Shown: positions 1-64,000 of the stretch, piece by piece
Layout of the letters: each line of letters starts with the position of its first letter
How positions within the stretch are numbered: position 1 is the stretch's first letter
NCBI GenBank assembly: GCA_015501585.1
Contig: JADNRY010000107.1
Span: forward strand, 62,001-126,000
Reading direction: 5' to 3'
From: Rhodocollybia butyracea
Taxonomy: Eukaryota; Basidiomycota; Agaricomycetes; Agaricales; Omphalotaceae
DNA length: 64,000 nt
Made by a program: the position numbers and the translations under genes
The notes under the pieces: model-generated
The model's input: the letters and a program-made list of their open reading frames with translations, nothing else
Databases searched by the model: none
What the model was told of the DNA's origin: nothing

Positions 1-627
1 TAAACAGAGTCGTTTTCCACCGCCTGCGCCGCTAGTCCATTCGCATATTCAAGCCTTTGATATCTCCATGTCATCACACCGGACTTAGTACGCTTTCTTC
101 AGCGTAGACTCGTGAGGAACGAACTCCCGACTCAACACTACAGCGAAACCGGAGGGGAATCGTGGTTACACTTCAAACTCGTTGCAACTTTTCTGCTCAA
201 GCCTTAATTAATAATTGTTTGAACTATTACTGCCTAACTTGCTAATTGTGTGCCAGTGACTCGGCCTGATTACAGTACACCGTTTATATTTTCTTTATGA
301 CCTATCGTTGAAAAGATATCACGTTCGCGTATTGTGTGTAGCTTCACGAAAGGACAAAAGGTATTGTGCTTCTTAAGTCAATCAAGACGTGGGGTTGGAC
401 AAAATACCTAAGGCGCTGAATAGGAGAATCTGGGACGGGAAAGCACGAGGTTTGACAAGGCGGAGGGTTGCCAGGACAAAGGACGGCCGCTGGTGAGCCA
501 CAAAAAGGAAGACCAAACGTGATAATAACAACTGATAAGATATGTACGTACATGATCTTTTTGATCTTATCTTGACCTCGAGGCCATTTTCTGGTTCTTT
601 TTAACCATCGCACACTCTGCCTTAAAG

Positions 628-2299
628 ATGGACAGCTCGATGTATTTTGGCCTCTCCACAAAACTTGCCAAAGAACTCGTACAAGCCGAACAAAGTGGCA
701 AGCCAATTCCAGCTGGTAGATTTGATTTCGGAGTGGAAACAGCCTGTGCAGGATGTAAAGAAAACATTATGCCACCAAAGAAAATTTCGAGATGTTCTGC
801 ATGCCAAGCGGCGCTTTACTGTAGTACGCAGGTATGTGCGATTCGTTTTTAGTTATTTCATTTTTATATAATTTGTTTCGTCCCACTCAAATTTGTACAG
901 TGTGCAAAACGCCACTGGAACGAAACGTCTTCTCCACACAAGTCTTTATGCCCCCACAACAAGGTTTGTCCATTATTTTGACGGGTTTCTACCGTTTTAT
1001 AATAATGGCCATCTGATAGCGACACATGCAACGTCTTCCTGAAACCCAGGCTGTCGTCAAGTCTTTTCCCTGGGGACGTCTAGAAACTGACGGTACATTC
1101 AACCTCGAAATTGCCCGTGGCCGTTTCAGTGTCTTGGGTGGTTCCGGATATGGATACTGGTCTCACAGGGGCGGTACGGTCCCACACGCAGTTGGAGGTT
1201 TCGACGCTAGTGCATCTACCGCGCCATACGCCCAGTTCATGCAAAATTTGCTCAAAAACCTTGACCATCTCAATGGTTATGATCTACTGAAACCGAACCA
1301 TCTTTCAGACGAGCAGGGCTGGAAGCTCTCACCCAAGTTTATTCCGTATCGCGACTTTACCAAAAACAAGGAACGCCGACCGCTCTTGGTGACGAAGTTT
1401 GATGGAGGGGTCGTTGATTGGGATAGCTGGTATCGCTGGAGAAAAATCCCAAAGGACTCGCCAGCAGCACTCTTGATGCATTTTCCGATGAGTGTGTACC
1501 AGATGCTTGTACATTGTCTCAAAATCACGTCGCCAAGTGCTGGATGCAAGAGCAGACGCGTTAATCTCAACGTTCACCTCCTAGGCGTCGAAGTCGAGCT
1601 AAACTTTGTCCCTCTGTGTGTGTTGTCTGGTCCATTCTTTGCCTTATTGTACGCTAACAGATATCGTTTTCAAGCTTCTCCGAACTTGCCCTCCTTCTTC
1701 CATTCCATGATGTTCAAATGACCCTCGTCGGTCCCGGTGCCCAACGACTCCTCGACAAAGCCAAGAACTATCCATCTTCCATCGCCATAAAATGCTTCTC
1801 CTCTCCGCCCTCACCCATCTTCACATACTCCACCCCTCCCGAATGCGGCTCCTCCACTATCTCCATCTACCTCTGCACAACCACGACGTGGGACCCAGAC
1901 ACGTTCCCGACCCCTGACGCCCTTGTCGCTTGCAACGCAGGGTTGGCTTCCTACCGCGATTGGTTCCCCGTCATAAGCATCGCTTTATTCACGCATCTCC
2001 CATTCGCCTCCACCGAATACACGGAGCAGTCGGCAGAATATCAGAGGGCGTATATCTTAACGCTTTTGGAAGCAAGTGGTAGCAAACTATCTGACGATCC
2101 CGCCGACAACCATCCAATCGAGCTTAATCCGTTTCACTGTCCTGGGCAGAGAGCGATTCCTATGTTCAGATTACCGAATATGTTTAATGGGTTTACGGTG
2201 GTGGTGCATAAGACTCCGGAGGGTGGGAGAAAGGCAACTAGCAATGAGCTGGATGCTGGTATGAAAGCTTATGAAAGGCTTGTTTTTGGAGCTGCTTGA
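628..2299 (+). CDS. MYND zinc-finger protein with Mss51-like C-terminal domain, copy 1
   Basis: Exon 1 (628-831) and exon 2 (901-963) encode a MYND finger. The ligand pattern is CAGC, then CSAC, then YCS..CAKRHW, then HK..C, giving the expected seven Cys and one His. Exon 3 (from about 1020) and exon 4 (about 1661-2299) encode a long C-terminal region with the motifs FPMSVYQMLVHCL, NVHLLGVEVELNF and MTLVGPGAQ, as in the Mss51-like C-terminal domain of fungal MYND proteins. Yeast Mss51 acts in mitochondrial COX1 expression, but basidiomycetes have many paralogues and no function can be assigned here. No targeting peptide is evident; the protein starts MDSSMYFGLSTKLAKEL. Its C-terminus differs from copy 2 because 10 bases (about 2261-2270) appear inserted near the end, so it ends in VFGAA instead of DLDALR. 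Confidence 0.8.
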
Positions 2300-2687
2300 T
2301 TTGGATTTTTTTCAGTTGCCGCTCATCATGCATGTCATGTTGAATGTAGTGCTTGTACATGCTTATGCATTATGCATTATGCCCAACTTTGGGGCGTGTA
2401 TGTACTATCTATTTAGACTTGAACTACCTTTACGAAATTCCCTCGTACTTTTTTGAATTCAGAGTTTGATTTTCCACTTCGTGTATTGAGCTTCCAGCAT
2501 GTAACTTCCATAACGAAGATAATCATTGGTTGTAAAGGATAGTGCATGAGCTTATATGTTCTCTATACGAGGCTTGCTCTGACTCCAAGTTTACCTCCTG
2601 GACAGTTTATGCATATGTACTAACAGTACTCGACAGAATACAATTGTGAAGATGATTTGTACTTGGAATTCTTTGTCATTTTGTATA

Positions 2688-3525
2688 TCAATCTGCAGCT
2701 GATTTACTACGAACGCTTCTGCGGAGAACAACTTCACCTTCTCCAGTCCCTTTCCCTTTCTGGACTCTCGGACGCGCTGTACCAACACCCAAGATCTTCT
2801 CTGCACGGTAATATTCTGAAGTTGAGGGAAGCTTTCTCATCCATTCACTTCTAGGATCCCCTTCTTCGGAAAATTCCATATCCCCCATAGCCGCCCAACT
2901 CTCCAAACGTTGGACTGCTCGTTCAAGACAACGACCTTCGAAACAAAACTTGAGATTGGTATTGACGTAAACCTCTGGCTTGTTCTCCGCTTTCCACAGC
3001 TCCTCTATTGTGCCATAAAGATACAGACCCGCCGGCTTTGGGTCTTGGTTCTGGTCCAACCCGGTATCCCATACAAGCATTACCCTTTTCTTCCAGTTGC
3101 CCTTGACGCGGATGAATGCAATGGCATATGTATGCCACTCTTGGTAATATCTCGAGGGATAAATCTGCTTATGAGGCGACTTGGTCACAGCAGCTGACGA
3201 AGGCAATACATAGGCAAAAACGAGGCAGGTTTCCTTACCACCCTTTCCTCCGGATGTCCATACACTGACTGTAGTCCAGTGGGGATCCGAGAACTTGACA
3301 CTACGTGACCATCGGAGTTTGTCGTCCGCGTTTTTGTATGTCAATATCTTGGGAAACACATGGGGGCCGCCCTCGTGCTTCATCTTAAGAAGCCGGGCAA
3401 CGATATCGGCGCCGCCAGCTTTGTGGTCTAGAAAGCCCCTATAGACCTGAAAACAAAACAAAAAAATCAGTTTTAGCAGCCAGCGGTACACACAACTTTA
3501 CCTTTTGTGTCTCTATCAAATTCAT
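2688..3525 (-). CDS. Hypothetical basidiomycete protein
   Basis: The main exon (about 3448 down to 2688) opens VYRGFLDHKAGGADIVARLL. A minus-strand intron with GTAAAG donor (at 3502) and TTTTCAG acceptor joins it to a short first exon, giving an N-terminus MNLIETQK starting at 3525 after a purine-rich context. The product is about 255 residues. It has a mixed alpha/beta, Trp/Tyr-rich middle (SFDPHWTTVSV-like and RYYQEWHTYAIAF) and a basic C-terminal tail (VVLRRSVRSKSAAD) that could be a nuclear localisation signal. I do not recognise a domain. It sits between the two MYND copies on the opposite strand. Coding character is supported by one long open frame with a clean intron, but the true start could lie further upstream. 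Confidence 0.55.
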
Positions 3526-4475
3526 CTTTTGCTTGTGGTCGCTGTGTTGACAACTCTGTGACTGTTCGTCTCTCTGGCTCCTCGTTCACACTCGCATTAG
3601 CCTGAGGCCACAATGACTTAGATTCTTCAATATAGGCTACAATGATTCCAAATCATGACTTTTGACCCCCGGGTCCGGGCCCAACGTCAGCGGTTAAGCG
3701 GGGTCGTCTTCCCTCTGCCTTCTAACCCGTTTGCGTCTTCGGACCTTTGATACTGCGCAAGATTTTCTCCAATGTGATACAACAGGCTCTAACATGGCCA
3801 TTTACGCTCCCATAACTAGCCTAAACATCTCCGTCCCATCACAGCCTCAAAATTTGTATGCTGCAAAGGTACTGAAACTGAAACTCCTTGGCGTTCAACT
3901 TAATAGGCTCTCTTCAGTGCAGACAGACTCACAAAAAGAGAATTTAGTTGCGGCGATAATGGAGGGGGTTTGTAGTTCACACCTCAAACCTGTTATCACG
4001 TTTCTCCTTACTACCGCGTTCCCTGTTACCCAGCTTTGTATGTTTCTTTACCTGTGATTGGACCTACTGCAGAAAAGATATCACGTTGGCTACTGGCTTC
4101 ATGAATATAACACACAAAAGGTTTCGTGCTCATTTTGCTTGTAGTCCACGGACACGTTTTCCCAACGTTTTCCCGAAGATATTTGGCCACATGGATGTCC
4201 GTCAAGATGTCCGCAGTGGGGTTCAATAAAGTGACTAGTTGACTAGGGAGATCTAGGATGGGAAAGGACATAGTGGAAGGTCGCTTGGACAAAGGAATCA
4301 GATTAATCAACTACAGCATGTATAAATCTAACAGGATGAGCCACAAAAAGGAAGAAGCCAAACATGATAATAACAACTGATAAGATATGTACGTGATCTT
4401 TTGATCTTTTGATCTTATCTTGGCCTCAAGGCTTCTTTCTCGTTCTTTTCAACCATCGCACACTCTGCCTCACAG

Positions 4476-6132
4476 ATGGACACGTATTTCAGTATTCCCA
4501 CAAAACTTGCCAAAGAACTCATACAAGCCGAACAAAGTGGCAAACCAATTCCGGCTGGTAAATTTGATTTCGGGGTGGATGCGGTCTGTGCAGGATGTAG
4601 AGAATACATCATGCCGCCGAAGAAGATATCGAGATGTTCGGCTTGCAAAGCTATAATTTATTGTAGTGTGCAGGTATGTACAATGTGTTTTTATGTTTTG
4701 TCCTCAGTCACATTTCAAAATGTACAGTGTGCAAACCGCTACTGGTCTTGTCCACACAAGCCTTTCTGCCTCCACAACAAGGTTTGTCCATTATTTTTAC
4801 AACCCTCTCTTGTTTGATAATAAATGCTATATTCTGGCAGCGACATATGCAAAGACTTCCTGTGACCCAGGCTGTTCTCAAGTCTTTTCCTTGGGGACGT
4901 CTAGAAACTGACGGTACATTCGACTTTAAAATTGCTCGTGGCCGTTTCAGCGTCTTGGGCGGTTCCGGATATGGATACTGGTCTCATAGAGGTGGCACTA
5001 GTCCACACGCAATTGAAGGTATCGACGATGGTTCATCTTCCGCACCTTACGCCCAAGATATGCAAAAGTCACGTAAATACCCTGACCATCTCGATGGTTA
5101 TGATCTGCTGAAATCAGACCATCTTTCGGACAAGCAGGGCTGGAAACTCTCACCGAAGTTTGTCCCGTATCGCGACTTTTCCAAAAACGAGGAACGACAA
5201 CCGCTTTTGGTGACAAAATTTGACGGAGGGATTGTTGATTGGGATAGCTGGTATCGCTGGAGAAAGATTCCAAAGGACTCGCCAGCAGCACTCTTGATGC
5301 ATTATCCGATGAGCGTGTACCAGATGCTTGTACATTGTCTCAAAGTCACGTCGCCGAGTGCTGGACGCGAAAGCAACCGCGTCAATCTCAATGTTCACCT
5401 CCTAGGCGTCGAAGTCGAACTCAACTTTGTTCCTCTGTACGTGTCTCCTTGCCTATCCAAGTTAACCGTACTATACGCTAATAGATATTGTTCACAAGCT
5501 TCTCCGAGCTTGCCCTTCTTCTCCCATTCCATGACATTCAAATGACCCTCGTCGGTCCCGGCGCCCAACAACTCCTCGACAAAGCCAAGAACCATCCTTC
5601 CTCCATCGCCATAAAATGCTTCTCCTCCCCGCCCTCACCCATCTTCACCTACTCCGCCCCTCCCGAATGCGGTTCCTCGACCATCTCCATCTACCTCAGC
5701 ACATCCACAATGTGGGAACCAGCCACATTGCCGACCCCCGATGCCCTCATAGCCTGCAACGCAGGACTAATTTCCTACCGCGGTTGGTCCCTTGTTATAA
5801 GCACTGCTTTGTTCATGCGTCTCCCATTCGCCTCCACCGAATACATGGAGCAGTCGGCAGAGGATCAGAGGAATTATGTCTTAAGAATGTTGAAAGCGGG
5901 TGGTAGAGAACCACCCAACGATCCCGCTGTCGATCATCCAATCGAGCTTAATCCGTTTCACTGTCCTGGGCAGAGAGCGATTCCGATGTTCAGATTGCCG
6001 AATTTGTTCAATGGGTTTACGTTAGTGGTGCATAAGACTCCAGAGGGCGGGAGGAAGGCAAATAACGATGAGCTGTACGGGGCTATGAAAGGCTTGTTTT
6101 CGGGGTTGCTTGATTTGGATGCTCTCAGGTGA
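4476..6132 (+). CDS. MYND zinc-finger protein with Mss51-like C-terminal domain, copy 2
   Basis: This is the tandem paralogue of the gene at 628, with the same four-exon layout. The MYND finger is complete: CAGC, CSAC, YCS..CANRYW, HK..C (the usual HW pair is YW here). The finger is split by an intron after YCSVQ (donor at about 4674, acceptor about 4728). The Mss51_C region contains YPMSVYQMLVHCL, NVHLLGVEVELNF and, after an intron ending about 5485, LLPFHDIQMTLVGPGAQ. The end is MKGLFSGLLDLDALR, which looks like the ancestral C-terminus lost from copy 1. Similarity between copies is high in exons and recognisable in introns, pointing to a fairly recent duplication. Both copies look intact, so functional redundancy or divergence cannot be judged from sequence alone. 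Confidence 0.8.
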
Positions 6133-6515
6133 CACTGATTATGTCAAATGTGGTGCTTATACCTGTGTGCCCAACGTCAGGGGTGTATGTGTATGTATTT
6201 GTTCATACCACGGGGCCTCCGTTATTTTTGAATTCGGAGTTGATTTTCGACTCTTTTTGTCACTATCGATCTCCCTTTATACTACTGACTTCAATCCTGT
6301 CTTTGGGGCTTCAAAGACTTCTTCAGCTGACTTTCTGTGTTGCTCTCGTATTTGCTCTCGTATTTGTTCTTCCATTTCTCCTTGTTCACCACTTAAATCT
6401 TGAACTCCTCGTTCCGAACATTGGTTCCCGTAACATATTTATTCTGTAGTAATCATTAAATGTTGTTATAAAATCAGCTATGAGTAGATACTTTTGGCAG
6501 ACAAGTAAAAAACCC
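6133..6515. other. Intergenic, convergent 3' ends
   Basis: Sequence between the end of the second MYND gene (plus) and the end of the first F-box gene (minus). It is T-rich, as expected for the 3' untranslated region. It contains a short direct repeat, CTCGTATTTG, twice near 6347-6370. No gene seen. Confidence 0.5.
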
Positions 6516-8180
6516 TTAGTCTCGGAGTGTTACTCCAGACATTTGTATAACTATCATCATTCCACTCTTCTCGATAGGCCCCAATGGACTATAGACATCC
6601 CCAACTTCCGTTTCCAACCGATTCAGGAATGTCATGGTAAACGCTCTCAAACAATCTACCTCGAACGCAGATGTCCCCTCAGTACAAAGCTTTCCCGGAT
6701 TCCATCGAGATTGGATCATATCCACTACCAACAGATCTCTAAAAGTTGATGCAGCAACATTCAACAACCTTAGTGAACGTAGTCGGGGGAGTATAGGGGC
6801 TGTCTGCTGACGAAGAGAGCTCGTGCGATAGCTATGGAGGCTTTCTATGAGTTCCGATGATATGGGGCTACATTTCGGTGTAATACCAGAATCGTCGACA
6901 GTGAGATTTTGGAGCGTGGGGATATGGACAAGGATATAGGTGAGGTTGGCATCGGAGATGAACAAGTGTTGAATCGTGAGTGTGGTCAACTGAAAAGCCG
7001 ACGTTTGAATAAACACCATGAAATGTTCCAGGTGACTCCAGGGATCATCGATGTCCCCCCATGTCTTCTCTTCCTTCAAATAGAGCGTCTTCAACGAAGG
7101 AAGCTGGAGGAAACGGAACACTGAGTATGGAAACCTGGGCGGATCGTACCTCTGACCATGGCGTACAGTCAAGATTTCTAGCTTGGAAGAGCAAGCAATC
7201 GTCATGGGATCTACACCGCTACCAGTCCAGGTAGATTCTCCTATGCACAAGGAAAAAAGGTTAGGACATTTATCAAATAGTTTCTCCATGGTACACAGGC
7301 TAGGATCAAAGTCCAGGTGAGACAACTGCGGATGATTTAATCCATCCAGTTGGATGGCAGTGTTTGGCAGATTCAGCGTTTGGAGTTTGGGTGCTGCATC
7401 AATCATTGAAGTGAGATCCTCAGGCTCTACAACTCCACGCGTGTACAGCTCACGCAGAGCTGGAAATGAAGCTCCCCGAATACCACAACGACCCATGATA
7501 TAGCTCAAGGTAAAGCCAGTGTGACAGGTGAAAGACACGCATTGCCAGCGGCCTACCTGACCAAAAATTTGCTTCAACAGTGGGTGAAGTTCGCCTTTTA
7601 CAAAAAGACGAATCTCAAAGTGGACCGTCAGTAGATGTTGTTGTGATCGAGCAAGGAAATTATAAAGTGGGAAGAATCTCGTTTCCATCTCATCCTCGGT
7701 GTATTCATGGTCTTCCCAAAAGCCCCAGTTTAGCGATATCCGGGACCATATAATGGGCATGGAGAGCGCAATTCTCCGCCAGCGAGAGCACACAGAGCTA
7801 ATTACCATCGCGGGTTTACTCTTGAGAGCCTGAGAAAGATGCATAGGTTTGGGTCTGCCATTGACCCGAAAGGTATTCATATCGCAGCAATCGTCAAAGA
7901 TGTCTTGTAAAATCTTGTCAGAAAGTTTGGAAAATGGTGGAATTAGAGATCGTAGTTGAGTCGCATAATGCTTTAGACGTTCCATTTCACGTCCAAGACG
8001 GCGTATTTCCGATTCATAGTCCTCGAGGTCTTGTTTGATATTTATGAGAACCGAGGCGACTTCCTCAGATTGGACAGGGGCAGGACCAGATTCTGTATGC
8101 AAATTGTTTTGTAGTCGGGTAGGATCCATGATTACACGAGGAGTGAAGGTGTTTCCGCCACAAAAAGAACAGAGAGGCAT
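6516..8180 (-). CDS. F-box protein with leucine-rich C-terminal region, copy 1
   Basis: A single uninterrupted 554-residue frame. It starts MPLCSFCGGNTFTPRV with a Cys pair (CSFC). A predicted coiled coil follows at residues about 40-75 (DLEDYESEIRRLGREMERL). The F-box comes next at about 78-125 (IPPFSKLSDKILQDIFDDC, then VCSRWRRIALSMPIIW), matching the fungal F-box-like pattern ending in WR.IA...P.LW. The remainder is a series of imperfect leucine-rich stretches such as LQTLNLPNTAIQLDGLNHPQ and LPSLKTLYLKEEKTW. By family knowledge such proteins are substrate adaptors of SCF ubiquitin ligases that bind Skp1 through the F-box. Agaricomycetes have hundreds of these, and the substrate cannot be inferred. 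It is one of a head-to-tail pair, with the partner at 8721-10390. Confidence 0.85.
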   Translation of the reverse strand: MPLCSFCGGNTFTPRVIMDPTRLQNNLHTESGPAPVQSEEVASVLINIKQDLEDYESEIRRLGREMERLKHYATQLRSLIPPFSKLSDKILQDIFDDCCDMNTFRVNGRPKPMHLSQALKSKPAMVISSVCSRWRRIALSMPIIWSRISLNWGFWEDHEYTEDEMETRFFPLYNFLARSQQHLLTVHFEIRLFVKGELHPLLKQIFGQVGRWQCVSFTCHTGFTLSYIMGRCGIRGASFPALRELYTRGVVEPEDLTSMIDAAPKLQTLNLPNTAIQLDGLNHPQLSHLDFDPSLCTMEKLFDKCPNLFSLCIGESTWTGSGVDPMTIACSSKLEILTVRHGQRYDPPRFPYSVFRFLQLPSLKTLYLKEEKTWGDIDDPWSHLEHFMVFIQTSAFQLTTLTIQHLFISDANLTYILVHIPTLQNLTVDDSGITPKCSPISSELIESLHSYRTSSLRQQTAPILPRLRSLRLLNVAASTFRDLLVVDMIQSRWNPGKLCTEGTSAFEVDCLRAFTMTFLNRLETEVGDVYSPLGPIEKSGMMIVIQMSGVTLRD

Positions 8181-8720
8181 AACTGATACAATGAGCGTAA
8201 GGGAAGAAGATACAAAATTTAGACGCCGAAGCCCGATTTGACCAAAATTATGAAGTTCACTCGTTAAGATCTATTAGTATCTAGTGCGTGTACCTACAGA
8301 ACCTACTTAGCGTCTATCCGAATAAAAGCCATGTCTAAAAGGCAAATATGATAGGGAGAGGCAGATGATCCACAGAAAAACGTCGGAGAATATCAAGTTT
8401 GTGGGTTTACTTGCGGGAAAACCGAACGATGGGTTTCATGGCCATTGCAAAATGATGGAAAGAGAAAAACCTCGAGTTCACAACAAAACAAACCTACTTT
8501 AGAGCAAGAGTTACTAGCTATAATGTCTAACAAACTTTAACACAAGCAACGACCCAGTATCACTTTGAGTCACCTTGAGCATGACAGGCAATGTAGTGGC
8601 TGTTGGTATTCAAAATGCACAAGCTTGTTGTCGAGGGTGAAAGAGCTGTAGTAATCGTAAAAATGTTATTATAGAATCATAACCAGCGTTTAGTAGATAC
8701 TTTCACAACCTGTGAAACCC
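8181..8720. other. Intergenic between F-box copies
   Basis: Promoter of F-box copy 1 (minus strand) and 3' flank of copy 2. Related sequence follows copy 1 at 6440-6515 (for example a TAGTAGATACTTT-like stretch also near 8692-8702), showing the duplicated unit includes the 3' flank. No gene seen. Confidence 0.5.
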
Positions 8721-10390
8721 TCAGTCTGGGACTGTTACTCTATACATTTGTATAACAATCATCATTCCATCCTTCTCAATAGGCCCCAACGGACTATAGA
8801 CATCCCCAACTTCCGTTTCCGACCGATTCAGGAATGTCATAGTAAACCCTCTCAAGCAATCTACCTCGAACGCAGATGTCCTCCCTACAGTGTCAATTCT
8901 GGCAAACCTCCATCGAGATTGGATCATATCCACCACCGACAGGTCTCTAAAAGTTGATACAGCAAGATTCAACAACCTTAGGGAACGTAGTCGGGAAGGA
9001 TAGGTGCCGTCTGCCGACGAAGAGAGCTTGGCCGATAGCTATGGAGGCTTTCTATGAATTCCGATGATATGGGGCTGCGTTTTGTTGTAATACCAGAATC
9101 GTCGACAGTGAGATTTTGGAGGGTGGGGATATGGACAAGGATATAGACAAGGTTGGCATCAGATATGAACAAGTGTTGAATAGTGAGTGTATTTAACTGA
9201 AAAGATGACCGTTTAATAAACATCATGAAATGTTCCAAGTAACTCCAGGGAGCATTGTCATGTCCCCATGCTTCCTCTTTCTTCAAATAGAGCGTCTTCA
9301 ACGAAGGAAGCTGGAGGGAACGGAATACTGAGCCTGGAAACTGGTGTGGAATGCTCTGACAATGGCATACGGTCAACGTTTCTAGCTTGGGAGAATGCAA
9401 AATAGTCATGGGATCATTATACACAGTTTCCCTTATGCACAAGGAAAAAAGGTCGGGGCAGTTGTCAAATAAGTTCTGGATGGAATGGAGGCTACAATTG
9501 AAGTCCAGGCCCATTTGAGACATCTGCGTAAGATTGAATCCATATGGTAGGAGGACCATCAAGTTTGACTGATTCGACAGATTCAGCGTTTGGAGTTTCG
9601 GTGTTGTATCGATAAATGGAGTGAGATCCTGGTGTTCTATACACCCAGTCATGGACAGACTGCTTAGAACCGGAAATGAAGCTGATTGAATACCAGCACG
9701 ATTCAGAAGGTAGCTCAAGGTATAGCGAGGACAGAAGAAAGACAGGCACTGCCAGCGGCCTATCTGCCTAAAAAATTGCTTCAACACCGGGTGAACTTCT
9801 CCTCGATCCAAAAGACCGATGTTAAGGTCAACCGTCATTGGATGTTGCTGTGACCGAGCGAGGAAATTGGACAGCGGGAAGAATGTTGTCGCAGCCTCAT
9901 CTTCGGAGTACTTATGGTCTTCCCATAACCCCCAGTCTAACGATACCCGGGACCATATCACGGGCATGGTGAGCGCATTTCTGCGCCAGCGAGAACAGAC
10001 CGAGCTAATCACCATCGCAGGTTTACTCCTGATAGCCTGAGAAATATGCATAGGTTTGGGCTCGCCATGGACCCGAAAGGTGTTCATATCGCAGCAATCG
10101 TCAAAAATGTCTCGTAAAATCTCGTCGGGAAGTTTGGAAAACGGTGGAATTAAAGACTGTAGATGGGTCGCGTAGCGCTTCAGACGTTCCGTTTCGCCTC
10201 TGAGGCGGTAGATTTCCGATCCGTAGTCCTCGAGGTCTTGTGTGATGTTTAGGAGAACTGAGGCGACTCCATCGGATTGGACAGGGGCAGGACCGAATTC
10301 ATTTGGAAAATTGCATTTTTGGAGCCCGGTGGGATCCATGAGTACGCGAGGTGTGAAGGTGTTGGCACCGCATGAAGAACAGAGGGGCAT
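8721..10390 (-). pseudogene. F-box/leucine-rich protein, copy 2, frameshifted
   Basis: Paralogue of the protein at 6516-8180, with the same order: N-terminal CSSC, coiled coil (DLEDYGSEIYRLRGETERLK), F-box (IPPFSKLPDEILRDIFDDC to VCSRWRRNALTMPVIW), then leucine-rich repeats. The reading frame ends at 8978 after ILPDYVP. Comparison with copy 1, which reads ILPRLRSLRLLN, shows one base missing from the C-run at about 8993-8996 on the plus strand. After it the homologous tail (NLAVSTFRDLSVVDMIQSRW onward) continues in another frame to 8721. The break removes about 90 of roughly 555 residues, so a truncated product with an intact F-box is still possible. A sequencing error in the short homopolymer is an alternative. 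Confidence 0.8.
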
Positions 10391-10823
10391 AGTCGACTGA
10401 GCGTGGAAGAGGACACAAGAGTATTTAGACGCCGAAGCCCGGTTTCACTTGTTAGTATCTGTACACGCAGGTACTTTATTCCAACATCTGCCGGATGCAA
10501 TAGCTGAGCTGTACGGGAGCGCATCTAGCTCCTGACCCTGCGTCAAGAACATCCCCTTCAGTTCAAAGCCGACGCAAACTAACTAGCATTCTACTCATCT
10601 CTATCAGTCAATCCAATGCAAGCTGTTCAACACAGAATATCATTCAGCCTCAAAGAACGTCGGATTAAACTACTAGAAGAATTGTGGTTGGTTATTAAAA
10701 GTCAGAATGGGAATGACAAAAAAATTGAAAGACTCTCGAACATGTCGTATATCATGGTGTATGTATGATTATTCAATCCGAAATGATTTATTCCGGACAA
10801 CCGTACAATCGCTACCTCTTATG

Positions 10824-11053
10824 CTAACCCTCCTCATCCACTCGTTCCATTGGACTGCGAAGAACATTCAATGGAAATTCTGGTCGAATCTTATTCAGCT
10901 GAGTTACTGCTTCGCGCGCGGATGGGCGCTCCTTTGCACTATTAGCCGAGAGACTGCTGAGGGATGGCGCTAGAGGTTTCTCGTTGGACAAGATCGGCAA
11001 GCAGAGGAGAAATATGCTGATGTAGAATGATCTTTGACTTGGCCACTGGACAT
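10824..11053 (-). pseudogene. Possible protein-kinase C-terminal fragment
   Basis: On the minus strand a frame ending at 10824 reads NSAKERPSAREAVTQLNKIR followed by PEFPLNVLRSPMERVDEEG and a stop. The NSAKERPSAREAV stretch resembles subdomain XI of protein kinases (the invariant Arg in a .RPSA.EA context). Upstream the frame stays open to about 11053, next to a possible TTATAG acceptor, but no other kinase motif is visible. It is therefore either the last exon of an unrecognised gene or a relic. The call rests on one short motif. Confidence 0.22.
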
Positions 11054-11269
11054 TCTATAACAAGCAAATCTATATTAACCATTGTGGCCTACGCATTTAC
11101 GTTCCGTAAAACGAATGATACACCTGTCCAGGGTTCGTCAAGCCGTGTGTGTTTTCCGACACATGTCCGACACATATCCTACGTGTATTTGACGTGTGAC
11201 GATAGTGAAGCAACAGAACGAATGAGTGCCAGAAGGATTAAGAGACGGGGCAGAGCCAAGGGAATAAAC

Positions 11270-12110
11270 ACCGTAATTCTTTTGCAAAAAAGAGGGAAAA
11301 TCGTTAGAATAGAGTGTTCCATAGATAGAAAAAAACGGACGCACTGTGGAACGAGAACTATCCTCTACATCCACGACTTCAAGCTTCAACGCCTTCGCTG
11401 CCCTTTAGATTCCTACAAGTTCTTTACCTCCTTCGCGCCATGAGCTCTCTACCCCTGAATTCGCTATGCCTCCATTCAGCGCTACACAGAATGCTTGAGA
11501 AAAGCCGGGACAGATTCTCTATCTCGGGCCTTGAACGATATCCAGACTGAACGTAACGAAGCCAGACCAGAGTGGCACAAGTTAGTCGGTCAAATTCGGT
11601 AGACTGGAACGGTAGACGTCGACTGGACCAGGCATTATTTCAACACGCGCGCGATAATATCGGAGCAGAATAAACACGACGAGGGGAAGAGAAATTTAGG
11701 GACAACGGCAGAGATAGAGCCGAGGGAAGCGAACGAACGCCGAGTAGCGTATACTGTCTCAAACTCTCAAGAAACAGGCGTGCTGCGGGGGGAGGGGCCG
11801 CCTATCAGAACTTATTTCAAAAGAGGAGTGTGAGTGTAGTGTAGCGAAGGTTGGAAAAAAGCAGATGTACCGTTTGCAATATTCCGATATTTAGTATGTA
11901 GCGACGAACACACTGAGAGCCTTTTCGCCTTCTGAGTAGTAGAAAATCATTAGAGAAAGAGCCAAAGCCGTTTCTTGGACGCGCAGAAAAGAGCTAAGAG
12001 AGCTGGTTGTAAAGCATGGAAAGAGTTAAGCGCTCAAATCGAACAGCCAAGCGCTCGTTTCAAGGCGGCGTGATCATGATCGTTGGCTGCCTCTCATCGA
12101 AACTCTCACC
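11270..12110 (+). repeat. Dispersed repeat, left copy
   Basis: About 840 bp matching the reverse complement of about 57225-58140. Shared landmarks in order: the CACTGTGGA(A/G)CGAGA stretch near 11340; CTATGCCTCCATTCA near 11466; TCTCTATCTCGG.CTT and CGATATCCAGACT near 11518-11548; AGCGAAGGTTGGAAAAA near 11843; and GAGCCAAAGCCGTTTCTTGGA near 11957, followed by AGAGTTAAGCGCTCAAAT near 12023. The left copy lacks some short segments present on the right. No conserved open frame spans it, and no terminal repeat or target duplication was seen, so its class is unknown. Confidence 0.7.
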
Positions 12111-13945
12111 CTTTGGTTCAGTAGATGGGTCTTCAAAGCTTCAAAATTCAAATATCGATCGATATCGATCATCTATCTTGAAGCCGAGTATCAAATCTCT
12201 TCTATCATGCCAAAACCTCTCCCCGTTGCCCGACTTACCACTTGAAGTTGAGGCATCTTTGAAGAGCTGCCAATCCGTGCACATGGCCAACTTCACTCAA
12301 TATTTAGCGCTTAGCGCTGGCGGTCGGCTTTGGACCTTTCTATTTACTTGAGAATTCGCTCACTAATCCTTAGTATCGTTCCCTACTGTTACCTTCCATG
12401 CATCCAATCCGGCCATCTTTTTCTACGCTTAGTCGTGTACTTCTTGCCTAGCTACATCCCATCTCTACGTGCCGGTTCTCACTTGGAAATGCACCTAGAT
12501 CGGCTGCCCGTTCACGCTAAATCGATGGGAGAAACAGCGAGTTCGAGACTCGCTTTCATATTTCCGTTATCGATCAAACTGCAACAATGTTCGGTTGGAT
12601 AAGATGGAGTCTTCAGAGTATAATGGAAGCCAAAACAGGGTACGTACATATGTCTGTCCTTTTTCGCTTTTGCGTTTTTCTGATATTGTTGAATCTTTGT
12701 CCATCAGCTAGCTATACGTGTCGTCGGATAGCCCATCTTTGCCGAAAGGAAAGTTCAAAAACTCCTCTCGTTTCAATCATCCCCGCCCATCATTCATCAT
12801 TATTGACCGGTCGACCCTTCGTTACCTGTGGCCCAATATATCGGTCGCCGACCCTCCCCGACCCCAGCTGTCTTCATCGGTCTTTCGCCGTATCCACCAA
12901 TTTTGGTATCGATGGCCGCCAAAGGATACGACATTCGTACCTTGTGCATGCGGCGTACATACCCATATGGCTCTTGCATAATGCCCTTTGACGCAATTTA
13001 AGTAAGTACCGTTTCATGATGAATATTGGGTGCTGACGGAACATTCTCTCCGTCATCCAATCCTTTACAAAGGGTCGTCATAGTCGTCGCTACTCCGTCA
13101 CTCGATTCGTCATTCTGTGAACCCCTTGAGGCATGGAGAGCTCATTTCGGGTGTTTTGCGCGCAGTATCACCAAACAATGCCATCGATACGAAACTTAGC
13201 ACTGAATACTGCCGTAGTTCAGAGGATTTTTCGGCGGAGATTGGTTGACAAAACACCGGATATTTTGAAGCAGTTTTGTAGTATCTTCAGGATATCGATT
13301 GCTATGTGTCTACTAGCAAGGTATCTCTACTAGCAAGGTATCTCTTTCCTTTGCCTTTTGATCTCACTCTGATTCTTAACAACCAGGATGGGAGCCGCTT
13401 ATGAAGCAACTGATGTGTTGGCCCTTATCGACAAATTCGTCACCCCTATCGACTTCAAATAGCTTCAGATCCATCATTTCGGTCATCTACAGGTCATCTA
13501 GTAGCCCGCATGGCTGACCATTCTGTACGATATATGGTTCAGATCTGGTTTACATTATGTATGCTCGTCCACTCGCCTCTCTAGGGGCTTCATCTATTCT
13601 AGTGTCTGATAATACCCCTAGTTTATTCCGGCTCAAAAGTTTTCAGCAAGCTTACGTCCTGGTTGCCACAACCGCGAGTGAGCATATACCTCCAATTGAA
13701 TCCCTTGTGCTTACTCACGGAAGCAAGTAAGCTCTCCGAAGAATGACATTCACCGCTAGTCGATTTACCGCATGAGTGTTCGGGAATTGAAAGAGTAAGT
13801 AATGGCAGCGCTCCACAGATTATCAAAGTTGATGCAGATGAACCAGTCGCTAGAATCGTAGACCTATTTATTAGCCCTTGCAGTGCAAATTCCAAGGCCC
13901 TTAAAGTGATCCTCCCTCTCAGATACCTCTTGCTGTACCCCTTCG
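12111..13945. other. Region without recognised genes, with a 17-bp tandem repeat
   Basis: Only short open frames, none with recognisable motifs. There is an exact tandem duplication of 17 bp at 13310-13326 and 13327-13343 (CTACTAGCAAGGTATCT twice). A palindromic ATCGATCGATATCGAT-type stretch lies near 12154-12169. The last part (about 13600-13945) is presumably the promoter of the FMN oxidase-like gene. Confidence 0.4.
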
Positions 13946-15552
13946 ATGTATCCTCTATCCATCTCTAATTCCTTCTTTCGGTTATCCCTCGTGATGACCG
14001 TCCTCCTTCCACTGTGCCTCTCAGTGGAGATCAACAGAGAAGGCCTTCCATACACTGGTCTGAATACTACAGACTGGGAAACGGGTGTTCTGCCCCCTCT
14101 AACTGATATGTGGTAAGTGAGGGCGGCTAGGTCATTATGTTTTGCTAGAATGAATTCCAGGGAGTTGAACGACTTTCAAATTGCTGCCAAAAACGTTCTA
14201 GCTGCCCGCTGGTACGGTATGTGCTCCCCCCAGCTCAATCGTTGTACATCGTTGAATGCTTCCTTGCCACGTAGCTTCCTATCGAACCGCCGCTTTGGAT
14301 CAGGTTACATACCAGGCAAACCTTAATATCTGGAAGAAGATCCGTCTGAACGGTTTTACTTTTCGTGATGTGTCGAATGTGAATCTCAAGTGTGTCTACC
14401 TGGCACTTGAACCGAAACGTTTTTTTGACATGATACTGACTTTTTAGTACCACTATCCTTGGATACAACTTTACTGTTCCGTTCTTTATTGCCCCAGCTG
14501 CTTATGCTGGTCATACTAATGAGTCTGCCGAGCTATCACTTGCTAGATCTGCGGGGAAGTTGGGGGCCCTCTACGTAGTACGTTTCTTCAACATCCTTTC
14601 TAGGCCCTCTTACCAGCGTTATCTCCAGCCTAGCATTGAATCTTCGAAGACGCTCCAACAAATAGCCGATGCAGGTTTTTCTAATCAGACTATGTTCCAT
14701 CAAGAATACGTCTGGTCGAACCGAACATTGCTGATAGAGCAATTGCGTCAAATCGAAGCCGCAGGCTACAAAGCTATATTCCTCACTGTAGACAAGTGAG
14801 TCTTGATCCTTCCTTTCGCATAGTTACTTCAGAAGCTCATCCTTACAGTACTGGAGTTAATGGTATACGCGTACAAGCCATGCGCCAAACAGGCCAACTT
14901 GATTCCGAGTTCGTAGTCTTTTTCCTCCCTTCCTGCTGACTAGGCAAAAAAAAAATATTCTTATTCATGTTCTCTTATAGCTCTGGCCATTCCGCCAGCT
15001 TCACTCTAGAAGCTCTCGCTGAAATCCGCAATCTCACAACACTTCCTATCGTCCCAAAAGGGATTAAGACCGCAGCAGATGCCAAAACCTGCCTTGATCT
15101 GGGATTCCCAGCTATCTATGTTTCCAACCATGGTGGTCGGGTTTTGGACGGGGTTCCCACCTCTGTCGAAATCCTTTTGGATATTCGTAGGCAATATCCA
15201 GAAGTATTCGAGCAGATGGAAGTGTACGCAGACGGAGGCGTTAGAAGTGCGAACCACGTCATCGCTCTTTTAGCTCTTGGCGCTAAAGCTGTCGGGCTCG
15301 GGAGGAGTCCGATATGGGCAAACATCTATGGCGAGGAAGGTGTGGATAGGATGCTTATGCTGTTACAAGTGGAACTTCAAACTTCGCTACAACTCATGGG
15401 CGAGGCAGATGTTCAAAACGTTGTTGGAAATACGTCCTATGTGAGTTGCTTTGCGTTTTATTGTATTTTTCCTTAACCAGTCCGCATTAGATAAATACCA
15501 AACAAGTGGAGGTGGACTATTTCGGTGTCAATTAATTTTGAGGAGTTGTTGA
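13946..15552 (+). CDS. Secreted FMN-dependent 2-hydroxyacid oxidase/dehydrogenase-like protein
   Basis: Eight exons give consistent phases: 13946-14112, 14161-14216, 14275-14389, 14448-14577, 14629-14795, 14849-14908, 14981-15440 and 15481-15552. The product is about 408 residues. It belongs to the L-lactate dehydrogenase/glycolate oxidase family (FMN TIM barrel). Visible family motifs are DFQIAAKNVLAARW near the N-terminus, VPFFIAPAAYAG, AAGYKAIFLTVD, LPIVPKGI with the FMN-contacting Lys, VSNHGGRVLDG with the catalytic His and substrate-binding Arg, YADGGVRS (FMN phosphate) and LGAKAVGLGRSP. The N-terminus (MYPLSISNS... then MTVLLPLCLS) is a plausible signal peptide; a second in-frame ATG at 13994 gives a tighter one. 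The segment after AIFLTVD is shorter than in plant glycolate oxidase. The expected reaction is oxidation of a 2-hydroxy acid, with O2 or another acceptor unknown. Secretion is unusual for this family. It lies 0.75 kb before a secreted GMC gene in the same orientation. Confidence 0.8.
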
Positions 15553-16064
15553 AGTGGCGAAGTTATTCACTGGCACGGACATCAAACTTTGACGCTTTTG
15601 TAGACTATTTTGTGGTCAAGAATCAATATTTAATGCCTAACGTTACGTGGGTTGGCGAGAGCATCAGGATGATGCTCCTCCAGGCTCTTTTCTCTTAAGC
15701 ACCTCTTCGCAGCACTTTTCAGCTTTCCGTTTTGATCTTCACACCATGACTCTGCCTAATCGCTCTTTATCTATCTGAGATTGTGGACATCACGCATTTG
15801 TATTTGAAAGCTATGAGATCCAAATAAATTGCAGTAAGATTTGTACAAGTGCGACCTTTGCATACTGTGTAATCCATAATCCGTACTCCTAGACCATCAG
15901 GCCACTGTAAGGACAGCAGGAAGAAGTAAAGAAGGGAGCAGAAAAGGAAGACAGCTCCTAACTTTGTTCTTCCCGACTCTCAATGTCGTCTCATGACTCT
16001 GCCAAGGCTAATCTCAGTCTCCCGTAGGCAGACTCAACCTCGGCAAGCAACCTTGATGACACCA

Positions 16065-16205
16065 CGGAAACTATAACCTTTAGGAGCTAGGTTTTTCCGC
16101 CAACTTGGCCTCAAGCTGTTTTGAAGGCAGTAACGTGCGGTGGTCATTAGACATAACGCCTGCTTGGAATTCAGTGTAAGCCGCTTCTCTCCTTCCGTTC
16201 TTCTT
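16065..16205 (+). promoter_or_regulatory. Upstream block shared by the two GMC genes
   Basis: The segment about 95-235 bp before the GMC copy 1 start matches about 21555-21695 before copy 2. Shared stretches include TATAACCTTTAGGAG, AGTAACGTGCG and TGGTCAT, with gaps between. Non-coding similarity retained at the same distance from both starts suggests the promoter was duplicated with the gene. No specific factor site is assigned. Confidence 0.4.
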
Positions 16206-16298
16206 TGCAGTTCTATTCTAAAGAAGGCTCCAAGGTGAGAAGATGATCTCGGTCTCATTTAAAAGCATTGGTGTTGCTGGAAAGTCCAGTACGCACGC

Positions 16299-18737
16299 AT
16301 GCGCCTCACATACTGCAACCCCTTCTTTGTGCTCTTTACTCTCGTTGGCCTCACTCAGGCCACTATTATCACTAATGACACTTCTATCCTCAAGAATGCG
16401 CCGTATGAATATATCATCATTGGCGGTGGCACCACTGCTCTCGCAGTTGCCAATCGCCTCTCTGTAAACCACTCTGTACTAGTGGTAGAGCGTGGGCCAG
16501 ACTTGGTCAACGATGAAATTATCAATGACCCGTTCGATTATGGAATGTGAGTTGTTACTGATAACTTGTATCAACTCAGTGTAATTCGTCCCATAAGGCC
16601 ATCACCATGTTTTTTACAAGTAGATCTCACTCCACAACTGGGTTCTAATGGCACTCGGATACTTCCATTCACTCAGTACGTATAGCCTACGGTTTAGTAA
16701 GGTCAGGTGTATACTCAACATTACACAGTGGGAGTTGCCTTGGGGGAGGTTCCTCGATTAATGCTATGATAGGATCTAGACCAACATTCGCTGGTATGAG
16801 TGCAGTCGAAGCACTCGGAAATCCAGGGTGGGGATGGAATGATTTCCTACCGTATGTGTATCTGCCGTTGTTCATAGACTACGTATGCTGACCTGCATCC
16901 GGTTCTGTTTGCAGATTCATGCAAAAATCCGAAACCTTTCACCCGCCCAATCCCAGTCAACTCGCCGGAGGCGCAAACTATCTTGCAGTAGTACACGGGT
17001 TTGAAGGTCCTGTAGAGGTCTCGTTTTCTCAACCGTTCTTGGCTCCAGCATTTCAAAATGCTGCGAAAAACACCACTCAGACTATTTTCAACGGTGCAGT
17101 GGCTTTGTCCCCCGATATGGGTGATGGTTTCTCGGGAGGTAAGGTCACGCCTCCAGTATGCCGCTGGGTCATTTTATTGATGCGGCATAGGACACTATTC
17201 GAGCTATTACTTCCATATTCACTTCAATGAAACCCTGCAAGTTGATAGACGGTCTTCGTCTGCCTGGTCCTATCTGTACCCCCAAACGCAACAAAGGCCG
17301 GGACTTACAGTCCTTACGGGGCATTTAGTAGACACTATCTTGACGTCTCACGGGACTGATGGTAATATCACCGCAACGGGAGTGCTTGTAGAACCCATCA
17401 GTGGAGGAACAGCATTAACGTTCAATGCCTCGAGGGAGGTCGTTCTTTCCGCCGGGGCACTGTATGTGAGTTTTCTAGACTTCTATCTCTCGAAGCCTCG
17501 GTTTACAGAATCTCTGCCCGCAAAGTCTCCAACAATCCTTCAACGCAGTGGAATCGGCAACGCAACGTACGTTCCATTACATCGTGAAACGCTTATTCCC
17601 ATATCTTTTATCTAGATTCTTACAAACTCTCGGGATTAAATCAATCCTTGACCTTCCAGGTGTAGGGGCCAAGTAAGGCAAACCCCCTTCTTTATACTTT
17701 TTCGCGTTGCTTGACTAGAATATAAAGCTTCCAAGATCAGACTCTACTAACTAACGTGTCTTTTCCTTTATCGCCTTCCGCAAACACAACGAACATCACA
17801 GCCGGCGGTCTTAATCTGCTTGGACTGGTGATAACTCATCCCACCGCTATCGACACCTTGGGGCCCAACGGCAAGTGCCAGTGTACTTCAGTTGAAGCGT
17901 TTCTCAATTCAACTACCTGTAGGTACTATCACAATGGATAGTATGCTGCGGAACATCTCTGCCGAGCATGCTTTGTCAGTGGGCGGAGTTGTAAACGCTG
18001 AGGCTTTCACTACCCATGCTACTCTCACTGCAGACGCATACCAAATCGATCGTAAGTTATGCCTCTGTGCTCGGAGCCTTCAGATCCAATCATTTGTTCC
18101 AGATCCGTTCATAGAAATTTTCTACACGCCTGGTGCCAAGGTACTTGAGGTATGGGCCCAGTCGATCCTGCCTCTCTCTCGCGGAACAGTCCGTATCAAC
18201 ACTACTGACCCCTCTGCCGATCCCGTCATCGATGCCCAATATTTCACTACCGAAGTCGACATAGAGGTCATGGTTGCTGCTGCAAGGAGGATTTCGAGCA
18301 TTGCAGTAACGCCACCTTTCAGTGACTTGCTCACTCCGACAGCGTTGGAAGAATCGGGTGTACCACAGGTAGGAGCAACAGACGAAGAAGTTAGACAGTG
18401 GGTTTTATCGACGTAAGTGGGCTACTATGCTATAGGATGAATACTAACGTGCGCCGATTTATCCAGATATACCCCCGGAATTCATGCAATCGCGAGTAAC
18501 TCAATGATGCCGCGGGAGCTGGGTGGCGTCGTCTCTCCTCAGCTCCTCGTATATGGTACGCATATCCTTTGGTTTATAGATATTCTTTTGCCTGATTTTT
18601 GCATAGGAACATCGAACCTAAGGATCGCAGATGCATCAATCGTCCCACTGAGCGTATTCCCGCATACGACATTGGGGTTATACGGGGTGGCGGAAAAGGC
18701 TGCAGATATGATTTTGCAGGCGGCAGAGAATACTTGA
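16299..18737 (+). CDS. GMC oxidoreductase (aryl-alcohol oxidase/choline dehydrogenase-like), copy 1
   Basis: About 620 residues over roughly twelve exons. It begins with a signal peptide (MRLTYCNPFFVLFTLVGLTQ), so it is probably secreted. The FAD-binding fold follows: YIIIGGGTTALAVANRLS and VLVVERGPDL. GMC signature regions are HGSCLGGGSSINAMIGSRPT, NPGWGWNDFLP and NASREVVLSAGAL. The C-terminal part has GIHAIASNSMMPRELGG, NLRIADASIVPLSVFPHTT and a final helix GVAEKAADMILQA. The two His at HAIASNS and FPHTT fall where aryl-alcohol oxidase has its catalytic pair. Many N-glycosylation sequons are present (NDT, NTT, NAS, NIT). Family knowledge: FAD-dependent oxidation of alcohols or sugars, often releasing H2O2 in wood and litter decay. 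The exact substrate is not deducible. Two introns (about 17883-17922 and others) were placed by comparison with copy 2. Confidence 0.85.
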
Positions 18738-21554
18738 TCATAGGAGACTCTGTTAGCTTAACCTGGTTTTGTATAGACTGTCCTTGGATTTTAGGAGCGA
18801 ACGTTGATTAAATCGCTGAATTAGCAAGAGAGCAGTCATGTAAGCTGAGCTCTACTCAGCCACGACGGCCTTGCAGAGTTGGACGTACGGCAAGATCTTC
18901 GAAATTTATCTCGTCAAGACACAAGGCAGGCGCCTTGAGGCTCGGCAATATACTAATCTTCCGAAGTGCAGGTTATAAAACAAGGACAGTTAAATCCGAT
19001 TCAAACTATGCCCTCATTGGCTCTACGAAAGGGTTTGCCCGAAGGCCGACTTTTTCCAGCGATAAATCACTCTAAACTAAAATGGCCAACGCTACGAACG
19101 CACATGAGATTCCACCGATTCAGCGGAAGTTCATTTTTGAGAGATTTACACTTCAAACCATGAACGACACCCATCTGTAACGCTGGGCGGTAAACACTAA
19201 AGAATCACCATGTTCCATCCACTAAAACCATATAAACCATCCTCGGCTTCCTTGGACAGGCGCAAAAAATCCACATCAACCTTCGAAAACATACTCACCT
19301 GAAGAACAGCACTGCAGCTTGGCTCGATTGAGATTCGGAGTGTCAGTTGATGCTCTGTCTACCTCTCTGAAACCAACATGGTAGATTCCAGATGAAGTGG
19401 CTCAACCGGGCAAAACGAACAAAGGACTACGCATATTCTGGCGGTGGATAGAGCGCTGAAGGTCGGATCTGACGCTTGCCTATCCTTCAGCGAAGAGAGT
19501 CCTCGAGGATATTGGGAAAGAACTCATATTCTTGTGTTGGATGGAGCCACGTTTGACGAATGTCTGTTCTTCTGCCAAGATACAACTCGGAGATATTAGG
19601 AATAAACTTAGGCTCGAATGAAACCAACGACGGCAAGAACTTCTAACGAAGTAGGTCCGGAGTAAAGAGCTCCCAAAGGTGACGCTGTTGTGGTGACCGA
19701 TATGACATTGTTTAAATATATTTGAGAGCTTCCAACATGAGTTTGTAAGAAACGGAACACCAATGCAGTAAGATAAGATAATTGTGTCAACATAGCGAGA
19801 GGTGGATCGAAATCTTCGCTGAACAGCGATGGAACTAGAGGAACGAGGTTTTTTGATGAGGAGGGCCCAGGGAACGCAAGGTAAGATGATTTGGAAAAAG
19901 GGGAAGAAGCAGCCACATGAGCCGTCAGAAGGTCGCTGAATTCAACAGACAAATTCGAGGAACTAGAGACCTTGTTGCATGTCGACAACTTGTTTCCTAT
20001 AATCGCACGAGTGAAATTACCATGCGTGCTCAGTGGAATAAACACAAACGCACGCACAAGGACCTGCATTAAGCTGCGGGTTATGTCGGGATGCGAAAAA
20101 TCCAGAACTCTGTATGGTGGGCGGAATTGTTTTGTCAAAAGAGGAAGTCATGGGAAGAGGAAAGGTATGAGAATGTCAGACGGAGAAATCATTGAGAGCT
20201 TACGAAAACAGCCTCACAAAACTCAAAGGAACGCGTCCAAGCGTCCAGACGTCCAAGCTTTAGATCTTCGAATGAATGTCGTAGTGTCTCAGCCCGAACG
20301 AAAGACTCTGGAGTAGAAACATAGATTAACACCCGTAACCATATGGAGGGAGCAAACAGAACTTACCGAATGCATATGACGCCCAAGCTGCCACAGTCGT
20401 TTGTCTGTCACCAAAAGGAGTCGCGTGTTCTCCAGCTTGACGCCACAGCAAATATCAGGTCCAGTACCTCGTATATTTGGCGCATATGCCCAGCGAAAAA
20501 GACCTATCATGAGGGAAATCAATCGATGATATCTAAATCAGTGGTACCGGTAAAGACGAACCGTTTTGCCTAACGACATGAAGAAAGATTCTTCCAGAGT
20601 TTTTTCTGTTTGAGACGAAATTTCTTCCAATTTCCCTTCGCAAACTCGTGATAGAAACGTCTTCTTCCTCAACTAATGAGGTACGAGCAGTGTCCTTCAA
20701 GTGAAAACATCTTTGAAATCTGAAGAACGACTTCCAGAGAGGCTTGAGCTCGTTGAGGGTCATTTGGTGTCACCGGTAGGCAGGTTGGCCTATCTAACAG
20801 GATCAGTGACTAAATCAAAGCAATGACCGGGCCACGCACCGTTAAGAGGCCATAGTAGTAGACCAACAGCAGAAGAAGACTCAAAAGTAGTCTGAATGTT
20901 CTTCGTATCTGAATGAGTCTCCTCCCTCATCGCTTCTTCTCAGGAACCCGACGGTAATTATGATATCACCGTATTCAAGGTTATCATAGCATCCATTTCT
21001 GGCCACGAATAGATGAAAAAGAGATCCTTGCTTTCTATGGGGAAAAAATGGGCATCGATGATGGGAGATGAAAGAAAAGGTCCAAATTTAAAAACCTTAA
21101 ATTTCACGGTCACGTGATGTCTGGGCTGTTGTTGTTGTTGTTGTTGCTCCGTTCCTCAATGACAAGTACACAGATAGCAATAATTATGTCCTGCCATGCA
21201 TAAAGAAAAGAAAACTTTCATGCGGCTTGCGAGTTAGACCCACCATTGGTATCCTACAGCGCTTGGATTTGAACAACCAAGTGAGCGAAATAGAAGAGTC
21301 AAAGCTGCCAGTTGTATCGATTAATCGATTAATGCCCAAGTTCATTTTGAGTTCATTACACTGTCCATGCTTATGCTACTAGTGGGAGGGTACGATACGC
21401 CTCCCTGCACCATCCGAGTGCTTCTTCAATGGAGTATAACATTCAATCAAATGACTGAGTGTGCTGTCGAGGAAAGCCAGTCGACCAATTTAGGTATCCT
21501 ATATCCTTCCCAACAGCTCTTTTTGCTGCGCAGACCTTCCTTGAAATCCACGAA
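18738..21554. other. Spacer between the GMC copies
   Basis: 2.8 kb without a recognised gene except the weak minus-strand frame described separately. Contains a (TTG)6 microsatellite at 21129-21146. The last part is the copy 2 promoter. Confidence 0.4.
19608..20138 (-). CDS. Uncharacterised open frame
   Basis: A 176-codon minus-strand frame starting MTKQFRPPYRVLDFSHPDIT, rich in Ser, Leu and Pro, without a recognisable domain. A second minus-strand frame upstream (around 20290-20522, containing YAPNIRGTGPDICCGVKLEN) could belong to the same gene through introns, but I could not fix a splice structure. It may be non-coding. Confidence 0.25.
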   Translation of the reverse strand: MTKQFRPPYRVLDFSHPDITRSLMQVLVRAFVFIPLSTHGNFTRAIIGNKLSTCNKVSSSSNLSVEFSDLLTAHVAASSPFSKSSYLAFPGPSSSKNLVPLVPSLFSEDFDPPLAMLTQLSYLTALVFRFLQTHVGSSQIYLNNVISVTTTASPLGALYSGPTSLEVLAVVGFIRA

Positions 21555-21695
21555 ATATAACCTTTAGGAGATAGGTTCTCTGCCAGCCCGCGCTTTGGTG
21601 GTTCTGAAGGAAGTAACGTGCGTTGGTCATAGGATGTAACTAACCCATGATAGGAGTTCCGTAAAATATCTGCTTCTCTCCTCAATCTCTGGATC
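21555..21695 (+). promoter_or_regulatory. Upstream block shared by the two GMC genes, second copy
   Basis: Counterpart of 16065-16205. It keeps TATAACCTTTAGGAG, AAGTAACGTGCGTTGGTCAT and a TTCTCTCCT run, 140-280 bp before the copy 2 start codon. Confidence 0.4.
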
Positions 21696-21833
21696 CGGCG
21701 CTCATGCCGTGCGGAAGATTCTTCCTTCCTTCCTTCTTTGCAATTTTTGTTTTCCGCGGCTCCCTGGTGAGATCGTGATCTGGAAATCTCTTAAAAACGC
21801 TGGTTCCGCTAGGAAGTCTACTACGAACGCGGT

Positions 21834-24271
21834 ATGCGCCTCACATATCCTAACCCCATCCTTGTTCTCTTTGCGATTACTAGCCTCACTCGGGGCACTA
21901 TTATCACGAACGATACTTCCATCCTCGAGAATTCATCGTATGAATATATCATCATTGGCGGTGGCACCACTGCTCTCGCAGTTGCCAATCGTCTCTCTGC
22001 AAACCACTCCGTGCTGGTGGTAGAGCGTGGGCCGGACTTAGTCAACAATGAAGTGGTCAATGACCCATTCATGTTTGGAATGTGAGGGTTTCTTCTACAA
22101 TATGCTTGTACCAACTCGTGTAATTTGGCAGGCCATCTCCGTGTTTTTTTCAAGTAAATCTCGCTCCACAGCTGGGTTCCAATGATACAAAGATGATTCC
22201 ATACACTCAGTGCGTGTACTCTTGTTAGAAGGTCATCTGCGTTCTTACCCAACGTCATACAGTGGAAGCTGCCTTGGTGGAGGATCTTCGATTAATTCTA
22301 TGATAGGATCAAGACCAACATATGCTGGTATGAGCGCGGTCGAAGCCCTTGGAAACCCAGGGTGGGGATGGAACGATTTCCTGCCGTAAGTCCATCCGCA
22401 GTGCTTCATCGCCTATGTATGCCCGCAACCCATTGTATTTACAGTTTCATGCAAAAATCCGAAACCTTCCATCCGCCCAATCCCACTCAACATGCCGAGG
22501 GCGCAAACTATCTTGCGGCAGTGCACGGGTTTGAAGGACCCGTTGGAGTCTCATTTCTTCAGCCCTTCCTGGCTCCAACATTCCAGAATGCTGCTAAAAA
22601 TACCACTCATACCGTTTTCGACGGTACAGTGGCCTTGTCCCCCGATATGGGTGATGGGTTCTCTGGAGGTAAGGTCATGCTTTGGGTAGGTGGCCAGTTC
22701 ATGTGATTGACGCAGTCCAGGACATTATGCGAGCTATTACTACCATATTCACTTCAATGAAAGCTTGCAAGTTGATAGACGATCTTCATCAGCCTGGTCT
22801 TATTTGTATCCTCAGACACAACAAAGACCAGGGCTTACGGTTCTTACAGGGCATTTAGTAGATACTATCATGACGTCTCACGGTACTGATGGTAATATCA
22901 CCGCAACGGGAGTGCTTGTAGAACCCATCAGTGGAGGAACGGCATTAGCGTTCAATGCCTCGAGGGAGGTCATCCTTTCCGCCGGGGTATTGTATGTGAG
23001 TTACCTAGACTTCTTTCCTCTCGAAACATGTTGTTTACAAATTCCCTTTCTGTAAATCTGTAAAGTCTCCAACGATTCTTCAACGTAGTGGAATCGGCAA
23101 CGCGACGTATTGCTATTTCTTTATTGAAATGCGTTCTCTCACGCCTGTCGTTTAGATTCTTACAGAGTCTCGGAATTGAACCAGTCCTTGACCTTCCAGG
23201 TGTCGGTGCTAAGTAAGGCAAACCCTCTTGATACTTTTTAGACGTTGCTTGACCAGAATTTATAGCTTCCAGGATCAGGCTTTACTGATCAATGCGACTT
23301 TCCCTTTGTCGCCTTCCGCAAACATAACGAACGTTACAGCAGATGGTGTTACATTGCTTGGGCTTGTAATAACTCATCCCACAACCATTGATGCTTTAGG
23401 GCCTAATGGCAAGTCCCACTGTACCTCAGTCGTAGAGTTTCTTATTTGAATAATCTGTAGGTACCAGCGCTTTTGATAGTATGTTAAGAAACATCTCCAC
23501 CGAGCATGCACTCTCAGTAGGTGGGGTCATAACCGCTGAGACTTTGACTACACAAGCTGCTCTCATTGCAGACGCATACCAAATTGATCGTACGCCACCT
23601 CCTTTGTGTAAACCTTCCCATTTAACAATGTCTTTCAGACCCACTCATGGAGCTTTTCTACACGCCGGGTGCCACAATGCTTGAGATATGGGCCCAATCG
23701 GTCCTTCCTCTCTCTCGTGGAACCATTCGCATCAACACTACTAATCCCGCAGCTGACCCCGTTGCCGATCCCCAATATCTTAGTGCAGAAGTCGACTTGG
23801 ACGTCATGGTGGCTGCTGCAAGGAGGATGTCGAGCATGGCGGTAACGCCGCCTTTCAGCGACTTGCTCACTCCGACAGCGTTGGAAGAATCTGGTGTACC
23901 ACCAGTAGGAGCAACAGACGAAGAAGTGAGACAGTGGGTGCTATCGACGTAAGTGGGCCACTATGCTATAGTCTGAATACTAATATGCGTGTACTAGATA
24001 TATTGCCGGACTTCACGGTGTTGCAAGTAACTCTATGATGCCTCGAGAACTGGGTGGGGTTGTCTCTCCTCAGCTCCTTGTATACGGTACGCCTATTTTT
24101 AAGCCTGTAGATATAAACATTTGTCTGATAATATACCTAGGAACAACGAATCTCAGGATCGCAGACGCATCGATTGTTCCACTGAGTGTGTTCCCACATA
24201 CAACATTGGGGTTGTACGGGGTGGCGGAAAAGGCCGCAGACATGATTTTACAAGCAGCAGAGAGTACATGA
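21834..24271 (+). CDS. GMC oxidoreductase (aryl-alcohol oxidase/choline dehydrogenase-like), copy 2
   Basis: Tandem paralogue of the gene at 16299 with the same exon layout and about the same length. Signal peptide MRLTYPNPILVLFAITSLTR. FAD motif YIIIGGGTTALAVANRLS is identical to copy 1. Further motifs are HGSCLGGGSSINSMIGSRPT, NPGWGWNDFLP, GLHGVASNSMMPRELGG and NLRIADASIVPLSVFPHTT, so both candidate catalytic His are kept. All exons read through when spliced like copy 1; an apparent stop in the exon near 23440 lies inside the predicted intron (GTACCTCAG to CTGTAG, about 23422-23460). Differences cluster in the middle of the protein (substrate domain, e.g. SFSQPFLAPA against SFLQPFLAPT) and in sequons, compatible with mild divergence after duplication. 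Likely a secreted alcohol-type oxidase. Confidence 0.85.
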
Positions 24272-25238
24272 GCCTCAGTTTAGCCTGCATTTAGCGTCGA
24301 TTTTGTAGGGACTGTAGTTACATTTCATTCCCAGTAAGATACTTAGAAAAGGGACGAAGGGATTGTTAGTCGGCAAGCAACTCCGCTTCTTCGAGTTGGT
24401 TTGTTTGTCGATTTCATAGTGGCTGGGGCTGTTATCGCACTCCTACTAGTCGATATATCTGCAGCGTACACGGAGTCCAGTCATGCTACGCACTTCTGGG
24501 CGTTCCAGCCCCACGGGAAATGTTCGTGACACTTTAGGACACGTTCTGGGGAATTTCTTTCGCCAAAATCCCAGCTTCAGCAAGACTATACAATCCAGTT
24601 CATCCACGCAGATCTTTAGGACTGCTATGCAATGCTAACGCTAACTGGTAGTTCTGGCGATTTTGGCAGCATCAAGTTGAAGTTGTGCGCGCAGATTTTG
24701 GATAGGTGCGTCTTGAGAAATCGACTAAGGCGCGACATCAAGAGACTCCGATACAATACGCAGAGACGGTCATTATCTGAGGCAAGACAATAGTCAAGGC
24801 AGTCTAGACCGGCCAAACCCGTAGAAGAGTGTTTCTGATTTGCTCTTCATCTTGGTCATCGAGTGCCTGTGCTAGATCTTGCTTTCGGATTGGGCAGTCT
24901 TCCGTGCCCTTGGCCCACTGTAGCAGTTGTAAGGAAAGTGCGGAAAGCGACGCATACAGGACGTTGGCGTTGAATGAGCCCAAATTGAGCCAGAGGATAG
25001 GAAACGCGAACCTTTTGAAGCGTTAGGGTCATTGCATGCAGTATGAGTTCAAAGTCGAGCTGGTGAAACCGCGGTTCGATTATAGATTCTAAATTTCGGT
25101 CATATGTAGTGGTTGCGCCACACGTGTTTTATCCCTAACCATATACATACCCTCATTTAATCTCCTCAGATTTTCTTGCGTTATAAACAGCTCGAACTGT
25201 TATCTTAACTTGTCATCTCTGATTACTGTTCAAGTCAC
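24272..25238. other. Intergenic, no gene recognised
   Basis: 3' flank of GMC copy 2 and presumed promoter of the FunK1-type gene. The ATATACATACCCTCATTTAATC stretch near 25141 is AT-rich, but no reliable TATA box can be assigned. No other structure seen. Confidence 0.4.
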
Positions 25239-27823
25239 ATGCTAATGGAAACTTGCGCGCTTAAAGTAAACGATCTTGTGTCCTTCACGTCCACTGCACC
25301 CGAACGAAGGTCCACTACCAGTCATAGCTCTTCTCATGGCTCCTATAACTCCTCTCAAGACGCGTTGAAGGGACTCATGCGTCCAGAACTTGAAGATCAA
25401 ACCTGGCGACTTCCCACAGACATGCTTGCCCATGCGCTCGCAGCAAAGAAATGAAAGCTAGACGCCTCATCTCTTGACCTCGGGGCCCAAAACTCGGACT
25501 GTCTGGAAAACTATGATCTCGACATCGACAAGCTCGGAAATGTACTGAACGAGGCTTCTCGTAACTTCGTCAGTACGAACCCAGCCTTACTTTTAACCAC
25601 GAAATCGGACCCAGAACGGTCGCACTATCGAGGGCTATGCCAATATCTAAATCGATATGTCGAATCATGTACTACTGCCCCCCATAAATATGACGAAACC
25701 AGAGCCGTGTTTCTCCAGAATCTCGAGTTTTTTTATCTGGGACAAAAACATGAAGGATGGGATTGATGAAGCTCATCCTGTTAAACCCGACCTCGCGGGC
25801 CTGTGCAGTGACGAGATGCCTAAAGACCTCTACTGGAGTCCACCGGTCGGCGGCGAGCAGATGAAGATTCCAGTCGAGGTCAAGGCTTCTTGGCCGGAAT
25901 TGGTAATTCAGGCGGCGACGTATTCTCGCTGCCTATTTAGCGCTGTTCCACTCCGCCAGTATGCCTTGGTCCTTGGTTACAATCATACGGAGCACATATT
26001 TCGTTTCCTCGTTTTCCACCGAGGTGGACTTACAGCTTCTATGCCGCTTGATCTCGATACGGAAGGCTGCCAGAAGGAAGTTGTTCATCTCTTTCTTTCC
26101 ATACTTACACGGAAGGACCGTGGTGACGCAGGGCTTCCGAAATGGTGTAACGAAACACAAGCTTATCTCCCTGGCCACCAGGGTGTGGGCATTGAACCCT
26201 TCCTCATCAATATTGAACGACTTCTGCACCGTAGCACCTGTGTCCGTGGTCGCGCCCCTCGTGTGTTTGGCATCAGGGTCGCCGATATGGATAGAAAAGA
26301 TTTAGTGCTTATGGATGGTCTCACTCCTACTAACGAGACAGGACCTCGGCGCTCACGGAGACTTCAAGTGAAACAGTCTTCGAAGCTGTCTTCGAAGGTG
26401 ACCGGTATTTCTAACCTAGCGAACTCAAACCTGCTGCATCCAGGGTCGAGTAAAGGTACCCGTACTAGGTCCAGAGCTACACAGCCGAGCTCAACGTTGA
26501 ACTCTCTTCCCGATGAGAAAGGTGAGTAGTTTTTCAATCTATATGTTCTTTTATTCTTAATCCACCTGAAGCTGTACCCATTACGATCTCTCAGGAGAGC
26601 GCGGCGGTCGATAAAGTGGAACATATCCCACTAATCGTTGGTTGGGCTCCTTCCCAATATCCTCTGGTGCTTAAGCCCGGCGATCTAGCGGTTATGAAGA
26701 GTTCTTGGGTTCCGCTGTCCGGCACAGTAATCGAACCGAGGGTTCGTCGAGACTGCAGTGGCATGTTTGGCTTACCAAAATATCTTTATTCTTTCTGGGC
26801 ATATCATACGGATCGCTGCTCTACTACAAACCACCTGTTCCTTCCGCCTTCCAATCTCGACACAGAGGCTATGAATATCTACTGGTGGAATTTATTTCAC
26901 CCGAAAGTCGTCGAACGCCCTGATTATCGCGCGCTATTGGAGCAAGTTATGCAGGATGCGGGAATCAGCCTCGTATCTGCTCCAGATCTGCAATCGTTGA
27001 TCACAGCGATTACTCATGCGCATATCGGTGAGTGCAAAATCTTCAAATATCTGCTATCCCGTCTGGTTGAGCTGCTTTGGATCAGGTTACTACAACATGA
27101 TCCAGCACTCTTATCAACACCGCGACGTTAGCATCTGGAATGTCCTCATGTCGACACAGCCATCTGAATGCGAAATAACGTTCCACATCAGCAAACCGAA
27201 CGCTGTACAAGCGGAGATTTTAAATATCTGCAAGGGCCTGTCAATCGAGAACCGCAATGCTGCTATCCTGATCGACGCTGACATGGCAATCGACTGGAAA
27301 ACATATTTCAGCAAAGCACATGTAGGGACAAAATCGGTAAGTGTTTCCGTTATCCTTATCGAGTGCTACCTACATATTGCATGCTGTAAAGGGCACGGAG
27401 GCCTTCATGTCTCGTTTATTGTTGGATCCAAACTCGCCAGAGCACATCCATTCTCCATTGGATGACTATTGGTCTTTCTTTTATGTCGCACAGTGGGCCT
27501 GCGTTTTTAACCCTCTATCGCTGGACAGCGTCCAGTACCCGGCAGCTATCTTGAACTGGCGCGAATCTCTCGATGGACCCAGGGCACAGAGGGAAGAAGC
27601 AACTGCTGTGATCACCAAAGAACCAATGACTGCAAACAAACATGGAGGCTTTTTGCTAAAGGCTCAGCCATTTCTCGAGGCTTGGATTGACTCACTCCGT
27701 TCACTGGGGCGGGAATGGGTTGACGCTCCAGAGAGCTTGAAGCACGAAGTATTTTCTGATTTTGCGGATCGAGGGCTACTTTCGTTCTTACAAGTCGCTG
27801 ATAAGTTTTGGCATCCCCAATAG
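25239..27823 (+). pseudogene. FunK1-type fungal protein kinase, interrupted
   Basis: The C-terminal two thirds carry FunK1 hallmarks: VEVKASWPELVIQAATYSR and RFLVFHRGGLTASMPLDLD in the N-lobe region, then MEHIPLIVGWAPS, a catalytic loop HRDVSIWNVLM, a DFG-like LIDADMAIDW and an activation segment GTEAFMSR. Introns fit at about 26522-26571, 27029-27084 and 27336-27391. Two problems lie upstream. The first frame (MLMETCALKVND...) meets TGA at 25452-25454 with no nearby splice donor. The frame SHYRGLCQYLNRYVESC must shift by one base, most simply in the T-run at about 25728-25734, to reach FIWDKNMKDGIDEAHPVKPD. So it is a recent pseudogene, a gene with an unrecognised exon structure, or a sequence error. 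FunK1 kinases are an Agaricomycete-expanded family of unknown substrates, some linked to multicellular development. Confidence 0.75.
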
Positions 27824-28402
27824 TTATAACTACTGGACTATTTTCGCCTATATCTTTTTGTTGGTTCGTAGAGGTACAATGTTCGGGTTTACATTCCCCT
27901 GTATTAGATCATCTAGTCGGTTCTTATACAGACCTAATCGACGTATACTCACAACATGTACAGGGAGAATAAACGCTCTCTATCACTTCACGCCCATTTT
28001 GAGGCAGAACTGTCGGAAAGGGTTCTTCAGTTTACTTGACATGAACCAAGTCCCATCTGTGGACGAAGGGCCACCTAGTAGTAAGATTTTATTCGAAGAC
28101 TGGAGTTGTTTTTCCGCGTCTCAGTCCTTTCGGTCTCTGAGAAGTCATGCTATATCCGCCCCCGGGTATCACATAGCTTGGCATCTCAGATCTGGCCGTA
28201 CCTGCGAGAGAGTCAGAGTCAGGATTCCCACTTTAATTCCTTTGATATTCACCAGTCAGATTTTTTCCCAGCCTTTCCACAGGGGCGAGCGGTAAGTCTA
28301 AACCACTCTGCAGAGTTCTGGCCACATGATAAGATATAGAGTTTTTGAAGAGCCTTTTCTTTCTTCCCGGGAACGAGCAACCACATCTTTCCCTCTCGAA
28401 AT
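27824..28402. other. Intergenic, no gene recognised
   Basis: An open frame (about 28030-28295) exists but has no recognisable motif. It contains no clear mobile-element feature. The end is the SDR copy 1 promoter. Confidence 0.4.
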
Positions 28403-29411
28403 ATGGCCTTTTTCCATTCTAAACTTAGGTCGGCAACAGCCTCATCCGCTCCATGCTTGCTGCGAGGATTTTCCACTTCAAAAATAGTTTCTAAGAGCGT
28501 TATTGTAACAGGTGCTGGACAGGGAATGTATGTGTTGAGTCGACTAACACCTAACCGTCATCTCACGATGGTGCAGAGGAAAAGCTATTGCGTTGCGTCT
28601 TGCCAGGGATGGATTCGATATTTGCGTGAATGATCTTGAGGCTAATTCTACCAGGGCCAATAGTGTACGTATTTCACAGAGACTGCACTGCAGTGCTTAT
28701 AACTTGCTCCCAGGTAGTTGAGGAAATCCAATCGCTAGGCCGAAAAGCTATCCTGGCATACGCGGACGTATCTAAACTACCACAGGTTGAAGCCATGGTT
28801 AAGGCTTCAGTCGATAGGCTTGGGCCTCTGGATGTAATTGTGGCAAATGCTGGGATATCAAAAGCACACCTGGGTATAGATGTACAGACATCTGATCTTC
28901 AACGGCTCTTTGAGGTCAACTTTTACGGAGTGCTGTATTCAGACCAAGTGGCCGCTAGGCAATTTATTAAACAAGGTTCGGGAGGCAAAATCATCAATGC
29001 TGCGAGGTGAGTTAGCGATCTCATGGCTGGTTGTTATGTAGCTCACTTTATTTCAGTGTAGTCGGCTTCCGTCCCTTTCCCATGCTCCCTATCTACGGCG
29101 CAACCAAAGCCGCGGTTCGCAGTCTCACTCAGTCACTCGCGATGGAGCTTGCCAAAGACAAGGTTACAGTAAATGCATATGCTCCTGGTGCGATTGATAC
29201 CCCCATATGGGATAAGGGAGACGAAGAGATGAGAGCCATTAATGGACTACCAAAGGGACAAAACTTTAAAGATACTGTCAATGCGATTGCGCTAGGCAGG
29301 ATAGGTGTTCCAGAGGATGTCGCGAAACTGGTCTCTTTTCTTGCAAGTGCCGATTCCGACTATGTTACAGGGCAAACAATGCTGGTAGATGGTGGAATGG
29401 CATTCAGTTGA
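28403..29411 (+). CDS. Short-chain dehydrogenase, diacetyl/acetoin reductase-like, copy 1
   Basis: Classical SDR of about 270 residues in four main exons (first exon ends at GGA-AT before GTATGT at about 28527). NAD(P)-binding motif VTGAGQG(I)GKAIA; NAG motif VIVANAGIS; catalytic Ser in IINAAS formed across an intron (AG|T); catalytic YGATK. The C-terminal part [47 protein letters not shown] and VDGGMAFS strongly resembles meso-butanediol/diacetyl reductases (the KGQN motif is typical). The first about 35 residues (MAFFHSKLRSATASSAPCLLRGFSTS) are Ser/Arg-rich without acidic residues, a plausible mitochondrial presequence that bacterial relatives lack. First of three copies within 9 kb, all on the plus strand. 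Confidence 0.85.
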
Positions 29412-29800
29412 GAATCTTGGTAGGTGAAATACTGTTATCATAAGTATAAGCCTTTGGGTCACAAATCAGAACTGCTGTAATTGTTGGGCAGCGAGGCAGC
29501 GATTGCCAATCTCCGTACCAGAAAGACCGCGTTTTGTAAATATGATAGGTGCGTCGAATCTGCATCTGCGTGCGTGAATGAACTCCGTTTGAATTAGCGG
29601 TGACAAGCACTAGCAATAAACTCTTCACTCTCTCCTTCCTACATGAATAAACATAAACATCAGGTACCAAATAGAGTGTAGCACTTCAGCCGCCGCCGTA
29701 GCATCTGTGAGAGCCAGCGAGATTGCTGGGGGCATGTATATATATACTTTCTCTCGGTAAGTAACGTTTTACCTGTACCTAACGTGCAAATACAATGTAT

Positions 29801-29828
29801 GTCGCGTAGGTATCATATGCTACGCGAC
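29801..29828. repeat. Perfect 9-bp inverted repeat
   Basis: GTCGCGTAG at 29801-29809 and CTACGCGAC at 29820-29828 with a 10-base spacer. It could form a hairpin or be a dyad protein site. It lies between SDR copy 1 and the Galpha relic, in 600 bp with no gene. Confidence 0.5.
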
Positions 29829-30014
29829 TTCAGTCACGTAGCACAATTTCTTGGGTAAATATGAGTTCTTGGGTGTAAGTATGAGATAGTTTTGATTTGC
29901 CGTGTATTCGTAGCACACAGGGGTATTGCGTAGACCCGTTTGATCAATAGAGCGAGACGAATCAACTACTCCCAAGCATTCGCAGCCAGTGTTCAGGGAA
30001 GTAGTCGCCTAGGA

Positions 30015-30715
30015 GACAACATAAGCGAAATTAGTCAAAAAAAAAGACGGATGGAGAAGACAGACTTACCTAGCGGTGATCGAAAAGATCTTGAATTTTG
30101 TTGAGGAACAGGATCTGCGAAAAGCACAGGGCGTGATAAGGCATTATTACCGGACGAGGGATGTACGATTGATGTCTTGACGGACCACCACGAATTGCCA
30201 ATAGAGCTAAAATAGTATACAGCGGAGTCGTTGAGCGGGAATTCCTCAGACCGCCAAACAGCCTCTTTCACACCAGAGTCTTTGCAGAGTAACCGTATAG
30301 CGTCTGCGACATCACGAGGAAGTACGTCAACTTTGGGACGGTGAGCGTCGTCAAAGTTAGGTCTAGTTGTGGTCTAGTTGTGGCTTCGCATCAAGAATAG
30401 CACCCACCGACTGAAATAGTGCTCGAAGAAATTATTTCCTTGTAAGGTTCTTGGTTCGTGGTCATTGTTGCTCGAAACTGTCGCCTGTAAACGAAAAAAA
30501 TAAAATAAAATAAAATTCAGAACAAATCAAACGGGAATCAAGTAAACTCACCTTGCCAGATTCTCACCAGCACCTAGCAATTTTAACCTCATTCTAGGCC
30601 ATCATACGGTCACTTCCCAGCCGGCTTTCAGTCTCATTATTGCCTATACGTCGGCATCGTCAAAGAACAAGTGACAGGAAGTAGGATGTTGAGGTTACTC
30701 ACGGGCCTTGGCCAT
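30015..30715 (-). pseudogene. Heterotrimeric G-protein alpha subunit, degenerate 5' part
   Basis: Minus-strand relics in the right order for a fungal Galpha. First MAKA|RNNETESRLGSDRMMA across an intron (donor GTGAGT at 30702), then an in-frame stop. Next NEVK and a broken P-loop: the bases read LLGAGE in one frame and ESGK in another, where the family has LLLGAGESGKST. After an intron come ATV, then EPYKEIISSSTIS and GAILDAKPQLD in shifting frames. Last is VDVLPRDVADAIRLLCKDSG and VKEAVWRSEEFPLNDSAVYY, matching the helical-domain segment that ends LNDSA.YY in Galpha. Switch regions, the NKXD motif and the C-terminus are absent; only DYFP can be read below 30020. Several stops, frameshifts and the damaged P-loop exclude a working GTPase. 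It is probably the remnant of a duplicated Galpha gene. Confidence 0.75.
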
Positions 30716-31818
30716 CTTGTTAGTAACCGAATACAATCTATTACGAGTGATATGGAGGAGTTATTGAAGCAGGAGCGAACGACGAGGGAAAAAGGAGGCT
30801 TTGCGCAAAGGCTGAGCGCTGACTGTGGGGAATATTAAAGGGAACTGTCTAATGGACGACGAAAAAGTCAGGAAGGGTGTGCGATGATCTCTGTTTCATC
30901 GAGTCGAGAAAAGATTTATTTGTGCTTTGTTAGGATCCAGACGTCTTTTATAAGGAATTGAGGGTTATCGATTTATCCCTAATGTAGGGAGACTAGCAAA
31001 ACTAAATAACACAAGTCGGTTATCGGCCAGATACAACTTTGAAGAAAGGACAGGAACTCAAGTACTCACCTGCACCCGTAAACCGGAACGCAGATTAACA
31101 AGAGTCGACGAGCAGAAAGTAGTGGCGTGGTGGATTCAAGACACGGAGACTGTTAAAGTTGGCTAAAAGAAATGTTAGAGGGTAGTGGAATGTAAATTCG
31201 TTTGACTCACCACAAAATTCTCTGGGGAAAATTGAGTTGTACAAGAAGAACCGAAGGAATAGCAAACAGCTTAGCATAGGTATTGAATAGCTGGATAGAA
31301 GACACAACAGGAAGAAGACTTACAGATAGCAACATATGGAGGGAGAAAAAATATCGATGGTGGTGGCGAGAGAAACTGGCGCTAAGGCCTAAGGCGCTAC
31401 TTCGGCAATCTTTGCCGCAACATCGCGAGTCGGAATCGAGTCTTGAATCGAGTATTTCCCCAGCCATGTTCTTGAACTCTTCCAGAGGGAGTCCGCTCTT
31501 CCTTCCTTCCTATCTCCCCTAACATATGTTTCTGGTGCTCTTCTTATTCCTACTACAGGTATCGCATAACTTAATATTATCGCTGGCTGTATAAGGAGAC
31601 TCATGACCCGCACTTTTGAAGATCTGACCGGCCCCAGCTTCTTCCATCAGATTTTTTCGAGCACGCCGTCAGCGTATGCTATCTAGCTTGCATGGGGATT
31701 CGGTTAAGCTTCTACCTAGTACCGGCATGGGAAGTTTAGATGCACTACACAACGGTAGTACACCCCTCCTGTATTTGATACCACTTGTAAAAGATCACCC
31801 TTTTTCGCTGTTCAAACT
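30716..31818. other. Region without recognised genes
   Basis: Flank of the Galpha relic and promoter side of SDR copy 2. Short minus-strand frames occur (for example 31207-31467) but show no family motif. No repeat structure seen. Confidence 0.35.
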
Positions 31819-32845
31819 ATGGCCCTCTTCCTTTCTAAATGCAGGCTGCCAATAGTCTCTCTGTACCATTCTGGCAGCGAGGCTTTGCTACCTCAAGAAT
31901 AAACTCTAAGAGTGCTGTTGTGACGGGTGCTGGACAGGGATTGTACGTATTAAATCAGATTTATCTTTATTAGAGTGCTTATGGTTCTCCAGGGGAAAAG
32001 CTATTGCCCTGCGTCTTGCCCGAGATGGATTCGACATTTGCGTCAATGACCTTGAGGCTAATTCGACTAATGTCAATAGTGGTACGTATCTCGTACCATC
32101 ATACCAAGACGCTCTGCAACGATCTCACTCGCTCACTCACTCACAGGTAGTCGTAGAAATCCAATCGCTAGGTCGAAAAGCTATCTCGGCATATGCCGAC
32201 GTCTCCAAACTGCCGCAAGTTGAAACGATGATTAAGGCTTCGGTCGATGGGCTTGGGCTCTCAATGTAATGGTGGCAAATGCTGGGACTGCAAAGTTCAT
32301 TGGGCTATAGATGCACAGGAGTCCGATCTTCAACGACTCTTTGAAGTGAACTTTTACGGAGTGTTGTACTCGGACCAAGTGGCCGCTAGACAGTTTATTA
32401 AGCAAGGCTCAGGAGGAAAATCATCAATGCAGCGAGGTGAGCTAATCAATCCCTTTGTTGGCTGTTCTGCACAAAATTGACGTTGTCCCAGCGTCGTCGC
32501 CTTCCGTCCTTTTCCGATGGTCCCTATCTACAGCGCAACCAAAGCCGCGGTTCGCAGCCTCACTCAGTCCCTCGCGATGGAACTTGCCAAAGACAAGATT
32601 ACAGTAAATGCATATGCTCCTGGTGTGGTGGATACGCCTATGTGGGATAAGACAGATGAAGATATGGGAGCCCTTAATAGCCTACCAAAGGGCAAAACTT
32701 CACTGATTCAGTCAATTTGATTACGCTAGGAAGGACGAGTGTTCCAGAGGATGTTGCGAAAATGGTTTCTTTCCTTGCGAGTGCCGATTCCGACTATGTT
32801 ACAGGTCAGACAATGCTGGTAGATGGTGGAATAGCGTTCAGCTGA
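31819..32845 (+). pseudogene. Short-chain dehydrogenase, copy 2, multiply frameshifted
   Basis: Homologous over its full length to copies 1 and 3, with introns at the same places, but the reading frame is broken by at least four one-base deletions. They lie (i) in the presequence between MALFLSKCRLPIV and the WQRGFATS-equivalent (about 31850), (ii) before the NAG motif, where GGGCCTCT became GGGCTCT (about 32255), (iii) in GGAAAAATCATC, now one A shorter (about 32418), and (iv) in the KGQN codons (about 32690). Family residues survive piecewise, for example NFYGVLYSDQVAARQFIKQG, YSATK and VDGG. No single splice choice restores all frames. It sits between the Galpha relic and the SDHA gene. 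Confidence 0.85.
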
Positions 32846-33249
32846 GAGATTTTGTCCATGGACTACATATGTGTCATTATTTAACAGCGGATTTACCCAG
32901 TGTTAGCAGGGTCGCAAATCAGGAAATACTATAATTGGCGGGCAAGATGGATCTTAAAAGGTTAGGGACACCACGTTTTAAGATTTGGTAGGCGCGTCAA
33001 ATCCGCATCTGTGGCTTGCTTGTATGAATGAATTCCGGTGAGAAGAGACATTGAACTCAGAAGAAATAATGAAGATAAGCGATCCATAAACCGGTATTGG
33101 TATTGTCTTATCTAGTTTTTGTTTTTATTCCACCTTCTGTGGGTGTACGTCTCCGAAAGCTCTCTCGAGAACTCGGCATTTGTGCTTCCCAGCAGCCTTG
33201 CCAGTAGCTTTGGTTCCTGGTGGTGAACTCAATCCATCGACTGTTATAT
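32846..33249. other. Convergent 3' region between SDR copy 2 and SDHA
   Basis: Downstream sequence of both genes. The first part resembles the 3' flank of SDR copy 1 (the GGTCGCAAATCAG stretch near 32908 and GCGTCAAATCCGCATCTG near 32993 echo 29456 and 29553), so the duplicated SDR unit includes about 150 bp of 3' flank. No gene seen. Confidence 0.5.
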
Positions 33250-35786
<2,537 letters not shown>

Positions 35787-36611
35787 GGTGGTGGCGGACA
35801 ATGTACGACCCATGACCCATCCAAACTGTCAGTCGGGATGACTCGGCAATCAAATCGCGTAGCACATGACAATCACGTGCTTGGTAACTATAGTGAAGTA
35901 GAAATTAGATTGGGTAAATACAATGACCAAGATGAGAATAGCATGTTTTGGGGCTTTAGTACGCGCTCCTTCCCATGTATGTCGAGCTCTTCCCGCGACG
36001 CCTGGGTCGATTCCACCGAGTCACTGGCTCAGACAGATGACCTGACCTGGACCTGACTGACAAAGTGATTAAGTGATTAAGTGCTACACTATATTCCGTA
36101 CATAAATGAGGCTAAAAAATGGAATATCACAGCACAGACGAGAAGAGGAAATAATTTATCGCAACTGCTCTGTCCTAGAAAAGCTCCCTCCTCTTTTCTG
36201 TCACATGATCCTGTCTCTCACGTCACCCCTACCACTCCTTCGGCTTGCCACCTGGTTTTGTACTGTATATCTTGTCATCTAAATACTTGTTTCTCCTGAA
36301 ATAAACCAAAACCACAACCCATACTGTACACTTCAGACTGCGCGTTCCTTGCTTTGACTACTGACTGTCATCAACGGGCCGGAAGGAGAACACCGAAGGA
36401 TGATCATGGAAGCTTTTATAGTTACTCGGCATGGTCGAATGGTCGAATTTCATTTACTTCTGATATTCCTCCAGCAATCCTGGCCACATGATGAACCATG
36501 GGATGTGCGAAACCTTACTATAACTTGGGAAAAACCCACAGTATCTGTACTCTTTCGGTTCCATAGCGTACACCACCCCAAGCAATAGCTCTCACTCGTC
36601 TCGAAGTATAT
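35787..36611. promoter_or_regulatory. Divergent intergenic region SDHA / SDR copy 3
   Basis: 825 bp between the divergent starts. Both promoters must lie here, but no specific element is identifiable. A GTGATTAAGTGATTAAGTG direct repeat is at about 36065-36083. Confidence 0.45.
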
Positions 36612-37663
36612 ATGGCCCTCTTGCGTTCCAAACTTAGGTTGTCAATAGCTTCGTCTGCGCCGTTATGGCAGCGAGGGTTTGCCACGTCAAAAACACTTTC
36701 CAAGAGCGCTGTTGTAACGGGATCTGGACAGGGAATGTGTGTATCAGTATCAGTGCTAAATTGACCCGACAAATCAGTTAACTTTCATTTTATCTGTGTA
36801 GAGGAAAAGCTATCGCCTTGCGTCTTGCTCGAGATGGATTCGATATCTGCGTGAATGACCTTGAGGTTAACTCTAGTATGGTTAACAATGTACGTATATC
36901 GCACACCCTCATTCCAAAGACCGTTCTGCAATTATGTCCGGAATTGGATACTATTCGGCAGGTAGTCGCGGAAATCCAATCTCTAGGCCGAAAAGCTATC
37001 CCAGTTTTCGCGGACGTTACTAGATTGCCTCAGGTTGAAGCGATGGTTGAGGCTTCAGTTGAAGGACTTGGGCCACTTGACGTAATAGTGGCAAATGCTG
37101 GAATTGCACAAGTCCAGTGGGGTATGGATGCACAAGAATCCGACCTTCAGCGACTCTTCGAGGTCAACTTTTACGGAGTATTGTACTCTGACCAAGTGGC
37201 CGCCAGACAGTTTATCAAACAGGGCTCCGGAGGAAAAATCATCAATGCTGCGAGGTGACTTAGTTGTTCCGTGTTCATTGATTCTACAGAGACTGACTAT
37301 GGTTCTAGCATTGTATCGTTCCGTCCTTTTCTTATGCTCCCAATATATAGCGCAACCAAAGCCGCTGTCCGCAGTCTCACCCAGTCCCTTGCGATGGAGC
37401 TTGCCAAAGACAAGATCACAGTAAATGCGTACGCCCCTGGGGTAGTTGACTCCCACATGTGGGACACCATAGATGAAGGAATGGGACACATCAATGGGCG
37501 ACCAAAAGGGCAGAATTTCAAAGATACAGTCAATTCTATCACGCTGGGCAGGACAAGTGTTCCGGAGGATGTTGCAAAGATGGTTTCGTTCCTTGCAAGC
37601 GCTGATTCTGACTACGTCACAGGTCAGACGATGATGGCAGATGGTGGAATGGTTTTCAGTTGA
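36612..37663 (+). CDS. Short-chain dehydrogenase, diacetyl/acetoin reductase-like, copy 3
   Basis: Intact paralogue of the gene at 28403. Start MALLRSKLRLSIASSAPLWQ, a Ser/Arg/Leu-rich possible mitochondrial presequence. Motifs are VTGSGQG(I)GKAIALRLARDG, VIVANAGIA, NFYGVLYSDQVAARQFIKQG, the intron-split catalytic Ser in NAAS, YSATKAA, VNAYAPGVVDSHMWDT, RPKGQNFKDT and VDGG-equivalent ADGGMVFS. Introns are at the same positions as in copy 1. The change from DTP.W to DSHMW and VDGG to ADGG shows some divergence in the substrate/tetramer region. Separated from copies 1 and 2 by the SDHA gene on the other strand. Expected reaction: NAD(P)H-linked interconversion of a small diketone or acyloin with its alcohol; exact substrate unknown. 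Confidence 0.85.
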
Positions 37664-40600
37664 GGGATTTCTTGAGTACTGGAAAATCAAACAAAGATCA
37701 AATCAAATTATTTGCAACGTGAAGTTTGACACCGCATTTCTTTGCCTTTTGAAATCGTTATCAATATGAAGGACGTAGGATGATCAAGCTCTGGGCCTGG
37801 CCTGTTCCAATCGATCGACGAAGCGACATGAAAGAAAAGTCCCACCAGGATCCACCCCGAATTCGATATAAACTCGTCAGCGCTAAAGATCTATAAGCAG
37901 AAATGTCAAAGCTATATATATCGATCGAATCCTGGCTCATTGAATGACTCGATATTACTCAACGCAGTTCATGCCTACTCATCTGATGCTAATCAATGAT
38001 AAATTGTCTTGTTTTAAAATCAAGCTCCGCAGTCCAGCTCCTTGAGAGCCGGGAAGACAGTATTTGCCTCTGAGTTTACATCAGAGAAGGGAAGGAAGGA
38101 GATTTCGCGAGGACACCTAAGGCTCACGACCAGCGCAAAACCTACTCCAACTTGAAGTAGTGACTGGGTTCATCTCTGAAAGTTACGATATGCAAGCACT
38201 TCGTGCGTGGAATATCAAGCTCTCCAGGAGATCGCGTCTTAATCACATCCCGGTGGTAGTAACTGGTAGTAAGAAAACGTTGACATGGAACTTCGTGTCT
38301 CCCGAGGGATCACTTCACAGATCGGCCTGGAGATTTTTCATAATTATCAGTACTTCAACGATATAAGTCAAGTCGAAGTGCCGGTGCTCAAACACGGGAA
38401 CGAGCGACTACGCGGAAGAAGAATCAACGAGAAGAAAATTGGTGAAGAGATTATGCCCTATGAAGAAAAAGGAAATGGGGGTAAGCTGTTGTAGTATTCA
38501 TCGGCGCAGTGGGCGCGGGAAGACCTACCGAAAAGGATTAGTCGCAGGACATTATATCCACATGCAGTCTAGCTCGTCCCAGGGCACAGTTCTACCCCCG
38601 GAGATGTACGACTGGCAGAAAAGTTATGGTTTGGCAGAGCATTCTTGTTTTCACTTCCAAAAGCTTGAACCGAGTTTTGTTTCGAGCTTCGCACAGGCAA
38701 TAGGTAATGACATGATCAAGTGGTACGCAGCAGCAGGCAAAGGGGTGGATCACAAAATTAGATGAATGATATCGATAAGGATTTGGGGTAGTAGTGGAGA
38801 GTAGCGGTAGCGAGTCGTTGCTAGAATTGGATAGCTTACATCATGGGGGTGTGCTTGAGACGGAATTTTCGAGATACAGTGGCAGTACTAGCCCGAGGGC
38901 CGGGGTGAAGAAGGCGAGCGGAATAAGAAAAGGGAACAGATTTACGCAAAACATCAAAGATGAACACGAAGCACAGGCAACATAACGCTCGCTATTCGGA
39001 TATCAGTTCTAGAAAGCATCCATCGAAAGAGATATGCATCGCATCCGGGTCCTAGGTCGTACTAGCACCTGACGGGAGGTGAACAAAAAATGAGGGAATT
39101 AATGAATTCATCAGATAGATATAGATGCCACGAAGGTTGGAGCGAGGATCAAGGACCGGCTATCGCCAGTGTGCGATGGGTGCCACAGAGTTTTGAGCTT
39201 GTAATACTTGTGTTAGTGTGAGCATAATGATATTCATCTAGTGTTCGACGCCAAGAGAGATTGATGAACTGAAGGAGGACACTTAGTTAGAAAGCGACTT
39301 GGAATACTTCGTCATCAATGATTCGGAGTCGGGCGCCCAGAGAAGGTTTACTAGGCTATATAGTCTCGCAAGGCCAGAGTTCAGAAACAGACGAAAACCT
39401 TAGACGCGCAAGCGCTTATTTACGACTTCGAACCGTCTTCCCCCACATAGTGTTAACTGCTGTGTTTCTGGGACTGTGAAGTCGAGGTCTATGAATCCCA
39501 CTTATATGGCGACTCTATGTATCTTCTTCGAGTTTGAAGCCTTTTCAACTCCAGGAACATGATAAAATTACAACTTTCTCAAGGATTTTTAGGTTCAGAG
39601 ACCCATGCCAACCTGAAAGAGGTTTACGCCACAGTCGTATCTCGTGAGCTTTGTTTCATGTTTTGTTTTTTCTGTCTAATGGTCATCTCTACTAGGAATA
39701 TCGATATGTACTTTCTGTCATGATCATGGACGCCCGAGTTGAATAAGTTGGCGCCGGTACTCTTGCAAGCGCAAACGCCACTGTGATCTATTGGATTAGC
39801 GTAGGCATCCTTTCTGGTATTAATCTGCGAGGAGAGGATGCCTAGTGTGCTGCTGTGTCCTCCTTTTGCTCCTAGATCTCGGTCGTCTCCAGATATTGAA
39901 TAACGGGCCTGTGGAGCGGGGTGATGCAGATGTAGGGAGACTCGAGGGGGATGTGAAGATGAGTGTGCTTCCGGTAGATGCTGATGCGTCATGGTCCTTT
40001 TACTCCTGCGAAGATGGATGTAGATGTAGATGGCTCACGGTGGAGTGGAGATGATAGATGTATGGACTGAAGGATCAGAAGGTACTTGTGTTGCTGTTCC
40101 TGTGACGACTTGGAGTTGGGTCTTTATTATCTGGCGGCTAGAATAGCGATAGCGAATTTGTAGCGTTGTTGTTCTGGGATGGTGACATCTGGGGTCTTGT
40201 TTGACGCGGCGAGGCTAGCCTCCGCCTCCGCCTCCCAGGGTATCCCTATTTCCCGGTATTAGATGGTCAGCCTCTTGAATGTCATCTGACAGCGCGGTCT
40301 CACGAGGTTGCGCAGAACTGTTCATCATTTTCTTCCCATATACCTTGTCGGGAGCGTCGTGAAATTATTGGATGGATAGATTCATCCTCTTCCGCCCTCG
40401 TGGAAATGTAGTAGGATAGAGATAATGTCTACCGCGGGTAGTTTTGAAGGGCATAGAGAGACTTGCACTGGCGCTGAAGCATAGTGCATGTTTCGGACTT
40501 TTACTTGTTTAGATTGCAATTGCTTACAATTAATGGACTTACTTGAAGAGCATTACGAGTTTAGGGTCAGAACGGCGTTCTGTTGTGAGTTGCAGCCGAC

Positions 40601-41472
40601 CTTCTGGGCTTTACTTTCCGTTTCCGGCCATCCCTGATCATCACGTTACGATCCCGCTAAAGTTTTGACTTTGACCGTCCGAAGGGTTCTTCTCTTCATC
40701 TTGTCGCGCGAGACTGAATTGCCACGTTCACAGGAAAAATTCAACTAGTATTTTGCCGACTTGGAAATGCGGGGTTAAACAAGTGCGTAGTGCGGAGGTT
40801 AACGTTGACCTGTGGTGGATGGTCAAACGGTTTCTGAAGCGGTATGGTTGGGGTGGCAAGTACTACAGTAGTGGGGGGAAAGAGATGTACTTGGTGACCG
40901 TGGAACGTCGCTCAGGTTAGTCTCAGGTTCAGATAGTATCATTTAACGGGATCCAATCTTCAATGTATGTTCAGGGCTACTCATGATTTTACCGGTTTTC
41001 CGCCGTCTGCGAGCAACAGCTTCAATGTTGCCACTGTCGTTGCGCCGTTGTAGAGGTGGTTCTCTTCAGTGAGGAGATTTTTGTGACAACAAGTGAGAAA
41101 GGTTTCCCTTCTCGCCAAATTTCTGGTTCGCGTTGAACAGAAACTTGTTGGGGTTTGTGTACTCTAAATCTACCATCATTCAGATGTTATTAGAGCGGTT
41201 TCAGGGTGCCTCCGAATGTTCTCTTATTTGTTGCCGGAGGAATTTGTATTGTCCGGTGCTGTGCTGGCTATTTTGGTAGTTCTTGGGCGGAGATGCGGGG
41301 TCGGCGGGCTGTTCACCGCTATTTGGATGGGCGTTATAGAATTGGTTATTCGGAAGCATTCTGCCTTTTACGGGGCCGGAGAACAATGATGCCGGCAGTG
41401 ATGCCGGCCTGAGAAAATGCACGATGTGAACATGAAGCGTCCGAGACCCTCCATTCTTTCCTTTCAACAACG
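37664..41472. other. 3.8 kb without recognised genes
   Basis: Several short frames occur on both strands, the longest being 38439-38765 (plus) and 39624-39992 (minus). None has a recognisable domain or a convincing splice structure. The last part is presumably the promoter of the GATA-type gene. No mobile-element features seen. Confidence 0.4.
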
Positions 41473-42927
41473 ATGATGACGTTGCACCGTAACTCGCCCA
41501 ACGACGACGCCATGGAGGACTTGCAGAGCTCGTCTTTTGCCAGTGCATCGTATCCCTCTTCTAATATGCCCGGCGCTTTCAGTTCAGTATATTGGCGTTT
41601 AATTATCTTTTCCGTTCTGTTGATTGACCATTTGCTCCAATTTAGCTGAATGCGATAATTGTCATACAACGACAACGCCGCTTTGGAGAAGGGATCGCAC
41701 AGGAATGAAGATCCTCTGCAATGCGTAAGTCTCAGCGATGAAAATTTCAGCTTTATCGCCTTAATGCCTTATCTTCAGCTGTGGTCTTTACTCAAAGACT
41801 CACAATGGTTCGGATCGTCCGTTGAACGGCAAGACTCCCTCAGAGCGTAGGCAGACGACGAGCAAGTCGAAGCAGGAACAAGTTGAGAGTAACCCTCGTA
41901 AGTTGCTCGCTGTCGGCTTTAACGTGACCCTACTAACGTGTACTGCGCAGCACAAGAGTGCTCAAACTGTTCAACTTCGACTACACCCCTTTGGAGGAAG
42001 ACAGACGAAGGGAAGCTTCTGTGTAATGCGTGAGTCGTCGTTATCATCTCACAGAAAAGTTCTAACGTTCTATTGTACGACAGCTGCGGCCTTTACGTTA
42101 AACTCCATGGACATAACCGACCCGTTCATTTGAGAACTGATGTTATCCGCCAGCGGTCAAGGGAAAACGCTCGTGTCCGTGTAAAGCGTACCAACACGGG
42201 TGATGTTCCTGCTGCAGCCTCGCGAAACCCATCGAGGACCAGAGCCACCGCGCAGATTCGTCGCCATTCAGCCCTCGAGGATGACGACGACGAAGACGAT
42301 GACGACTCATCGGACGAAGGCTCTGATGAACCAGGATATCGTTCAATCGGTACTCAGCGTTATTCCGACTCAGAGGACTCAGAGTCAATAGGTACGCCAG
42401 ACGAGGGAAGTCTCGACAATATTCTCCAGCCCAAGTACGGTGTCTTGAAGAATCGCTTCAAACGTCAGCGCATTTCGTATGGAGACTCGGACACAGACTC
42501 GATAGCTTCAATGGGTTCACCCTCGTTGTCGGCGTTAGCTGCTGTCGCCGCTGCAGTAGCTTCTGGTGCTTATCCAGATTCGCCACTATCATTGTCAGTG
42601 CCTCGTTCTCGTATTGCCCTTGCCCAGCCCCTCACCAATCATCCTTTTTCTACAGGTCTCCCGTTGGTACAACGTTCGCACCACGACCCTGGTTCCAGAG
42701 ACTTGATCTTTGATGCCTGTCGCCCTCGTTCCGTTATCACCCAAACTGACGACCGTTCTATACCCGAGTCCCCCTGCGAAACGGCGTCGTATATCTTGCC
42801 TTTTGGAGTATCGGAAATACCGATGGGTCATGCCACGGACACCCTTCCTTCTACTTCGTATCTAAAACCTTCCGTTACAAGGACTTTGCTCGTCTGCTCT
42901 CCGTCGCTATGCTTCCGTCGCGGATGA
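41473..42927 (+). CDS. Transcription factor with two GATA-type zinc fingers
   Basis: Five exons with matching phases: 41473-41581, 41646-41724, 41779-41897, 41951-42029 and 42084-42927. They give about 409 residues. Finger 1 is CDNC, 18 residues, then CNAC, with the core TPLWRRDRTGMKILCNACGL. Finger 2 is CSNC, 17 residues, then CNAC, with TPLWRKTDEGKLLCNACGLY followed by VKLHGHNRP. The linker between fingers is only about 45 residues. After finger 2 come a basic segment (VIRQRSRENARVRVKR), an Asp/Ser-rich acidic stretch (DDDEDDDDSSDEGSDE) and RFKRQRI, a possible nuclear localisation signal. The protein should bind GATA motifs in the nucleus. Two fingers in fungi recall iron/siderophore repressors (Urbs1, SRE), but the Cys-rich block between fingers typical of those is not seen. 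The target pathway (iron, nitrogen or other) is therefore open. The weak donor GTTCAG of intron 1 is the least certain point. Confidence 0.82.
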
Positions 42928-45218
42928 GCCTGTGGGTCATCATTTATATCCCAAAATTAACCTATTCATCTACTTTACTCATTTTTCTTGCATACACACC
43001 TCCTTTGTTCGTGGATCGTGATCGTGGATTTCATCTCTTTCCTTTGGCCTTGTCTGTTCTCTGTCTGGGCGCTTCCACTCTGCCTCCCCACTCTTTCTTT
43101 TGTGTTTGTTGAATATTGTTTGTTCTTGCCGATAATTCTGTTTCCTTTTTTCCTCTTTACAAGGAACTTCCCCCGCATTCACATTTATTTATGTGATTCC
43201 AATATGCTAGAGGATCCCCCCGATATGTACTCACTCGCTTGTCACCATGCACTCTCTTTACTTGTCCTTGCGATACCTACTGTACCCGTGGTTATAATTG
43301 TAACTGTTAATATGACTGTCCGCTTGGACTTTTTTTTTGATAGACTGGTGTGGGCAAGGTGAGGAGAACATGCTAATAGCATGCCTTATTTGAGCGCAGT
43401 GCGCAGGTTGTTTAGCGTGAAGAGGACAAACTCGGAAACGTGTCTACCTTCGTCCGATAACTCCACGGTCTACAGCTATGCTTACTTTTTCAAGTAAAGA
43501 ACTTATTTACGCGCACTCCCCACCTGCATTTCCACTCGTTTGGCCGTGTGGGACGCCACCGCTGGATAAGAACGTCCTAATGGAAAAACAAACTCCCCGA
43601 AAGCCGGATAATAGACCGACGAACTATCTTTGGCCTGATTCCGTGAATGAAGTCTAGCTATAGCAATCTTGGAGTCACCCTCGAGGCAATGAAAGAGTCT
43701 TCGTACGCAGAAGCTGTGCGCACCGAGTTTGCTGACCACGAAGAATCCTGCAGGCAGATTGAAGAAGCTCGATCTTCCCTTGATACTGATGGACTATCCC
43801 TTTGGGACCGTTGGTGATGAGGCAAACCAAATGGCGGCAAAGCTGGAGATTGGACGTGGACGCGCAAAAATTAGGAGACGTGTGATAGGTTCGAGGGACG
43901 GGTCGTAAGGGCGGGCTGTTTTCAGCGATGGGTTTTTTTGAGGGAGTAGTAGACACGTATCGTTCGCTTGATCAACTGAGCTCCGGCAGTAGTTAATCAT
44001 CTATTGATATCCTTGAGTTTAGGTACCTAATGGCGCTTGGAAAGGCTGAATAGCACGGACCACCGGTGATTTTCATGGCGCTAATTTCAGAGCTTCGCAC
44101 GATTCGTACGTCTAGCTTTGACATTCACCTTCTCTCGCTGGAATCCTTTCTTTTTCAAGTATAAAAGATCAGCTTTACGCAATTCCAACGGTTTAATCCG
44201 GATCATATGCAAAACGGGCTCCCCAGGTACAGAAGCTGCTAGTACGAGATGGTGAAACAGCGTTGCAAGTCAGAGGTCCTCAAGGTTCAAGCCAAGAAAC
44301 ACGGCCGCAGAAAAATTCACAGAAGACCAACAAACTTCTTCATCATTAGCCCACGCTAACTAACGAACTGAGATGGTATTATCGTTCACCATCTTTCACG
44401 GAGAAAATACAATCGCACTCTCTCACTTCTACCCTTCCGATCGAAAGGTGGGCCTGTTCTTCCTCACAATGATCTATCAATCTCAAGAGTCTACATGAGT
44501 AATTCCTCATCTATATTCTGTGGCGCTCCAGTGTCTACACTACACTGCCGCACCGCACCAGGGTTAATCGAGTAATCGGCCGAGGTGCAGGCGATTCCAC
44601 AATCACACTTTTGTACACTTTCGGCGTGCCACTTTTAACTTGATGAAACTCAACAATCAGTTGATCAGTTCCGAGCTCACAATCTGTCAGTTTCCAAATC
44701 GGCCTACACGGAACGGCGCTGTGCTCTGCCCTCGGTGCTCGCTGAACTTTGTTTCCGTGAAGATGTGGGCTGATTAAGCCTCAAGCCTCGTCCCTTATGG
44801 AGTTGCCGCGACCCAGCTTCGTCTGGATGACTGTCTCTGGTCCCGGAACTATAGGATCTTAGTCCTGTTCCTAATTGCAGTACATTTCTCTCCCCTATTT
44901 CTATGCGTGGTACACGTTCTCTTTCATTTCCGCCTAAAGATGGTCCCTTCAATCAAGCTTCGATATCATTCCGTGGTCTAGCAGCCTCACTCCACTTACC
45001 AAAAATAATAAGGGATTGAGTGTTAGAGCACTGACGTTTCCCTTGCATTCTTTTGGTCCATCAATCTCTCATCAATTCTTCCTATTGGTTTTTTGCCTCG
45101 CCGAGTCGATCATCGAGGACTTTCCTTCGAATCACGTTTTGTTGATCTAGCCCACAGGTCCCTTAAAGACAGGCTCGGATTGAGGATCTTTAGCTTGGGT
45201 TTGCTTTCCGCAATCGCA
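42928..45218. other. Intergenic with one weak small frame
   Basis: No recognised gene. A 56-codon plus-strand frame at 43647-43817 (MKSSYSNLGVTLEAMKESSY onward, Glu-rich, possible coiled coil) has coding-like composition but no known homologue and no splice partners. It is listed only as a possibility. The remainder shows no structure. Confidence 0.3.
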
Positions 45219-45804
45219 ATGTGAGTATCTACCTGCGCTCTGTTGTTGGGCACACATTGTAGCTAACCAGGATTTTGTTCGTACAATAATAGGTCCAGAG
45301 CTTTACCAACCACCCGGATAATCGTCAGCTCAAATGCAGAGTCCTATCGTGTCGTTGAGATAACAGGTGCTCCGAATGGGTCGTACATTCGAGAGAGAAT
45401 CCTTTCTAAGGTGAATATTGCTGCTCCATCGCAAAATCGGGAGATGAACAAAACCGGTTATGCAGATGTGCGTTCCGGACAACTACTTTTCGCGATACTC
45501 TATATATCAGTCCGAAATTGGGGCGTATGCATTGGGAGGAGCACTATCCGACGCCGGCCTATTTGAACTGTGTCGGCAATATGGCGATCCTTCGGGATCC
45601 TTACGATTTTTTGTCTCGACAGCGCCGAATCGACCTCCAACGCGAAACGAGCCTGAATACCCTCCAGATAACTATTACTACTCAAACTCAAAGTAAGTGT
45701 TTCGGAAGATTCTTCATTCCAAGAGCTGACTTGGCTCTTGCTCTTCATGTAGCCGTTATTACCGCACGGTAATTCTCAACGTACACTTTTCTGATATTCC
45801 TTAA
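45219..45804 (+). CDS. Free-standing homologue of the N-terminal domain of Bck1-type MAPKKK
   Basis: Exon 1 contributes only AT of the start codon (45219-45220). A GTGAGT intron ending TAATAG supplies the G, and the reading begins SRALPTTRIIVSSNAESYRV. Next are VVEITGAPNGSYIRERILSK, an intron (GTGAAT to ATGCAG, about 45411-45465), MCVPDNYFSRYSIYQSEIGA, then YALGGALSDAGLFELCRQYG and DPSGSLRFFVS. A third intron at about 45695-45752 leads to a stop at 45804. The pattern IRERI.SK...YSIY.SEIG.YALG.ALSD..LFELCR..GD..GSL.FFVS is, from memory, that of the conserved N-terminal domain of basidiomycete Bck1-like MAPKK kinases. No kinase domain follows within 2 kb. The product (about 135 residues) may be a truncated duplicate or a small regulator. 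Family assignment is by pattern only. Confidence 0.5.
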
Positions 45805-47580
45805 TGGCTGACTGTACACCGTGTTTAGAGCTGACTTCATCGACTTATACCCATTTGTGCATTTTACCTGGAAGGCTGTGTACGATTACGACTGGGAGGG
45901 AATGAGCGGGAGGACAGATGTGTACACTATCATCACGAACTTTACTCGCTGTTCTTGTAAAGTCAGCACAATCTACTTGTATCGCTAGTACATCACATTT
46001 CAAGATAGTAAGCTCAAGTTTCAACCGCTTTCACCTTTTCAAGACCACTCGGATTATCATTATTAGGTAGGACAACTCACAGCGTGGCTCGAATCTTATT
46101 TTTAAATCTGTTCCGCACGGTATTGCACCTCAAGGCCTCATTTGAAGGTTGGATCTCATGGCCGAAAAGCACGCGATGCTGCCATTGTACATTTTGGCAC
46201 TCCTCCTGCCAGTTGAGATCGGCTCACACGAGCGAAAATCATGAAGCAACATCCATCATAATTGAGAATAGGATAGGAGATTGTGAAATTTCGAATATCC
46301 GACGAGAGTAGCCCTTGATGAAAGCAACCTGGGATGAGTAGGCTTGGGTAGATGGCTTCGATGAGCCGATGCTCGAAGAAGTATCAATGATTTACACACT
46401 ATCTGCTGTATCCGGTATGCAAGGAATTTCAAGGCGGAAAGGTTTCAGTGGAAACTCGGCTGAAGGAGAAGGAGGATAGGACGCGAGATAAGCAGTATAG
46501 GAGTCTTTGTGTGCAAGTGAACATAACATAAGTATGTAGACTCCCTTGGGTTCTTCGAGCTGTGTGGAATAGATAAACTTTGAACGACATAGGTTTCCTT
46601 GAACTTTGTTTACAAATGGCTACGGGTGGCAGCGATTGAATGGAACTTTTTGCGGCATATACCAAGTCAAAATAATCTTGATTCTAATTTCTTACCGCTT
46701 CTGTGTCGTCAAGTCGCTGTGCACGTGCATCATGCGGATTAACGGCGCTTATAGACCAAATCTTTCGCCATGACTTTCACTATCACGGCCACCCGAGCCA
46801 AGAACTCGACAGTCATCTCAGCAGCTTTACTTCCTCCTTCCTCCTTCCGATTCATCTTTTCGTTGCTATCATTGAGAAAAAATGATACTGATTCTCGCAA
46901 TGTCCGTTGCTTTTATTCTATGCCACTGTCATGGTGTTCGACACATGTAGGCGCCTCAAGATATCGAGGACTGATACCAGTGGTAGTACTCATCAATAAC
47001 GGGAATCGCAAAGGGAAGGCTTTTGTGCTGCGGTTTGTCATGGTTTAATACTACTTACTGGGACGATGATGCTAGACCATCAGCCATCCCAGCCATTGCA
47101 TCCTCCCTCCTGCGTTGCAAAAAATGCACGGCCGAGTGTATCGACATTAACTGCCAACGCTAATCTAATTATAAGTATAGGGGGACGATTCGATGGATTG
47201 CAGGACAAGGCGAGTCCCCGATGTTGATTGCCTAGGCTTTGTTTGTTACTGATTCCCGCGTGATCGTCATCTATCTTTCTGGGTATCTTCGATGTGTGGA
47301 CTGCACGCTATGCAGATCCTCGATCAATGATGACTCCGTCGTCAGATACGTTGGGAGTCGGGCTACTGTTCTTTTCCAGCTAGAGTTCGTAGGTTGAACA
47401 TCTGATTTCCAAATGAAACTCGACGCTTACAAGCTAGCTTGGGGCCCATTACCTAGAATCTATTGCAATACAAGTACCATCTACGTCCTTATCACTCTGT
47501 ACTGCCTAAATCAAGAGGATCATCATTGCAGCTTTGCTCTCCTTCCATCTCATAGAAAGGGCTATACCATTGTCACCTCA
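45805..47580. other. Region without recognised genes
   Basis: Short frames only. Nothing recognisable as coding, RNA or mobile DNA. Confidence 0.4.
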
Positions 47581-47589
47581 AAATCGGTT

Positions 47590-48040
47590 CCGGTCAAGGC
47601 CATCCTACCAGCCCGCTTGACTTGGTGGGCATTTCCTTGTTATACTGAATCCATCAGAACTGTTACGGTCAAAGCGTCTGCTTTTGATTCTTCATTCTGT
47701 CGTCGATATTTCCGGTGTGGACGGTACGGTGAGCCATGGCTTTTGATTTCTCGTTGTCAAATACGTTATGATTGAGGTTTGTGTTGTTTACTGTTATTCA
47801 TCAGTTGAGATTCTTACTCGTTGCAGGTCGAACATCAGCACTGATTTCAACCGATTGTGATTCTAGTCCCTTCTGCCACTCTGTGCTTCCTGAATTATCG
47901 GAAACTGGCCCTTTGTAACGTCAAGGCTGTTCTCCCATCTCTGCTTGACTTGCATATCATTGCCCACAGCTCTGAATCCGTCAGAACTTGGAGGGAATCA
48001 GCTTCTGCTTCTGTTGTTCATTCTATCGTTACTCGTCTCC
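47590..48040. repeat. Local direct duplication (about 120 bp units)
   Basis: About 47590-47710 and 47915-48035 are diverged direct repeats, sharing GTCAAGGC, GCTTGACTTG, CTGAATCC.TCAGAACT and TCTGCTT..GTT/TTCATTCT in the same order and spacing. No coding function is evident. Confidence 0.6.
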
Positions 48041-48699
48041 ACTACATCTGATTCAAGTTCACGCCCTCTGTTCAGGAGAGACACGCAAGTCAGCAGGCCC
48101 CTTTTCCAAAATGCAAAAGGAAAGCAATCGACGGCTGGATCAATGGTTTGACAGTTCATGTAGAACTCCGACGAGTACATCTTTTTGTGGTCGATTTAGA
48201 TATGTCGGCGGAATATACGAATATCAATGACAAGTCAATGATCATGGCTCCAGAAACTCCTTGAAAGGGACTAGTCTAACAGCTTCTTTGTTGCTTTAGC
48301 TATCGTCTCCTACTTAACGTTAAGGGTTATAGTATTGCGGTATCGATGTTTTGGCCGTTTGCTATTCTCTGATTCTACTCGAGGAATCAGCTAATATCCG
48401 CGGCGCTTTACTGGCCCCCTTGCGTTAGAGCCAAGCTCACGGCCGCTCTGCATGTTTTCCACCTTGTTTAAATCCCCCCGAGCTTGCTTTACGACTCCGT
48501 TCAGCCTTCAACATATGGGAAAGAGCTCTGATGGGGCCAAAGAGTATTGTTTGTGGGTGCCGGTGCGCATTCCCTATCCCATCGATGTCTGCCGTTCCTA
48601 GAGCGCCCCGAAAGAGTTCTATCATTTCAAGCGCTTGTCACTCATGATCAATCTCAATGCCAAGCGCCTGCTCTCGTAGCCCAGCTGAGTTCCGCCGAT

Positions 48700-49345
48700 G
48701 TTTTTCAGAGCTACAAACAGTTAGCCTTATCATGAAACGACGGTACATCTTCGCTCCATCTACGCTAGCGCCTGTGTTTGTTAGGCTTTTCCAAGCACCG
48801 CCATTCATGAAATTGTACTCTAGTTTTTATGCTCAAGGGATAGTATAAGGATCCAAAACAATCCTCCGCAAGGCAATGCATTGATGCAAAAGGTACGGAG
48901 ACTTGTATTGGATTGTTTCCCTAGCTTTCGGAGATAAATACTATGGATCTTGGTTCCTGCCTGTCGGTTATTGTAGATTCGGTGGATGATCGAATTGCTG
49001 TCCTTGTGGAGCTCCGCTTTCTGACTGTCTAGCGCCACTTGTGAAACAGCATACTGGTGAAAGGACGAAACTCCCACTGCTAGTTTCAAATGTCCTTCCG
49101 GATTCCCAGCTCGGAGAGAGCTCATTAGGGAAGTAGTTTAATCAATTCCCGCATAGTTTGGGGCAGAGTTGAGGAGAGCAACAACTTTAGTGGGCAAGGG
49201 CATTGTAGTGAGGTAGCCTTATCATGGAACAATGGTACGTCTTTGCTCCATTTATGCAGTGTTTGTTAGGTTCTTCCAAGCACTGCCATTCATAAAAATG
49301 TTCTCCAAACAACACCCAAAACAATCCTCCGCAAAGTAAATTGAA
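48700..49345. repeat. Local direct duplication (about 150 bp units)
   Basis: About 48725-48875 and 49212-49345 share TAGCCTTATCATG(A/G)AAC, GTAC.TCTT.GCTCCAT, GTGTTTGTTAGG, TTCCAAGCAC.GCCATTCAT and AAACAATCCTCCGCAA in order. The units are direct and diverged. Nothing coding is recognised in either. Confidence 0.65.
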
Positions 49346-50089
49346 TGTAATTCAAGTTGAGGCAAAGGATACGTCTATCACTTTTCTTAAGTTGCGATTA
49401 TTTGCCTTAATTTTGGATGCACGCTATTACGTTGATCAGACTCTCGGTAGAACTCTGCTTTCCGGTAAGATATACTCAGCGCTGTTTGCAATATACCTGG
49501 CGGTAGACTAGTTGAAGAGCTCGATATGCCGCCATTGAAGAAGGGGTTGAGAGTGTCGCCGCCGATGTGGACCTGGGCACACCTGACGGTGTTGATCACC
49601 GTAGCCAACCCATTCGCCATTCCCCGTGGCTCTCACCTCAAGATTGCATGTGCATTTGTAGACACCGTCCCACCCAACGCTGCAGGAGACCTAGTGCCAC
49701 GCCCCACCCACATCAACACTTGGTCTGCAGTTCTCGTCCTCTGTCGTGACGCTTGCCAAAAGACAGCACGGTCGAGGGGTGGCTGTAGGCCTATGTCCGC
49801 TGTGCGGATACGGTGGCCGTCGAGTAAGTTCATATTGCTGCCTGAAAGAGTACCCAGAGAACTGTTCTGAAGTATTCTGTCTCAACAATTTTCATGGGAA
49901 AGGTGATATCTGTCAGGCCCGCAAAAAGCACGCCCGCGACACAGACAGCCAGCCCGAACCGACAAGTGCCAAAGCTGTTGGGACAAAACAAACCAATGAC
50001 ATGAAGATAGCGAGAGAACCGGGGAGTTTTATCCTGTTGTTAGCGGGACTTAGCATAATCAACCTCGCTGTCTACACGAAGATTGGGCT
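49346..50089. other. Unassigned region with an open frame
   Basis: A 114-codon plus-strand frame at 49526-49870 (MPPLKKGLRVSPPMWTWAHL onward, Pro-rich) has no recognisable motif. A shifted continuation to 50099 ends in a hydrophobic stretch (FILLLAGLSIINLAVY). This could be a small unknown gene with a C-terminal membrane segment, or chance. Confidence 0.2.
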
Positions 50090-51360
50090 TACCATTTAAG
50101 CAGCCAGCGTTCTGCTGCATGGGATTTTTCACAAGGCCGAGGGCTGTAGAAGTTATTGTATGAGTTTGTGCGGTTATTTTGTTGGAAAGATAGAGAAAGA
50201 GACAAGGCCTAGCAGAGAGAGCTCAAGTAAATGGACCTTATATAAATTCTTCTTTCCTTCACTAGCATACTTAGGCCAAATTCATTCAATGATCAATTCA
50301 TTTTGAAACGACGTTTAATTGTCAACTCGGAAGGGGGCGTTGCGAGCGCAATGTCTTGAGGTACCAGTACTAGTAGCGTTAGCCAATACTGTGAATATCT
50401 GATGAAGTAGAAAACCCTGAGTTCAAGTAAACATTTGGTAGATACCATCTAGCAGATTTAGTGTAGGAGTATAGATAATGAACGCGAGACAGTAAAGAGC
50501 TATGGCAAAATAAGAAAAATGAGGACAACGTATTAAAATAAAAGGATAAATCAGAGTGTACGATAGGACACCGAATCATCGATATACTCTTCCATAACAC
50601 CCTTCATATCCAAGCTTGTCTGCGGACCGTATGAACACTCTCCCTCTTTTGAGCATTCTCCTTTATTTCCGCTGTCTGCATCCAACACACCACAGGTTGT
50701 CACAAACCTTATCTTTACCCGGCAAGATACCCAAGTCCCGTCGTCATCCGAAATCCCACGTCGCCAAAACTTAAACATCCCCGGATGCCACAGCACCTAA
50801 AAGCTACGCTCCTGATCCTTTCAAAAGGCTATCATATCGCAGAAGAATTGATGCGGGCCCTCCTGTAATCGAAGAATGATACTACGCTTGTGGAAGCCGG
50901 TGTGAGAGGAGACAACGAGAGGGGATATGACAAAGTCATAGGCGAGTGACTAGGCGAGGCACAGAGTCATCGGCGGGCGTAGTACGTAGAATTACGCCTC
51001 GTTTACGAAATCCAGTGAGAGAGGGGAAAGGAACGAGAGACAGGTGTAATGGACGAACTTGCTGAGAAAACGGAAATTGTACGAGCCAGCGAAGAAACAG
51101 TAAAAGGCAGAGGTGAACGCAAAAGCAAAGGTGAACGTCGAATAGTCCACAAGGAGGGGCGGAGCAAGTGCCGGTAAATTGCTTCCAGCTGAAGCGCTGA
51201 CATTGTGGAACATCGCGAGTTGTAGGAGGAGTCGAGGATCGGGCATTTGGAGGGCGGAGATCGAGTCGGAATGAGATTCTTCGTCTCCGCCCCTTGGAAT
51301 TCCAACTTCCACCTCCACATTATCCGGACTCACGAACGTAGAGCGACTGTTAAAAGGGTA
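50090..51360 (+). repeat. Segmental duplication D1, left copy
   Basis: Matches 54740-56440 in direct orientation. Landmarks are GTTCTGCTGCATGGGAT near 50110 (GCATTCTTCTGCATGGGAT near 54761), GAGTTCAAGTAAA, TTCTTCTTTCCTTCACTAG against TCTTCTTTCATACTTGG, CATTTTGAAACGACGTTTAATTG against GTTTGAAATGGCGTTTAATTG, GCTATCATATCGCAGAAGAA near 50830 against GCTATCATATTGCGGAAGAA near 55738, and CTTGGAATTCCAACTTCCACC near 51294 against TTAAAATTCCAACCTCCACA near 56396. The left copy lacks the F-box fragment found inside the right copy. Confidence 0.65.
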
Positions 51361-53279
51361 CACCGTCCACATGAGGTGTTTCCACTCAACCAAGGAAATT
51401 GCGAATACAAATGCGACGGATGGTATTAGGACCGTGTACTTCGTTATTCAAAGTCCCTGCAAAATGTATTCAGTCTTGGAAAACGATCAAACGTTCCTCC
51501 CTGCAACTCGAAAAGGAAGAGCTGAATCGGAGGCTACACCCATGGGGATAAGCGTAGCCTCGTCCTCAGAACTTCGTGATCTCGAGCTAAAGGGGGTGAG
51601 GGAGAGTAGAATTGGTACTTACTGATTTCGAGACCCAGGTTCGGAAGCATGTACCTCAGCCTGCAAAAGACGAATAGAATACCCGAGCTGCTGAGTCTGT
51701 TGTCAATCGTTCCATTTGGCACCGGTTAAAACGCCTTCAGAGTTTCGGGGATAAATGACTGAGAAGACAAAGGAGATGGGCTGAAATGATATAGAAACTA
51801 TCGGCACCGCATAAAACAAACAATCCCGAGTCTTTGGAAGAAAAGAAATAAGTGTACGCCCATGGGGTAGGCGTAGGCTACGCCGCTTAGAGTCTTCTTT
51901 CGGGTGCGGCAAAGGTTTTGGTGCAAAGATTGAGGGACTTACGGGTTTGGCAGGTTTGGATAATGAAGATATTTATCAGGCTGTTGGCCATCGATGGTAA
52001 AGAGTAACCGGCAGAGATAAATGATATAGATGAGCCGGAAATCACCAAGAAAAGAAAAGAAACTCACCAGTAACTAAGCCTTAAAGCTAAAGGTTTAAAC
52101 ACTTGACCGTTGACCGTTGACAGTTGAGCGAGACAGCCGATTTTCGAGAACAGTAGAATCCTTGAATATATACTTGAGTCCTGGAAGGAAAGGCCAGTAA
52201 GTTAGCAAATAATCACGTAGCAGAAGCTAACGCAAGCAAGACTTACCCGTAACAAGAGGCAGGAACTCTTGGTGACGGTGGTACGTTGAAGTTTTGAACA
52301 GCCTCATTGAGTCACGAGTTCATCATCCGATAGGCGCTTAATCGCCTGGAAGGATTTGGCACGAAACGCTCCAGTCACAGAAACAAAGTCTCCCTGTGTG
52401 CACTAATATACATCGCGAGCAGCGAACGAGAACACACAGTACAGATCAATCAATATTCAAGGACAAACGTTTCATATTAGCATCCAGCTCATTCCCTTTC
52501 TTTCTCTCTCTGGCTACTTATACACCACCAACGTAGACCCGTTCATTGAAAAGACCATCATATTGTGTAAGTATGTATGATGCGGGCCAGGGAATTGTGA
52601 AGAATCATCGGCAGGGGCAATGCTAATCTGGTGCGAGAGAGGAAGACGAGATGTGGGCGGAAGCTCTCGAGGCGATTGACGAGGAAGTGGACGGAGATTT
52701 GAAGTGGAGAATCATCGATGGGTGTAGTATTATGTATGACGCTCGCCAAACCCAGTGGCAGAGGAACGTGAGATGGATGCAAAAAGGAAGACGTAAATGC
52801 CTCAATGAGGCTGCGAAGCAGAGAATTGTCGGTGGGTGCGTCGAGAGAGGGAGAGGAAATGGGAGAGACAGTAGAAGAAGCTTTCGAAGGCGTAGATGAG
52901 GAAGAGGAGACGTAAATGGTTCGATGACTCGGACATGACACATGAAGTTACAGGGAACAACAACAGCAGTTAGTCGACACTGAGTACTGAGTACTGAGCG
53001 CTGAGCACTCGCTCCCACCTCCAATCTCAATCTCCCCACTTCGCCGCTAAGATTCCCTTCCCCAAAAACTACAGTCCTAACACAAAATTATCGACGGATG
53101 TGATTTACGCCTGTTGAACCCACTGAGAGAGGGAGAAAGGTGGGGGTATGTGAAAGAGAAGTTGTCGAGGAAGCAAATGTTGTTTGTAGAGTCTAGCAAC
53201 GTCGGAGGGGATCGGGTGAGCGAGTTCCTTCCCGAATCCTATCCTAATTCTTGTCAGGACGGCCACAGCCGGTAAGGCC
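51361..53279. other. Region without recognised genes
   Basis: Open frames exist (the longest is 52623-53039 on the minus strand, Ser/Pro-rich) but none shows a known domain. A short direct repeat, TGAGTACTGAGTACTGAG, lies near 52981-52998. Confidence 0.35.
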
Positions 53280-54340
53280 GGCATTCCTGTTCCCAAATAG
53301 CGCGGTAGACTGACGTCTCCACTACACCCTCCTGCTTCTTTGTCTCTCACTTCTAGGATGAGGGAAGGCAGTGGAAGTAGCCACTTGAACACGTTCATCG
53401 ACATCCCTAATGTGCATCGGTAACAAATGCATCATCGGTAGTTTCGTTCGGAATGTCGAGGGTTGTCAGTGAGAGGGCGAGTCGAATTTGAAAACAAGTT
53501 CCGATGAGTGTTTTTGAGCTGAGGTTCGGGTTGTTCGGAGAGGAGTTAAGTCGAAGTTAGAGTAGATGTGGCCCTTTGAAAAGGGGTCTGCGATTGTCAT
53601 CAACGTAGAGAGTTCACGGAGTAGAGAAGACGAGGGCCGAGGTCGTGCAATAAGAAAGCCGGATCGAGAAAAGTCAAGTTCTGCGGGTCTATATCTTCCT
53701 CTCCTCCTTCCTCTCCTTATAGTTCACCTCCACTTCCTGTCTCCTTTTCTATCCAGTGCCGCACAGAACACTCGAGCTAAGCCGATCCCTATCTCAGGTC
53801 TCGGCGACGTCCAGACTCACAAACGTAGATCGAGGTCGAAGAACATCTTTCGAAGTTTGCTCGGCGCAGTTTGTCGGTTGAATTGGTGAACAACGTTCAA
53901 GACTGGGAGCGGAAGCACTAGCACCGTGACGGAGATGCACTACAAGCCGGGGCCAGGGTAGAACGTGTTTACACTCTGTAAAATGCAGGGATTCGTCGAG
54001 TTGGTTCTCCATTGCAGTGTTGCGGCGTCGTGTATCCCGGACCCGACAATTCGAGGGAAGAGGAAGAGGCCGGGAAAGAGAACGAATGTCGAATGTGCAT
54101 GCGATAGATGACGCATGACGCGTGACGCATAGGATGCAACCATTTCGTGCAATAAACTGTAACTCGGAACAGACAACTGAAGTCGGGCGCATGTGCCAGC
54201 AATCATCCCAACGTCTGTGCATGTTCTGTACCGAAGCTCGAGCAACCAGCGTTAGATCCGCGGCACGGTATGATTTTCGAGGACAAGGACCTTAGAGCAG
54301 GAGCACGAAGTGTACGACAAGCCACAGCAGAGTACAGCGT
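53280..54340 (+). repeat. Segmental duplication D2, left copy
   Basis: Matches 61320-63310 directly, the right copy being interrupted. Landmarks are CTTCTAGG.TGAGG near 53350, GGTTCGGGTTGTTCGG near 53524, GAGTAGAGAAGA near 53620, TCTATATCTTCCTCTCCTC near 53689 (62760), GACTCACAAACGTAGA near 53813 (ACTCACAGACGTGGAA near 62865), TACAAGCC..GGC near 53941 (62932), CGACAATTCGAGGGAAGAGG near 54043 (63022) and GAAGCTCGAGCAACC near 54233 (63193). No intact gene lies in either copy. Confidence 0.7.
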
Positions 54341-54739
54341 GAACGAATGATAACCGGTTCGTCAAGATGGCTCTCTGAAGCGTGTCCGAGGGGTATCTGA
54401 GTTTGGAAGGGGACGGTCCTAAGTTTGAGGGGAAGGGAACGGGAACGGGCGGAGGCAGGGAAAGGAAATGAACGCCAGATGCGATAGAGAGTGTACCTCT
54501 AGAATGAACGGCCTTTTTCGTGTAGTAGAGCAGCAGCCTCGACTACAACTTTACCGTCTACACGAGGATCCGCACCCATCTGCTCTATATCCAGAAGCTT
54601 GTGCAACCGACGTTCTGTGCTGCATGGGAAAGGATTCCGTGAAAAAGCACAAGCTGACATCGTCAATCGCAGTCGAATAGGAGCGGGACAGAACCTATAT
54701 ATCGCAATCGGGATTATTAAAGCTGTAGTTCAAAGGCTC

Positions 54740-56440
54740 GGGCGTACCATTGAGCAGCGAGCATTCTTCTGCATGGGATATTTTACAAGACTGAGGACCC
54801 AAAAAAAGTTCCTTGTCGGAAAGAAAGGAATTAGACGAGACCTGTAGCAGCGAGGATTATCAAACTAGCAGAAAGCTCTGAGTTCAAGTAAACGTACCTT
54901 ATACACCACCTCGAATCTTCTTTCATACTTGGGCTGAATTTATTCGATGATCCATCCCATTTGCGTTTGAAATGGCGTTTAATTGGCGGAACATTCGGCT
55001 CAGAAAGGGTATTGCGAGCCTGACGTCTCGAGATACAGTATTACTGTGTTTTTATTGCCAGTGCGTGCGAGTCCTAGTCATGGTCGACGTTCAAAGAAAA
55101 CAAAGCGGAATTACGGACCGCTTGGGCGTCTAAATACCTCTCGTCGTTGATCGATGCCTCGTTCGTCTTGCGGTGGAAACACCTTCATTCCTCGCGTACC
55201 TGTGGAACTTCCCAGATTACACAACAGATTGCGGGCGGGATCTGGACCTGTATCTGTCATGAACTCGCCTCAGTCCTCCAAAACATTGAACGGAGACCTC
55301 GAGGATTATGCAGCAGAAATTTCCCGCCTTGGACAGGAGAAGGAGCGCTTGGAGCGCTACGCGACTCAACTATGGTCTCTGAATTCGCCGTTTCGAAAGG
55401 TTCCCGACGACATTCTACGGCACATCTTTAATAATAGCGGTGATAGTATGAATGGTTTTCAGGTCGTCAATCTTGAGTGCAGGCTGCCCATGGATACTTC
55501 ACAGGCTCTCATGAGTAAACCTGCGATGGTCATTAGCTCAGTCTGTTCGCGTTGGCGGAGAAATGTGCTCTCCATGCCTGCGTTATGGTCCCGAGTATCG
55601 TTATACTTAAGATGGATACTGCGAGCGACACTATGTACCTGAGTCAAAGTCCCGCCTCGCCAAAGCTCAAACATCCCCTGCAGATCCCCTGGTACCTGCG
55701 ACAACGCCTAAACCTACGCTTCCGATCCCTCCACAATGCTATCATATTGCGGAAGAATTGATGCCGGACCTCTGGTAAAGAAAAGAAGAATTATCGGAGG
55801 GTCTGAATTCTGGTCCCAAACGTACATGGATCCTGGCACTTCGACCATTCCTACACCTCCGGCACCTCTCACGATCGGAATGCCCACAACGCCCGATTTT
55901 CCATACTCTTCATCGGACGCTAGTTCGAGTGGAGTACCTTGTTTATTCGTTCCAACTGATGCTGGAAGATATTGACCAAGCTGTTCTTGGGAGAAGACTA
56001 AAGTTTGGACAACACGTCGAGATTAGGGATAAGAGCAGAGGCAAAAGGAAAGGAAAGAACGTCAAGTACAAAATAGTGTATTCCCGCAATAGACTTTCCA
56101 GGAATGAAAAAGTCACAGTATGCGACTGACCCATGTACGGAACACCATCCCTGTTTTGTGTTCTGCTAGGAGCTACTTCCAGCTGACGGTTTGGGAACAT
56201 CGAATCGCCCACAGGAGAGAAGTGGAGTTCGGAGACGAGTCCCTGTGAGTTTTCCTCCAGCTGACATTGTGGAACCTTGTGAATTGTAGGAGGAATCAAG
56301 GGATTGGCGTCTGGAGAATGGAGATCGAGTGGGATTCCAAACGTCGGATCTGGAAGAATGGGATTCTGGAAAGGGTCTATCTTCGTCTCCGTCCCTTAAA
56401 ATTCCAACCTCCACATCCACAACCTCGGTGTATCCTTCAC
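54740..56440 (+). repeat. Segmental duplication D1, right copy
   Basis: Counterpart of 50090-51360, about 400 bp longer. Most of the extra length is the F-box fragment at 55154-55642, so either that fragment was inserted here or it was lost from the left copy. Confidence 0.65.
55154..55642 (+). pseudogene. F-box protein fragment, third copy
   Basis: Clear relative of the F-box pair at 6.5-10.4 kb. Same N-terminus (MPRSSCGGNTFIPRV), coiled-coil region (DLEDYAAEISRLGQEKERLE) and F-box (NSPFRKVPDDILRHIFNN, VCSRWRRNVLSMPALWSRVS). After WSRVSLYLRW the similarity stops and the frame ends within 12 residues. Following bases belong to duplicated DNA of other origin (D1). The leucine-rich half is therefore missing and this is a truncated gene 45 kb from the intact copy, in the opposite orientation. 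A short product with an F-box but no substrate domain is conceivable but unlikely to be selected. Confidence 0.8.
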
Positions 56441-57224
56441 TTGATATATCCTGGACGACGGGCACGCATCCCTGCATCTGTCCAACAGAAGCTCTACCAG
56501 ACTCTAGCAACCGCAACTAGCGTTACGGGATGTTGTTTGAGAGCGAGGGTGGTAGAAGTTGTAGAAATGTGGGCTTTTGTTGGAAAGACAAAGAGATAGG
56601 ATTATATTTCTCAATATATGTCGTCAGAATGCAAGAAAGTCGACAGAACTTATGTCGCGATTGTAGTTGTAGAGGCTGGGACCAGACGAAGAGACGAGAG
56701 TAAAGCAATGATGATTTAATATTAGGTTAGTATGTACAGATATAGTAGAAGGCCTGGACATACCTCATATAGCGCACCTCGCATCTACTTTGCTTCAAAC
56801 TGGTTCGTCCCGCTGTTCAATTAGTTTGTTGCGGTTTTTGTTCTGCTTTCTATGAGAAGATGTCTGAGTATCAGCAGTTGAGGTCAGAAGGCAGAAGAAC
56901 AACTACGCAACGCAAATAAGAAAAGATGTTGAACAACAAATGATAGGAAACGGTAGCGGCCAGAGAACAGAAGTAGACGTGCACACTGCACATCTATAGC
57001 AAGAATCGAGTTCAATCGGAAGGAAAACTTACCGCGTACCATAGACTTTATTCCAACTTCCGCCAAAGTTTTTGGACTTTTGTGATCAAGTACCGCAGGT
57101 TCGAATATCTTGTACATTTGAGATTAGATTGCGAGTGTGGTATTGTGGGAGGCAAGCGTGTCAACGTATTCAGAGCATGAGAGGTCCCTATATCAGCGTC
57201 AACGGCATGAAGGTCTTGATTTTA
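56441..57224. other. Region without recognised genes
   Basis: Short frames only; no motif, repeat or RNA structure recognised. Confidence 0.35.
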
Positions 57225-58140
57225 TGAGAGTTTCGGTGAGAGGCAGAAGGTTGCCAGATGGATGCAGCGATAAAACCACGATCACACTTGAAACGGGCGC
57301 TTGACTGTTCAATTTGAGCGCTTAACTCTTTCTATGTTTTCACTGTTGCCGCTACAACCTCTTTAACTCTTTTCTGCGCATCCAAGAAACGGCTTTGGCT
57401 CTTTCTCTGGAGATTTGCTACTACTCGCAAGGTGATACGGTTCTCAGTGCGTTCGTCGCCACATACTAAAGATCGCACTATTGCAGACATTTACCCTTGA
57501 AACTTGGCAAACCATTTGCGTGGTTCAACAACAGTACATACATCTGCATTTTTCCAACCTTCGCTACACTCGCACTTCTTTTGAAAGATATTCCGATAGG
57601 CAGCCCCCACCACAGCACGCCAGTTTCTTGAGAGTTTGGAACAGCATACGCTATCGAAATCAACGTTCGTTCACCTCCATTGGCTCTAGCTCTTCCGCTG
57701 TCTCTTTCTCTTCCCCTTGTTGTGTTCGTTCTGCTCCAGTATGATCATAAGCGCGCCAAAATAATGCCTGATCCGGTCCACTGAATTTGACCGGGTCACT
57801 ACGCTACGCTGGTCTGACTTCAAAAATCTGTTGCGTTCATACAGGTGGATAGTCTGGATATCGCCCAAGAGCCGAGATAGAGATCCTGTCCCGGCTCTGC
57901 TCAAGCGTTCTGTGCAGCGGTGAATGGAGGCATAGCAAATTCAGCCCAGGCCGCGAAAGAGGTGAAAAATTCTGAAGAACTGAAAGGGCATCAAAGGCGC
58001 TGAAGTCGTGGAGATAATGCAGTTGTAGAGGGCATATGGAAGTAAATCTCGCTCCACAGTACCTCCGTTTCTTTCTATTCTTGAAACACTGTTCTAACAA
58101 TTTGACTAGTACAAGATTTTTTTTTCTTTTGCTCTTCTTC
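57225..58140 (-). repeat. Dispersed repeat, right copy
   Basis: Reverse-oriented match to 11270-12110. It keeps all shared landmarks and contains extra short segments such as the stretch around 57500-57540 absent from the left copy. A minus-strand frame (58208-57837, VAKKSKRKKNLVLVKLLEQC onward) is partly alignable with the left copy's LQKRGKIVRIECSIDRKKRT, so this may derive from a basic protein. The frame is not preserved further. Confidence 0.7.
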
Positions 58141-60029
58141 GCAACAGTATCCCGGTATCCATCCTTCTGGCTCATATCTTCCGGGAGATGAAGAGGTGTA
58201 TTGGGCATTGAGAGGTCATGGAGATGAAGGACGCGTGCCTAGAGGGTCAGAGAAGCGTTAATTTTGTTCGACCCGATACGTGTATCCATGGTGTTTTAAA
58301 AAACATCAATAGTGCGTTCTCCATCAACACTCCTTTATCATGCTCTGACCTTTTCACAGATCTCTTTCCTCTGGATGTTTGATCTTTTTGCTGAGAAAAC
58401 TAGCGTGTTCACGGTCAGGCAACTCTGCATTTCTTGCATCTTTCATTTCTGATTTCGCTCATGTTGCCTCCTCGGCAGTTACTTCCCTTGCCACCTTAGC
58501 GGTAGCAACTACGGTGCTGCCTGCGCTGCTTGTGAATACGTTGTTAATCCGTCTCGCCCAACCAATGTACTATGATCGAACAAATCTAAAACTTACGCTC
58601 AGTACACGTGTGCGACACACATACACAACGAATCAAACGTACGTATGCTGATCTTTGTGCTTCCTGGGTGATACTGACGTATATCCTTCCTAGTCATGCT
58701 TTCCGCCTTTCACTCCTCTGGATACTCATTTATCCGTCTAGAGTATGGGACCTGCATGTTGTGTAGTCCCCGGTCGGACCTCTAGTGTGCATGACGAGAC
58801 ATGGGTATCTCCTCGCTTCGAAGACACTTTCAGCTTACGTTTTTTGATATCTCAGATACATTTGGTTGCCAAAGTATCTACGTCCTTGGCCGTCTTGGAT
58901 ATGCCCGTAAGTATCGCGTCTCCTTTCCCGCTCTCCTTGTGTCATTGTTGAAGTGAACTCACTCATTTACCTCCTACACTTCTCGCAGTATGCACAAACA
59001 TTAGCACCCACGCCGCAGACTTCCCAACTTCCCAAGATAACCATCGGAGGCGTAACAGCCTTGTGATTTCGTTCACTCCTTACTTATGGCCTCCCTCCCT
59101 TCCTCGTCGACTGGGCGGTGGCGTCCAACACATTGGCCTAGGTGCTCGCGCGCTGGAGACGGGGCTATACCATGTTTGCTAAGCTCGAGGCTCTCGCACC
59201 AATCGTTACGCTTATCGGGGAAAGCATCTTGTGAAGAAGCTCTGTGTTGTCGCTACAGATGTTGGTGGGGAGGTGGATGCACCGAGGAAGGAAGGAAGGG
59301 AGAGAGGACGGCGTCAAGGAAACCGTTTTTGGTTAAACTTTGGCATTGATGCAGTTGGGCTATTGGTTTTCGCTGCTGGGTGGGTGTGTTTGTTGCTTCC
59401 GTTAGTCTATTTTTCTGTAACTCGCCCACTCCGCTAAACGCTGTCTTCACATTGTAGTTTCACTCTTGTCACTTACTCTCTCTCTCACTCGGAACTCCCT
59501 CAACATGGTCCTTTACGAAGCGTGTATCACGAATATACTGTTTCCAAGGACATTCCTCAAGAACCAGCCAATCTTTTCACCACGTTCATTGCATCTTCAG
59601 TATACCGGGATTGGGATCGGATGGACCTCAAGTTTAGCTGCATACGGAGGCGGCGTCGCCCACTCCATATCCTAGGAACCCACCACAACACTTGTTGGTT
59701 ACACTCCGCTCGCCTCTTAATCAACAAAGTTTTAGCGTGTAAAATAAGTTCTGGTAGAGAGCTACGAAATGGAGCAATAGTGGCCGCGAACCTTGTACAG
59801 AAGATGGTCCAGAAGCTGGGGTGGGTTACGCTACTTTAGCTACTGGTTGTGACGACAGAAAGTGAACCTGGGAGCAATGTGTATTCTTGGGAAAAGAGGC
59901 ACATTGGGAGCACCGACGTATGCGTTGAGCGGAATGAACATCATTCTGCGATTAAATATTGGTTGAGGCTGGGGTGACAATTCTGTCAGAGGACACGTCG
60001 GTGGGGGTAGACATCTTGAGCGCTAGAAC
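58141..60029. other. Region without recognised genes
   Basis: Several plus-strand frames and splice-like sites occur (for example donor GTACGTATG near 58639 and GTAAGTATCG near 58909), so a spliced gene is possible. No domain was recognised and the frames do not join convincingly. Confidence 0.3.
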
Positions 60030-60690
60030 TCTCCTACAGTCGACAACGCAAGCTTGCAACTCTCAAATTCGCTTAGCTATGCTTCCACAATCTATCGTTG
60101 ATCACAGCACCCAATTCTTCGAACTCAATACCATGCGTATGAGCCACCTCCGCAACGATAAACGCGTTGTACGCGTGAACTAGTCTGAGTAGAAACCTAA
60201 CGTGGCTCTGGTGAGATTCCAACTCTAGTTCATGGGACCGGTCCTAATAAAATGATTTCTCTGTTTCCAGAATTCTCCTGCCTGCATGAACGGACCGTGG
60301 AGTCCCTCGCTTCGAGACCCAAGTATTTGCTTAGCTATACGTTCCGCCTTCATCGGCGTTGATGATGTATCCTCCAAGTCGCAGCTCTTTCCGTGGATCG
60401 ACTTCCCTCACTGCAATCCCATAGGTATGGACCATCTCCGTATGGACCATCTCCGCAATGCCAGTGCCAAGCGCCAAGTTCTGAATGCTAGATGGTATAT
60501 GATCGGAACTACGTGGCCCTGGTGAGCTTTCGTCCGTTCACGAAATTGGTCCTAATAAATGTTTCGTCTTATTCTAGAATTCTATCTCAGCATGAGTGGC
60601 GCCAGCAACGCATTCTCCTAGCCATGCCTCCAGTGCTCATCGTGGATGGCAACACGTCCAAGTTTCCCGATTCTACATTTTCTAGAAAGA
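60030..60690 (+). repeat. Three diverged tandem units of about 270 bp
   Basis: Units begin near 60045, 60310 and 60600. Each contains a CTTAGCTAT(G/A)C or CCTAGCCATGCC core (60081, 60330, 60616), then a GTTGAT/GTGGAT segment. Units 1 and 2 then have a CCACCTCCGCAAC / CCATCTCCGCAAT segment, GTGGC(T/C)CTGGTGAG and GGTCCTAATAAA followed by a TTTCCAG or TTCTAG end. Each unit thus seems to hold an exon-like block ending in a GTGAG donor and an intron-like tail. A further small tandem (TATGGACCATCTCCG twice) is at about 60427-60453. Function unknown. Confidence 0.5.
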
Positions 60691-61319
60691 TATGGGGCGG
60701 GCTTATGTTCGCCGCCTCCATATGCAATTAGGAATTCGGCGGCAGGGTTCAATAGGAATGTCCATACAGCGTCGTGGATGGCTATGCTGATATTCGAGTT
60801 ATACAGCTTCTGGTCGTCTGCTCCAGATCCCGGGATTTCCTTTCCCTGGTCTCCCAGCACTATAAGAGCAGCTTTTGCGCTTGGGTGGAGGGCGATTCTA
60901 AAGTTGGGAATGGGTTTCCGAGTGTTTCGTAGCAGGAAAACTAAGAAGGTAGCCAAGACGTTGGCATTCTGGTCCATACTGCTTTTTTCTTGTAATCTAC
61001 GAAAGGGCATAGTGCGAATTTCACTGGACAAATCTGAATATTTAAATACTTGAAAACAATAAGAGCTTACCTTGGGCGTAGAGAGCGGATCCAACGTCGA
61101 ACAGTAGTGCCCAAGCTCTCGAGTTTGGGAATAATGTACCAGTAGTAGAAATGAGCGCCTTGGACAATACGATAATAGTCGGGCTCGTCGGAAGGAAGAG
61201 GAATGAGAGCAGATACTCGAACATCTTCAAAAACAGTGCCTTCAATGATTTCGTTCCAACGAAATTCATTGTAGACCTAGATATATACGGAGGTGGCGAA
61301 TGCATGCCCGCCAGCTTCA

Positions 61320-63310
61320 CATATGAGTAGGGCCCCCGTTCCCATTCCCTCCCAACAGCACGGTACGGTATCCTAACGTCTAGTCATCTAGCTCTTCATC
61401 TCTGACTTCTAGGTCGAACCACAACAAGCGAAGGAAGTAGTCGCTTGATACCCAAAACTTTTGATATCCCCAATAATATGATAAACGATTTGTCCGAAAT
61501 GTCAAGAGTAGGCAAGTTGACTGGAATGAAGTTTCGGCGAGCGTTGTTAAGCGGAGGTTCGGAAAGAGGTTCGGGTGGTTGATGGAGGGAGTAGATGGGT
61601 TGTTCGAGTCGTGGAGTAGAGAAGAACAGGCGCGAAGATTGTCACGCAGGATTGAGAAAATCAATGTCCGGATCCAAGGAAGTCAGGCCTGCCGTTACTA
61701 CTTGGGGATCGTCAGAATTTAGAGATTATACAACGATAGTCGTCGCCCGTATGCACCTATTCAACAGCTGGTTTGCCGTAAGGAAGGGGTTTGCTCAAAG
61801 TCCTCGCATTGCTCGTTCTCTGCACCCTCTGTACGTGTACCATGTACCGTCCGTCGATAGCTTTTGTAGTACGTCCAACTTAAACGAAAGAACGTTGGAA
61901 TGAACGGATAGAACGGGCCTGCGTGCGTAGTTACGCAGACAACAACACCTTTCGAATTATTGAATGAGCTGCGTTAGCGTTATTCTTCAAGATAAGTAAA
62001 ATATAGCGTACATAAAGTAAACGAACCATCTTCCCCAAGCCGAAGCGAAAGTGCTAAGAAAAAAGGTCCTTCCCTGCTTCAGGGAACGGTTATTATAGCA
62101 GCGGGCACATTTCCCATTTCCTCCAACAGCACAGCATCCTAACATCACTGCTACCATAACCGACAACTCGGTCAGTGGCGAGGCTTGAAAAAACATCCAA
62201 ATTTGCCGCGGTCCAAAAATTGCAACGAGGTTCTAAGGAAGTGCTGTATGAGCTATAGGGATGGAGCTGAGGCCAGAGAGAATCGCTGTAAGGATGCGGA
62301 GGTCGCTTTTGTTGTTTGATGTTGCGTGATGATGGTGGTACAATGTCAAGCTGCTTGAAATATAAGCGCCAATAACTTTTAGTTATTTTTATGGTACGTA
62401 CATTGAATCGTCGTAAACTGGTTCATCCAACACTCTGGACGACATATATTTTGGCTCTCACTGCTTCTGCTTTCTGCCCCGTAAGAACTGGTCTGGCGGG
62501 TGGGCAAACTCAACAACTGGCAGCGATTGAGCGGTATCAGTGCACTTACATCGGTTTCGAGTGCAAACGCAAAATGAACGGAGAATGGTGAGCTATCAGA
62601 TACAAGTAAAAAGAGATTAGACATCAGGTATGTGTATGAATTAAGAAACAAGGAAACGTACAAGAAAAACATCTTTCGCAACACCTCCGCTCAGCGCTCA
62701 TGACTCAAACTTCCTGACTTCAACATCCCAGACCTTGTGAGTCATGAAGGTTCCCAGGATCTATATCTTCCTCTCCTCTTCTCTTCACCGGCTGCTAGTC
62801 TCATCCTGTAGAATTCCCCCTCCACTTCTGCACCCTTGATATCTCCTTTTACCCAGCGTATCCGACTCACAGACGTGGAAAGACCGAAACACGTTTTCCC
62901 AGCGCGATTTTGGAGACTCGCTACAAACCAAGGCTGAAGCATGACATGTTTGCGCTCTGTAGAACACATGGATTTGTTGAGTGAGTTCTTCGATGCAGCG
63001 TATGCGGCGTGTATCCCGAACCTGGCAATTCGAGGGAAGAGGAGGAGGCCAGGAAATGAGAACGAACATTGAATGAATGTCAGATGTGATAGCGCACAAC
63101 CGTTTCGCGTACTCGGGACAGATGGCTGAAGCCGTCTGCTTGTACCAGCAACCGTCAACCATCCCTATATCTGTGCTCTGTGTTCTGTGCTGAAGCTCGA
63201 GCAACCGACGTTCTGCAGCATGAGATGTTTTTCGAGGACGGGAACCATAGAGTAGGAGCATCAAGAGCACAACGATACACAAGTCACGGTCAGAGTACAA
63301 CGACAAACGA
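61320..63310 (+). repeat. Segmental duplication D2, right copy (interrupted)
   Basis: Counterpart of 53280-54340. Homology runs to about 61672, stops, and resumes at about 62757, the intervening 1.09 kb being absent from the left copy. The copy ends just before the telomeric repeat. Confidence 0.65.
61670..62757. mobile_element. Candidate insertion within duplication D2
   Basis: This 1.09-kb block interrupts D2. GGATC occurs at both junctions (61670-61674 and 62757-62761) and could be a target duplication. A 9-bp inverted repeat, GAAGTCAGG at 61679-61687 and CCTGACTTC at 62713-62721, lies near but not exactly at the ends. No transposase is visible, so it would be non-autonomous. A deletion in the left copy is the alternative. 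Confidence 0.35.
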
Positions 63311-63342
63311 AAACCAATTCATCAAGTTGATTCTCTGCGTGT

Positions 63343-63378
63343 TTAGGGGGGGGTTAGGGGTTAGGGTTAGGGTTAGGG
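63343..63378 (+). repeat. Interstitial telomeric repeats (TTAGGG)
   Basis: TTAG followed by eight G, then TTAGGGG, then three perfect TTAGGG units at 63361-63378, ending in TTGG before unrelated sequence. The G-rich strand runs 5' to 3' to the right, the orientation expected if the chromosome end lies to the right. The array is short and internal, because at least 620 bp of other DNA follow. Confidence 0.9.
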
Positions 63379-64000
63379 TTGGTCCTGACAAAAACGACGA
63401 GTGAGCGAAGCGAACGAGGCGTTTTTTGGAAGGGCCAAGTTCGTTAGTTTGTTGGGTAAGAGCGAAAACAGCCAACAGGGTGTAAGATACTTTCTTACAC
63501 CAAATCCTGTTTCGCTTTTATAGCTCATCAGGGCTGTTTCACATCGTCTAACTGCATACGGACCCAGCGAACATGTGCTCGCCAACCCGTTTCCTCCTCG
63601 TAGGCGCAGGGTTTGACGCGTTGACGGGCCGGAATTCTTCATGAAATTTCGGGCCGGTGAGCTGCCATTCTGTACTTCAACCACCACCGTTGCGAGTCGA
63701 GAGCTGGTTTTCAAGGCTAAGTATGGGATCGGCTCAGGCTTTCATGCACATGACCTGGGTGATGTTGCTAAAGGCTCGTGCTGGCCGGTTCTCATCGATC
63801 TCATCACTCGTCAACAAAGGCTAACAACGATCTTTTTCATCTCGTCTATATCTATGGTTTCTTGCAGAAATGAAATCAAAGATTACACGTTCTACAACCG
63901 CCAATTTGGAGAGAATGAAACTTTTTTTCTTGTGTATCTTTGTTTTTTTCACTATAGCTACTTGCAGATGATCGATGAACGTTTGGACCGCCAGCGTTGG
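63379..64000 (-). mobile_element. End of a probable telomere-attached Penelope-like retroelement
   Basis: Sequence distal to the telomeric repeats. Its minus strand contains a hammerhead ribozyme about 85 bp from the repeats. Known Penelope-like elements carry type I hammerheads in their terminal repeats, and endonuclease-lacking members (Athena in rotifers, Coprina in basidiomycetes) attach to telomeric G-overhangs, giving telomere repeat then antisense element, as here. No reverse transcriptase domain is visible in the 620 bp present; it should lie beyond the window on the minus strand. The element assignment is an inference from the ribozyme and junction. Confidence 0.55.
63464..63542 (-). 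ncRNA. Type I hammerhead ribozyme
   Basis: Read on the minus strand. Stem I is 63542-63532 paired with 63473-63464 (eight Watson-Crick pairs beginning CC/GG, then a G-U). The core CUGAUGA is 63531-63525. Stem II is GCU/AGC (63524-63522 with 63516-63514) with loop AUAAA. The core GAAA is 63513-63510. Stem III is ACAG/CUGU (63510-63507 with 63478-63475), a five-base bulge, then a perfect nine-pair helix (63501-63493 with 63487-63479) and a five-base loop. The cleavage triplet is GUU, with scission expected after U at 63474. All conserved core positions, including G10.1-C11.1 and A15.1-U16.1, are present. Stem I is open, so it is type I. Confidence 0.85.

Follow-up and report, generated by a model that had tools for sequence, protein, structure and literature searches.

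The 5'-truncated tail of a probable endonuclease-lacking Penelope-like element joined to telomere repeats in Rhodocollybia butyracea

Among the retroelements associated with telomeres are the endonuclease-deficient Penelope-like elements (PLEs) of fungi, which we take to be those named Coprina. The hammerheads of fungal PLEs have been described as stable monomers, and a type I hammerhead has the core motif CTGATGA ... GAA ... UH. Priming from the telomeric 3' end is the scheme given for endonuclease-deficient PLEs (PMC3846280) and likewise for the Terminons of bdelloid rotifers (PMC6431247), and in Agaricus bisporus PLEs are reported to lie near telomeres (PMC7473861). Terminons carry a 3' hammerhead followed by reverse-complement telomere repeats, have 5' ends cut short by telomere repeats, form head-to-tail arrays and reach up to 40 kb (PMC6431247). 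Minimal type I hammerheads occur in PLEs and usually lack helix III (PMC6155905, PMC7761336).

The element described here shares with the endonuclease-deficient PLEs of fungi the fungal host, a telomerase-like reverse transcriptase (RT) without GIY-YIG, the attachment to telomere repeats and the 5' truncation; this likeness is set by description rather than by sequence, and the relatives of its RT are found in Lentinula, Armillaria and Psilocybe. It agrees with the Terminons in the order of hammerhead and telomere repeats, in its shortened 5' ends and in its arrays, and differs from them in two respects. The longest copy is about 4.6 kb, with a complete 5' end seen in no copy, and the predicted cleavage site (63474/63473) is separated from the first CCCTAA by 95 nt including the tail, whereas the two are immediately adjacent in the Terminons (PMC6431247). 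Like the minimal PLE hammerheads it is of type I, with a stem I of 8 bp and a stem II of 3 bp, but it has a long stem III of 4 + 9 bp that includes a bulge. The best reading is that of a well-preserved new example of the known Athena/Coprina/Terminon kind, and not of a new system. We consider it highly probable (roughly 0.9) that the sequence in the window is the 5'-truncated tail of an endonuclease-lacking PLE that attaches to chromosome ends with the telomeric 3' end as primer, and the observed arrangement is the one that such priming predicts. No account of a telomere-associated PLE hammerhead from a fungus turned up in the literature searched, although one may exist in print.

The window is the whole 64,000-nt stretch that was analysed, C80:62001-126000 of the Rhodocollybia butyracea genome (95.6 Mb in 1,381 contigs), and the features at its right edge are collected in Table 1. 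A sequence-only reading of this DNA had described TTAGGG units that run rightward and stop at 63378, followed closely by a complete minus-strand hammerhead. The plus strand reads the same way, and our own strict motif finder recovers the hammerhead core as the single match in the 64-kb window, compared to 0 in 100 simulated 64-kb sequences (first-order Markov). The string TTAGGGTTAGGG occurs twice in the window, the two occurrences overlapping and both lying at the telomere-type repeats; shuffling predicts 0.02 occurrences in the window. That reading had also drawn the element through 63379-64000, which proved too long: homology of the window copy to the other copies ceases at 63548, and the DNA from 63549 onward is different and also present on contig C25, ruling out 63343-64000 as a single element. 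Elsewhere in the window, the minus strand holds two F-box/LRR-type genes (6519-8270 and 8981-10444), of a family well represented in R. butyracea.

Table 1. Features at the right edge of the window (positions in window coordinates)
Feature	Position	Strand	Remarks
Telomere-type repeats (TTTAGGG.., TTAGGGG, then TTAGGG units)	63343..63378	+	Left flank on one side, 3' end of the element on the other
Element 3' tail stretch	63379..63440	-	14 places in the genome, telomere-type repeats abutting in all
Penelope-like retroelement, 5'-truncated to 170 bp of its 3' end	63379..63548	-	20 copies; longer ones run into an RT frame
Type I hammerhead ribozyme motif	63466..63539	-	Predicted cleavage between 63474 and 63473
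Non-element DNA, start of a 1,788-bp segment common to C25	63549..64000	.	Opens with a dispersed 40-bp repeat

To define the family, we searched the genome with 63300-64000 (48 matches) and compared 20 stretches around the matches, together with the window, by BLAST. This gave 20 copies of the element 3' end, overlapping loci being counted as one, and the hammerhead core with its stem II has 20 exact sites genome-wide in the same 20 copies. At two mismatches 12 further sites of core and stem II appear, all of them in other sequence; these counts may be lower bounds. Hammerheads with another stem II would be missed. One or more TTAGGG(G) units stand immediately to the left of the element in 17 of the 20 copies, in agreement with the earlier proposal of multiple copies preceded by TTAGGG on the same strand. 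The remaining copies, on C1083, C573 and C423 (3/20), show no TTAGGG at the 3' junction and count against an endonuclease-lacking PLE that attaches to telomeres. In all 14 copies with the tail, the junction directly follows the run of G residues in a repeat unit (GGGGT in 10, GGGTT in 3 and GGGT in 1), and its phase is identical within one nucleotide. A hairpin in the tail is no stronger than in shuffled sequences (z -0.47).

From this arrangement we infer a mechanism of priming and an order of events. The element RNA would end downstream of the hammerhead fold, and its tail would meet CCC(C)TAA in a phase that is constant to within one nucleotide. A telomerase-related RT would then prime on the 3' end of the telomeric G-strand and copy the RNA from its 3' end, and because copying would begin there, the complement of the element would come directly after TTAGGG in the new DNA. 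An early stop, which may be frequent, would leave a 5' truncation, after which the new end would be capped by telomerase or gain another element, and later recombination could bury such an end, as it may have done at the window locus. The truncation point at the 5' end does vary between copies while the 3' junction is fixed, as is expected of copying from the 3' end of an RNA.

The DNA found beyond the truncated 5' ends is of several kinds. On C983, the order is an unrelated flank, TTAGGG, the element with an RT frame, and a telomere array that begins on the truncated 5' end and continues to the contig end; C545 is the other contig with a telomere array at its end near a copy, and there the array lies beyond a 1.66-kb insert. 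TTAGGG-type units are present at the truncated 5' end of C470a, C545 and C25 and between tandem copies, and other DNA is present at that of C80, C290, C478, C1349, C809, C1083 and C470b. Arrays of such elements had been suggested for this locus. Tandem arrangements exist on C1326, C455 and C201: on each of these three contigs the second copy named (C1326b, C455b or C201b) has a further copy of the element as its left flank. At the window copy itself the right side is other DNA.

These flanks also bear on how the copies spread. They might have multiplied mainly by subtelomeric recombination, through break-induced replication or segmental duplication rather than by reverse transcription onto ends. 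In favor of this, the left flanks of C573 and C423 match each other at 99%, the window copy is bordered on its right by 1.79 kb duplicated from C25 DNA, and several copies are followed by other repeats. However, the 400-bp left flanks fall into 19 distinct sequences among the 20 copies, with C573 and C423 as the sole matching pair, and a fixed 3' junction with a variable 5' end likewise argues against recombination, which we regard as an improbable main route.

Some truncated copies end at internal CCCTAA clusters in the 3' untranslated part, a pattern that is suggestive only: 5 of 15 truncations lie within 25 nt of an internal CCCTAA (P = 0.006 over the element, P = 0.32 within the last 600 bp), a set that excludes C423, C457 and C1326b, which are duplicates or lie at a contig edge, and also C201a and C455b. 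On its RNA strand, the C201 copy carries 15 CCCTAA and 1 TTAGGG, at least 3 of the 15 being within junction repeats. It is conceivable, though we think it doubtful, that the element is a phase-locked second telomere-extension system, in which the tail of the RNA has a single phase of pairing with TTAGGG, and internal CCCTAA clusters of the 3' untranslated region become new TTAGGG landing sites after erosion. Were this so, each insertion would provide the seed from which telomerase, or a further element, could continue.

The window copy, taken alone, would fit a non-autonomous, retrozyme-like element of about 170 bp whose hammerhead makes a circular RNA, for it has that length, a hammerhead and no RT. 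The other 19 copies, however, run on past 63548 with a common body and end at various places, and parts of an RT frame are found on 7 contigs (15 RT matches genome-wide). A search for a second, upstream hammerhead with a model of the window hammerhead, across 23 sources, returned 20 places and 20 weak mirror matches on the opposite strand of the same places, and none was a second hammerhead beside the element. Because the longer copies carry the RT frame, a non-autonomous retrozyme without an ORF is rejected for the family, and we give the circular-RNA alternative almost no credence.

On C983 the minus strand encodes 789 uninterrupted residues of a Penelope-type RT. This is the only long uninterrupted frame among the copies, and the N-terminal part present in the relatives is missing from it; both points weigh against an endonuclease-lacking PLE. 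The first residues of the frame come from the telomere array at the contig end, and its C-terminus is about level with that of 11 aligned relatives. The copy on C201 reaches farther upstream, with frames that match a 1,160-aa Lentinula relative from residue 4 (46%) in several pieces. A domain scan of three frames, the C983 frame and two upstream frames of C201, detected no GIY-YIG domain, in line with the minus-strand RT lacking GIY-YIG that had been anticipated. Of 7997 scored candidates, 511 are relatives of the RT, the closest being from Lentinula edodes (60% identity over 97%), and Armillaria ostoyae and Psilocybe cubensis are also named among the 120 of them listed. The RT motifs align between the C983 frame and these relatives, which we take to be PLE proteins on the basis of their motifs. 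Pfam RVT_1 matches the frame weakly (E = 0.011, below the cut-off), and neither the RT protein nor its family profile has a significant match in a PDB sequence search; a search of a viral collection returned no relative. An AlphaFold2 model of the Lentinula relative (mean pLDDT 72) has Candida telomerases as its first PDB matches (E = 1e-8), with LINE-1 next, at a low TM-score to telomerase of 0.25 by query. The modelled structure supports an RT of the telomerase kind and proves no clade. As side observations, divergent RT relatives are present at C503:70075-71472 (L042) and C1338:74938-75309 (27% and 30% identity), and the C503 relative contains stops and is without the hammerhead family.

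With a long RT frame beside a telomere array, 14 junctions that share one phase, and a hammerhead whose stem III is full, this family is an unusually clean set for the study of telomere-primed reverse transcription. The kind of element first proposed, a telomeric Penelope-like retroelement, is upheld by its copies, its TTAGGG junctions and an RT without GIY-YIG. One condition named as refuting that proposal, the absence of an RT within about 5 kb to the right, does hold for the window copy, because that copy is cut off after 170 bp, and fails for the family, with its 7 contigs.

At the window locus, the DNA from 63549 onward corresponds to C25:183628-185415 (1,788 bp, 99.6% identity), and the C25 counterpart has no hammerhead directly before it. 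Farther to the right are pieces common to C478 and C290, both of which are contigs that carry the element. None of the 15 RT matches in the genome is on C80, and the right side is duplicated elsewhere; therefore other subtelomere-like DNA has either been attached to the broken end of the window copy or grown over it, and the junction may also be an artefact of assembly. The window copy is the deepest of the 20, at 72.7 kb from its contig end, and would be an example of such a chromosome end buried inside a contig. Its depth, the missing RT match and the failure to find a telomere array in the last 10 kb of the C80 contig end all count against an endonuclease-lacking PLE at a chromosome end. 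That the window reaches a subtelomere, as had been proposed, can likewise only be inferred, because the copy lies so far inside the contig and the last 10 kb have no array. The dispersed 40-bp sequence TAACTGCATACGG... (63549-63588) starts exactly at the broken end of the element and occurs at several other places in the genome.

The orientation of the copies was compared to the nearest contig end. Sixteen of 20 copies (p = 0.012) and 14 of 16 contigs (p = 0.0042) point outward; the 4 inward copies, on C201 and C470, speak against an endonuclease-lacking PLE extending chromosome ends. When C1326, C455, C457, C573 and C423 are left out, whose ends fall inside the element or in repeats that directly adjoin it, the outward contigs number 9 of 11 (p = 0.065), and the bias could be partly an artefact, because contigs tend to break at repeats.

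The hammerhead was assigned by its sequence, and its activity as a ribozyme is presumed. The stretch is more stable in folding than shuffled sequences (z -4.28), and the strict finder reports an intact core in 18 of the 20 copies. Each of the 10 distinct sequences keeps all 24 hammerhead pairs, and one change (G-C to U-A) is compensatory, a conservation that says little because the copies are 92-100% alike to that of the window by BLAST. It is possible, on the unlikely side, that the fold is a leftover or an RT-binding structure that does not work as a ribozyme, with telomere attachment proceeding without one. Cleavage was dispensable for insertion by a lizard PLE in vitro (PMC11167929), and the minimum-energy fold (-25.9 kcal/mol), in which part of the core is paired otherwise in a non-catalytic manner, is 1.5 kcal/mol better than the hammerhead conformer (-24.4). 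The Rfam hammerhead models likewise give no match in the window at the gathering score, nor in 62500-64000 even at E up to 10, and this, with the 2 of 20 copies that fail the strict core test, also counts against the hammerhead-bearing, endonuclease-lacking PLE that we prefer. The intact core in most copies and, weakly given their similarity, the retained pairs and the compensatory change argue for a working ribozyme.

Several other sequences occur beside the element. A T5orf172/GIY-YIG-like ORF, or its end, lies outside the element copies in L017:7007-8668 (C545) and L026:4180-5330 (C470). The C545 ORF (L017:7857-8351) was considered as an endonuclease of the element and not adopted. In its favor, the C470 partner, diverged to about 68% over 546 columns, is joined by TTAGGG as the C545 segment is. 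The 1.66-kb segment that holds the C545 ORF is without a second long match in the genomic DNA, a single match of 45 bp being at C869; the protein has 79 genome matches including itself, and at the 4 of these 79 loci examined (two of them 99% alike) the 1.2 kb downstream contains neither TTAGGG nor CCCTAA. A repeat starting TTAGAGGCATGTAGG comes right after GGTTA at seven places (L012:5137, L012:9055, L018:1564, L026:6511, L024:1024, L027:5594 and L028:1041), six of them preceded by GGGTTA, and resembles repeat DNA of subtelomeres, in which no long gene is clearly recognizable. Another repeat, starting ACTATTATACTTGACCC (L018:5743, L018:238 and L016:4130), adjoins the element in two cases, at a different truncation point in each, and an unrelated flank in the third.
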